A stretch of DNA of 64,000 nucleotides. Source: Cloeon dipterum. Lineage: Eukaryota; Arthropoda; Insecta; Ephemeroptera; Baetidae. The stretch covers positions 36,398,959 to 36,462,958 of the forward strand of contig NC_088788.1 of the NCBI RefSeq assembly GCF_949628265.1. Reading direction: 5' to 3'. A program made the translations under genes and the position numbers. Positions 1-64,000 of this stretch are shown piece after piece. The stretch's first letter is position 1. Every line of letters begins with the position of its first letter. The notes below the pieces were generated by a model that was not told the DNA's origin, ran no database searches, and worked only from the letters and a program-made list of their open reading frames with translations.

Positions 1-634
1 GGCCAAAATTGTCAAGTTTGGAGTCGTTTCACTGGCTTTTAAACCACCGGAGTTCAAATTTTGTTACGAATATTTTTCACAACATAAAAAATAATGTTTT
101 TGGAAAGTGTTGCATGCCAATATTTAATACTATTTAGACAACTTTAGACGATTTTAGAAGGTTTTGATATATTTAAGTAGCTTAAAGTTGCATGGTTCGT
201 GCTCATTTTATATAGTCCCACAATGATGATCTGAACCTTAGAAAAGAAAGTCAACCGTCAAAAATTCACAGCCCTATAGATGTCGTGATGTTGTCTGTTA
301 ATAAACCAATTTTAAAAATATTTAGTTCGTTCATTGCGGCGGTAGAAATTCTCAACATAGAAATCGTTTTCTTTCAAAAGGTCAGGATTCTTTTGAAAAA
401 GTTTTCAATAAATAATCAGGTCAATGTTTAGTAAAACTGAAGCACTTGAGAAGAATTCAAATAATCAAGTGTTGTGGAGGTTCAAAATGTTCGTCATCTT
501 TTATGCGTAAACCAAAACGACGTACGAGTGATTTAAAAACGAACACCACCCAACACCTTAAGACATCCAGCACTCAGTATGAATTACTTGGAATAAAATG
601 CACGATGCCAATTATTTTATAATTTTCATTTTAG
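1..634. other. Non-coding left edge, probably intronic
   Basis: AT-rich sequence with stops in all frames. No signal peptide or CTLD-like exon is visible here. The exon starting at 635 begins inside a codon after a good acceptor (TTTTAG), so the first exon of the lectin/OBP gene must lie further left, probably outside the window. This stretch is best read as its intron. Confidence 0.5.
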
Positions 635-3600
635 AGGAAATTTTCAAACAGCTGTAACCAAAAATGACAGCAGGGATTATGAAAATAATTCTATCACTGA
701 TTCTGATACAACCCCCTCTGAACCAAACCAAAATCCCATTGAAAGAGAAACATCTTCCTCTGATCAAGGCATCACGTCACCTGAGCCAACCAATTCGGAG
801 CTGACAACCGTCACGATTTCGCAAAGTGACACTATGCAGGTCACTTCCACCACCATCACAACAGCTAAACCAATAAATAATGTAGGCTCAGATCTATTAG
901 TAGAGATCTTTCATTCTTAAATAACAATTGTTTTTAGGAAGCTTGCGAACAGTCTCGATGCGCAACCTTCACTTTCATCGCAAACCAGGTTTCAATTAAT
1001 CCTTTTTAAGAATATAAAAACAGGAGATCAACTCTTCAATCCTTATTTTAATGAAAAATTTCAAATAAGTGTTTTAATGAAGTAGCATTCCACAATAGTT
1101 CACGCTATATATCGACACAATTAACACGTTGGCATTAAATTAATTCAGGGTGCATCATCAGTGATCACCGCAAACACGAGTAAAAGGAAATTTATGCCGT
1201 TGAAGAAATGCCTAAATTTTTGCTATTTTAAATCAGGCAAGCAAATTATTAGAAACGGAATGACGTTTCTGTTTTCGTCAGCAGTAGCGACTCAAGTTGA
1301 CGCGGCCAAGAACTGCTTTTCGCGCAATTTGAATTTAATTTCTGTGCAGGACGCCCTGAAAATGAATCTTGTTCAAAAATTGCTTCAAGGTTCGTGTTTT
1401 AATTTTATTCATTTTAATTTTGTCTTAACGCTTTAAAGATGTTGGCACCGATTCTACCGTCTGGACAATTGGCTCCAACGAAGGAAACGTGTCGTGCCAA
1501 AATTACAATTTGAGTTTCGCCTGGTGCAACCAGAAAAGAGAAATCGTCCTTCCCGTGATCATGCAAGAAATGAACAGTTTGGAAATAGTTAAAAAAGGAC
1601 TGACGACGTCCATGCTTAACGGTGCTGCCGTCTTGCAAACGTCAGATTCTAATACTCTGTTTCCGTTTTTGTGTGAGGTATGTCGTAATTAGATATTTCA
1701 TTTATATTTAAATTAACATATTTTAAAACTGATAAATTAGCCAAAAGGTGATTTTCAAGACTCTTGCCTCCCTCTTATGTGCAACAAAGACGTATGCTTC
1801 GCATTAATTCTGACGTGTATTAATTATTTTTTTTTCGAATTTATAGAGCACATTATTTGACGCAAAAAATGGGAATATTAAGGGTAAATCGAGAATCCTA
1901 TATTTTCTTATTTTAACTTGGAAATAATGAAAAATATTATATACAAATCGCGAATTTATTTTAGAATGGCTTCTCCCATAAATAGGCAAAAAACAATTAA
2001 AACGGGCTAAACCAAATAACATTTGGCAGCTATTGCAAAATAAATAAATGAACAATCTTTTTTTAGCTAATTTATTCCCTTACATTATTTATATTCAGAT
2101 GGAGAAAAGTACGGGAATTGGACACGTACCTGCGACAAATCGTACCTTTTCTCTGGCAAGCTTGTTAGTGTTAAATTTTTGATTTTTCTTTTCAAAAATA
2201 ATAATAAATTCCTTATAAATCCTCAAAGGGCACTTGGCAGCAGAATTGGGACTTTTGTTGCAGATTAGGAATGCACCCGATTTGGTTTAGCTCGGCGTCC
2301 GATTTCGAGTGTTTGAGCAACACGACTAAAGTCAACTGGACGCTAAACTATAATTATTGGACGGCGGGACGCGCAATGGGCACCTGGGGAAGGTGGGCCT
2401 GGTGCCCAGGGGCCGTCAACCTTCCCGACTCGCTTTCCTGGGCTCCGGGGCAACCGGACAATAATCAGACAAACGAGAATTGCCTTCATTTGCAAGTGAC
2501 GAAAAATGCGAGCGGAATACTTTTATCAGACCGGAACTGCAGCCACAAATACGTCATGGCTTGCCAGGTGAGATGAATAATTTCAGTATTTGTTGTTGTT
2601 GAGAGCTTGGATATTTTAAGGGTGACACGATGATAGCGTCCTACTGCAACAAGCCAAATTGTCCGATGAAGTGTAGTAGAAATGCAAGATTTTCCTTGTC
2701 TAAATTAGGGCTTTTTTAACAATATATTTCAAACGTCATAGGAATCGTTTTTCGAAAAGGGAATATTAAAAGGTTAGTGATTTGAGCCTAAAATTAGTGA
2801 AAATTTTTTGAACTTCTATTTCAGATCTGTTTGTTCACGGCCAGTGGAATGCCGGTTGTGGCAAAGATTTTCTGTTTTCGGCTGCTGCTGTGATTTTATT
2901 TTAAAAATATATATTTTATCGATTTTATCTTTTAAAAATTATAAATTATCAAGTTGGATTGGTTAGGCGCGTGGAATTATTGTTGCTCCGTTGGAATGAA
3001 ACTGGCCTCGGTCGAAGCTCTTGAGGAATTGAGTTGTCTTACGAATATGGTTGCGAAATATCCTAGAGCAGGTAGAATAATGATATTTCCAATTAAGATT
3101 AATTTGACTCTTTTATAAACTCTTATCAGTGTACCCTGATCAATGTGGAAGGGATTTCTGGACATCTGGCACCAACCGCGGTTGTCCAGGCTCTCACTTC
3201 TGGTGTTCAGAGAATGAAAAATTGAACAAGGAAGAACTAGCCAACTGGAAAAACGGGCAAATGCCCTCGGAGAGTGCTGATCAGTGCATTTTTATTAATT
3301 TGTCAAATTCGACTTTGAGTGAGACTTATTTGGGCGCTGATTCATGTTCCAAGCAAAAACAGTTTCTCTGTGAAGTGATGCTTTACAATTTTTTTTATTC
3401 TACATTTTAATGTTTTTCGTTTCTTTGTCTTTCAGGCCTTGCAACCGGGCAATAAATCGGTGCAAATCGCGCGCTCTTGCTCGGAAACTTGGAATGTGAC
3501 AGACGATGAAGTGAATGATATAATCATGAATCCAAACGGTGACGTCGTCAACCAAAGACGCAATCTCAAAGTGCGGCTACGCAAATTAACTGGATTTATT

Positions 3601-5039
3601 TTAAAAATCGTGTATATTTTTGCTTCGCAGTGTTATCTTAGGTGCTGCGGGAAAAAAGGACATGTTGTAAATATATTTCTTTAGTTCACTTTTTAAAAAT
3701 CAAATAAAATCTGATTATGGAAAAGATAAAAAGCGGGTCACTGGTGACGGATGAAATTTTGCGCAACTTAGAGGACTTGACGGCCGACGACTCGCAAGCA
3801 ATGCAGGATGGCTTTCAAAACTTTGATTCCTGCATTTCCATTCGTATGCTTTTTATATGTGCAAATACAATTGCGAATCTTTTTTTTTTGCAGAGTCCAC
3901 TGACGAATGCAACACGACGGCCCAGGTGTTCGGGTGTGGCAAGAAAAATGCACCAGACCTGACAGTCGGGCTCGTCACTGCCATCAAAGGAGACGCCACT
4001 GTGACTTTTTGAATTCTATTCATACAGAATAAAATAGCTTTTAATTTGTATTCGCCAGGTTTCAGTAACTGCTACAGGGGGAATTACAACCGGCAATAGA
4101 GTATGTCCTCTGTATCCAGCAGCAAGTTGTGTACCAAATGTAATCTTACTAAACTATACTAATTTACAGTAAGATTGACTAATGTTGTTCTTGTAGCAAA
4201 CACATATCGATGAACTTAAAAACACGGGATCATGTAATCAATTTACTTTTCTTTCATCAGACGCATAATTTTTTAAGTTTTAATGTTGAGATAATGGAAA
4301 ATCAAAATATTTAGAGTAATTAAATATTTTTTAATTGTAAATTATATTAAAAGGTGGATTCCCCGTCTTTTTAATAATCTCAACTGGTCCATATCCATAT
4401 TTTTTTTCATCAGAATAATATTATATAAAAATATTCATCAGTATTGTGTTAAAAACTGTTTCTCGTTCACGGCAAAATTTAAATGAAAGATCTAATTTTT
4501 ATTTCAGCATTGGGGGGAGGTGTCATGACAACATCGAATGGCAAAAAATACTTTATGAAATATGTCTTTTATGAAGGAATTGTAAGTAATTTAAAATTCA
4601 AACAGTAAATAAACGCATTAAAATAATGTTATTTTTCTAATGTTAGACCGACGCTCAAGCAGAAGCAAACTACTGCTGTGTTCTTGGCAGCCACCTTGTC
4701 ATTTTCGAAAGCTTAGAGGATTTCAAAGCTTTTATGCAAAGCTGGCAAGGTGAAAAATTCTCTTGACATTTTGTTGATCAATTGGGAGCTGGAACGAATA
4801 TTATAGATGGTACACAACACTGGGCTATCCTTGGACCAACCTTCGACAACGGTGATGGCACCGACAGCTGGTGCTTGAACTTTAAGAAGATGCCAGCAGG
4901 AATGATCACAGATATCAACACATTTTATCGAAACCAGCAGTTGAACTCGACTATATTCTTCAGGCAAGGCTTAGAATTATACTCAGTTCCAAAGGGAAGT
5001 GTGTTTCACCGAGTTTTATGTGGCCCACTTCCCTACTAA
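635..5039 (+). CDS. Modular C-type-lectin-like protein with an internal odorant-binding-protein domain (5' end missing)
   Basis: Exons read: 635-881, 938-988, 1149-1389, 1439-1677, 1741-1791, 1847-1883, 2099-2163, 2229-2577, 2621-~2671, 2742-2772, 2825-2889, 2954-3071, 3130-3374, 3436-3570, 3631-3666, 3726-3843, 3894-~4000, 4059-4139, 4197-4233, 4508-4581, 4647-4749 and 4807-5039 (TAA). The first exon encodes a Ser/Thr-rich, mucin-like stalk. Four CTLD modules follow. The second is the clearest: it has WAPGQPDNNQ, a galactose-type QPD, and a closing NCSHKYVMACQ. The others keep the closing Cys (FLCE twice, then VLCGPLPY) but lack EPN/QPD and WND, so sugar binding is doubtful. An OBP-like domain lies between CTLD3 and CTLD4. 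Two-Cys linkers separate modules. I expect a secreted or surface recognition protein. Splice phase agrees at every junction checked except the donor near 2672. A weak donor at 4001 leaves an alternative, with the protein ending at TGA 4010-4012 and CTLD4 belonging to another transcript. Confidence 0.78.
3436..4000 (+). other. OBP (PBP/GOBP-type) domain inside the lectin gene
   Basis: The four exons 3436-3570, 3631-3666, 3726-3843 and 3894-~4000 join in phase. The six cysteines have the classic insect OBP spacing: C1-x30-C2-x3-C3-x42-C4-x8-C5-x8-C6. C2 and C3 are in CYLRC, C4 in FDSC, and C5 to C6 is CNTTAQVFGC. The first exon follows the closing exon of CTLD3 (FLCE) at a strong acceptor in phase 0. 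There is no start codon, signal peptide or promoter-like sequence between them, so the domain looks fused rather than a separate gene. OBPs carry small hydrophobic ligands in extracellular fluid. The ligand here cannot be told from sequence. Confidence 0.8.
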
Positions 5040-5178
5040 TTTATCTGAATTATGCTGAAATTATTCCAATCGTAGAAAACTTTTTCGATAATAATTGGAT
5101 TCTAGACATTTTTCTATTATATGTGTGATTGATTTTGTGTTTGGTATAATATAGTGTGTTTTTGCTTGTCAACAAAAT

Positions 5179-5184
5179 AATAAA
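5179..5184 (+). terminator. Poly(A) signal AATAAA of the lectin/OBP gene
   Basis: AATAAA lies 140 bases after the stop at 5037-5039. A second AATAAA near 4029 lies just after the alternative stop at 4010-4012 and could serve the shorter model. Confidence 0.5.
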
Positions 5185-5580
5185 AAATAGCTGTGTGCCT
5201 TTTATAATTACAGCTGGTTGTTGTTTGTATGACACAGATCATGTTCCAACATAATTTTAATGATTTTATGACGTATTGTGAACTATAATGTTGAGTGTCC
5301 TACCAAGAAATGTTGTATACTCTAATTCTAGTTTGAATAAATATTAACATAGAACAAAATATTTTTGTTTGATTGCAAAAATTTGTCAATTATAGCTAAA
5401 ACGGCTAAAACACAAATATTAGGGTAAATAATGTAGCTGATTAATTTAGCATTATTCACCGCTATTATGTGCGTGTATGGGACGCTTGCAGCATAGCCAA
5501 TAGCTTCAGCCCATCTAGATAGAGCATGCGTAAAAAAACCTACAGGTTGCAGGTGATAGAAAGTAAATTTAATATATATG

Positions 5581-5589
5581 TATATACCG
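5581..5589. repeat. Left 9-bp target-site duplication of the foldback element
   Basis: TATATACCG, identical to 9644-9652. The arms match inward from just inside these copies. Confidence 0.65.
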
Positions 5590-5971
5590 GTCGGATTATA
5601 CTTACGTGGTTGCGGCCAGCTGCTGGTGTTTTTGGCCACGCCCACAGCCGTGTGGAAATCGTGGCAACACTGCAGAGTGCACTCTACGTTCACGTAGTTG
5701 AGCAAATGACACAAGATGGCAGATGAGTGCACAAAACGAAAACATTCGTCACATGAGCAAAGCGCGGCAATTATTGCCAGCAGCTTCGGACAATAAGGAC
5801 AAAAGGCTGAAATTTAATAACTGTTTTATAATTGTAGAGTGATTCTTGCTACACTTGAGTTTGCGCTTCATTGTGTGGCGACATAATAATTATTGTTATT
5901 ATTAAAAATCTAACTTAATTCGAGTAACTTCAGGACCAGAATTAATTTTTCCTCCCATGCAGCTTGTTTAA

Positions 5972-6416
5972 AGAGGAATGATATGCTGCAAAAGCCCGGA
6001 AAATGCTTGTTGTCATTGCTTAAACACATCCCTTAGGATTCATTTAAAGCCTAAATTGACCTACGAAGCACTGTATTTTTTTAGAATATTCGCTGGAAAG
6101 CTACCGTACTTTTCAAATAGTAATAAAATTAGTGTCTCCTTACTTGAAATCTGATTAAATTTAAAAAAGAGTGTTTCCCTAATAAGTAACAAATACCGTT
6201 GGACAAATCTCGACGAGAGGAATCGGAATTTGCCCAGAAAATATATGTTCACGCACTCGAAATTTTTGAGAAACTTGGCAAAATTTGAATTCTTATGGTA
6301 GGAAGCTCCCTTTTTAATTATTGCAAATTGTTGAACAAATTGTTTATCGATCAATTGCTTATGTCATCCAACAATATTTCAAATAATTTTCAATAATTGC
6401 CCTGTAGCATTCCACT
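5972..6416 (-). mobile_element. TTAA-flanked MITE nested in the left foldback arm
   Basis: Bounded by TTAA at 5968-5971 and 6417-6420. Ends are inverted copies of an AGAGGAATGATA-type sequence. It is homologous to the solo copy at 36861-37295. A TTAA target duplication is typical of piggyBac-like elements. It holds no coding sequence. Confidence 0.7.
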
Positions 6417-6965
6417 TTAATCGGCTCTTTAAAACTGGACTAATAAATTGCTGCGGTGTGCAAAACATCATAAATAAATTAAACTGTAGACAAATCTTTA
6501 TTAAAAAATGGTAACGATCAAATTAAAGTACATATCGAAATATGTAAAAGATTTTATAGTTGAAAATAAGCAGTGGTAATTGGCAATCCCCGCTGCCAGA
6601 GCGAAACGATATTGATTTCTATGTTGTATCAACTGTAGAATTAAATATATAAATTATAAGAGACAGGGTGATTGACCAACCCTATTGATAATCGCTAAAC
6701 ATCACTTGAATCTTAACTAATAATGCTGAATGTATCCTTGGCAAGATCTTCCATTACTAACAAAAAATATCAAACTCCACACGCTGATCGACGCGCGTAA
6801 AGATACTATTCAGTACGCCTCCTGCATTTTCGAGGTACATATCATCCAAATTTAAAAAAAACCAGACACTGTATCAACAAATTCTTTCATCGTAGAAACC
6901 GCACGCGTCAGCCGGACATAGAATTAAAAAAAACATTTATTTCCATGGAGACGCAACATGCCAGT

Positions 6966-8090
6966 CACCGCATGACGCTTTATGCGTAACGCGTGACGCC
7001 TTTACGGTGACGCTATATATACGAGTCTCCGCATGACGCTACCGCAGTTATTGCATGACGCTACTTGATTCTCCGCATGATGCTACTGCAGTACCGCATG
7101 ACGCTACTGCAGTACCGCATGACGCTACTGCAGTACCGCATGACGCCACTGCAGTACCGCATGACGCTACTGCAGTACCGCATGACGCTACTGCAGTACC
7201 GCATGACGCTAATGCATTACCGCATGACGCTACTGCAGTACCACATGACGCTAATGCAGTACCGCATGACGCTACTGCAGTACCGCATGACGCTTCTACA
7301 GAACCGCATGACGCTACTGCAGTACCGCATGACGCTAATGCAGTACCGCATGACGCTAATGCAGTACCGCATGACGCTAATGCAGTACCGCATGACGCTT
7401 CTACAGAACCGCATGACGCTACTGCAGAACCGCATGACGCTACTGCAGTACCGCATGACGCTAATGCAGTACCGCATGACGCTAATGCAGTACCGCATGA
7501 CGCTAATGCAGTACCGCATGACGCTTCTACAGAACCGCATGACGCTACTGCAGAACCGCATGACGCTACTGCAGTACCGCATGACGCTACTGCAGTACCG
7601 CATGACGCTACTGCAGTACTGCATGACGCTAATGCAGAACCGCATGACGCTAATGCAGTCATGGCATGACGCTACTGCAGTACCGCCTGACGCTACTGCA
7701 GTACCGCATGACGCTACTGCAGTGCCGCATGACGCTTCTACAGAACCGCATGCCGCTAATGCAGTCATGGCATGACGCTAATGCAGTACCGCATGACGCT
7801 TCTACAGAACCGCATGACGCTAATGCAGTACCGCATGACGCTACTGCAGTACCGCATGACGCTTCTACAGAACCGCATGACGCTAATGCAGTCATGGCAT
7901 GACGCTAATGCAGTACCGCATGACGCTACTGCAGTACCGCATGACGCTTCTACAGAACCGCATGACGCTAATGCAGTCATGGCATGACGCTAATGCAGTA
8001 CCGCATGACGCTACTGCAGTACTGCATGACGCTAATGCAGTACTGCATGACGCTACTGCAGTTATTGCATGACGCTACTTGATTCTCCTT
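6966..8090 (+). repeat. 21-bp minisatellite, forward block
   Basis: About 50 tandem copies of a 21-bp unit built on CATGACGCTACTGCAGTACCG-like variants. Each unit carries CTGCAG or a variant (ATGCAG, CTACAG). Some junction units read GCAGTCATGG and are 22 bp, which gives longer-period blocks after about 7660. The first copies, 6966-7060, are degenerate. Because 21 is a multiple of three, several frames stay open on both strands (for example HDATAVP repeats). These are a by-product and not a gene. Confidence 0.95.
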
Positions 8091-8097
8091 GATGACG

Positions 8098-8568
8098 CTA
8101 ATGCAGTCATGCGATACTGCAGTAGCGTCATGCGGTACTGCATTAGCGTCATGCCATGACTGCATTAGCGTCATGCGGTTCTGTAGAAGCGTCATGCGGT
8201 ACTGCAGTAGCGTCATGCGGTACTGCATTAGCGTCATGCCATGACTGCATTAGCGTCATGCGGTTCTGTAGAAGCGTCATGCGGTACTGCAGTAGCGTCA
8301 TGCGGTACTGCATTAGCGTCATGCGGTTCTGTAGAAGCGTCATGCGGTACTGCATTAGCGTCATGCCATGACTGCATTAGCGGCATGCGGTTCTGTAGAA
8401 GCGTCATGCGGTACTGCAGTAGCGTCATGCGGTACTGCAGTAGCGTCATGCGGTACTGCATTAGCGTCATGCGGTTCTGTAGAAGCGTCATGCGGTACTG
8501 CAGTAGCGTCATGCGGTACTGCAGTAGCGTCATGCGGTACTGCAGTAGCGTCATGCGGTACTGCACCC
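8098..8568 (-). repeat. 21-bp minisatellite, inverted block
   Basis: The same monomer and its longer-period blocks, in reverse complement, starting about 20 bases after the forward block ends. The two blocks form a long palindrome continuous with the foldback arms. Confidence 0.93.
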
Positions 8569-8817
8569 TGTCTCTTATAATTTATATATTTAATTCTACA
8601 GTTGATACAACATAGAAATCAATATCGTTTCGCTCTGGCAGCGGGGATTGCCAATTACCACTGCTTATTTTCAACTATAAAATCTTTTACATATTTCGAT
8701 ATGTACTTTAATTTGATCGTTACCATTTTTTAATAAAGATTTTTCTACAGTTTAATTTATTTATGATGTTTTGCACACCGCAGCAATTTATTAGTCCAGT
8801 TTTAAAGAGCCGATTAA

Positions 8818-9260
8818 AGTGGAATGCTACAGGGCAATTATTGAAAATTATTTGAAATATTGTTGGATGACATAAGCAATTGATCGATAAACAATTTGTT
8901 CAACAATTTGCAACAATAAAAAATGGACCTTCCTACAGTAAAAATTCAAATTTTGCCAATTTTCTCAAAAATTTACAGTGCTTGAACATATATTTTCTCG
9001 GCATATTCCGATTCCTCTCGTTGAGATCTGTCCAACGGTGTATGTCACTTATTGTGGAAACTCCTGGTTTTGAAATTAAATCGGATTTCAAGTAAGGAGA
9101 CAGCCCTTGCCTTTTGAAAAGCACGGTAACTTTCCAGCGAATATTCTAAACAAAATTACAGTGCTTCGTAGGTCAATTTAGGCTTGAAATGAATCCTAAG
9201 GGATGTGTTTATGCAATGACAACAAGCATTTTCCGGGCTTTTGCAGCATATCATTCCTCT
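8818..9260 (+). mobile_element. TTAA-flanked MITE nested in the right foldback arm
   Basis: Mirror copy of 5972-6416, bounded by TTAA at 8814-8817 and 9261-9264. Its presence at the same place in both arms means it entered the arm before the arm was duplicated or homogenised. Confidence 0.7.
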
Positions 9261-9643
9261 TTAAACAAGCTGCATGGGAGGAAAAATTAATTCTGGTCCT
9301 GAAGTTACTCGAATTAAGTTAGATTTTTAATAATAACAATAATTATTATGTCGCCACACAATGAAGCGCAAACTCAAGTGTAGCAAGAATCACTCTACAA
9401 TTATAAAACAGTTATTAAATTTCAGCCTTTTGTCCTTATTGTCCGAAGCTGCTGGCAATAATTGCCGCGCTTTGCTCATGTGACGAATGTTTTCGTTTTG
9501 TGCACTCATCTGCCATCGTGTGTCATTTGCTCAACTACGTGAACGTAGAGTGCACTCTGCAGTGTTGCCACGATTTCCACACAGGTGTGGGCGTGGCTAA
9601 AAACGCCAGCAGCTGGTCGCAACCACGTAAGTATAATCGTACC

Positions 9644-9652
9644 TATATACCG
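9644..9652. repeat. Right 9-bp target-site duplication of the foldback element
   Basis: TATATACCG, identical to 5581-5589. Confidence 0.65.
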
Positions 9653-10413
9653 TAGGGGCAAAAGTGCACCGGTGCTATAAAATTTCCTTGAAATACCGAT
9701 GGTTTTGCTTGATAGCGGGAATACCGGTAACAATGTGCAAAATTCAGCGTACCGGTATCTAGATAGATATGTACACACAACATCATGTTTATGTCAGTTA
9801 TCTTTTTAAAATTACGTGTTTGGTCAAAAAAACTATCAAGGTAAATATTGCACCAAAAAAACTAGATTTTTTTGCCGATTTTTCGATCTCAATAACACCC
9901 CATATTTTCGGTGCCGAAGTGGCCTAAATCGGCAGCCGAAAGTAGGGCACGCCCCCCAGTTGTGAATAACGTCACAAACGGCGCGCCCTCTTTATTTATA
10001 TCAACAATAACAAAGAAATCAGACGATGAAGGAATCGTAAAAGACTTTAATATTTTGAAGAACGTGTGCCACAGTAGAAGTTGAAAGGTACATAATTAGC
10101 ATAATTAGCTGGTTTTAATGGTTCAAACCGAATGCATGTATCTATGTAAATTTTGAATATGTTATGGTGTGCATGCATTTATTTACTAACAGCAGAGGTA
10201 ACAATTCTCCTATCCCATTGATCCCATCCACGTAAATTCGACGTTAAGAATGGCCTTAATTTTCATTAAACGTGATTTACGGTTTATTATGTAGATTTAT
10301 CATCATTTTTTGCCTTTATGTATGATCGAAAAACATGCCAATACCTTTGCATACATTCCAAATTCTTTTGCTTTTCCAGGGAATAAATCGGATTGCTTAA
10401 ATCAGAGCGTAAA
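9653..10413. other. Upstream region of the CENP-P-like gene
   Basis: No coding signal. 9660-9775 contains several ACCGGT motifs. 9930-10000 is GC-richer. A probable 5' UTR exon ends near 10087 (AAAG before GTACAT), and the coding exon's acceptor TTTTCCAG ends at 10379. Confidence 0.35.
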
Positions 10414-12181
10414 ATGCCGTTCTTGACCAAAAGTGGAAAAGGTCGGCCCAGGAAGACTGGCGCAAAAAACGCGGCTTCGAAGGTCAAGAAGCCGGAAACC
10501 AGCAAAGCAGTCGAGGAGGAACAAGAAAAAGAACCTAGAGCAGGTCCGTCGAAGGCCACAGGGGACAAGAAAACTAGACAAACCCAAAGAAAAAGACCTG
10601 AAGAGGAGTTGACTGGAACGTCAAAGAAAACCGCAGCAGGGAAGGCGAGAAAAGTCATTGCCAAAAGGAAGGACGCGGTTCCTGACGAGGAGCAGAAACG
10701 AAAGAAAGAGGAGGAGGATAAGGCCTGGCTGACCAGTCAAATTAAGAAAGAGAGGTTGCTGATTGAAAAGCTGAAAGACACCATCGAGATCAAGAAGTTT
10801 GAATTGGTTCAACACGGGCCCAAGCCCGAATTGTACACAATTAGAGACGTTATGGACAATTTGCTTCCTGAGTAAGAATTTCGCTGTACCTTTATTTTTA
10901 AACTAATGTACTCATTTTGCAGCTACTCTCACATCAATGGTTTCAAGAGCCATGAGGACAGCATGGCCCTTTTGACGGAAGAAATGAATTTGGCGTCTCA
11001 GGTGGCCGGAGTGGAGCTTGTCGAGCTGGAAAATGAGAGCAACACTGAGACTGGCAAGCAGTCGTACGTGGCCAAATTTCGGTTGCTTGCCGAGGAGGAC
11101 GTCGAAAGCCTCGAATTCGCCATGACATTCACTTCGGCTCTTAACACTCAGGTGAGAAAACTATTTCAAAAGAAAAATATCTGCTAACAAATGGCGCCAA
11201 CGTATGCTTTCTTAATAAATGTAATTTTAAGGCACTTGCGCTGCGATTTCACATTCTATCCTGTCACTGTGCATTCTTCACTTTATATGCTTTCTTTTGA
11301 CGTTCTGTAAACCAAAATCGGTTGAGCTAGTCGCCGTACAATCGTGAAAACCACTATTTTTTGAAATGCTAAGTCTTATCCGACATTTCTTTGGCAAATG
11401 GCTGGATTGATTTTGGTTTTCAACAGGTCAAAACCAATTATATTTAGTAAAGAATGCACAGTGGCAGGATTGAGTCTGAAATCGCAGCGCAAGTGCCTTA
11501 AAATTAAATTTATTACAGAAGAATACATGCTTCAAACACTAAGGGCTTATGCTACTGGTGAATTTACTGACTAATATTTTTCTAGAGTTTTGACGACTTT
11601 GAGGTGGTAAAGTTAGAGCTGCTGAATGGTGATGTGTCCGAGGCCGTGCAGGATTGCTTCGAATTCTGCTTGAAAAACAAAGATTTAGCTCTGGCGGTGG
11701 GATTTCTGAAGCAATACCAAAAGGCAGAAGATGAAAGACTCAATGCCAGTCTTGACATAAAAAATCGCTTTCAAGACTTTGTTCAGGTGAAAATTCGGAA
11801 GAATGTCAACATTATCACACTGATTGTCGGAGGAGATGGAAAAGACTTTTTAGTGAAGGTGAAAAAAACAACTTTTAGAGAGAGAAAAGCTGATTTCACT
11901 CCTTTGCAGGTGTTGTGGGGGTTCCAATTTGTGAGAAAAGAGTTCAGATTCAACATTGAAGTTGTCTACGGAGACAAGCGGACGGGTATTTATATTTATT
12001 TGTGGTAGAATTATATGGTTTAATTTAATTTCGTGCAGAGATCCTGGTTCAGAAAGAATGTGGCGATTTGGTGGACCAATTGGAGACAGCCAGGAAGTAC
12101 TCTGAGCCCTTTGAGAACACTCTTGTTCAATTTATCAAGCAACTGAAAAACCTGAAGAGACGCAATTCAGCAGTTGTGTGA
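10414..12181 (+). CDS. CENP-P-like protein (putative inner-kinetochore subunit)
   Basis: Exons 10414-10871, 10923-11151, 11586-11858, 11910-11985 and 12039-12181 give 392 residues. The ATG at 10414 is preferred; an upstream TTG in the same frame has no support. The N-terminal ~110 residues are basic and low-complexity with an AT-hook-like GKGRPRK. A charged coiled coil follows at ~115-140. The C-terminal ~240 residues follow the layout of vertebrate CENP-P as I recall it: an N-gFKS-hEDs segment, a beta strand (YVAKFRLL), a second strand (VVKLELLNG) leading into a long helix, paired strands (NVNIITLIVGG and FRFNIEVVY), and a closing helix. CENP-P is an RWD-type CCAN subunit paired with CENP-O. 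The match is architectural, from memory. The intron 11859-11909 is 51 nt and in frame, so retention would add 17 residues. Confidence 0.5.
11200..11531. mobile_element. MITE copy A (intron of the CENP-P-like gene)
   Basis: Long imperfect inverted repeats, about 11203-11289 and 11442-11530, share AAGGCACTTGCGCTGCGATT and the CACTGTGCATTCTT segment. The middle carries ACCAAAATCGGTTGAGC. The left flank reads AAATGGCGCCAACG. It is related to copies B and C. Confidence 0.75.
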
Positions 12182-13390
12182 TGCGAATGTGTCTGTTAAT
12201 TTGACATTAAGTGAAATGATAAAACCACGCCTACACAGACAGAAATGGAATGAGGTGAGAAGAATAAGTGATAAACTGAAAAGTGAATGGTAAAAAATCG
12301 AGTGTAAGAGACAATCATCTCTGTATATTCTTATCAAACAAAAAATTAAATTATTCATCATTAATGAGCACAATTTTGTGATTTAGTTATGCATTACCAG
12401 TCTCCAGTCAAGAATAATATTTATTTATTTCACTGATCGCCAATAAAAAAGTGAAAAAGGCATACGTATAAAGGGTACAGGTTGTTAAAACGTCGCCAAT
12501 TTAATAGATAGTTGAGTCGGACAAGGCCTGCACCAAAAAACACATTTTCACACTGCTCAGATTCGTGCCAAAACTTAGATATCTGATGGAAAATATTAAT
12601 ACTGTCGGTCTTGGAAGGGCTGGGGGCGAACTATTCCTATGATTTCAATGGGAAATCTCCGGGTTATAGCTTTGGTAGTCTTGCCCCCCCTATCGAAAAT
12701 CTTGAAGGAAAATGCTCGTTGGCCGAAAAGAGTTCGTACCAGGGGCGGCAGCAGACGCTCTACTCTTTCCTGTACTCATTCAGTCACATCAAAATCAATC
12801 TTGCTGCTGCAGCATAATACATCTTGAGAAACTGAAGTTGCATCTAATTTTGGGCTTGTCCGGTGCAGCTCTGTTCTGTACCTTGGTGAGCTTCAGCATA
12901 ATTCAGATCAGTTTTAATTTATTTTAATTAATTTGGTCTGGCTTGAGTCACAGAGATTTGTAATTGTGGTTTTATTTGGCTCTAAGTAAAGGTATCTCAA
13001 GTTAACGAACTTCAAACAAACAAATTTCTCCGGGTTAGTTGATTTTGTGGACATTTTTAAGAAAGATTTAATTGCTTGGCTAGCAGAGAAACATTTGTTC
13101 GCTTCTGCTTTGTGTCCTCTCAAATTATAACAAAATCTCTTCAGTACAAAAACAAATTATAAACGAGTGATGAATATGAAATGACAGAAATAATTTTCCT
13201 CTTTTAACTGAAATTTAAATATTTGAATTTCCACCAACTGAGTGATGAGTTGCAGGATGTTTTTGCCTTGCTAGTTTATAGAGTATCTAATGAAATGCAC
13301 ACCACCGATCTGCCTTAACTGAAAGATTAACCAATAAAATTGTCCAAATTTTAATTTATGCTGGTTTTCATGATTTCAGAATGCATTAAT
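12182..13390. other. Intergenic, no gene seen
   Basis: AT-rich sequence without a credible frame. 12643-12693 resembles one end of the hAT MITE at 13960-14073 (AATCTCCGGGTTATAGCTTT followed by a C-rich end) and is probably a truncated copy. Confidence 0.4.
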
Positions 13391-13394
13391 TCAC

Positions 13395-13875
13395 CATGAA
13401 TTGGTTAAAATGTGCGTTGAACTCTTCTCGTCAAGCCAGGTTGAATGAACGCCTAATTTGAGGCCAAAGGTCACCAAAGGCCTCATTTTAAAAATTTTCC
13501 GGTTGATTTTGAAAGCCAGTACTATGCAAATTCAAAATTCCAAAAGGCCCTCAAAAGTTGTCTCAGGATACGTGTTAACTTGTGTCAAATAGAAAGGTTG
13601 CCTTTGGCATTGTTTTCGAGCGAATTTAAAAAAAAAGATCTCAAATGTTTCGTATCTTTGCAAATATTGTGAGCGCCAAATCTCGGGTTCTAAGGGTCAG
13701 AAATGTATATTATGCTGCACAACGTTCTACTTCGTTTGACTTCCCCTGGTGAGCAGAATGATTTTTGGGGTGCTCAATTTTGGGCTAATACCTCAAACCC
13801 TATTAGCCATAATCTCATCCCCCCGAGTCAAAAAGGTGGATATTTTAAACCATTCTCGATTTTATGTAAATTTTA
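13395..13875 (+). repeat. Dispersed repeat family R1, copy
   Basis: Diagnostic blocks in order: GTTGAACTCTTCTCGTCAAG, a GGTCACCAAAGG-type segment, GGCCCTCAAAAG, GCGCCAAATCTCGGGTTCTA and GTGAGCAGAATG. All recur in the same order at 53665-54140 and in reverse complement at 55010-55440. There is no coding potential and no clear terminal repeats. Copies are strongly diverged. Confidence 0.7.
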
Positions 13876-13959
13876 TAAAATCCGGAATTTAGATATTATT
13901 TAACTCTGCTGTTTTGAATATATAATGAATTTGCAATATTTTTTCTAAAGCGTTAATAC

Positions 13960-14073
13960 TAGGGCTGCCACTCTCCGGGTTTGGGACTGAAAATGTAACA
14001 CGGGAAGGACAGGGATCTCTGGGTTTCGAGTCCAAAATCTCCGGGTTCTAGCTTTGGAAGTCTGGCACCCCTA
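13960..14073. mobile_element. hAT-type MITE, 114 bp
   Basis: Terminal inverted repeats TAGGGCTGCCA and TGGCACCCCTA differ at one base. A perfect 8-bp target duplication, GTTAATAC, occurs at 13952-13959 and 14074-14081. An 8-bp duplication with a TAGGG start is the hAT signature. It holds no coding sequence. Confidence 0.88.
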
Positions 14074-14186
14074 GTTAATACAGCATTTAAAATTTTAAAA
14101 ATTTTAATTTAAAAATTTACCTGAAATCACTGGCAAATTTCCACGCAGATTTAATTTTTATCTCTGTGGCTAGGAGTTATTATGCT

Positions 14187-14591
14187 TTATTGCACCTTAA
14201 GCAAGAGTGATTTGGGTGGCCCTGAAAAGGGCCGAGATTTTCGAGAGGCCTTCTTGGGCAGGAGGACGGCCTGGACACCTCCCTGGGCGACGGTCACGCC
14301 GGAGAGCAACTTGTTCAGCTCCTCGTCGTTGCGGATGGCCAGCTGGAGGTGACGGGGGATGATGCGGGTCTTCTTGTTGTCGCGGGCAGCGTTGCCGGCC
14401 AAATCGAGCACCTCGGCGGCCAAGTGTTCCATGACGGCGGCCAGGTAGACAACTAGACACGGATGGATGCGGCCCACGGGGAACTGAAGTTCCGCACGGC
14501 TGGAGCGGGTGTTTGCCTTTCCCTTTCCTTCACTTTTCCTTTTTCTCCGCGGCCAGACGTTACGAGTTTCTGTGATGTGCGAGTGTAACAA
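14187..14591 (-). pseudogene. Histone H2A relic
   Basis: The frame stays open for 134 codons and matches H2A from TRSSRA to QAVLLPKK. It lacks the ~17 residues from [17 protein letters not shown] (loop 1 and the start of helix 1) and also LPNI. The N-terminus is not MSGRGKGG, and the normal stop is gone, so the frame runs through the 3' stem-loop (RPFSGPPK). Without loop 1 it should not form a normal dimer with H2B. The stem-loop at 14218-14233 is intact. It is closest to the H2A at 23549-23923. Confidence 0.8.
14218..14233 (-). terminator. Histone 3' stem-loop of the H2A relic
   Basis: The perfect 6-bp stem GGCCCTTTTCAGGGCC (minus strand) is intact although the gene is damaged. Confidence 0.8.
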
Positions 14592-14719
14592 ATATGGTAA
14601 TAGAGTGATTAGAATTAGAACAAGAAAGAAGAACGCGGCGAAAAAGTACAGACCTGGTACAGACTATAGAGCTAGAGCTTGTTTATTTACCAAGGAAGTG
14701 GGAGTGGCAGCCTAGAGCC

Positions 14720-14870
14720 GAGACGCATGCGCCAATCAGAGAGCGAGCGACGCTGCTATTGGCTCGCTATAGTTGTCCTTTATGTGTATGACATGCACAT
14801 TCAATGGAAGTGACGTCAGATTTCGTTCTAGAAGCCTGTTTTGCCGGTCTGGAAAGGTCTAGAAGATACC
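14720..14870 (+). promoter_or_regulatory. HSP90 promoter: heat-shock elements, CRE, CCAAT boxes
   Basis: TTCTAGAA at 14826-14833 and the pair TCTGGAA / TCTAGAA at 14849-14865 form an array of heat-shock elements. TGACGTCA, a CRE consensus, is at 14811-14818. GCCAATC near 14731 and ATTGG near 14758 are CCAAT boxes. GCATGCGCC nearby resembles an NRF1 site. The array lies 150-200 bases upstream of the likely 5' UTR exon, which ends at 15035 before GTAAGT. Confidence 0.8.
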
Positions 14871-15473
14871 TCAGATACCCTCGTGGCTTTGATTCCCCGG
14901 CGTCCTCGCGCTACCCGCTACCGGCCATTTCTAATCAAGCTAGCTAGGCGAGAGCGTCGATCGCATCTTGTAGGAGAGCATCCCTGACTCAAACCTAATC
15001 CTAACTCAACTTTCGTTACAAATTCCAAAGCAAAGGTAAGTTCTTACTCGGAATATTTCACTTCCTTAGTCTAATCGGGGTGTCTGATAGCTTAATTTAA
15101 ATCGAATTTCTGTGTTTTCCAAAGTGATTATGTATGTATCATGCCTCGTGGTTCAAAAATTCCTCGTGTCTTCTAATTTCTGTCGCTTTCCTTCTCAACT
15201 TTTCAAGAGTTGATTCGTATTCTTTATTTTAATGATTTAATATTATAATCGTGTAAGTAAGACACTAATTTAAGTTGGGAAATTTCGGATTTTACATAAT
15301 CCGAAAATTGCATCATGCCCATCAGTAATCACTTCTCAACTACTTTTACTCCCGATATAGTGAGCTCAATACATATCAGGGCGTGTAGCTGCGCACATCA
15401 AACAGAATATTGATTTTCTGTTTCATGTTCTCTTTGGTGAAACGGCGTAAGTAATTTTGATGTAAACTTTTAG

Positions 15474-18927
<3,454 letters not shown>

Positions 18928-19127
18928 ATCTTTTCCTTTGACCTGCAGACTGATTCTCAAATAATTGTTAGTGTTGCGCGTTCGATACGGGGGCACAGAA
19001 CTGATTTTAATTTTGTTCCTGACAATTAAATTCAAACAGAGAATAATAATTATTGCATTTCCATTCCGTCAACATGTCATTTGAATATCAATGATTGGCA
19101 AGTGGTGTGTGTGATTGATGAATGAAC

Positions 19128-19133
19128 AATAAA
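19128..19133 (+). terminator. Poly(A) signal of HSP90
   Basis: AATAAA about 200 bases after the stop codon. Confidence 0.6.
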
Positions 19134-19139
19134 ATGAGT

Positions 19140-20180
19140 CGATTATCATTATCATTCTAGTTTAAATTTTACCTTATTCCGTTTTATATTAACCTAGTAT
19201 TGCTTTTATGAGATGAATCAGATTATTAGATATTGAACATAATAAAAATGGGAAAACCCACAGAATATTAAATTGTAATTTAAAACAGACGCCTGTGTGA
19301 TAAATTATTACCATTTAGGCTGATTGAAGCTGGATAACTGCTCTAGAAAATTAACGAAAAATGTTTCAATGAAATAATAACATCCGCACCCGCTTTAATG
19401 GTTCTTCCACCTTTAAATCCTACTGCGCTTTAAGTTTCCTTTTTGGGGAGCTTCAAGTTAAGTTAAAAACATATTTATAGCTTATAACAATAATTGTAAA
19501 CAAGAGTGGGGTAGGAAGGACACCTAAAAGATGCATCATACCTTCAGTCGTGCACAACCCTCAGAGGAGATAAGGTAGGATAATTTTATAGTACAATATA
19601 TGGTGTTTTTCTCTGAAAATTGGGTGACGCCGACATCCTGGCCTATTTCATTCCATTTTGGCGATTGATTTGATATTTGATGCGGCGCCGTGTGTAGCGC
19701 GTCGGCAACGTTTTTATTTTTTTTCTTCAATTTGCATTTTCTCCAACACCGCCAACGTGTTTTTGTTTCCATTTTGGATGTTGGGATGTGCATAATTGCT
19801 CTGCTGATCCGCATTAAAATTCCTTCTTGAATCTAAATTTATACAGGTTGATGGTGTTCGAAAAAAATTCTAAATTCAATTTTAATTACAGATGAATGAG
19901 TTGTATTTTGAATTAGAAAAATACCATACAGAGGAAATGCTTGAGTGTCATAATAATGAATTAAACAGCAAAACGAATACTCGTCATCAAACGAAGAAAC
20001 TTGTAATTTAAAATTATCCTTTTAAATAAAAATATTTTTTCTTTTTAACGACAAATAATACTCAATTTCTCCTGTTTGCCTTAAAGCCGATTATAGTAGT
20101 TTCCATAATAATTTTCTAGAGATTTTAATGCACGATGCATGCTTTACTATATGAAAGCTCGTCCTCATTCTTTTCGTTGA
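19140..20180. other. Intergenic, no gene seen
   Basis: AT-rich. No frame with plausible coding content, no RNA gene recognised. Confidence 0.4.
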
Positions 20181-20188
20181 GTCATAAT

Positions 20189-20669
20189 TAGGGTTGTGCA
20201 AAACCGATTATCGATCATTTTTTCTTTTGCATTTATGATGTCCGCACTTTTAAATGAATAAAAAATTTTGAATAAAACAAATTTTGACAGATTTTCAAAA
20301 TCGATTATTTTAGATTATTTCATCCAAACCGACTATTTTTCGATTATCACCCATTTAAAAAGCGATTATTATTGTCTGATTTTGAAAAAATGGGTATTTT
20401 CTCATTATGTCGTCGAAAACCGCTCAACGTGATTCAATGTTTTAAGCAGCAGAGAGGTTGCCAAAACCAATTTATTAAAGTATTCTTGATTATTGGCATT
20501 TTTTTAAATCCTGAAAGGGGGTGCACTGCACCCCATTTCAGTTTTTTGAAATATACCGAGTATTTTTTAATAATAGCGTTTTTAAAAAAAATTGATTGTA
20601 TGCCTCTAAATTTCCGACTTATTAATCGATTATTTCTTTCCTAAATCGACTATTTTTGAACATTCCCTA
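20189..20669. mobile_element. hAT-type MITE, 481 bp
   Basis: Starts TAGGGTTGTGCAAAACCG and ends, as reverse complement, TAGGGAATGTTCAAAAATAG, an imperfect ~25-bp terminal inverted repeat. A perfect 8-bp target duplication, GTCATAAT, is at 20181-20188 and 20670-20677. CGATTAT and its complement recur inside. No transposase is encoded. Confidence 0.88.
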
Positions 20670-21008
20670 GTCATAATTCAATTCAATTTTATGTTATTTT
20701 TAAGGAAATATAATTTTCTCAAAACATTTCTTGGGGCGGGGGTGGCGAAGGGCTCAAACATACGCAAAACTTTACGGCAAGAACAGCGAACATTGGTTTT
20801 CCACTGTGCGACCCATAAGGAGCTGTGCTATAAATTTTTTACGGTGAAAAAACGTGGTTTGAGATTTTAAATATTTTAAATTCATGAAATTGGCACGTTT
20901 AGGATTAATCAGGCATTTTTAGTGTTAGTGAATAACATGCCGAAACGCTAAATTAATTAGTGTTTTCATTTTTAGATTTGGCATTTGTTTGCTCAAAAAC
21001 TCGTCAAA

Positions 21009-22611
21009 ATGACAACCAATGTAAGTTATTTTAAAACTCTTTTTTAATTTCAATTTGACGAATCTGTTATTGCTAAAATTTCAAGGTGCGTGACATCATT
21101 AGAAACCACCAAGTTAAGGTTCCGAAAGGTGCCATTCAGTGTTTTGAGGACAAAGTTCAGAGCTCCGATCCCAATGAGCTCGCTCTGTATGGCCGCTCGA
21201 TGACCCGCATACTGTTGTCCTACATCATCGGAGAAAGGGTCATCTCTCAACAGAGCTTCCGGCCCATTGACGGATGCACAAAACCGGATATTAAAGTTTT
21301 GAATTGCATCCAAGGTAATTTTTTTTTAATACACTTATTTATTAATTTTGATTGTTTTAGATATGATGGACTCCAGGCCGGTGTTTGGTAAAGTTGTCGT
21401 TTCTAAAGAGTTCCAAAAGTTCGGCGACATGCTGAGAACTCATCAGAAAGGCCAATCAGTCAGTCGAACGAGGATCGTCACCTATTACGCAGGGGGTGCA
21501 AAAAAACGGTCAGCCAGCTGCGGTAAAAGAGAAAAAGTAAAGCAGAAAAAGTAAGTATATTTATCAAAACAATACGCTTATTGTTAGTTGAATGGCTTAT
21601 TTACCAATTAAAAGAATAACAAAATTTGAATGCGATTTAATTAAAAGATAAATTAATATATAAGCACTTTCTTTTACAGTACATTGGCTGTTTCGGTTGA
21701 AATGTTCAAAATAAATTCACCAGAGCACATTTAGTACCAGTTGCAGAGATTATTGAATTAATAATTTTGTCAGAAGCATTATTTTTTAAGAAGAACCAGT
21801 CATTTTGCCAGTTTCAACGTCTCTGAACCCATTAACTTTTACTTTTCATTTTGTTGGAAAATGTGCAAGAAATTTCACCCTAACAGAAATACATGCATCA
21901 TAAAAATCAAAGAACATTCTGCATTGCTGACTATGTTGAGTTAATTCTTTTTGTGAAATGCAACAAAATTTTGTCTCTGCAAGGTGGAATTATGAAATAA
22001 TTATATTTTTCAGATTTGGCCAAATTTGTAATATTTTTCGCTTCATTTCAATCTCTATCACGTGACAATCTGTCCAACGATGTACGAATCTTGAGGAAAA
22101 TTTCCCCAAATTGTGAACAAATAGTGATTTTGGAATAAATATACAATGCGCTTGATTAGCATGCAAACTTTTGAGCCGATTTTTTTAAAAACTGTATCAC
22201 ACCAGGGAGGTTTTGGGCTTTTTCCCCTTTTAATATAGTAATTCGAAAGGTTAAAAGGAATTTCACAAATTGTCTTTTAAACTTAACTTTATAATCTTAA
22301 AGTTGGTGAACTTTATTCTCAAAGTTAATTAAATTTTAAAAATTCGATTGTTCCTTAGGCGGCGAGCTGGCAGTAAAACTGAGGGAGAGCAGAGCGTTCT
22401 CCGCCAAGTCTCTAGCAGTGCTCCTTCAGTTCCTAAAGACGATTGTTTGATTCAAGAACTTAGTGAATTTATAGTTCTTAAGAGAGCCGCATCTTCAAAT
22501 TCCACCCAGAAAGAGCACTCTCCTGTTGGTCCAGAGAAACGACAATTGACTGACAATGAGGCATCAGTCGTGAGCAAGGCACTACCTAGCATGCCCGACT
22601 TGTTTTTCTGA
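21009..22611 (+). CDS. Small protein with a possible BEN domain
   Basis: Exons 21009-21020, 21086-21314, 21361-21550 and 22359-22611 give 227 residues with consistent phases (donors GTAAGT, GTAATT, GTAAGT). Residues ~5-100 look like a compact helical domain. The segment ELALYGRSMTRILLSYIIGE, followed by SFRPIDGCTKPDIKVLNCIQ, resembles the BEN domain pattern of an L..Y...L...L helix, a loop, then K...D..kV..I. BEN proteins bind DNA and act as chromatin repressors or insulator factors. The rest is basic and then low-complexity (KKRSASCGKREKVKQKKRR, then Ser/Glu-rich). The family is not certain. The open frame seems to stop cleanly at TGA 22609-22611. Confidence 0.5.
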
Positions 22612-22800
22612 CGAACCGTCCATTCCGTCAAACGTTACATGTCAAGAATCACGATGATGCGCCCTGTGTCAATTTCACCGCCTTGGGATCTAATTTTGAA
22701 GAACTCTCCGCCGGGATATTGGGTGAAGCGGAAAACGTTTAGCAAGAGGAAGGAGCTCTCACATCAAAAATACCCACCGAAAACGTCTTAAAAAGAAAAG

Positions 22801-23087
<287 letters not shown>

Positions 23088-23117
23088 GCTGCTCGCGTCA
23101 AGCTTGTAGCTAAAATC

Positions 23118-23133
23118 GGCCCTTTTCAGGGAC
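23118..23133 (+). terminator. Degenerate histone 3' stem-loop of the H2B relic
   Basis: GGCCCTTTTCAGGGAC. The penultimate stem pair is broken compared with the other histone genes in the window. Confidence 0.75.
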
Positions 23134-23508
23134 CCCTAATATTTATCTGCCAAAAATACGAAGCAATCACTTTCAATGCTGAATAATCTGGTATGAACAT
23201 ATAGCAAAATTGGTAAAGAAATTAGATTTAACTTAATCTAGCTGAAATTAATGATACAACTCGATTGTTTTGTCATTTGCTATGTTCATATGGGTTATTT
23301 CCAGTTAAGTTTTTAATTCGTTCGACTTTGTGTTCGAGAAAATAAATTTTTGATTTAAAAAATCTCAAATATGTTGTATTTTTACAATGTTGAGAGCGCC
23401 AAATCTCAGGTTGTGAGGGTCCGAAATGTACGCAACGACCGCAGAGTTTATTATTTAATCTAGTGACTAGAAGAAATGCTTTGCACCTTTAGCTTGATTA
23501 ATTTGGGT

Positions 23509-23524
23509 GGCCCTGAAAAGGGCC
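23509..23524 (-). terminator. Histone 3' stem-loop of H2A
   Basis: Perfect 6-bp stem, four-base TTTC-type loop, 25 bases past the stop codon. It directs SLBP/U7-dependent 3' processing. Confidence 0.93.
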
Positions 23525-23548
23525 GATTTTCGGAGAGCGGCTACAGAA

Positions 23549-24154
<606 letters not shown>

Positions 24155-24529
24155 ATGCCTCCCAAAACCTCCGGAAAGGCCGCCAAGAAGTCGGGCAAGG
24201 CCCAGAAGAACATCAGCAAGTCTGACAAGAAGGGAAAGAGGAAGCGCAGGAAGGAGTCCTATGCCATCTACATCTACAAGGTGCTGAAGCAGGTCCACCC
24301 CGACACCGGAGTGTCCAGCAAGGCCATGTCGATCATGAACTCGTTCGTGAACGACATCTTCGAGCGCATCGCCGCCGAAGCCAGCCGCCTGGCGCACTAC
24401 AACAAGCGCTCCACCATCACCTCCCGCGAAATCCAGACCGCCGTCCGTCTGCTGCTGCCTGGAGAATTGGCCAAGCACGCCGTTTCTGAGGGAACCAAGG
24501 CCGTGACCAAGTACACCAGCTCCAAATAA
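24155..24529 (+). CDS. His2B: Histone H2B
   Basis: 124 residues, intronless, from [18 protein letters not shown] to AVTKYTSSK. The basic tail and complete histone fold are present, with the repression motif region KRKRRKES and the C-terminal helix holding the conserved ubiquitylation Lys (in VTKYTSSK). It pairs with H2A in the nucleosome core. It is followed by a perfect stem-loop at 24560-24575. No poly(A) signal is needed. Confidence 0.98.
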
Positions 24530-24559
24530 GCTGCTCGCGTCAAGCTTGTAGCTAAAATC

Positions 24560-24575
24560 GGCCCTTTTCAGGGCC
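24560..24575 (+). terminator. Histone 3' stem-loop of H2B
   Basis: GGCCCTTTTCAGGGCC followed by ACCCA, 30 bases after the stop. Confidence 0.93.
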
Positions 24576-24599
24576 ACCCAAATTTATCTGCCAAAGATA

Positions 24600-26585
24600 C
24601 AAAGCAATGAAATTAGAATAATTAGTTGTGAACATGAATAAAATTTTAATCCAACACTATAGTATTTAAGAGATAAAAATATGAAGGAGGATATTTGCCA
24701 TTAAAATCCTCCTGATCGGCAGCAGTTAGCAGACTACTGGAACGTACACAAAAATTTAGATATTTTTCGTGGTGTAAGGAGGAATTGTTCACTCTTCGAA
24801 AATAGCTCACGTAAGAGAAGCTTAGTTGAATTTTTGTAGGATATAATTTCGAAATTCTACCACGGAGATGTGAGTGGCGAAGTTGTCAATTTCGTTGCTC
24901 GATTCTCTTTGAGGGCCGAGGGACGTTTTCAACAATCGCTGAGATACAAAATTCTCTGCGGCTAATACTGTAGTTCTTAATTTTGTTTCGGAGGTAATAA
25001 AGTACTGCTGAATCTATTCTGAACGAGGCCTGCGGAGCTGAAACAGATGCCGTTGTTTAGTGCGAGAACGAGTGATTATTAAATTTTGTGTACAATTTTC
25101 AACACTTTAGCCGTTCCTTCCTTGTTAATTTGCCTATTGTAAAATCTATTTAATCAACATATTTGGCTTATTTTTAATATTTTGTCATTTCCTTCTTAAT
25201 CTGCGATGCTCATATTTTTCAGCAATATAAATTTTGGATTAGAGTACTATGAAGTATAAATAGAGTATTCCCCCTTCGCAACTAGTCAAATTCCAGAGTG
25301 GAGAAAAGAAACAACTCGATTTGTTTGCTTGCTGCATGCGAATGCTTTGGTTTTAAGCGTTTTAAGATTATAAATACGTAAACTTTAATTAATACTCAAT
25401 CATTGCCGAGTTGCAATTTTGAGAATCATTTCTAATTTATCCCTCTACGCCTTGTCTGAAATATTTTTAAACCAAATAAAATTACAATCAGTAAATCATG
25501 CAAATTAAATTCTAATTTGTGAAACTTTTGAGATAAGCCGATTTGTTTGCAGCTGTTGAGTTACAGAATCTCATTATATTTAGCAAAAAGGCGGGAGATA
25601 AGCGCGTCACAGCTTCTACTCGACCGTTGGAGCATTCCCTCCCAGCGGTCCCCACATCCGCTTCACCAACGGTTTTGTGTGAGCATCTGCTTCTGCTCTC
25701 TACTCTATACGCGCAACGCGCTTTTTTCACCGCTTCTTGCGCGTTTGGCATAAATTCGCCAAAAATGATGCTTAAAGCTCACAAATTAAATGCAAATAAA
25801 AATTAAAAGCCTCTATCACCTTCGTCTTTTAGTAAATATTTTGAAATATTTTTCTATTCTTAAAATATAAATTGAATTTAACTGATTATAAGTTTCAAAC
25901 ATTAATTTAGACATGTCGACAATTTTTATTTTATTTATTCTTGCTTCTTGGTGTAGGGATCCTACTTAGAAAAAAATAAGTTGACACAGGTGATTTCATT
26001 TTGAGAAATGCAATTAATAAGAATCAGCGCTCGATGCCTCGCACCATTTGTCCGGGTCAGCCTCGCCTGTTGCCGTCAAGCGCCCTTGCTTTCCGCACTG
26101 TAACGTGTAAACGTATACGGATTCGTTAAAAATTCAATTTTTACATTAAAAATCAGTCACAGGAATAAAAATTAAAACGAAGATCTATTTCGTTTTAAAA
26201 ACTTTGCCCAACGGAAATAAAAAAATGTCAATGTTTTCGTGTGAATGTAGATTTTTCTAAAGACAAATTGTAGCCAATGATAAATTGGCTGAACTAGTCG
26301 ATTTAAATTTTTTTTAAATAGCACGTAAAGAAAGAGATATACGCGCGAGAGTAATTTAAAATAATGCCCATTTGAATAGGATATTTTTTTCTATATTGAA
26401 TTCTCGAGCTAGAAAAAATAGAATTGCCAAGAATTGTAATCTTCATAAATTTTTTATTCCAAAGGATGGTATGACGTTCGCTGATTCAGTAAGAATTTTG
26501 AGGTTTTTGAATCCTATATACTGTGGGGCGAAATGAAACAGTCGCTGTGATTAAAATTATCCTCTCAGAACGCTCGCATTTTTAA
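24600..26585. other. Spacer between the two histone pairs, no gene seen
   Basis: About 2 kb with no H1 gene and no other credible frame. 25540-25760 and 26020-26110 are locally GC-rich and might be regulatory. I could not match either to an RNA gene. Confidence 0.45.
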
Positions 26586-26589
26586 TGCA

Positions 26590-26800
26590 TTCCTTACAGT
26601 GTCAATGCAATGGTAGGTATTTGAGCATTTCTGCGATCTTTACACTGGCTACCCAATGTCAGAAATGTGTTTAATTCAGTGACTGCAACAAATGCTCAAA
26701 TAATTCAACGAGCTGGTAGGAGAGGCGCCTTTCCAGTGGTATTAGGGACAAATTTCTGGCATTCCTATGGAAAGATTTTGGTGTGGCGCCTCTGCGTCCA
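26590..26800. repeat. Dispersed repeat family R2, copy 1
   Basis: Shares GGTAGGTATTTGAGC, CTGGCTACCCAATGTCAGA, GAGCTGGTAGGAG and CTTTCCAG in the same order with 42415-42830, and in reverse with 52590-52930. Non-coding. Confidence 0.65.
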
Positions 26801-26879
26801 CTAGTTGTCATTTATTATTTTTTAATTGTTATGTTATAAGATGATTATTGCTTTTGGTCTTTGACTGGAGCGATTTGGT

Positions 26880-26895
26880 GGCCCTGAAAAGGGCC
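26880..26895 (-). terminator. Histone 3' stem-loop of H3
   Basis: Perfect GGCCCTTTTCAGGGCC on the minus strand, about 25 bases past the H3 stop. Confidence 0.93.
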
Positions 26896-26918
26896 GATTT
26901 TGGCTCAAAGTTTGAGGC

Positions 26919-27844
<926 letters not shown>

Positions 27845-27877
27845 GCTACCGCATCACCGCACAGCTTGGCAAAAATC

Positions 27878-27893
27878 GGCCCTTTTCAGGGCC
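27878..27893 (+). terminator. Histone 3' stem-loop of H4
   Basis: GGCCCTTTTCAGGGCC plus ACCCAAA, 33 bases after the stop. Confidence 0.93.
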
Positions 27894-27899
27894 ACCCAA

Positions 27900-28540
27900 A
27901 TATCTCCGTCTAATCTCAAAAGCATTATTGTCTGCTAACAAAGAAGATTTATCGGAATTTTGTTCATGAGATATGAGAATTTAATGATGCACAGAGATAA
28001 GCATCAATTGTTATTTATCAACAATATGAGATCTTCAAACTGTTGCTATGGAGTTTCTTTTAACCTTTTCCGATGATATAATAACAAATTAATAAATTAT
28101 GTCTGTTTCATTCAATTAAAATTCGACAGTTAAATATTTTTTGGCATTTCGATTTTCAGCTGGTTAGGAAAGGTCGAGGAGAGCGTCCATCGGGATTATT
28201 TTTCTGTCCCGAGTTTAAGATGATTTCCCGGGTTCGGAAAAATTGTCTAATCCTGGCTCGCTTGCAAAATTCCATGCAATTATGACCGAAAATATTTAAG
28301 TGGAGTAAAAGTTGCGGCAAATTGTAATCTCAAATTAAAAATAATCATTTCCTCTTGCTCTGTGCTGCGCACTAAGTAAGCAGCACGCACATAAAATGAA
28401 ATAATCTATATTTGTTCGTCTATTTTCCCCTGGGATTCCTGTCCCGAATAAAAATACCCGATCCCGGCTAGTTTCTTTTATAACCGCATATACTTCTGCT
28501 CGGATCTGCGCGAGTAATTCCGAGTATACTCGAATATTTC
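27900..28540. other. Intergenic, no gene seen
   Basis: AT-rich sequence without coding signal. Confidence 0.4.
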
Positions 28541-28544
28541 CCAA

Positions 28545-28905
28545 GCCTTTAGTCGAGAAGAGTCTTAGTGGTGTGCAGTTTTTGCAATTCTGATGGCTAC
28601 AAATCGAGATTTGGTGTTTGCAATATTTTCAAAACACAAAAAATTAAGAAATTCGAGTTTCAAAGTTGAATTCAATTAAAATTTGGTGCCAGTTTGATGG
28701 GCTCGGCGAGAGGATTCCAAAATACACATCGTTAATTTTACGAGATGAGACTCTGCAGTCTTAAAATTTTCTGAAATTGTCCCGTAAGCCCGTTAAAAAT
28801 AAATAATTCGTCAAAAATGTTTTAAAACTAAGGATCGATTTCTGGTGTTAATTTTGTCCTCCGACCCGTGACATTTCGTCTAGAAACCATGGGAACGCTG
28901 ATCAA
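28545..28905 (-). repeat. Dispersed repeat family R1, copy
   Basis: GTGGTGTGCAGTTTTTGCA, CGAGATTTGGTGTTTGCA, GGCTCGGCGAGAGGATTC and the end block CCGACCCGTGACATTTCGTC match other R1 copies (63780-64000 and 55480-55640). Confidence 0.6.
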
Positions 28906-29503
28906 AAAAATTTGCGGGATATTAAATACACCAAAGAAATAGAACGTAAGAAAAACTTCTTCAAATGACTTCGAAATTTAGGATTAAATTAAAGTTGTTG
29001 GATTGTGGGGTATTATCGAGGAGCCCAGAATGGAAAAGCCTTCTTAATTATCAACTTAAGATTTGTATTTCATTGAAGTAAGACTGTAATACAAATAAAT
29101 CACAATAAAAAATATTGCGCATTGAATTTTTATATTCGTCGTTCATTATACAAAAAAAATTTATCACGAAAAGCTTACCCCGAATCCGGATCTTTTAATT
29201 ATTATGTTTCTGCTTCAGCATCTTTTTTCGCACATAATCTCTCCTATTTGACCGTCGTTGTGCGAGGTGGAAGGGTCAGTGCTCAGTGCAGGTATCGCGC
29301 TTATTGCACAGTTACACACTGCCCTCTACCAATTCGGGAGAATACGAACTAGACTTGCGCCAGTAAGCTGAGGCTATAATTTTTTGGTTAACATACACAA
29401 AGTGCGTTTGATAAAGATAATGTGATGCAAAATCAAATCTCATGTGTGGAGTCTTTGCAGCTGGCTAACACAAATGGAGGGGGAAACAAGCAGGCCATCC
29501 TTG

Positions 29504-29512
<9 letters not shown>

Positions 29513-29551
<39 letters not shown>
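29513..29551 (+). repeat. (GT)n microsatellite
   Basis: About 19 uninterrupted GT units, 140 bases upstream of the transporter start codon. Confidence 0.97.
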
Positions 29552-29552
<1 letters not shown>

Positions 29553-29692
29553 GTTTGATGTAGGACAATAACACTCACAAACAAGGTAATGATGATGCTG
29601 TATTATCGTGCTCTTGCCTCGATCTGATAACGCGAGACGCTAGTAGAGCCGACCGTTCTGCGCGCACCATTGCTGATCTGCGACCAGGAGCG

Positions 29693-32600
29693 ATGGCTGC
29701 CTATTTACGGCGATTCTACCATGCCCTTACGCGCAGGTAGGATTTTTTTTTCAAATTTACCCAAGAAAATATTCTGATCTTGGTATACATGTTCCGAACA
29801 GGAAAATGCTGCCGGAGAGCGTGGCCGCGCTGCTGGAGAACTCGCAGATGGCCAGGGTGTTGACCACCCTCGACCTGACTGCCCTGGGAGTCGGCAGCAC
29901 CCTCGGCGTCGGCGTCTACGTCCTCGCCGGCTCTGTCTCGAAAGAGACGGCCGGCCCAGCAGTGGTCATATCTTTCATAATCGCCGCAATCGCGTCGGTG
30001 TTTGCGGGCAAGTACACATATAAAACCATATTCTCGCTTTGATAAGCTTTGATTGAATTTGAATTGCGCGTTGTCGGGACTATTAATTTTTTATGTGAAA
30101 AATGCAAGGGCTAACTTGTCAAGGACACGTGCATATCTTAAAAGATTGTGTGTGCATCGAGTGTTTACATACACTTGAAAAAGAGCGTCTATTTTTTCTA
30201 TCTGTCTGCAACGTCAAGTGCTGCCGAAAATCAAGTGCACGAAAGCTCGTTGGACTATTCGCTTCGGGTTTCGTTCAAAGCGTGCTTTGATTAGAACGTG
30301 CCAAACCATGATTGATTATGAGTAGTTGATTACCATCTTTCAATTTCGCAATTTGAAACTGCCAGTAGCAGTTCCATGGGGGATTAATATTGATCCGGCC
30401 ATCATCTCTTCTCTCACAAGATAAAATATCTTTTACGGTTCAGGCCATTAACGATACAAAGAGATTTGGTCTTGCTTTGTGTGGCCCCTCGAGGATTCAC
30501 AACGTCACCGGCAGAAAAAGAGAGAGGCCGAATATAACGGAAACTGTCTTTGAGGCAGAAAAGAATCCAAAGATGGAATTGATACTGAAATCAAATCTGA
30601 AATTTGTTCCTGAATATTAATAAAGTGGTTGGAGCTTTCATCTTTGCTGTTAAAATTTAGCATGGGGGTTAAAAGGGGTGGGGTGACAACCCCCTAAACC
30701 CTTCAGCTAGTCAGAAAGAGTCTAACGATGGGTATTTTTTTGAAATTCTGATAGTTAGAACCGGAGATTTGGAGTTGCAAATATTTTGAAAACATGAAAA
30801 AGTCGACTAATTCTTTATTGTTCGAGTTTTGAAGCGTAATTCCTCGAAAACCAATAAGATCACCGATCTGGAATATTCATAAAAGTTAACACATGCCATA
30901 GAACATCTTCAAGGCGCATTTTCAACTTTCAAAAATCCTGAGCACATTCCCAAATTTGTTTAGAAACTAATATTAACAAAAGTGGCCGTTGACCTTGAGC
31001 TAGGCCATCAAATTTGGTGTCAGTTCGATCAAAATTGTTCGTTAAAATTGAACCGCAAGGTTGGTCTCTAAGTTTTCATCTACTACAAAATTTTAATTCA
31101 ATGCCCCCGTGTATAAAATGCAATTATTCTGCAACAGTTTTGCGTTACATTCCACAGGTTTGTGCTACGCCGAATTTGGCGCTCGAGTGCCGAAAGCCGG
31201 ATCTGCGTACGTCTACAGTTATGTGTGCGTCGGTGAGTTTGTGGCTTTCATCATCGGTTGGAATTTGGTGCTCGAGTACGTAGTAGGTGAGCCGGTAGCA
31301 ACATATTTTTGATTGATTCGTCCCTGCTGACAATGCGACTCTTTCTCAAGGTTCGGCGAGCGTGGTGCGGGGGTTGAGCGGCTACGTGGACAACCTCTTC
31401 GGCAACGTGATGGCCGAGGCCTTTCAAGACCTCCTCTCCATAGACGTTGCTTTTCTCTCTCCGTACATTGATTTCTTTGCCTTTGGACTGTCCCTCGTGT
31501 TTGCAGGTAGGATTACATAATTCGAAGGTGTGTTAAAAAATAGAGAGGATCCTAGCTTGAATGATTCATTGAATAATCATTTTAAACTTTAGTTTTTGAC
31601 GTCATTTAGCAATCAAAGAGATATCAATTTCTACAATGCCATTGTGATACTTTAAAGTATCTTATCGAGTCCGTTTTCTTTGCGATTACTGTAATAAAAA
31701 GGGGCATTTTAATCTGCAATTGTCTTCAAAATTGTACCCAATTGACAGTTCTGAAAATGATTGTAGCCTTGAAATAATTAAATTAGTGGCAGTGTTGGCC
31801 TTAAAAGCAATAAAGTCAATAAGTCGTCATCTTCACTTTGAGTTTTGACAAGCCAACTTTGGAACTAATACCTCCTGGAAGTTTGCCAAGCGCACAGAGA
31901 TAAAATTTGTAGGAAGTAGAAAAATAGCGAGCGAACAAGTCCATTTAGCTTGCCAAGAAAAGCATTCAGGCGCGCATCATTAATTTTTCAGTCGCTCTGG
32001 CACTCGGCGTGAAGGAGTCTTCCAACTTCAACAACGTCTTCACCATTATCAACCTTGCGGTGGTGGCCTACGTCATCATTTGCGGTCTGTTCAAAGGTCA
32101 GCAGCACAAAACAAAAGGGAAACTCGGAGGCAAAGTCAAAATAAATCATGTGTTGCAGTTGACATCGCGAACTGGTCCATCGACATCGACGATATACCTG
32201 AGGAAAACAAACCGACCGCCGGAAAAGGCGGATTCGCGCCGTTCGGAATTAACGGCATCATCAAAGGAGCCGCCACTTGTTTCTATGGGTTTGTCGGCTT
32301 TGACTGCGTCGCTACCACAGGTTAGCTTGAATAATTACTGTGATCCCCTCCCCCCCCCCCCCAAGCCACCGAGTATCAGCACTGCTGAACGCAACCGGTG
32401 TTGCGGGCGAGTGCAGCGGATTGCATAACGCAACTTTGGCAGGCGTTATCATTAACAAATACTAACACGAATTCGTCCTGGTCCCGGTAAAACTGCGCAA
32501 CGTTCAACAAACACCCAAATTTTCATTGTCAAATTGATTGTTGCCCTTTTCTTGCAACAAGGAAATTCGCGTTTGGTTGTTGAAAGTTGCGCAATTTTGC

Positions 32601-34591
32601 CGCTACCAGGACGAATTGTAGGGCTCACTCTCAATTAATTTTACTCTCTAAATCTTAATTGTCCGGATAAACTATTTAATTAGAAATTTTCATTTTTCAA
32701 TGACAGTTAGATTTCTTGTAGATTGGTGTTTCCTTAAGAGAATTAATAATCGTTTGTAATTTTTATACTTTTTGTTGAGTACTAAGTATGTTGTAGGGTG
32801 CAATAGAAGTTTTGAAATATCTAATTGAAGCAATTTCCCCGGAAAATCAGAATAAAATCTGGAAAACCGGCCTCTCGGAGCTTACAAAATTGAGATTAAT
32901 ATAATTTGATATTTAATTGCTTTCTAATTTCGGGGAAAAATATTGCCCTAAGTATTGGTTCGATTTGCAAGATCTGCACACCACTAGAACGGCTTTTAGA
33001 ATATGACCCTTAGGAAGCCATCAGGGTGCTCAGGAAACACCCTGATGAGCACTCTGATGGCTTCCGAAGGAGTTTTTTTAATATTTCGACTAACATGATT
33101 ACTTTTAATCAACTTGAAGATATTAAAATAAGGAAAGCAATTGAAAACTCATTTTTATCTTCTTTGTTTGACATTTGACAGGCGAGGAAGCAAAAAACCC
33201 ACAGAAAGCAATCCCGCTCGCCATCACCATTTCCCTAGCCATCATCGCTTTCGCCTACATTGGAGTTTCGACCGTGCTGACCTTGATGTGGCCCTACTAT
33301 CTGCAGGTATTCACTCCATTCAGGATCAAACGAACGCGTGTTGCAAAATGTGAATGACTGTAGGATCCGGACGCGCCTCTGCCTTTCGTGTTCAGAGAGC
33401 TTGGCTGGGACATTGCCGCGTGGATCGTCAGCATCGGCGCCATTTTCGGCCTCTGCGCCAGGTAAAAAGGCCCCTCTTGCCACATGAGCAATTTTAATTT
33501 TGTTCCCAATCAGCTTGATGGGCGCCATGCTGCCGCTGCCCCGCGTCCTCTACGCCATGGCCAACGACGGCATCATTTTCCGCTTCCTGGGCAAAATTCA
33601 TCCCCGCTTCCAGACTCCCTTTTTGGGCACTTGTTTGGCTGGTTTGCTGACAGGCAAGTCTTTAATTAATTCACTAATTAGGTCTTCGTAATATAATAAC
33701 ATAATTTCTGAGAGAATTTCAACGAATTTGAATTAACCGAATGCAGGTATTTTGGCGGCTGTTTTCGACCTGCAGCAGTTGGTCGACATGATGAGCATCG
33801 GCACTCTGCTGGCCTATTCCATTGTGGCTGCCTGCGTGCTTCTCCTGCGGTATCAGCCCGAAGGCGAAGAAGTTGAAAAGGCCGTTAAATATGGGCACAT
33901 CTCTTTCTTCTCGCAGCTTTTCAACACCAAAAGAATAAAGTCACCCTCGAACATGTCGGCTGGCATCGTCACCTGGGGCGTCATGCTTTACCGTGAGGCG
34001 GAAAAAACTCTCGCTCGCGTCTGGTCTATTCTAATCCACTGCCTCTCGTTTCAGTTGTTTTTGTTCTGGCCGCGGGGGGCGTGCTGAAATTCGCAGAGGA
34101 GCCGCTGGTCTCAGGAGAGTGGTGGGCAATCACCCTCATGGCGATTACTGCTCTTCTCTGCATCCTCAACCTAGTGGTCATTGGCCTGCAGCCCTCTTCC
34201 GGAGCAAAGCTTTTCTTCAGGGTGAGAGAAATTCAGATTATCGAACAAAGATGAGGGAAAATTGAAATTGATTCTTCCGCAAACAGGTACCACTGGTGCC
34301 TCTCATTCCCGGTCTCAGCATTTTCATCAATATTTACCTGATGCTTATGTTGGATCCTAACACGTGGATCCGATTCGCCGTGTGGATGGCAATAGGTAGT
34401 GATACATTTTGCGCGCACGTCTTCCTTTCTTTACTCTCTTTTTTCCAGGCTTCTTGATGTACTTCTCTTACGGAATCTGGCAGAGCGAGGAAAATAAGAA
34501 GGATAGCGGTAGGAGGTCTGTCATCTACGCTCACACCAACGTGGCTTTCGAAGATGACGAGGAGAAGGTGAAAAGGAGAAGTTCAGACTAG
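29693..34591 (+). CDS. Cationic amino-acid transporter (CAT, SLC7A1-4 type)
   Basis: Thirteen exons: 29693-29736, 29802-30007, 31158-31286, 31351-31506, 31992-32096, 32159-32320, 33182-33306, 33364-33461, 33514-33653, 33747-33992, 34055-34221, 34287-34395 and 34449-34591, giving 609 residues. Family motifs: [16 protein letters not shown] in helix 1, [71 protein letters not shown], and [15 protein letters not shown]. The C-terminal part adds the helices that give CATs 14 spans ([18 protein letters not shown] and [14 protein letters not shown]). It imports Arg, Lys and ornithine across the plasma membrane; insect members such as slimfast feed TOR signalling. Introns 30008-31157 and 33654-33746 start with GC, not GT. 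Which paralogue this is cannot be decided here. Confidence 0.95.
30655..31045 (-). repeat. Dispersed repeat family R1, copy in transporter intron 2
   Basis: AACCGGAGATTTGGAGTTGCA, TAAAAGTTAACACATGCC and AAATTTGGTGTCAGTTCGAT match other R1 copies. It lies wholly inside the intron. Confidence 0.6.
32349..32362 (+). repeat. Poly-C tract
   Basis: A run of about 14 C just after exon 6 of the transporter. Confidence 0.9.
32470..32617. mobile_element. Short MITE in transporter intron 6
   Basis: Inverted ends AATTCGTCCTGG and CCAGGACGAATT extend imperfectly to ~46 bp each (GCGCAACGTTCAACAA against TTGTTGAAAGTTGCGC), with a ~55-bp middle. The target duplication is unclear. Confidence 0.75.
33008..33070 (+). 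ncRNA. miRNA-like hairpin in transporter intron 6
   Basis: The 25-base arms 33008-33032 and 33046-33070 pair with one A-G mismatch and one G-T wobble around a 13-base loop. The inner stem is GGAAGCCATCAGGGTGCTCA against TGAGCACTCTGATGGCTTCC. An alternative 8-bp stem (TCAGGGTG/CACCCTGA) can form across the loop. It is sense-oriented in an intron, like many host-intron miRNAs. I recognise no known miRNA seed; it may instead be a small foldback repeat. Confidence 0.4.
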
Positions 34592-34617
34592 ATCGAGTTG
34601 TAAGGAATAAGGATGAA

Positions 34618-34623
34618 AATAAA
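34618..34623 (+). terminator. Poly(A) signal of the transporter gene
   Basis: AATAAA 27 bases after the stop. Confidence 0.7.
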
Positions 34624-34629
34624 GTTACT

Positions 34630-35840
34630 ATTATTTAAAATATCAATTTGACGTTGACACACACCCCACGCGCGACTAATTGACTCCTCAGTCAGCTGTC
34701 GGATTAAAAATGACCAGTGCGAAAAATACCTGTCCGGCTTTTATTTCCAGCCACGTGCTGGATTAAATTGTGTGAAATTTGCACCATCAAACAGCGTCAA
34801 ATGTAATGAAAGTCAACAAGGCTTCTCCATTTTCGCTGTCACGCGCATCAATTCGTCGGCCTGAGTGTGGTGGGTGGCGGCGTACAATTTTAATTACGTA
34901 CAAACAGCATGGTGTGCGGCGCACCCCGCATTATAGACAACAGCTTTGCAATCAATACTCAAGGCCGAGTAAGCGCGCGGCTGATCCTGCTCGTAGATAG
35001 TGAGTAATTGAAGCGAAAGATCGATCGGCCTGCTTGAGCCATCTGCCTCGCGCGGCAAAAACGGACACACGCACAACGTGCAAGCAAACACGAATAATTC
35101 AACCGAAATGGCGGGATTTCCAGGGGTTTTGGCATGTTTGGGCAATAATTTCTACATCGTTTCTTCCTTCTATTGAAATACTAGACTTTCATCCCCTGAA
35201 ATTTATTCATGCACGCTGAAAAGGAGAAAACCAGCAAAAAGCGAGTGGGAACAAATCCAAATGGAATGCAAGAGAATCAAATATCTATAGTTGCAAATCA
35301 TCCTTTTGCTCTCGATCCTTAAACATGATTTGGTCAAGTCTTCCTCTCAATTTTGAAAATTTTGAGCTCGAATAAATAATTGCATCGCTGTCGATTCGTT
35401 GTTTGCGTGGGTGTCCGGTTTGTCTCGTCTGTGTCTTATTTCGCAATCTGCAGTTCGCCGAGCAGTCATGTTTTATTCAGCGCTTGAGTGGAAGGCGCGC
35501 GCGAAATGTGTCACGGATGTAACAACATCAGCAAAGGGCAGAACACGGAAAGGTTCGTCATTGGCACGTCGTTCGGTGGCGCAAAATTTATGCACACACG
35601 TGCACATGCACCGACGAGGAAAAAAAGACGTGCGTTTGATGTTCCTCCACTTGCTCTCACAAGATTGAATCAAACTGGCTCTCTCTTTCATGCAAATTGC
35701 GATCCACTTTCGTTTCTGCACCCGGCCTTGTGGTTTTCTGTCTGTTCCCTGTTCTAACGGCTTTAGTGTCATGTGCTACACATTAAAAGTCGATATAAAC
35801 CGGGTTTGTTCACCAGCTGCTGAAGCTCTTTTAGTATTCG
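34630..35840. other. Intergenic, no gene seen
   Basis: Short frames on both strands overlap each other and show no coding pattern. Confidence 0.4.
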
Positions 35841-35845
35841 AATCG

Positions 35846-36085
35846 ACCAATAGATGGCGCCAGTGGTTTCTTTCGATTTTAATGAACTTGCGCTGTGGTT
35901 TAAGCTGCTGCTGTGCATTCTGCTTATGGAATTATATCTTTAGACGTCCTGAACATTAAAATAATCAGTCCAGCCGGAAAAAAATGGTTTTCACTTTTCT
36001 ACGGCGATTGGCTTAACCGATTTTGAGTTTCAGCACGTCAAAAGAAAATAACTTAAGTGAAGAATGCACAGTGGCAGGATAGGCA
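35846..36085. mobile_element. MITE copy C, right end truncated
   Basis: Begins ACCAATAGATGGCGCCAG and shares GCGATTGGCTTAACCGATTT and GAAGAATGCACAGTGGCAGG with copies A and B. The far terminal repeat is missing. Confidence 0.75.
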
Positions 36086-36860
36086 CGTTGTGTTAGCCAA
36101 TCAGCATCAAGGATTTGCTACTGTCTCAAATTTGAGTGTTTAAAATCGCAATCAAATTGAATTTCTGAGATAATAAATCGATACCAAACAAATCTGCTCA
36201 CGTCAACATTTAGATCATGTTAAAGCATTATCTAAAATGCGATACAAACCAAAATTCGAACGGTTGAAATGCGAGTTTCAAGTTTCTTTCAATTTCCTGA
36301 ACGTTGTTTGGAGGATTCAGCTTATCGAGTATTAAATTTCATCGCAAAATAGGAATATTGTGGGGCAATCAGCTAAGGTGGCAAGAAGAGCTCAAGTTGC
36401 ATGCCCGCAACTGGATGCGTAATGATGGTTGAAAAGCAGCTCTTGCCTCGTGATTCTTTTCATCTTCGCTCTTTGCTCTCGATGTCAAAGGAAGTGAGTT
36501 ATTAAATTTCGAAGATGACACACGCGCGCCTGCACTGAAAAGCTATAAAATCAGCGAGCTGTGAGGAAAATGTATATTGCTATAACTTCTTTCTAGAACA
36601 ATCGATCTTGAAAAATCTAGAAAAAACTATGCACAAAACAAAGACTATTAACAAAGATTATTATTATTACACAAAAAAAATATACCTTTTAAGAATTTAT
36701 AAAGCCGAAATTGAACCGAAATTATCTTTTTTATATTATCTAGCACAATATGCGTGTGAAATCTATATTTTCCCCTGTAAGTATGTATTGTTTTGTTATT
36801 GATAACATTTCTATTATTGCCGCTGGGAGAATGTTGTTGTAGCCTCCTAATTTAATTTAA

Positions 36861-37295
36861 AGTGGAATGATACTGGGCAACAATTGAAAATTATTTAAAT
36901 TGTTGGATGCCATACACAATTGATCGATTAACAATTTGTTCAACAATTTGCAATAATAAAAAATGGACCTTCCTACAATAAAAATTCAAATTTTGCCAAT
37001 TTTCTCCAAAATTTACAGTGCTCGAACATATTTTCTTGGCATATTCCGATTCCTCTCGTCGAGATCTGTCCAACGGTGTATGCCACTTATTGGGGAAACT
37101 CTTGGTTTTGAAATTAAATCGGATTTCAAGTAAGGAGACAGCCATTGCCATTTGAAAAGCACGCTAACTTTCCAGCCAATTTTCTCAAAATATTACAGCG
37201 CTCCTTAGGTCAATTAAGGCTTTAACTGAATCCTAAGGGGCGAGGTTATGCATTGGCAACAAGCATTTTCCAGGCTTTTCCAGTATCATTCCTCT
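36861..37295 (+). mobile_element. TTAA-flanked MITE, solo copy
   Basis: TTAA at 36857-36860 and 37296-37299. Inverted ends AGTGGAATGATACTGG and CCAGTATCATTCCTCT. The body is ~85-88% identical to the copies inside the foldback arms, which shows it is an independent element. Confidence 0.82.
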
Positions 37296-37730
37296 TTAAT
37301 TTCAATTTATTTGTCCTTCAGGTTTTGATCTTCTTACACTGCACTCTATCTGATTGCAAACAATGTCCCAAAAGAAAAAATACAAAAACAAACAATAATA
37401 GACATCATTGGTGTTAATTATAATTGTTAAGGCCATGGATTTAATTAATTGTTTTTAAAAAGGACTTCCAGCCCTCACCTTTGCTATCAGTTTTTACTTT
37501 TCATATTTAAAAAAAACAATAAATTCACATGTGAAAACGACAATCAGGACAGCAGTGAACGGCCCAGCATTGTCACTCGTTATCTCGAAGATTTTGCTTA
37601 TCAGTCAGCGAGGCGTGCATCGCGATTCCACGGTAAATTATCTCGGTCCGATTGTGTCTAATGCAAATTATTGATTTTGATAGATTGCAGCAGTTGCGAC
37701 TTCTCCAACTGGTATAGATTTGCCTGCCAC

Positions 37731-40135
37731 ATGCGGACCCGGCAGCTGGTATTCGGTTTTGATCGCGGCTCGTCGTTAATAATTTGCCTGTTGTTGGCAC
37801 AGGTAAGTGGACAAATAGTGCCACAATCAGAGCGCTGGCCGTGCTTGTCTGTGTACACAGTTATGTCAATACACAGAGGGACAGCAGCCAAGCATGATTG
37901 ATTGGCGCAAAAATAGTACAACTCGTGAGATTCCTTAAAGAGAGCGAAAATCCTCCAAAATAAAAAATCTTTTGACATTGAGAATTGAGAAAGACGTTTT
38001 TCAAAACAATTTTAGTGGCCAAAAATACAAAAATAATGAAATGTGACGATGTTTCTGTGCACAACAATCGATTCTTGAGAAAAAGTGGATAATTTTTCCA
38101 GCCAAAAAGTCGAGCGCGACGTGCGAACCTTTTCCCCGCCAAAACAATAAGAATGTGAGAAGTGCGCATGCGCCAAAGCTTACTGGATTTGCCAAAGAAG
38201 TCATTCGTACAGGCGGTCTCTTCGCAAGTGCTCAAACCAGCTCTGACGCATGCGCACTTCTCGCATTCTTATTGTTTTGGCGGGAAAAAAGTTCGCACGT
38301 CGCGCTCGACTCTTTGGGCAGAGAAAATATCCATTTTACCTAATTAGACCCTCAAGAATCGATTGGTGTGCTCAGAAAATTCGTCAAAGACGGTATTTAA
38401 CCGAAGATTGTTTGCCAGAGTTGCGGCGGGTCTGACGACCTGGACTTTGACATCACCTTGGCGCTCAACAGAACCAAAGGTATGGCAATGATGGTCGAGT
38501 CGATTCACTCCAGGTGGACAGAAGTGAAGGAAAAAATTCAGACCGAGGCGTTCTCGTCCTTGGCTCTCGCCATAGACTCCCTGGACACAATGGGGGTGAG
38601 CAAACCAAGTTTGGAGCTGCTCGATTTTAACAGCAAAATTCGCAGGTGCCACCGAGCCAACTTCTGGATTTGCAGCACCACTCTGCGGAGACGTTTGCGA
38701 CCTGCGATGACCTGCTGGACAAGGTGCTGCCGCAACTGATTAATTACCGGGTCTTGGTCGGCCGCATTAACGAGCATTTGATCTCGGACGTCGATGCTGC
38801 AGTGATGCACGACCTGCCCACGCTCATCAAGAACACGGGCAACCTCATCGCACTGCTCGACTTGACCCTCAGTGACGTATTTTGGCGCTACGATCTGCTT
38901 AAAGAGACGATAATCGGACTGGCAAGCCTATTCGTTAGTACTTTACTCTTAATTAATATTATTAATTTAGTAAATTTACATCAAAAGTCGAAAAAGCGGT
39001 ACATTTTCTTGGCAGATTTCAATTCCTCTCGTCCAGATCTGCCCAACAGCGTTTGCAAACCTTTTGGGGAAACTTTTTGTTGTGAAACATAATAAGATTT
39101 CAAGTAAGCAGACAGTCCTCACCATTGCTAACTTTGCAGACACTTTTTTTAAATTTTACACTGCTACTTACAATTAGGTCAATTTTGGCTTCAACTGAAT
39201 CCTGAATCATGCATTGGCAACTAGCATTTTCCTTTTCTGATTGGTCGCTAGCGTTCTTCTGCTGCTTTTTACAAGATTTGGACCAAAAACCTTTTCCCCT
39301 GATGTTCGGCACGTCGAGTTATTCAGCTGCTAACTGAATTCTGCCACCAAAAATCCACTGGCACAGTCTAAAAAGAAATTCACTTGGTTTATGATTTTTG
39401 TTGCCAATAATCTTAAATGTTTGAAAACATCGAGTCGCGCGCCTCAATAAATTCCTTTTAAGAAGATCAGAAGTTGAGAACTCTCAGAAGGTATGAATAT
39501 ATAAGCGTCAAATCAATATCATACACTCGAAAAAGCACTACTTTCTAGAATGAGAACGAGTTTTCCAGCCCAAACTGAGCAACTTTCCCCCTGCGCGTTT
39601 TTACCGTCTCTCACCGGTGGGTTTTGATTGCTTTGATGTGCATTCGCGCGGTCGAGAGAAAGAAAGAGGAACTTTGCGCGCTGAGCAAAGAGAGAGATGA
39701 ACGCGAATAAATATGCAACCCGCGTGCCTCGGAATGCGCTGTGCCGAAGGTTGGCATTAGCAGGCAGCAGCTAATCTGAATCCCTTTGTGACAAAAATTA
39801 TCAGCAGCTGTGCTGAGTAATCCCGCTTTAATTTTCATTCCTTTTGTGGTGTTTGCAGCTGCCGGCCTTTTTCCTTTTTCTTTTCGCAGCACAAAGACAA
39901 TTTTCTCTCTCTCTCTCTGCCTTTGTGTATGCTGATTGGTGATGATTAACTTTTACCATTATTTCAGAGTGACCAGGAGGTGGAAGAAGTCGAGCAATCG
40001 ATCAGACAAATTTCAGATTTCATACGTAAAGCGCTCACCTCGATCGATCTCGACAAGTTGGCATTTGAGATGCGCTACGTGGACGCAGTGACACGATTGC
40101 AACTCATCTTCCAGCAAATACATCCATACTTATGA
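37731..40135 (+). CDS. Secreted helical protein of unknown family
   Basis: Exons 37731-37802, 38407-38595 (or 38419-38595), 38646-38876 and 39968-40135 give 219 or 215 residues. Both acceptors for exon 2 are in phase; the one ending at 38418 (TGTTTGCCAG) has the better pyrimidine tract. The first exon is a signal peptide: MRTRQLVFGFDRG then the core SSLIICLLLAQ. The mature chain starts near SCGGSDDLDF, has few cysteines, one sequon (NRT), and long amphipathic helices (KTKGMAMMVESIHSRWTEV, ETFATCDDLLDKVLPQLI, EQSIRQISDFIRKAL). There is no membrane span. I do not recognise the family. The 50-nt intron 38596-38645 is very short. AATAAA follows at 40330-40335. A 5' UTR exon probably lies upstream. 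Confidence 0.7.
38055..38372. mobile_element. Long hairpin (foldback MITE) in the first intron of the secreted-protein gene
   Basis: Arms 38055-38174 and 38245-38372 are inverted copies, sharing CAATCGATTCTTGAG, GTCGAGCGCGACGTGCGAAC and CCGCCAAAACAATAAGAATG, around a ~70-bp loop. Each arm tip at the loop carries TGCGCATGCG. It ends only 35-45 bases before exon 2. Confidence 0.88.
38995..39237 (+). repeat. Truncated copy of the TTAA MITE family
   Basis: Matches the middle and right part of 36861-37295 (ATTCCTCTCGTC, GATTTCAAGTAAG, ACAGTCCTCACCATT). It lies within the last intron of the secreted-protein gene. Confidence 0.65.
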
Positions 40136-40329
40136 AGCCAAAAGACTGAAATATTCAAAATAATTTGCTTTTAAACTAATTTTATAGAAAAAAAAATTTC
40201 GAAACTGACGTGGTTCTCTTACCGACAGCCACATACACTACGTGTTAGTTCGATGTGCATATTTCATCATTTTGTGTATATTGTCTGAGTGTTTCTTTCC
40301 ATTTAAAACCAAATGTGAGCCGTTTTTCA

Positions 40330-40335
40330 AATAAA
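40330..40335 (+). terminator. Poly(A) signal of the secreted-protein gene
   Basis: AATAAA about 195 bases after the stop. Confidence 0.6.
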
Positions 40336-41229
40336 GTTTAACAAGGAAGATCTTTTACAGCAAGGCTATTTTTTAACGCAGTTTTTAGGGCCGCAGAAAA
40401 GAGAGGCGTGCATTTAAAATCAACCTCACACCTAACTACCCTTGAGCAGAAAGCGAAAATAACTTTTTGTGTTTGCATGATAAAAGAAGGCAATAAAGTG
40501 CAAAGTCAACCGTTAAAATGCTAACTGATGGCACGTTTGTTAGGCGAAATTTATGCGATTCGGCTGATAAAATGTTCACTACACAATGCAGCGTGCGGAT
40601 TTTGTTTCAGCGACTAAGCTTTTGTTCCCCGGCGCGGCCACCGTAATTTCCATTTAAAAGACCGTGTGTGGGAATTAAACAAAGTGCCACTCTGCAATGA
40701 ATGTGATCCGCTCTTCTGTATTTACTGAAGGAGAAGCGTTAATTAAAGCAGCGCCTTATTTGAATGCGCTGCAAAATCAATTCCCGGCTGGACCACTGAC
40801 TGAGATATTTGATCTGCGGCCGAGTGGATGAAAGACAACTTGTCGAGCGCCTCATGTGTTTAGAGATTGACGGTGTCTTGAGTGATGAGCTCCGCTTTGC
40901 CTCAAATTTTGACTTGTTTGCTTGGACAAAAAGTAATATAACTCATGACGTGCAAATTTCGCAGAAAACACGTGCTTAGAATTCTCGGCTTCCAATATAA
41001 TGTTTGGGAAGGCACTAGGGAGTTTCTCCGTTGTATTTTCTGAATGTTGGCTGCCCCCCAAATCCGCCTAAACAAAGGGGATTAGCCTACTATGCGCATG
41101 CGCAGATGAAAACACATCTAATTCGCGCTTGATATTGGCTTGATATTTATAACAAACATTTATAACAAAATTTAATATGAATACCTCTAAATAACGTGTT
41201 AAATCGATCCTTCTAAGCCTTTTCCTTAA

Positions 41230-41370
41230 ACCAATACATGTTATGAAGATATTAGATTATTTATTTTTCATTTATACATCAGTACAGCAATTAAAGTTCC
41301 TTTATCCTTTACTTCACTACCTGAGTATTTACAAATAAAAGTCAATTCAAAACACAAGTAAAAGAAACCA
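41230..41370. repeat. Dispersed repeat family R3, copy 1
   Basis: TTTATACATCAGTACA, CTGAGTATTTACAAA and GTCAATTCAAAACAC recur in order at 54755-54860. About 110 bp, AT-rich and non-coding. Confidence 0.55.
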
Positions 41371-42410
41371 ATATCACTGAAACATAGTGTATACATTTCA
41401 ACTATTTACAAGGTGATATGAAGTGTAAAAAATGTTGCACTACATTGTCGGCCTGAAATCGAGAAATTCATCTATTAATGTATAATGTGTGTTCTGTTAT
41501 TTTTTAGAGAGAAATTTTAAACTAATTGATAAAATAATGAATTGATCGGCTACTAATTTATTTACCAATAACGTTAATATACGGAGAACAAATAAATATA
41601 AAACTGAACTTAACGAATCGTTAAAAATTTAATTTTGAATGTTGCCAGTTGTATTGTGAAATCCAGTGGAAATGGGAAACGAATAAAGCTGGCTGTATAT
41701 TACTGACCGATATCTCATTGAAATAACCCTTCTATTATCTTGTTGCAGTACTCTCATTTCCGATGAGTATTCATTTCCATCAATTTTGAGTGTCTGGTCG
41801 GTACTGCGTGTGCTGGGGGAAATGAGTCTATTTGGAAATGACGCTGTTTGTGGCGATTAAAAATACAACTGTGTTGGCAAAAGTGGCCAATTTTCCACTT
41901 GGTTTGGCGACGATTTGCATCCGACAGCAGAGGAAATTGAGAGAGCGCAGTGAGGAGAGAGAAAAAGAAGGCGGCCGAGTAATGAAGTGAAGTGCAAAAT
42001 CTCTAGAACGATCTGGCTGCTTCGTTGTCGAGCGCATTCTCGCTGATTGCTGGCCTTCGCAGAGACGCCCGCCCGCCCGCCTTGCCGTGCACCCTCGGGA
42101 GCGATTCGAGAAGGGAAACGGCACAGGTGCATTCATTGTTTTAATTAATTCAGGCTCGGTGAATGGGATCACGTGGGCGTGTGTGTTAGCTTGCTTGCGT
42201 AATGGTTGCCTCGCGGGCTTCGATCGCGTTTCGCAGCCTTCGAGGAACCGCGTCAAGTATTCATGAAGCGTGCATTGCGCGTCTAATATCAATTGAAAGA
42301 GCGATAATGTATTACCTCCGTCGAGAATCGAACTGTGAAACGGTCTGTTTAGGAAGCAGGGTATTCAATTCAATTCAATTTTACACGCTCCGTAAGTGCG
42401 TTGGCTCGTA
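41370..42410. other. Intergenic, no gene seen
   Basis: 41920-42130 is GC-richer with CCCGCCCGCCCGCC and could be a promoter. No exon can be supported. Confidence 0.35.
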
Positions 42411-42414
42411 TTGT

Positions 42415-42830
42415 TAAGGCATTCTCAGGAGTGTCAGAGCAATGGGAGGTATTTGAGCAGTTCGGAGATCTAATACTGGCCACCCAATGTCAGAGATGGC
42501 AAAAAGTGGTTAGTTTAGTGACTCGAAATGCTAAAATTGCTCAACGGGCTGGGAGGCGACTCGCTACTTGCTGGTTTGCACCTTTCCAGCATGCATGATT
42601 TGGCTTCACGGGACGAATGTCTAGCGTTTAAAAAAAGTCCTCGGTGCGGAGGCAAGTGGCCCTTGAGTGGGCTGGGTCCCTGTGCGGCCTGGTGCGCCCA
42701 TGTTATCCGTTCGCGGTGTTATTGGGACCCGGGTGCAGTGCGCGCCCTTCCCGGTCCTCGGGCAGGGATAAGAAGAGCACAAAAAAATGCACAATTAGGA
42801 CTCGTTCTCTACATGAATTTGTGACGTCCA
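42415..42830 (+). repeat. Dispersed repeat family R2, copy 2
   Basis: Longest copy of R2. The left part matches 26590-26800 and the whole matches 52590-52930 in reverse, including CTTTCCAG, ACGAATGTCTAGCGTTT and GCACAATTAGG. Confidence 0.65.
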
Positions 42831-42884
42831 AAAAGCGCGAGAGACAATTTTGGAGGCTACTTGTTGAGAATTAACCATTCAGCT

Positions 42885-43080
42885 GATCAGGGAAGGTCGA
42901 CACGAGTCTTTTGGTGGGTATTTTTTTACGGTTCTGTGGTTAGAACTCGAGATTTGTTTTAAAATACGAAAAGTCGAAGTATTCGTTCTTTGGCGTTTCT
43001 CGAACGCTAAAAAGAACACCACTCTGAAATTTTCACACATGACAACTTTCAAGCTCATTCTCAAAATTCCGAAACTCAGA
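42885..43080 (-). repeat. Dispersed repeat family R1, copy
   Basis: GGGAAGGTCGACACGAGTC, TAGAACTCGAGATTTG and GAAATTTTCACACATGACA match other copies. Confidence 0.5.
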
Positions 43081-43939
43081 TATATTTGTAACCTGCTCTG
43101 TTTGGATAAGCAGAGCAATATTTACTGTGAAAGTTCCGTCAACGCTGCAGATGAAGACACATCTCTAAAAATTCTTTCACCATCAGCATCAAAACTGCGG
43201 ATTCAACACCCTGGGGTTTTCTGTTAGTCTTTTGCTATATGGTGCAAAAAGTTGTGCGATGCGCGTGGCGTGCATCGCAATCAGCTCAGCTGACGGCAGA
43301 AACGCTGCAGATGAGGGCGATGATGATGTGCATGTTAAATAGCAGTAAATTCATCTCAAAGTCGGCACTATCCCAATAGACTGTAAACGAATATCGCAGT
43401 GTTACGCTACACTAAACACTTGCTGAGATTGATTTTACATTTTCTACAGTAGAAATCCTTTTTATATCACATTTTCTGAATAAGTTATTAGGCGACACTC
43501 AAATATAGGTCACGATTTATTTAGACTAAAATAGTAAAGAAGTTTTCATTCATTGGATGTCTCAAACCGAGCAAGATTGAAATTGGTGCGTCTGCAGGAT
43601 AAATGAGACAGCGGGAATGTTTAATCTCAAAGAAATTGAACCATCAACAGTATATTGAAATGCAAGTCAACTTCCGCCGATAATAAAAGAGAGGATATTC
43701 GTGCCGTCAAAAGGGGAACGCGATAATTGAGACGCGAACAAGAAAATTAATCCAGGTCGCGCGACAGAGGCAAACAGCAGGGATTTTAATTATCCGTTAA
43801 CGACCCCAGACGCCGAATTGCACGAATAAAATTGAATTATTCCGAATTGAAAAGCACAAGTAGCGAAGAAGTAAAATAAAAATGTCCCAAAAGCCATTCT
43901 GATGCAAATGCGAGTGGGAAATGAGTTGGCTGGCGTCAG

Positions 43940-44187
43940 CGGGCGTAAAATTCGAGGCTCAACCTCAACAGTTCGCGTTTCGTTCGGCGCGGCGAGCGCG
44001 AGAGAGCGTGCGGTAGGCCAGGGGGTGGCAGGGGCACATGCGCCGGCGTTGGGGGCGGCTCGGCGGCTCCGGCTGCTGCCTCCACTCAGTGTTTCTTGGG
44101 GAAGCGCCTGCTGCGGCCGCCGCCTCTCGATCGCCACTCTCCAGCAGTTTGTGCCGCCGAGACTCTTCAGCAGCTCTGCGACGCCGG
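43940..44187 (+). promoter_or_regulatory. CpG-rich promoter and non-coding first exon of a gene running right
   Basis: A GC- and CpG-rich island in AT-rich surroundings. CACTCAGTGTTTC at ~44083-44095 contains the arthropod initiator TCAGT. The following ~95 bases (GCGGCCGCCGCC, CTCTCCAGCAG) contain no ATG and end in GACGCCG before the donor GTGAGT at 44188. This looks like a 5' UTR exon. The frames open across it on both strands are GC artefacts. Confidence 0.5.
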
Positions 44188-44509
44188 TGAGTCACAAACT
44201 TTTGCCCCGCACCCCAAGTCGTGCACCCACCACCCCTCGGATAAACATCCGAGTGCACAGCCGTTTTTCTTCTGGGTACACGCATTTTTCATCCCTTCGC
44301 TTGATCAACTGCCTGACAAAACTTTCTGCAATGCCGGCTTACTTGGCTTGGATTGGCTTGGATTGGCTGAAAAAAATGGTTGTAAAGGGATGTTCAATGT
44401 TTTACATAGAACTCAAGCGAATGATTGCCATTTCCTCTAAGCGTTCCAATTTATCCCTTTTCTGCTGACATCGGATGGAAGCAGGAGAGGCATAAACGAT
44501 CAATTTATT

Positions 44510-44790
44510 AACTTAAAGTGGATTGATTTGAGTTCTTGGATGCAATGAGTAGTTGATCGATAAACAATTTGTATTAAATTTGCAAAAGAAAAAATTCAAA
44601 TTTTCTCCAAATTTCCAGCGCTTGACCACATTTTCTAGCCAGATTTCGATTCCTCTCGTCGAAATTTTTCCAGCAGCGCATAAAACCATTTAGGGAAATT
44701 CTGTGTTGCGAAATAAAATCACAATTTAAGTAAGAAGACAGTCCTCACCATTTGAAAAACATGCTAACTTTGCATCAACACTATTGGAGG
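44510..44790 (+). repeat. Diverged copy of the TTAA MITE family
   Basis: Starts CTTAAAGTGGATTGATTTG and keeps GATCGATAAACAATTTG, GATTCCTCTCGTCG and GAAGACAGTCCTCACCATTTG in the family order. The right end is missing. Confidence 0.7.
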
Positions 44791-47700
44791 AAATAAATTC
44801 TCTGTTATTGGTTTAATTTTTCCTCAGGACTTTATGCAAATTGGTTTGCAAACTAGTAGTAATTAAAATAAAAACACTTTACTGTCCTAAAATTCAAAAC
44901 ATCCTGACCCAAAAAAACCGTCACTTTGTTTTTGCCAGTGGCAAAATTTTGGCAGCGTGATGTTTTGACTGAAAAGTCTGACACAATCGATAAATCTGGG
45001 CCACTCTTTGCCACATTTGATTAGCGAATTTGCCATTAGCACTTTTCCAAAAAACGGAGCACGCACATCCATTTGGTAATGAACGCTTGATGCTTGGCAC
45101 GTCGGTAAACCGCTTCTGCACACCTCGGCGGAACCTTTTGACTCGCTCAAAGAGCAATCTGCTCTTTTGCGTATACTCACTCACTGACTCTCATCTCGGC
45201 TAATTATGTTGCCGCGGCCCTCGCGGCGATCGCAGAAGCAAATCTGCGCCGAGACTAATGAGACGCTCCTCAACGTACGCCTTGTTCCATCTTGGCAGTC
45301 TCCCTCTGGAGTTCCGCAAAACTCTGTGATTAAAAAACTCTGTCTCTGTGGGCTTGACGTAAGTGAGTGTGCGACCTGATTGTGCAGATTAAATGTATTT
45401 TTGTATACACGTGCGCGCGGCAAAATATGCTCGATTTGCCGGGCATTGCCATTTCATATCGCTTGCATAACTCGGACACTGGAAATAGGGTGGCTTATTT
45501 TTGTTTCAGCCGAGTTGTTTGTGACCTGGAAAACGTTAAAAAAATGTATAATTAGCATCAGAAATAGCAAAATGTTAGAGTTTCGCCTCGAGGCCAGACG
45601 GAAAATTGCATAAAAGCGTACCTTCTGTTTCCACAGGCATTCGCCTGCATGTATAAACAGTATTTTCCACCGTGGAGAGCTTTTATGCGAACGAGAGAGT
45701 TGTTGATGTGGTTACAAGCCACAAAAACAAAACTTCTGTGGTTAATTAAATCATTTCGTTTCCATATCTCTCCTTTCGGCCGGCAGGAAAAGATGAAGTT
45801 GCATACGCTGGCAAGCAAAATGTCAGGAAAAAAGAGCGTTTAAAGAATCAAGATGCCATTTTCTGAAAAACCCCCCAGGGTGGCTGGGGTGATATCAGAA
45901 ACGACACTCAGCGAGAGACTCCCCCATAAAAATAGACAGCCTTCTCGCGAAAATCCAATATGTGCAAGACGCGTGCGTTCTATCTGGAGAGCCTTGAACA
46001 ACTTATATTTATTCCCGGCCAATTTAGTTTTACAATGGGTTTGTGCGTGCAAATAGCAGCCCGGCTGCTTTATTCCAGAGCGTCGTTATTGTTTTTCTTT
46101 GGTTGTCTACATCGCTGGCATACGCACACCATGCTACCATAATACACAGAAGGTGGATCCACACACAATGCATAAACAAACAGGGGATGAGTCTCGCTCT
46201 TCGCGAGGAGTGGAGCAGACTGCAATTGTACACGCTTATTGCTGAAACAACAATAGCGCGCCGGCATTATCATCAAAGAGAACAACTGCAATTGCAGACG
46301 CGCCAAAGGGTCGCTGACGTTTTGATCAGTTCCTTAAGACATATATCATCTAGACGGTGAAATAGATTCGTGCAACGAGTCACAGATTGTAATTATTCGT
46401 CGCGTGCGATGAATGGATCAGAAGGCTTGCAAAATATTTTCATTTCTGCGACAGTGCTTATCGATTTCTGTAAGGGTAAAATTAGGTCGGTCAGCTGGAT
46501 AGCTCGACAAAATTTGCCGGAAATCGAAAACCCGGTTTTTGCATGGTTAGATCCTGGCAAAAAGTGCTCCAAGAACCAATCAGATAATGCATGCGTCAGC
46601 TTAGACCAATTTGTCGCTGTGGCTCTGCTGTCTCGATCTTAGACCAAGCAGAGAACCGCTCCCAATGCGTTCTTGTTTTTGCAGATTCGTCAGATGTACC
46701 CAGGAATCGATAGGCACTCTAAAAAATAAAATTCCAGGGCTATTTACAGATAAATGGGGTCAGTGTTTTATAGTGATGTTGTAAATCGTGCTTTCAAATA
46801 GTTCAATTTCTTCAAATAGTAGTTTCATGTCGACTTCAAAAGAGCATAAACGACATTTGATTGAAAAAGTTCCAAGCGCAACAAATCGAATGGGCAAAAA
46901 GGCTTGGAAAGTCCACTGAATCGTAAATTTCTCGATTGAAATATCAAAAACACTTAAAAACTTGCTCAGTATCGCCAGTAAAGAGAGTTTCGTTTTGCTC
47001 TGTTCCATGCTGATGCAACAATCTATAGTGTTTTATGACCACGGAGAAAACCAAGTACATTGTTCATACGTTCAATTTTCATAGCCCTTGTTGCACAATA
47101 CAGCAGGCAATGCATTTCTCACACCTATTATCTACACGTCAAGAAAGTGGCGAGTGGGAAGGCTCAACAGAAACACGTCTTTTTATCGGCTCGCAAGGAA
47201 AATTAATCAATAATACTGATATGAAGTACTATCTTTTATTAATCCAATTGGCTATAAGTATGCACGTGGGTCAGCTTGCTATTGATCCATTTTCGCTTTG
47301 AGACGTGTTGCTTTTGAGCCGCCCGCTCAATTTTGATTACTCAAGAAATCAGGCAATCAAATCGATTTGATGTAAAAGCTGATAAAGTGCATGTTGTTTT
47401 GCTAATCATATAAAAGCTCATATTTTGCAACATTTATTTTATCAGTTTACGCTCATGCACTACTCAAAGTTTTAGCGTTGAGCATTGCATAATAGATCCA
47501 TTATCGAGAGTAACAACTCACACGGCTCCTGAATGAATATTTTTTGCTAAAGCAGCACATCAAAGGATTTACTATTTATTTATTGTCATTGTGCAACATG
47601 TTGCGGATGAATTTTTTCTCCTTTCCTGTTGAACTTTTCAAAAAAGGTATTATATCTAATTAATGCTTCATCAGCAACGTAGAAATGCCATTTTGAACTA

Positions 47701-49205
47701 CCAAGTGAGATATTTTAGTATGGGGGATAAAAGTTAAAGTCAAATTAAAAGGAAGCTGTACCTGCCAAACAGCCTCATAGTATTTTTCTCTTCAGTTTTC
47801 CCATTTGCTAATTAAAAATAACATGAAAGGAACAAATGAACATGCTATTTTTAGTTTATGAAACATCTTTTGCTTCTAATTTATTCTGTATTCTCTAAAA
47901 TTAATAATACAAAGGGTATGAAATTTAGGCGAGAAGCTAAAACCATATTTCTACCTACACACAAAGCGCACACATCCTGGAGGCCTCGTTATTTTGTTTG
48001 TTTAGCATCGAGCACCTGCGGTGAGCTGTTGATACACACGTGGGGCTCGCTCGCCATAAGCACTGCTCTCGCTCTTTATTCCTAATCCGCTTTTCGAGGA
48101 GCGGAAAATACGTGTGTATAAATAAGCGCTCTTTTTTCCCGCTGCGCTCGGACACAAAAGTTTGAGCAGCACTTTGCGCCGCCGGAACGGAAAGTATTGT
48201 GTGTGTATTTTATCCGCTGCGCCATGTATGGTAAATGAAAATAGCGCCGGCGGAAAATGGGAAAAATCTGCTGCGCGGATGTTTCTCGACTAAGAATGCC
48301 GCCGAGAGGAAAAATCCGTAGCCAGCCGCTCTACTTTTCTCTGCGCAGAGAAAACGAAAGACGAGAGAAATGTAGTCGCACACAGCAATGCGTCTGAATT
48401 TCGCCCAATAATGGCGTTCAATCCATTCGGTGGAATGAAGCGAAATCCAAGTCTCTTGTTATTTTGTCATTGCCTTTCTGTCCGTCGGATATGCGTCCAT
48501 TATTTATTATCCAACAGCATCCCGGTGCTGCTGGTCTCAGCATATTTAATTAGAGTTAACAATTTGGTTATTTAAGTTTGCCGCCTCCGTGGGCGTCTTC
48601 GTCGAAGTTTATATCCAATTACATTGGCCTATAGGGTGAAAATTATCCTGCCAGGCTTCGAAAACATTGAAGCCGTTTCGCCCTCTTAGAAAAAAATGAA
48701 CTCTTAGAAAAAAATGAATTGTTGCGGTGGAAGCAGCTCATCCATCCCGTTCCGATAAAGCCAATATGTTGTGTCTAAAGAAGGGCCGTTTTTGTTGGCG
48801 TGGTCGCTTTTGAGTCACACCCGCCGAGACTGCAGATGTAATCATTCTCTGCCCGAATCAATATTTGCCCGCAAGCAGTCTGTCGCCGGCCGAAGGAAAG
48901 CGCACTGTTTTGTTCCTCGAATCTGTTCCGACACACAACAAGAATGCGCATCGATTTTCCGCTGACCTTACGCAGTAAAATTTATTCAGCCAGCGCATTC
49001 TCACTCGGAAAATTCCGAAAGAAGGCATATATTTTATTTATTGCCGGGCACGCAGAGTGCGCGCGGCGACGCGAAATCTGGCAAATCTCGCCACAGAAGG
49101 GTAGCTCTTTTTTCGCGTGTTTGTGTAAGTTAACTGTTTGGCGGGCGTCCAATAAAAATGGTACAACATGCAAGCGCGTCTCTCGCACATATCAATAAGG
49201 CTGCG

Positions 49206-49229
49206 CGAGAGAGAGAGAGAGAGAGAGAC
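49206..49229 (+). repeat. (GA)n microsatellite
   Basis: About eleven GA units. Confidence 0.95.
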
Positions 49230-49549
49230 GACCGAAATAAACCTCGAAGCATATTGGCCACGCCGGCATCCAAGAAATGATACACACGCAATGAATTTCA
49301 AATGAAATATGACGTTGACGTCGATCAGGCTGTCGATGTGCTGCTGCCGGGGAAGAACACTTTCCCTTAAAACCAACCCCTCCAAACCACCCCAGACGAA
49401 AATAAGAGACAGCGCAGCATATACGGATTTAAACAGGCTGCAGCGTCTCATTTTCAGGGACGTGACAAAAATTTTGTACATGTTATTTAGGGACTAAATA
49501 ACATCTTTATGCACAGAAGGAATTGTTTTTCATTGAAACAGCTTACTAA

Positions 49550-50230
49550 CTAGGAGAGATATGTGCAGTTTTTGTAAATCTGATGATTATAAGCCGGGAT
49601 TTGGTGAAAAACGTACTTCTCTTACATAGTGCGCCAACTAAATTTCGAATTATAAGAGTGAAATTTACAAAAATTGCATATCAACCGAATTGTCTTCACG
49701 TCCTATGATTAACTGAAGTCGTTTCAGGATGATAAACATGAAATTCAGTGAGACGCAAACAATAAAATTTTGTAAAATTGTATCTAGGGGAGATTTAGAC
49801 GAGTCTAGTGGTGTTTGGTTTTTGAAAATCTGATTGATTGTTAGAAGCTGAGATGTGGGTGTGCGAACATTTTTCAAAACGCATAAAACATTTGTACTAT
49901 TTATTTAATAAAAATAAAAGCAAATAAAGTCAATTCCAAATTTCAGTGATTTTAACTTAATTTTTTGCGTTCTACAAGATGTTAATATCGAACTTTCAAA
50001 ATTTAAAACCATGTTCAAAATTGAGTTTTAATTCGAAATTTAGATTTTGTAAGTAAACAGGATAGTTGTTCCACTTGATAATACGTGTTTAACGGTGTCT
50101 GAATTTTTACGACCAATTTGAACTGATCTGGAATAAACTCAAAAATTCCAAAACCGAAATTCAAGTGCCGTAAAATCCGCAAATGTGGGAAGGTCGGGAC
50201 TTTCTCAGTGGCGTTTCCGGTAAAATAGCT
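49550..50230 (-). repeat. Dispersed repeat family R1, two adjacent copies
   Basis: Two starts of the same motif series: GTGCAGTTTTTGTAAATCTGA at 49563 and TAGTGGTGTTTGGTTTTTGA at 49805. Each is followed by the CGGGATTTGGTG / CTGAGATGTGGGTG block. Confidence 0.5.
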
Positions 50231-52589
50231 TCTGTAAAAAAATTCCATTACATAAAATTCGTGTGATTAATTGAATCGGAAATTTGGCGAAATTAATTAA
50301 TTTTATTTATATTAGTTGTTCATTTCCTCCACTATCTTGCACATCCCTTTAGCTCTGGCTGCGCACAATGGATCTCGATGTGCGTGGGCAAACGCAAACT
50401 GAAAGGTTCCTTGTGAGCTGGGCTGTAAAAATGAGAATTTACTGCATGAATATTTTGCAAATGAGCTTGTTCTACAGCACTTTAATGCGCGCTGGCTCGG
50501 AAAAAGGAGCAGGATGAATTTTCGCGAGACCAGCATTCCCACAATCCTGCAGCCGGCATGCAGTCTGTCGGGAATTCCGAGTGTTTGACTCTCTTTATTA
50601 CATGCTCTCTTTTCTTGTGATACCACACGAATGTAGGTAGCTTTCAAGAAAAATCATTTCGCTTAAATTGATATTTAATTTTTTTAAACTGATTGAAATT
50701 TTCCTAGAAAGGGATTTCCTCTGGGGCCCATTCGAGGCAAAGCACTTTTGAAGGAATGAGCTGGCGCTGAGGGAGTCGGTGCCGTGCCCTCTCACTCTCT
50801 CATGCAGAATTCACGCAAGGGTTATTGAAAATCAACCCAAATCCTGTTTTGAAAAACAAAGAAATAGCAAAATTTCTAGCGATGAAGTCACAGAATTTGA
50901 GGTTTTAAACGGGCAAAAACAGCTAGATTTGTTTCGATACCAACCCCATTATGTTGTACGCTCCAAAAAAATAAATAGTGCCAGTTTGCATCAAGACGGC
51001 AAGAGCGTCCTTGGCGGTATCGCGCGCAGTTTTAATTAAAATCAAATTTCCCGCTTGAGACGTCTGGCAGAAAGTAGTACAGGCAAACAAACTTGATAAT
51101 TACTTGCAGCGCGCGGTAATTGACTCATATTGCTTGTGCTCATGAAAGCAATTTTAATTAGGATACAACTTGTCTAGCTGGGACGAGTTCCACGCGTTCA
51201 AACCGATTAGTATAAAAAAGTGTCAGCTGATTCAGTTGCGTATTCGGAGCGAGTTCCATTCGCCGGCAGCCACTCGGAATTCCGTGCGTGGCTGCGATGA
51301 AATTTTAATTAAAATTTCGCCTCTAGCGGAGCGTGAGAGAGCTCTCAGAAGAAAGTGCGAAGCGACGTACTGAACGCGACTGGGCCGCTGCCGGCACACA
51401 GGCTTTATTTGTTAATCAAAGGGACGCGTGCGGTTCGCACATTTGGCCTGGCGATGAACGCCGACGTGTGCTGTTTGACTTTCGCAATTGCGCGGTTATT
51501 CCCCTGGGAGCTCTCCAGATGAATTCGCCTTTTAATGGGCTGCACTCACACCGAACAAGATTTTGCTCCTGCTGTGCCACCCACTTGATTTGTCTCTTGA
51601 GAATCTTGTTCAGCTGCCATTATCTCTTTTCGGCTTTATTATTCTCATCCAGTGCTTGATTATAAATAGTGCTGTGAAAATAAGACTGTTTTATTGGTTC
51701 TGTAGTTTGGTGCAAAATAGACGGAGCGCAATAGTTCAATTTTGGTTGATCAGCAAAAATAATTTTAACTGAAAAAATCTCCAAGTCTTTCAATGTTTAT
51801 CTGGTCTGCGTTATTCCACGACAAAAAAGAGAATGAAACATTTTCCTACAAAAATAGTCGTAGAGCTCTTGCGCAAGAAAACATTTCCATTGAAAAGGCA
51901 GCATGAATGACTTTTTGATCTTGTTGGAGCCAAATAATCGAGCATTGGGCTAAAATGTTATTTTCGGAAGGCCGGACAAAAAAGGGGAACTTTTTGTATT
52001 GTACGCAAAAATAATTTCAATGAATTTTTGCCTCTCTCTTTCTGTGTGGCGCAGTGGTGGGCAGAAAGGCGCCGGCTGTATTCAATGTTTGCTGGCTCCC
52101 GTCTGCTCTGCTCTGCGGTGTCGCAAAAACGCGCATCCGTGGCGTTTTCTTTTCTGGCAAAAGCACCCAGCCTGGCCAGACTGAATGTCGAGGAAATAGA
52201 AAAATGCCGCCGCGCGTTTTGCGAAGTGCTCACGGAATGCGGTGAACATCAAAGAGCAGTGACGCGCCTCTTTATGCTGCCAAGCGAAACCCAACATGCG
52301 TTCAGCTGCTATGGGCGGAGGAATTGTTCATTTTTGTTCATTTCCCCAGCACAAAGGGATGAAAGGGTTCAATGCAAAGGGCGCGTGGGTGCGCGTGTTG
52401 TCTCGCAAAAAGTTCTCCGCTCCTCACGCCAGACGGAAAAACACCAGAGGTACATTTAGATTAATAAAACGGATAGCACTTGTTAAAGGATCGGATTCAC
52501 ATAATTGAGAAACAGCGAAAGCAAATTGTATACGGTTTAAATAAATATATAAATATGCACAATAATATATTTTCTTGGTATTGCTTTTA

Positions 52590-52930
52590 AACTAATACAT
52601 GCTATTTTCGTTGGACCTTTAACACATTCCGTGTGGGCTATGAGCTCACCAGGAAAACGTGGTGCCTGAGTGGCCGCAAAAAAGCTTACAATTAGGCCCA
52701 ATCGTGGCCTTTTTTCGTCTCCCGCCCCACTGAAATCTTTCCATTGAAACGCCAGACATTTGTCCCTAAAGACACTGGAAAGGTGCGAAAGACAGCAAGT
52801 GGCGCCTCCTACCAGCCCGTTGAGCAATTCGAGCATTTCCACCAATCACTACATACTTAACTAACCACTTTTTGCCATCTCTGACTTTGGGAAGCCAGAA
52901 ATAGATCCAAAAATTCTCAGATATCTCCTA
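52590..52930 (-). repeat. Dispersed repeat family R2, copy 3
   Basis: Reverse complement of 42415-42830: ACACTGGAAAGGTGCGAAAG, CTACCAGCCCGTTGAGCAAT and TTTTTGCCATCTCTGAC. Confidence 0.65.
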
Positions 52931-53664
52931 TTGATACTCCTATTAATGTTTCCAACGGGCTGGTCAATCAAACGGCCGAGCATTAAGGAAAACCAACTCG
53001 TCATTTTGCAAATCGGTGTGAGATGGGCGAGCGCGTCTTGTCAAATTACCAGACGCTTCCGATGCAGCCGCATTTTCGCCCGAACCGCGTCTGCGGGTGA
53101 TCAATATACGCGCGGTGGTCGCAATTTATTTATCTCGCGCTCGGCCGTCCCACAAACGTGCATGGTGTGTCGATGGAGCGAATTTAATTGACTCATGGCC
53201 GTCGAATGGATATAAATTGCGTTTGACGACAGAAACGCGGCGGCTGCTCGAACCTTTATTTATATTTGTGTGCACTCTTTTATCTGCTTGGGCGAAAGAA
53301 GCTGGCGCGGATCATGCGGCTTAAGTGCTTGAAGGCTGGCCAACTTTCCCGCAGATAAATTTATCCTGCGGTGGTATTAATCGCTAAATCAATTGCACCG
53401 CTTTACCGCGATTGCATCAATTCGGATTTACTTTTGCTAAGCTCAGTGCCAGCCAAGGTCCTTTCCCAGCTTGGATTTTTGCAATACGAGCGATTCAATG
53501 ATTCAGATGTTTGAATTTTATTTATCTCTCCTTTGAACTTGTATTTTCAGCGAAAATCACCGACTGCAGGACAGTTTAGGCGGTGTTAAGATAATCGTAT
53601 GAAATTCACTCCATCGACATATTTTGCGAATATTGAGAATGTATTAACTTATTTCGAGTTAGTG

Positions 53665-54140
53665 CAATTTAGAAGTTAAGGTGTAAGCGTTGAACTCATC
53701 TCGTCAAGCCCGATCGTATGAACACAAAATTTGAGGTCATCGGTCAAGGTCAAAGGTCATTAAGGATCATTTTCGAAATTTCCAGGTGTGTTTTGGATTT
53801 GAAAGCCAGCGGTATACTTTAAAAATTGGAAACGGCCCTCAAAAGTGATATTTTGGTATTTATGAACTTGCGAGAAAATTTCAAGGAAGTATTTGGCTTC
53901 GTTTTCAAGAAATTCAAAATTGAAATCCGAAAACCATGAATTTTTCGTATTTTTGCAAATGTTGTGAACGCCAAATCTCGAAATCTAATTGTCAGAAATG
54001 AAAAAACTGCACACTTATCGACTTGGCTTGACTTGCCCTAGTGAGCTGAATAGTTTTTAGGGTGCTCAACCCTCACTCATCAACCCCTATTGGCCATAAT
54101 TTTATCCCCTGGGATGAAAAGGGAATATTTTAAATCATCG
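53665..54140 (+). repeat. Dispersed repeat family R1, full-length-looking copy
   Basis: GTTGAACTCATCTCGTCAAG to CCCCTGGGATGAAAAGG. Same order of blocks as 13395-13875. Confidence 0.7.
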
Positions 54141-54754
54141 CAGTTTTCCGATCTTTTACGCCTGGAAATTGATATAGATATTCAAAATGAGGCAGATAGA
54201 AAATCCCTAAAAGTCAAGTTGGATGCTTGACGCAATTATACATCAACAAAACCCATCAGCTTATCAAACTGCTTTTGTATCGCAGGTCGCAGAATCCATT
54301 AATCACGGCCAATCTGCTTCATCTGTATGGACGCTAATTACTCGCTAAAACCAATCACTTTCGCATTCACTACGGTTGCGCGAAATAATAATTACCTGCC
54401 GCTGATTTCCACTCACGCATATTCAAGGAATGAGCCGGCCGACGGCCGCACGTGTGCTCTGCAGCCCGGAAAATTGCGCGCGCTGATGACCTTTTCCGCA
54501 AAACAGATGAATGCCCGGTGATAATGGCTTGGCTCTCGCCATTCGATACTCTAATGAACAACATCTGCAGAGCAGATCTCGGGTGTCGCAGAAAAATTGT
54601 GCCCTGTGCACGTGGCAAAAAAGCGCAGATTTTTTTCTCTCTGCGCTAATGACCCAATCAACTGCAATTTGTTACACAAGCAGTGCAAACTTTGAAGCTA
54701 ATCAGACGGTAGGTTTTTAAATCGAGCTTGATGCAATTCTGATTAGATTTTTTT

Positions 54755-54860
54755 AAATGAATTTTGTTTATTTATACATCAGCACAAAGTAATCGAAGCT
54801 ACTTCTTTTCCATCTGAGTACTTACAAAAAGGTCAATTCAAAACACGCAAAGAAGATAAA
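54755..54860. repeat. Dispersed repeat family R3, copy 2
   Basis: TTTATACATCAGCACA, CTGAGTACTTACAAA and GTCAATTCAAAACAC, as at 41230-41370. Confidence 0.55.
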
Positions 54861-55009
54861 AAGTAAACAATAAAAAAACTATTCACAATAATGTATTAAA
54901 TAATATTCCTTTACTAATTACTACCTTTCTATCTGTGTTTAAAGGAGGAATGTCAAATTTCCAAACTTAAGGAATAAAAAATCATGACGATTTCAAATAT
55001 TCACTTTTC

Positions 55010-55640
55010 ATATCGGGGGATGAAATTATGGCCAATTGGGGTTCAGGGGTGAGGGATGAGCGCCCCAAAAACCATTCAGCTCACCAGGTTAGGTCAAGCC
55101 AAGTTGTACGGTGTGAAGTTTTTGCATTTCTGACGGGTTGAACCGGAGATTAGGCGCTAACAGCATTTGCAAAAATTGAAAAAAATTCTGTTTTTCGTTA
55201 TTAAAAATTGAAAAGCTTAACACCACCTTCAAATTTTCACACAAGTTAACACATAACCTGAGACCACTTTTGAGGGGTGTTTCGGATTTATAAGGTATGC
55301 CGCTGGTTTTCAAAATCCAAAAAACGCACAAACAAAATTTTCGTAAACGAACCTTGATGACCTTTGACCTTGACCGATGACCTGAAATTTGGTGTTCATT
55401 CGATTTGATTTGACGAGAGGAGTTCAACGCTTACCTTAACTTCTAAATTTCATCAACTCAATCTCAAAATTTGCCAAAAAAAAGTCCCGTAAAATAAGCA
55501 AAAACGAAATTTTCCTTGGGTTAACATATGACTGATCCATAAGGTGTGATTTTCTTCAGAATATCTCGACACTACTAAAACCGTCCTGAGACCCGTGATT
55601 TCGCCCTCCAGTGAAAACGTTTTAATATCGAATTCTCGTT
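55010..55640 (-). repeat. Dispersed repeat family R1, inverted copy
   Basis: Reverse complement of the 53665-54140 unit, only ~870 bases away, so the two form an inverted pair. An extension (55480-55640) matches the end of the copy at 28545-28905. Confidence 0.7.
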
Positions 55641-58369
55641 CAATCATGATGATGTTGATTGTATTTGACGAATCAGAACTTTTGCAAACAACACTCCGAG
55701 CAAGTTATTTATAAATTTAACAAGCAACGCATTTGTTGTAAATACTGAGTACGCGAACCCATCGTAATGGGATTTTCCGTCGTGTTAGCCGTAAATATTA
55801 TTAGAGTAATAAAGCATTACTATTCTGCATTAAACAAAGAAACTTTTCCGCCAGAGTGGTTGCGTGTGTTGAAAACTGGTCTATTCTCTGCAAAAGTGAA
55901 ACTGCGGAGTAATTACAGGAGCAGTGTGTGTTCGCTACAGTTAACGGCAGCCGACGGGAAAGCGACGCGCGTCTGAGCAAACTAATGCAGCAGAAGCAGC
56001 GGCCGTGTGTTAATTCCAATGACCTAGTTCGGAAAAGCGGCACAAACAGGGAAACAAATGCATTTTAATCAGAGAAAACGCGCCTGGTGGCAAAAGTTTC
56101 GCTCGGAATCGAGGCAAATGAATCGAACGGAAGTGCACGTTTTTTGTGTGTCACGCTGCATCAGCTCGGTGCAGAAAAACTGCTACGCTCGTCTTTTGTC
56201 TTGCGTGCACTTGTGAGTTGCATTTCACCTCGCTGTGCGACAGCTGTGCAACGCGATGTGCCATTTTGCATAGACATGCGCCGCTTTTGCGTTTCAAAGG
56301 AATGAAATTCTAGATCTCTCTGATTTTTACGCCAGCGAGACGGTTTGAAACTCTCTGTGAATGTGATTGATTATTTGCTTTGCGCTGAACAAGGTGCTCC
56401 AACTGTGACAGACCCAGTTCTGACGCAAATTACGCGATAACGGCCGATGAATTCGAGCAAAACGGACCATTGATTCGCGCGCACCATTAACCACGGACCG
56501 ACGCGTGAAGAGAGAAAATTGCGTGTTGACGATTTGAACAAGAACGAAATCGGCATGAGGTCAAGCAGAATTAAAGGAATTTATACCAGGAATCATTCTC
56601 TATTTGAAAGTAATTTTAAAAATGTGCCTTTAAGTTGTTTCATAATTTTTGGTTTAGCGGAGTTATCAGAAGGCTAATATCCATTTTGATATTCACAGAA
56701 GCGAGACGATAAACCTGATAAATTGGGGGAGTCACTCGCAGATGCGTAACTAAGCGTAATAAGTCACGATATTGTGAAGCCGGTCGCTTAATCCCGGCTG
56801 CTGGCAGGTAGCTCGCGATTTATGCTGCGAAAACACGTACGCCGAGCAAATTTGCTTTCTGCTGAGAGATAAATAATTGTAACTAACGGCGACAAGCAAT
56901 TTTCGTGCGGTAGTTTGGCTATTTTAGCGAGGTACACACCGGTTTTCGCCGGGAGCACCCAGTTGATTGCTTTTTGATAATGCTGCACAACAGCTCTTGA
57001 ATGGAATGTTTAGAGCAACTTGAAAGCTCTTCTAATCATAGAAATTTGGCTTGAATGAGTAAAAGAGACGGGTGTAATTCAGCACAAAAGATGAATTTGT
57101 TTAATCGCATCTTTTTTGTTACGAGACTCACTCGGTTAGGTTGTTACATCCAATCCGAGTTTGTTTATTTCCGTCGCTCGAATGTAAAATTGAACGGCAC
57201 GAACTGTTAAAGACTTCCTTTACTCCTCTCACGGAATACTGTGGTTCACATTAAGATCGGTGTTCACGATTCGCTAGCCCTGTTGCGACAGTTTTAATAC
57301 TGTTGCAGAGGTTGGTTCTCTGCAGACGCAATTATCTTTTACAGACAATTGGGTTTATAGCTCCTCCTTATTTACGATAATATGTTAAATTACTCCGTGT
57401 TCCGTAACAAAAGATTCGACGCAGAGCTCATGCATTATTTAAACAGCGCATAGGATGTCTGGATTTCGAAAGAAAAAATTGTTTTTGGTTTCAAAATAAG
57501 CAGTGTATTTAGCTTTCCGCCAGACCAGAAAACATGTTTGCAAATTTACGACGAAAACTGGCAAATGGAGACCAGAGATTTATTATTCCACGCGTGCTTT
57601 CAGCAATACAGAAGATTTTATTGAGCCCAACCGACTGATCATCTGCGGCGTCTCTTCGCTGTGTTTGCGATATGTATTTCGCCTGTTTACCCATTCTGCG
57701 CACTATTCTTGCACGCGCCGTCGAATAAATAACGCCGGAGAGCAAAAATTTGCGTCGTCGTGTTATTTTTTATGCTGTCGGCGCCGCCTGTTGTTTTCGC
57801 GAGCTATGCAACGTGCCGTGCGCCACAACCAAGATTAACAGCCATTTCGCTGGGAACAAGAGCCGCCGAGTGCGCGCATTTCCCTGCCTAATAACATTTT
57901 GGATTTATTCTGGATGCAGTGTGGTAAATTAATTTTCAAACTGGAATTTGTTCGGCACGGTTCAGTTGTTTTGATGGCACATTGAATAGGTTGCGTGTGT
58001 TTTGCTGGAAAGACGCACGATGAATTACATAATCAAAGGCTTTGAAACGACCGTTACTGTGCCGTAAAATCAATCATACCGGGAATTTGCTTGAACTGTT
58101 TGCTCATGCAGGAAACTGCTGGATAAACCTGCTCAAAATCAAATAGAGTGTTATTAACGGATTTCTGAGCCTCTTTTTACCTAAATGAAATGCAATACAA
58201 TATGGTTCAATACATGTTCAATATATGTATATAAAACACACTGCAGACTTTCTTAAAATGAGTTAATTTAAAAATCAAGATAAATTTTTTTATTTTAATG
58301 TAAATGCCGTTGGAAAAAGCCTGAATTTCCCATTTATGTGGGTTTTATGGGCATACGGAATCTTTATTC

Positions 58370-58990
58370 AGGTTGATCGTAGGGCAAAACTTCAGACACC
58401 GTTGAACTCGTCTCGTCTATCCTAAATTTTTTTATGTTTGAATAGGTCATTTTCAGGACCGCAAAATATTGGGCTGGAAAAGGGCAAAATTTATAGTTGT
58501 GTTTTCAAATTTTTATATGGAGATTTTAGGTTCTTTTAAAAAAAAGGTTGTCATGCCCAAAGCTTAGGTCGGATTTTCAAAAATCACACACCTCTAGACT
58601 CGTCTCAGCCTCCCCTAGAGAGCTGAAGTAACATATAGTCTAAGAGTGTCGACCCTTCAGCCCCTTTTCACTTACGAAAAAACGTGACCTTTTTTGTTGC
58701 TTGCACCTCACTGCACAACTGAGTGGTGTGTTTTTACCACCCTGAAACCCATTCAGCTCATCACACACGACGTAACGACAATTATCCGAACGGTGTTATG
58801 CAAGTGTTGTAAATTCAACCCTTGGAACTCGAAATTTAGTCACCACACTATTTTTTTATTACTGCGCAGAGAGTGCAAGGAAAATATGTTTTTCACCAAA
58901 TCCCGGCTTATTAACGTCAGAATTTCATAAGCTAAACACCGTTCGATTCGTCATGACTTCCCCTTGATAGCTGTTTTTTTAGAGTTGCGT
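58370..58990 (+). repeat. Dispersed repeat family R1, two partial copies
   Basis: GTTGAACTCGTCTCGTC near 58402 and ACCAAATCCCGGC near 58900, each followed by the family's downstream block. Confidence 0.5.
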
Positions 58991-60579
58991 CCCCATTTTC
59001 ACACCATTTAAACTGGTAAAAACACTGCGGAAGCAATTGACGCGACTAATTGAGTGTGTATTAAAGTCGAATCAATTTTCTCATCCCTTGAATGAAGAGC
59101 TTATACCATACCAAGATTATTTAATTAATATTTTGCGTTGTAGAAAACATTTCCATAATCAAGTGATCGAATTTTTGCGGTAAAGCATGGAACTAGCTGC
59201 GTTTTGGTCCATCACGGCAGGAGGAAAAGCAGCCATTCACGCCAGACTAGTCTCTTTGACGTGCGCACATACATATTTTTACGAGCACCCTTGACCCCGG
59301 CGACCGCACACGACACGCACGATTCGCGAAAGTGTATCGATTGGTGAATTCGCGAGCGTATTCGAAATTGGTACGAGCCGAGATTTCGCACACGTGCAAA
59401 AAAAGGTCGTACACGACTTGCGCGGTGCTAAATTGCGTCTTCACCGTCGATGAGTGGCCTCAAGAGAGCGATTCTTCGGCCCTTGCTGCCTCCCTGTCCG
59501 CGTTCATTGCAACGAAAACCGACAAACAAACAGACAAACAATGGTCGTCCGTCGGTGCGGAATGCGATATGGCGCTGCTTTATTGGATTAATTTCTCGTG
59601 AGCCGCTCCGGCGCGGCTTTCGTTTTGGAAAGCCTGCTGCCGAAAGATAATTGAAGTGTACGCTTCGTTTTTGTATATAGCCAGGGAGAAATTTACGACC
59701 GTCCCATTTCAAGTGTGGCAATAATTTTAAAAATCGACCTCATTTCCACTTGACAGTTGATCTAACCCGAATTCTCGGTGTCAGGGAAGAATGATATTTT
59801 ATTTTGCACGAAGAGCCCACGCAGTACTGGAGGAGGCGCGAAAAGAGCTGAAGCAGCATCGACGCCGGCGGCGGCGGCGGGCAATAAATTTCGTTTCAAA
59901 GTGCGCAGCAATTCATTAGAATGCGAGATGTATGAATGGCGCGGAGAGTCACGTGCCTCGCTGCTCCTTGCCCAAGTGACGGGCAACTTTACGGTGAATA
60001 ATACGCGAATACGCGAGAAATAATAATAGCAACCCGGCCGCAGAAACATGCCACGGCAAGTTTTACGAGAAAAATATTACCAGGCCGCGCGCAGTCATAT
60101 CGGCTTTTTAATGCCATAAATTGCGAAAAGGGTCTTCCGCCGCACAGCCTGCTCCGTGAGATGGAAAAGCGGGGACGATCGCGAAAATTCCGCAGTCAGC
60201 CAAAATTTGCCCTGCAAAAGTTTACACACAGGAAAAGCAATCTCGCTTCAACGGATTTTCTGCAACGCCACTGCCGTAAATTCGAGGTGTGGACGGTTAT
60301 ATTGCCACTCTAAAAAATGCTTTAAAAGAGTGCCAGCATCTTGATTTCACAATAAATTAGATGCTTTTCCGCCCAATACGCAATTTGCATTTCATCATGT
60401 TTATTCATTTGTCAATATCAATCAATTTATTCATTTGTGAAGTGGGTTTTCATAAGTTTGGATTTTTTTCTTCGCTTCAATGCATTCTAGGAATGAACAA
60501 GTTTTGTTTAGTTGTGCGCTGGAAACAAAAATCGGCTCAGATATTAGAATGAAAAAAGACGAGATCTCACGGGTCAGAG

Positions 60580-60845
60580 GGCGAAATCGGCATACAATGA
60601 TATTTATCCTGGATTTGGAATTTTGAAAATCTGCTTAAAAGGTTTTTTTTTTACATGTGTGAACTTAATTGACAATTTTCTGTTAGATTTTGAGAAATTG
60701 CTATCTAAAACTCGAAAAATCACGATTTGTTCGGCTTTTTCGTGTTTTCTATATGTTGTAATCTCCAAATCTCAGGTTCTAACAATCAGAATTGCAAAAT
60801 CTACACTCATATCGACCTTTCCTAACTAGCTGGCATTTCGTCATA
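60580..60845 (+). repeat. Dispersed repeat family R1, copy
   Basis: CTCCAAATCTCAGGTTCTAAC and GAATTGCAAAATCTACACTC match the family core. Confidence 0.5.
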
Positions 60846-63779
60846 TAACCAATTTTATGTTATTAATATTATCACCGCAGTTGAAAGGCAGATAAAATGA
60901 AAATTTTCACATCGAGAATGCAAAATTTTTAGTCATTCTCCGTGTGCATTAAAGACTAACAGCAATAACAAGCAATAGAAATTCAACAGTCCTATGCAAA
61001 GGGAAACTTGAAAGCACACTTGAGGCAGCCACAGTCGTCGGATGGGGCAAGGCCCGTTAAGAAATTAGCGCGCAGGAAGCCCGGCGTAATTTAATCCAGT
61101 GGCGTTGCTTTTTAATTAATTCTAGATCACGCACAAGTCGGAGAATCTGGCGTGTAATTGTGTTGCCGGGTGGAATGAACGCTAATAAAGCTCAAGGAGG
61201 TCGGGCCCGTTTTCCTCCTGCAGAAGACCCACATAAAACGCACAAAAACGGGCGCAAACAAAAGTTGTTTAATTTAGTTTTTATGGTTTCACCGACGGTT
61301 TTTCGGAATTGGCCCTGCAAATTGCTTCTTCGCTCCGTTCGAAAGAGCAAAGTCACCCCCGCCGAAAATAAGGTTTATATTTATTGAAAAGTTTCGTAAT
61401 AACAGGCAACTTTGCGGATTCACTCATTTTGCTCCGATTTTATGTCAACATATATATCTGGACCATAGCAGCGGCAAACTTTTAATGCGACAAAGCAGAA
61501 GCGAGTGTGCGTGACGCAAGCAGGCTACGTTTTTCTTGCGCTAATTGCCCGAAGAGAGCAGAAGAGTGGCCCGTTCTAAGCACACTTGGAAAAGCGCCCG
61601 CGAAAAGGAGCTCAGAGTATCGGCAACTGTTTTCAAGGTTGTAAATTGCCTCTTGCTCAGTTGAAATATGAGCAAAGTTTAGCCCAGTGCGATTTCACAA
61701 ACTATTTCAATTTTCTTCTTCCCTAAAAGGTTTTCAGATATTGGTTTTCATAATTAAAAATAAATACTGGAAAATCGCTTTGTTAAAAACGTCAGTCGTC
61801 ATCGGAGGATTAGAGGCGGATTTCCACGATGGTAACGAGTAATATATTTGCAAGGATTATTAATAAAATAACACGGCCATTCCACGAGTAGCGAAATAAG
61901 AGGAGTATTATATTGGTTTGTGCAGACATTTCCTCCTTGTCTAACGTTACAGCAATAAATGCCATTTTGATTTTTATAAAATTCACTCTTTAGACCAGCA
62001 ACCATTTCGTTGAATGAGGCAAATATGAATTTTGCGAATCGATTTGTGATTAGCCGGCAATCACGGCATTTGCATTCAGTGCCAGGAGCGCGCGCGTTAT
62101 CTATCTCTCGGCGAGGGTTTGCGTTCCTCCCACCAAGCCAGTCGTAAAAGCCGAGGCGGATACGTATTATTATCTCCATCATATTGCACGCCGCATGGAA
62201 ATAAAAACGACGGCCAGGCCAGACTCTCCTTAGCGACAAAAGTTTATTGAGCCCATGATAAGGCGCGTAAAACACTCTTTTATTTCTGTCCAAGCGAGCG
62301 GCCCACTCGAATCTCTGGCCGGCTGGGGATGCATCGACCCCTGCTGCGTTGTCATGACGAAAACTGTGCACGCGACAAACGCAGCAAATTGAATCCCTGC
62401 CGGCGGCGCACTAAAAATGGATTGTTATTATTTGCTTCCGGTCACTCTCTGCTTCGATATCATTTATCCTGTCCACGGCAGACGTTTTTCTTCCTCAGAT
62501 TGATTTCTGATCATTGTGGAAATACGCGAAAAGCTAGTTTGAAGGCTCTTATTGCTGGCACCACGATGGGATGGATTGGACGAAAATTGTTGGTTAGCTG
62601 TCTCATTTTTTTTAATGACCTGGTGCTGGTTTGAAGCAGTCCTGCGTATTTGTTTTAATTGTCATTTTTAGTTTGTCGCATGGTCGGTGTTCACAGAGGA
62701 ATAAACATGTTGTCACCAAGGCAAGAGGGCAATTTTTCTTTTTGATGTGACCCGACAGACAAGAACGAATGCACACCACGTTGCGTCGAGCACATTTCCG
62801 CGAAACAGGGTTGATACGCAGTTGGTGCGAGGCGGCGTCCCGACTCCCGAGCGAGCCGGCAGTCACAAAATAACTAACACTGGGAGAGAGCTGGGCTTCT
62901 CGGTGTATATAAAAAATGAAATCAAATTACACACGGCATCCTTCTCGGGGCAGCGCGACTGCCGCCGGCAACGAAAGATCCTCGCGACGCCCGATATTGA
63001 TTTTTACTGTGAGAGCGTGTGCCGAAAAAAGACTAGAGAAAGAAAATCAGTCCGGCGGCGTTTGCTGCAGCGGCGGGGGAGGAGGCGAGCACACTGAATT
63101 TCCGTACAGAGGAATGCTGTGCGGCGATTAAATTAATGTCGCAGCCGCCCCTAAGTGGGTGGCGGTGGCTTTTTCCCTCGACTCGAATGGCTGGCATCGT
63201 GCCCAAAGTCACACACTCGCCAGTTTCAGCTCAACAGTTCCACTCAAAAGGCCGGTCGGTCGGCCAGTCGGTCAGAGAGCAATTAAACATGATTCAAGCG
63301 CGAACTCCGCCCACGCACTTTTCATCCCGGTTTTTGCTATATTTTATTTCGCTTCCGCTGGCACCGACTCGGCGCCTCTCGCCGCCCGAAATCCGAAACG
63401 CGTTGTGCTTTTCACGAGATCGCTCAACACTGTGAATTACTTTTAGAATTCCTACGAAAGAGCAAAAGGTTCAAGTATCTTGAAATTAATAAGATTAATT
63501 TCCGTACCAAGAAATCGACAGATGTCTCGGATGGGTTTCAACGAGATTTTGTAGAAAATGTTGCGTTTTAATTAGTATTTGGTCCGTTGGTTTTGATAGC
63601 AAGGCTAAATGCCGGTAGCCAAAATACATAATATAGAAATGTGGTTTGCGGCGCAGACTAGGGTAAACCAACTTGCGCATTGCTCCAAATTCTATAGATT
63701 AGTGGCGAGCTAAATTTGAAGCATGTAGCTCATAGTCTGCTGTTCATGCTGATTGGGAAAATTTGATAAATAAATCCTG

Positions 63780-64000
63780 TCGTAACTGCTCAGGGAAGGT
63801 CGAGACGAAATTCTGGTACTTAGAACCCGAGATTTGGAGTTTACAAAATTTGGTGTCAGTTCAATCGAGCTCGGCGAGAGGAATTCAAAGCACACGATAA
63901 TTTTAAAATTGCAAAACGTGGAGATGAGTTACAGAAGTCTCAAGGTTTTCCAAAATTGTTCCGTACAACCTGTCAAAATGCATAAATCCAGTCAAAAACT
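63780..64000 (-). repeat. Dispersed repeat family R1, copy cut by the window edge
   Basis: GGGAAGGTCGAGACGA, ACCCGAGATTTGGAG, AAATTTGGTGTCAGTTCAAT and GCTCGGCGAGAGGAATTC. Confidence 0.6.

What the first reader, a model, noticed from the sequence alone, without database searches (positions are those of the whole stretch)
635..5039. C-type lectin / odorant-binding protein chimera
A domain with the exact six-cysteine spacing of an insect OBP (x30-x3-x42-x8-x8) sits in a tandem-CTLD protein, after CTLD3 and apparently before CTLD4. It has no start codon or signal peptide of its own. I know of no described CTLD-OBP fusion. It would join carbohydrate- or surface-type recognition to small-ligand carriage in one secreted chain.
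Basis: partly seen in the sequence, partly recalled or inferred. Interest (0 to 1): 0.85.

Follow-up and report, generated by a model that had tools for sequence, protein, structure and literature searches.

The report
Lectin–odorant-carrier fusion gene family
This insect gene encodes one chain in which an odorant-carrier domain sits between sugar-binding-type (lectin) domains, and the same genome holds well over a hundred places with this layout, so a large set of apparent odorant-binding proteins looks like a family of lectin–carrier hybrids whose job is not yet known.

Summary
The window has one multi-exon gene running in phase to a stop at 5039: Ser/Thr-rich stalk, CTLD1, CTLD2, CTLD3, OBP, CTLD4. 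Its first exon lies in an unreadable N stretch. The OBP exons (3436-3570, 3631-3666, 3726-3843, 3894-4000) give the exact x30-x3-x42-x8-x8 spacing. The spliced protein hits PBP_GOBP (1.1e-8) and Lectin_C (4.1e-8), both above Pfam cut-offs. It is not a one-off: 16 of 16 close paralogues read keep the order and the OBP splice sites, with the OBP under purifying selection (median dN/dS 0.27). Of 168 merged OBP-like loci, 155 have a listed CTLD exon upstream on the same strand, and 12 of the other 13 have one when read; random positions gave 28 of 10,000. The genome (190 Mb) resembles the mayfly Cloeon dipterum, whose 191 OBPs were reported in 2020 as the largest set; that paper's main text has no word beginning with lectin. 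Species identity and function are inferred; an anchored ligand carrier in water-exposed secretions is my leading guess.

The parts
470..576 (+). exon: Cys/basic N-terminal segment (CCGGSKC...), ends in phase 2
   Evidence: in-phase with the 635 exon; the paralogue L036 differs here by a 24-base (8-codon) in-frame gap
635..881 (+). exon: Ser/Thr/Pro-rich stalk
   Evidence: aligned in paralogue L036
938..988 (+). exon: two-Cys linker before CTLD1
1149..1389 (+). CTLD1, first exon
   Evidence: 84% in the neighbouring paralogue
1439..1677 (+). CTLD1, second exon
   Evidence: 95%; CTLD1-CTLD3 profile comparison E 5.4e-8
1741..1791 (+). linker exon before CTLD2
1847..1883 (+). short exon, start of CTLD2
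2099..2163 (+). CTLD2 exon
2229..2567 (+). CTLD2 core exon with QPD
   Evidence: solved-structure hits to E-selectin at 1.5e-7
2621..2683 (+). linker exon before CTLD3, GC donor
2742..2772 (+). short exon, start of CTLD3
2825..2889 (+). CTLD3 exon
2954..3071 (+). CTLD3 exon
3130..3374 (+). CTLD3 last exon (ends FLCE)
   Evidence: Lectin_C 27.3 bits, cut-off 22.6, for CTLD3 alone
3436..3570 (+). OBP exon 1 (C1)
   Evidence: splice sites kept in 16 of 16 paralogues
3631..3666 (+). OBP exon 2 (C2, C3)
3726..3843 (+). OBP exon 3 (C4)
3894..4000 (+). OBP exon 4 (C5, C6)
4059..4139 (+). linker exon before CTLD4
   Evidence: found in 15 of 16 paralogue loci
4197..4233 (+). short exon, start of CTLD4
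4508..4581 (+). CTLD4 exon
4647..4749 (+). CTLD4 exon
4807..5039 (+). CTLD4 last exon with stop codon
   Evidence: CTLD4-CTLD2 profile comparison E 1.6e-5

Best explanation
It is one member of a large insect gene family encoding secreted chains of the form signal peptide, Ser/Thr-rich stalk, CTLD1-3, OBP, CTLD4. The architecture is shown here at sequence level (my confidence about 0.95 that it is one reading frame and one protein); the signal peptide is read only in a paralogue. Inferred function: the CTLDs, CTLD2 in particular (it keeps a QPD galactose-type loop; motif meaning recalled), hold the chain in glycan-rich mucus, cuticle or glycocalyx. The OBP domain meanwhile captures small hydrophobic molecules, so that an aquatic animal keeps its carrier from washing away. 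The fast-changing CTLD4 tunes what each copy attaches to or recognises. Expression, secretion, ligand and glycan binding are not shown.
For: Pfam hits to both families in one spliced chain, and likewise in paralogues L018 and L024. Phase-consistent exons with a terminal stop. 16 of 16 close paralogues read keep CTLD2-CTLD3-OBP order with OBP splice sites. Domain-wise median dN/dS: CTLD2 0.16, CTLD3 0.12, OBP 0.27 (136 of 136 pairs <1), CTLD4 0.75 (77 of 91 pairs <1, maximum 1.45). 155 of 168 OBP-like loci (157 of 170 with narrower merging) have a listed CTLD exon upstream on the same strand, against 28 of 10,000 random positions; 12 of the remaining 13 do when read. OBP and CTLD3 distances correlate (31 loci, r 0.976; 15 divergent loci, r 0.738; 0 of 5,000 permutations as high in each), as expected if the fused pair duplicated together. 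A signal-peptide-like first exon is readable in paralogue L036. In Cloeon dipterum 82 of 167 OBP genes are expressed in gills, some in HRP-positive cell clusters (passages of PMC7250882).
Against: No transcript, proteome or binding data were available. The window gene's own first exon is not readable. The canonical WND Asn of Ca-dependent CTLDs is replaced in CTLD2 (LSD; motif recalled), and CTLD1, 3 and 4 of the window lack EPN/QPD, so sugar binding may be weak or absent. Species identity is inferred. The gill link holds only if these genes are the published OBPs.
Confidence: 0.5

Rival explanations
1. A secreted immune or microbe-binding receptor family: CTLDs grip surface glycans, the OBP pocket binds hydrophobic microbial molecules, and CTLD4 diversifies in an arms race.
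For: CTLD4 is far less constrained than the other domains, with some pairwise dN/dS above 1. The family is tandemly expanded on five contigs. Insect CTLDs are often immune (recalled).
Against: CTLD4 median dN/dS is below 1, which relaxed constraint also explains; no site test was run. No expression data after infection.
Confidence: 0.28
2. The OBP is kept only as a disulfide-rich structural spacer in an adhesive, mucus or cuticle protein; it carries no ligand.
For: OBP domains serve many non-olfactory roles (recalled). No pocket test could be made here.
Against: The OBP is under purifying selection and its cysteines are kept: of the five columns scored (C1 was not included), 31 of 31 loci keep three and 30 of 31 keep two. 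Both facts also fit a structural role.
Confidence: 0.17
3. Two adjacent genes, a CTLD gene and an OBP gene, wrongly joined.
For: One of 17 copies has an in-frame ATG in the intron before the OBP; five copies have a Met before C1 in OBP exon 1; if the intron were retained, 8 of 17 would meet an in-frame stop.
Against: The intron before the OBP is 50-64 bp in 17 of 17 copies, leaving little room for a promoter, leader and signal peptide. The phases match across it and CTLD4 follows in phase. A CTLD exon lies upstream in 167 of 168 OBP-like loci.
Confidence: 0.04

Closest known systems
Classic insect odorant-binding proteins (PBP_GOBP, PF01395)
   Same: Six-cysteine spacing, Pfam match over model positions 13-113 of 113, best solved-structure hit OBP 4pt1 at 2.2e-4
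   Different: Classic OBPs are stand-alone chains of about 120-170 aa, typically secreted (PMC13205551, passages); this one is an internal domain of a CTLD chain
OBP repertoire of the mayfly Cloeon dipterum (191 genes; PMC7250882, passages read)
   Same: Compact genome (180 Mb there, 190 Mb here) and a very large OBP count (191 there, about 170 OBP-like loci found here)
   Different: Described there as OBP genes; no word beginning with lectin occurs in the main text. Supplements were not readable. Identity of the two species is inferred, not shown
OBPs of the mayfly Parafronurus youi (PMC13205551, passages read)
   Same: Mayfly OBPs; nine of ten have the classic six-cysteine signature
   Different: Only 10 genes of 135-252 aa, too short for this architecture; no word beginning with lectin
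OBPs of the damselfly Calopteryx splendens (PMC5381652, passages)
   Same: Palaeopteran OBPs
   Different: Only four OBPs reported, three fragmented; C-type lectins mentioned once, separately, under immunity
Chimerolectins (PMC12355970; abstract start and a term search of the main text)
   Same: Lectin domain joined to another functional domain
   Different: Words beginning with odorant, pheromone-binding, OBP or insect do not occur in its main text
Two-OBP-domain proteins such as mosquito D7 salivary proteins (recalled)
   Same: OBP-like domain inside a longer secreted chain
   Different: No CTLD; they repeat the OBP fold instead (recalled)

Membership tests
PBP_GOBP odorant-binding protein | six-cysteine spacing of the classic type | tested here: met
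   30, 3, (0), 41, 8, 8
PBP_GOBP odorant-binding protein | match to PF01395 above its cut-off | tested here: met
   40.8 bits for the domain, 35.6 in the chain, cut-off 22
PBP_GOBP odorant-binding protein | small stand-alone protein with its own signal peptide | tested here: not met
   50-64 bp intron to the CTLD3 exon in 17 of 17 copies; no in-frame ATG in the window's intron; an OBP domain, not an OBP in the usual sense
PBP_GOBP odorant-binding protein | binds small hydrophobic ligands | not testable with these tools
   no binding data; spliced chains were not sent to the fold tool because its rule asks for unbroken translations
C-type lectin-like domain proteins (Lectin_C) | match to PF00059 above its cut-off | tested here: met
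   whole chain 34.3 bits, cut-off 22.6, two stretches; CTLD3 alone 27.3
C-type lectin-like domain proteins (Lectin_C) | all four repeats are CTLDs | tested here: inconclusive
   CTLD2 reaches selectins in the PDB at 1.5e-7 but has no Lectin_C match alone. CTLD1 and CTLD4 have no Lectin_C match alone; by profile CTLD1-CTLD3 E 5.4e-8, CTLD4-CTLD2 1.6e-5, CTLD4-CTLD3 9.8e-5, but CTLD1-CTLD2 0.29 and CTLD1-CTLD4 0.45; OBP controls 0.79 and 0.11
C-type lectin (Ca-dependent sugar binding) | EPN/QPD loop and WND motif (recalled) | tested here: inconclusive
   CTLD2 has QPD and E-N-C, but LSD in place of WND (sequence); the window's other repeats lack EPN/QPD
C. dipterum OBP gene set | same genes as the published 191 | not tested
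   no named sequences of that set were held; supplement look-ups were capped at zero

The most novel reading that the evidence does not exclude
The OBP repertoire reported in 2020 as the largest in insects, that of the mayfly Cloeon dipterum, is mainly an expansion of one chimeric gene family, CTLD-CTLD-CTLD-OBP-CTLD. Its gill-expressed 'OBPs' would then be lectin-anchored ligand carriers, an aquatic alternative to free-diffusing OBPs.
Probability: 0.6. Interest if true: 0.85.

Novelty: new variant of a known kind. Interest (0 to 1): 0.76.

Why it matters
OBPs are assumed to be small soluble carriers. A family of well over 100 loci that builds the OBP into a lectin chain changes how OBP counts in basal winged insects should be read. 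It suggests a way to keep a ligand carrier in place under water. It also makes a specific claim about existing data testable at once: RNA-seq junctions and protein models of C. dipterum.

Tried and rejected
Stand-alone OBP beside a CTLD gene: rejected (short intron, phases, paralogues). Chance six-cysteine match: rejected. One-off rearrangement: rejected. Stand-alone OBPs as control: PF01395 itself found one place; that locus, L001, shows no CTLD exon within its 3.2 kb at E 0.1, and its OBP exon as query gave only itself plus two weak matches. My OBP queries came from fused OBPs, so distant stand-alone OBPs may be under-counted and the fused share is biased upwards.

Limits of the census: OBP and CTLD rows were picked and pasted by hand. 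The lists were cut short by the tool, and at least two weak matches (C4:31081054, C4:31178529) were left out. One search merged rows within 1.5 kb (170 loci, 157 with CTLD). On recount two of those, C1:17069290 and C5:27974825, count only through a CTLD exon lying behind another OBP; merging within 3 kb gives 155 of 168. One search's 202 CTLD rows hold near-duplicates; 190 are distinct, 35 without a listed OBP within 4.5 kb downstream.

Results against or qualifying: 13 loci had no listed CTLD upstream. Six were read and six have CTLD exons. Seven were read: six have CTLD exons and L056 (C3:1963659) has none in about 2.6 kb; a 73% match to OBP exon 1 lies about 6 kb upstream of it, so it is probably a broken copy. 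L057 shows one CTLD exon and no recognisable OBP exons 1-2. L043 showed no CTLD exon downstream in its remaining sequence. L011 and L025 carry stops. CTLD4 left out L011, L022 and L030; CTLD2 left out L005. The 16 close paralogues are those for which one search returned loci; at least three more (near C3:1458515, 2410636, 2457777) were not read, though one search lists CTLD exons beside them. The short exon before CTLD3 was not found by BLAST in 10 of 16 paralogues, so their concatenated frames shift; domain tests were made exon by exon. One search leaves out L040 and L051-L057, and L049 lacks OBP exon 2.

Literature: searches listed no described CTLD-OBP protein. I saw titles and abstract starts, and only part of the hits (25 of 223; 20 of 34; 10 of 56). 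The library is open-access PMC only, no preprints, and supplements could not be read, so absence in print is not established. PMC12758981 (passages) concerns OBPs in lacewing venom and a ricin-type lectin, not a fusion. PMC11597413 has none of the four terms sought.
Full report
The window lies at G000:C3:36398959-36462958 of an unnamed 190 Mb assembly of 10 contigs. Positions 470-5039 hold one gene on the + strand. I built its exons from splice signals and reading phase. The 20 exons from 1149 to 5039 join without phase conflict or internal stop and end in TAA. Three further exons at 470-576, 635-881 and 938-988 also join in phase. One donor (2683) is GC rather than GT. The first coding exon is not readable, because 7,500 bases of the 10 kb fetched upstream read N, including the 700 directly before the window. 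Its paralogue L036 shows what should be there: an ATG with a hydrophobic stretch of about 19 residues followed by a GT donor.

Pfam finds PBP_GOBP at 35.6 bits (cut-off 22) and Lectin_C at 34.3 bits (cut-off 22.6) in the same chain. Against solved structures, the OBP part reaches OBPs at up to 2.2e-4 and CTLD2 reaches selectins at 1.5e-7. CTLD3 passes the Lectin_C cut-off alone; CTLD1, CTLD2 and CTLD4 do not. By profile-profile comparison CTLD2-CTLD3 (6.5e-10), CTLD1-CTLD3 (5.4e-8), CTLD4-CTLD2 (1.6e-5) and CTLD4-CTLD3 (9.8e-5) are related, CTLD1-CTLD2 (0.29) and CTLD1-CTLD4 (0.45) are not detectably so, and two OBP-CTLD controls give 0.79 and 0.11. I therefore treat CTLD1 and CTLD4 as degenerate CTLDs with moderate certainty.

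The gene is not unique. A six-frame search with the OBP domain gave 131 exon matches. For the 16 close paralogues for which that call returned 3 kb loci, 16 of 16 show CTLD2 and CTLD3 exons before the OBP, and 15 show at least part of CTLD4 after it (L011 runs out of sequence after an insert of about 1.1 kb inside the OBP). All four OBP exons have acceptor and donor sites in 16 of 16. The intron between CTLD3 and OBP is 50-64 bp in 17 of 17 copies, window included. A paralogue lies head-to-head about 8 kb upstream and also has CTLD1.

Selection separates the domains. Median pairwise dN/dS is 0.12 for CTLD3, 0.16 for CTLD2 (16 sequences), 0.27 for the OBP (17 sequences, 136 of 136 pairs below 1) and 0.75 for CTLD4 (14 sequences, 77 of 91 below 1, maximum 1.45). 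The OBP is thus maintained at protein level inside these genes, while CTLD4 is relaxed or diversifying. Two of the 17 copies carry a stop in the domains examined (L011, L025).

The family reaches far beyond the close clade. Divergent copies at C5:25.57 Mb (L035) and C3:13.73 Mb (L037) have CTLD exons on both sides of the OBP. Of seven further OBP-like loci chosen on C1, C2, C4 and C5, six show CTLD exons upstream within the fetched stretch; the seventh (L040) starts at its OBP and has its CTLD exon just outside. Six of the seven also show a CTLD exon downstream. OBP-like rows picked merge to 170 loci (within 1.5 kb) or 168 (within 3 kb). CTLD matches lie upstream on the same strand within 4.5 kb in 157 of 170, or 155 of 168 (median 714 bp); the two lost are partial second OBP copies whose CTLD exon lies behind another OBP. 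Random positions gave 28 of 10,000. I then read the 13 exceptions: 12 have CTLD exons that my CTLD queries had missed, and one (L056) has none. So 167 of 168 have a CTLD exon upstream. The census started from fused OBPs and the listings were cut, so 168 is neither a full count nor an unbiased sample. Of 190 distinct CTLD matches, 35 had no listed OBP downstream; one search gave 202 and 38 before near-duplicates were merged, so plain CTLD genes probably exist too. OBP and CTLD3 distances are correlated over 31 loci (r 0.976) and over 15 divergent ones (r 0.738), with 0 of 5,000 permutations as high in each, as expected if the fused pair duplicated together; the test does not exclude more than one fusion.

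What it does is inference. A secreted chain with a glycosylation-prone stalk, one CTLD with a QPD loop, and an OBP could hold a small-molecule carrier on a glycan-rich surface. The immune reading and the structural reading are both possible and are scored as rivals.

Comparison with the known. Cloeon dipterum has 191 OBP genes in a 180 Mb assembly, called the largest repertoire then described, with 82 of 167 expressed in gills and some in cells positive for a neural marker (PMC7250882, passages). No word beginning with lectin occurs in its main text. Another mayfly, Parafronurus youi, has 10 OBPs of 135-252 aa (PMC13205551, passages), and a damselfly has four (PMC5381652, passages). The genome here matches C. 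dipterum or a close relative in size and OBP number; I could not name the species. If it is C. dipterum, most of its reported OBPs should be CTLD-OBP chimeras. Literature searches listed no described CTLD-OBP protein, within an open-access library without preprints or supplements and, with only part of the hits shown.

Verdict: a real, large and apparently undescribed chimeric gene family; the architecture is near certain, the species link is probable, the function is open.

Noticed in passing
window 5583-9649: A long fold-back structure: arms 5583-6080/9152-9649 (97% complementary) and 6155-6670/8564-9079 (95%), with a 21-bp minisatellite of about 73 copies at 7029-8565 in the middle. Looks like a fold-back mobile element; not pursued.
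   Followed up: partly
window 23484-23529 (-) and 24555-24599 (+): Two histone 3' stem-loops (Rfam RF00032), so replication-type histone genes probably lie nearby.
   Followed up: no
L040 4-260 and 2057-2197: Two OBP units on one strand about 2 kb apart with a CTLD exon between and no full CTLD set before the second, which has lost the C5 cysteine (DES): a partial duplicate or a two-OBP gene. C5:27974825/27976807 may be a similar pair.
   Followed up: partly
L011 and L025: Members of the close family with in-frame stops (L011 in OBP exon 4, plus an insert of about 1.1 kb between OBP exons 2 and 3; L025 in CTLD2), so some copies look disabled.
   Followed up: partly
G000:C3:1405828-1420580 and C2:8297602-8334491: CTLD exons with no listed OBP match downstream: probably plain CTLD genes, some next to a CTLD-OBP cluster and possibly close to the pre-fusion form.
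   Followed up: no
window 2621-2683: The exon before CTLD3 appears to use a GC donor in the window copy, while some paralogues can use a GT nine bases further on.
   Followed up: no
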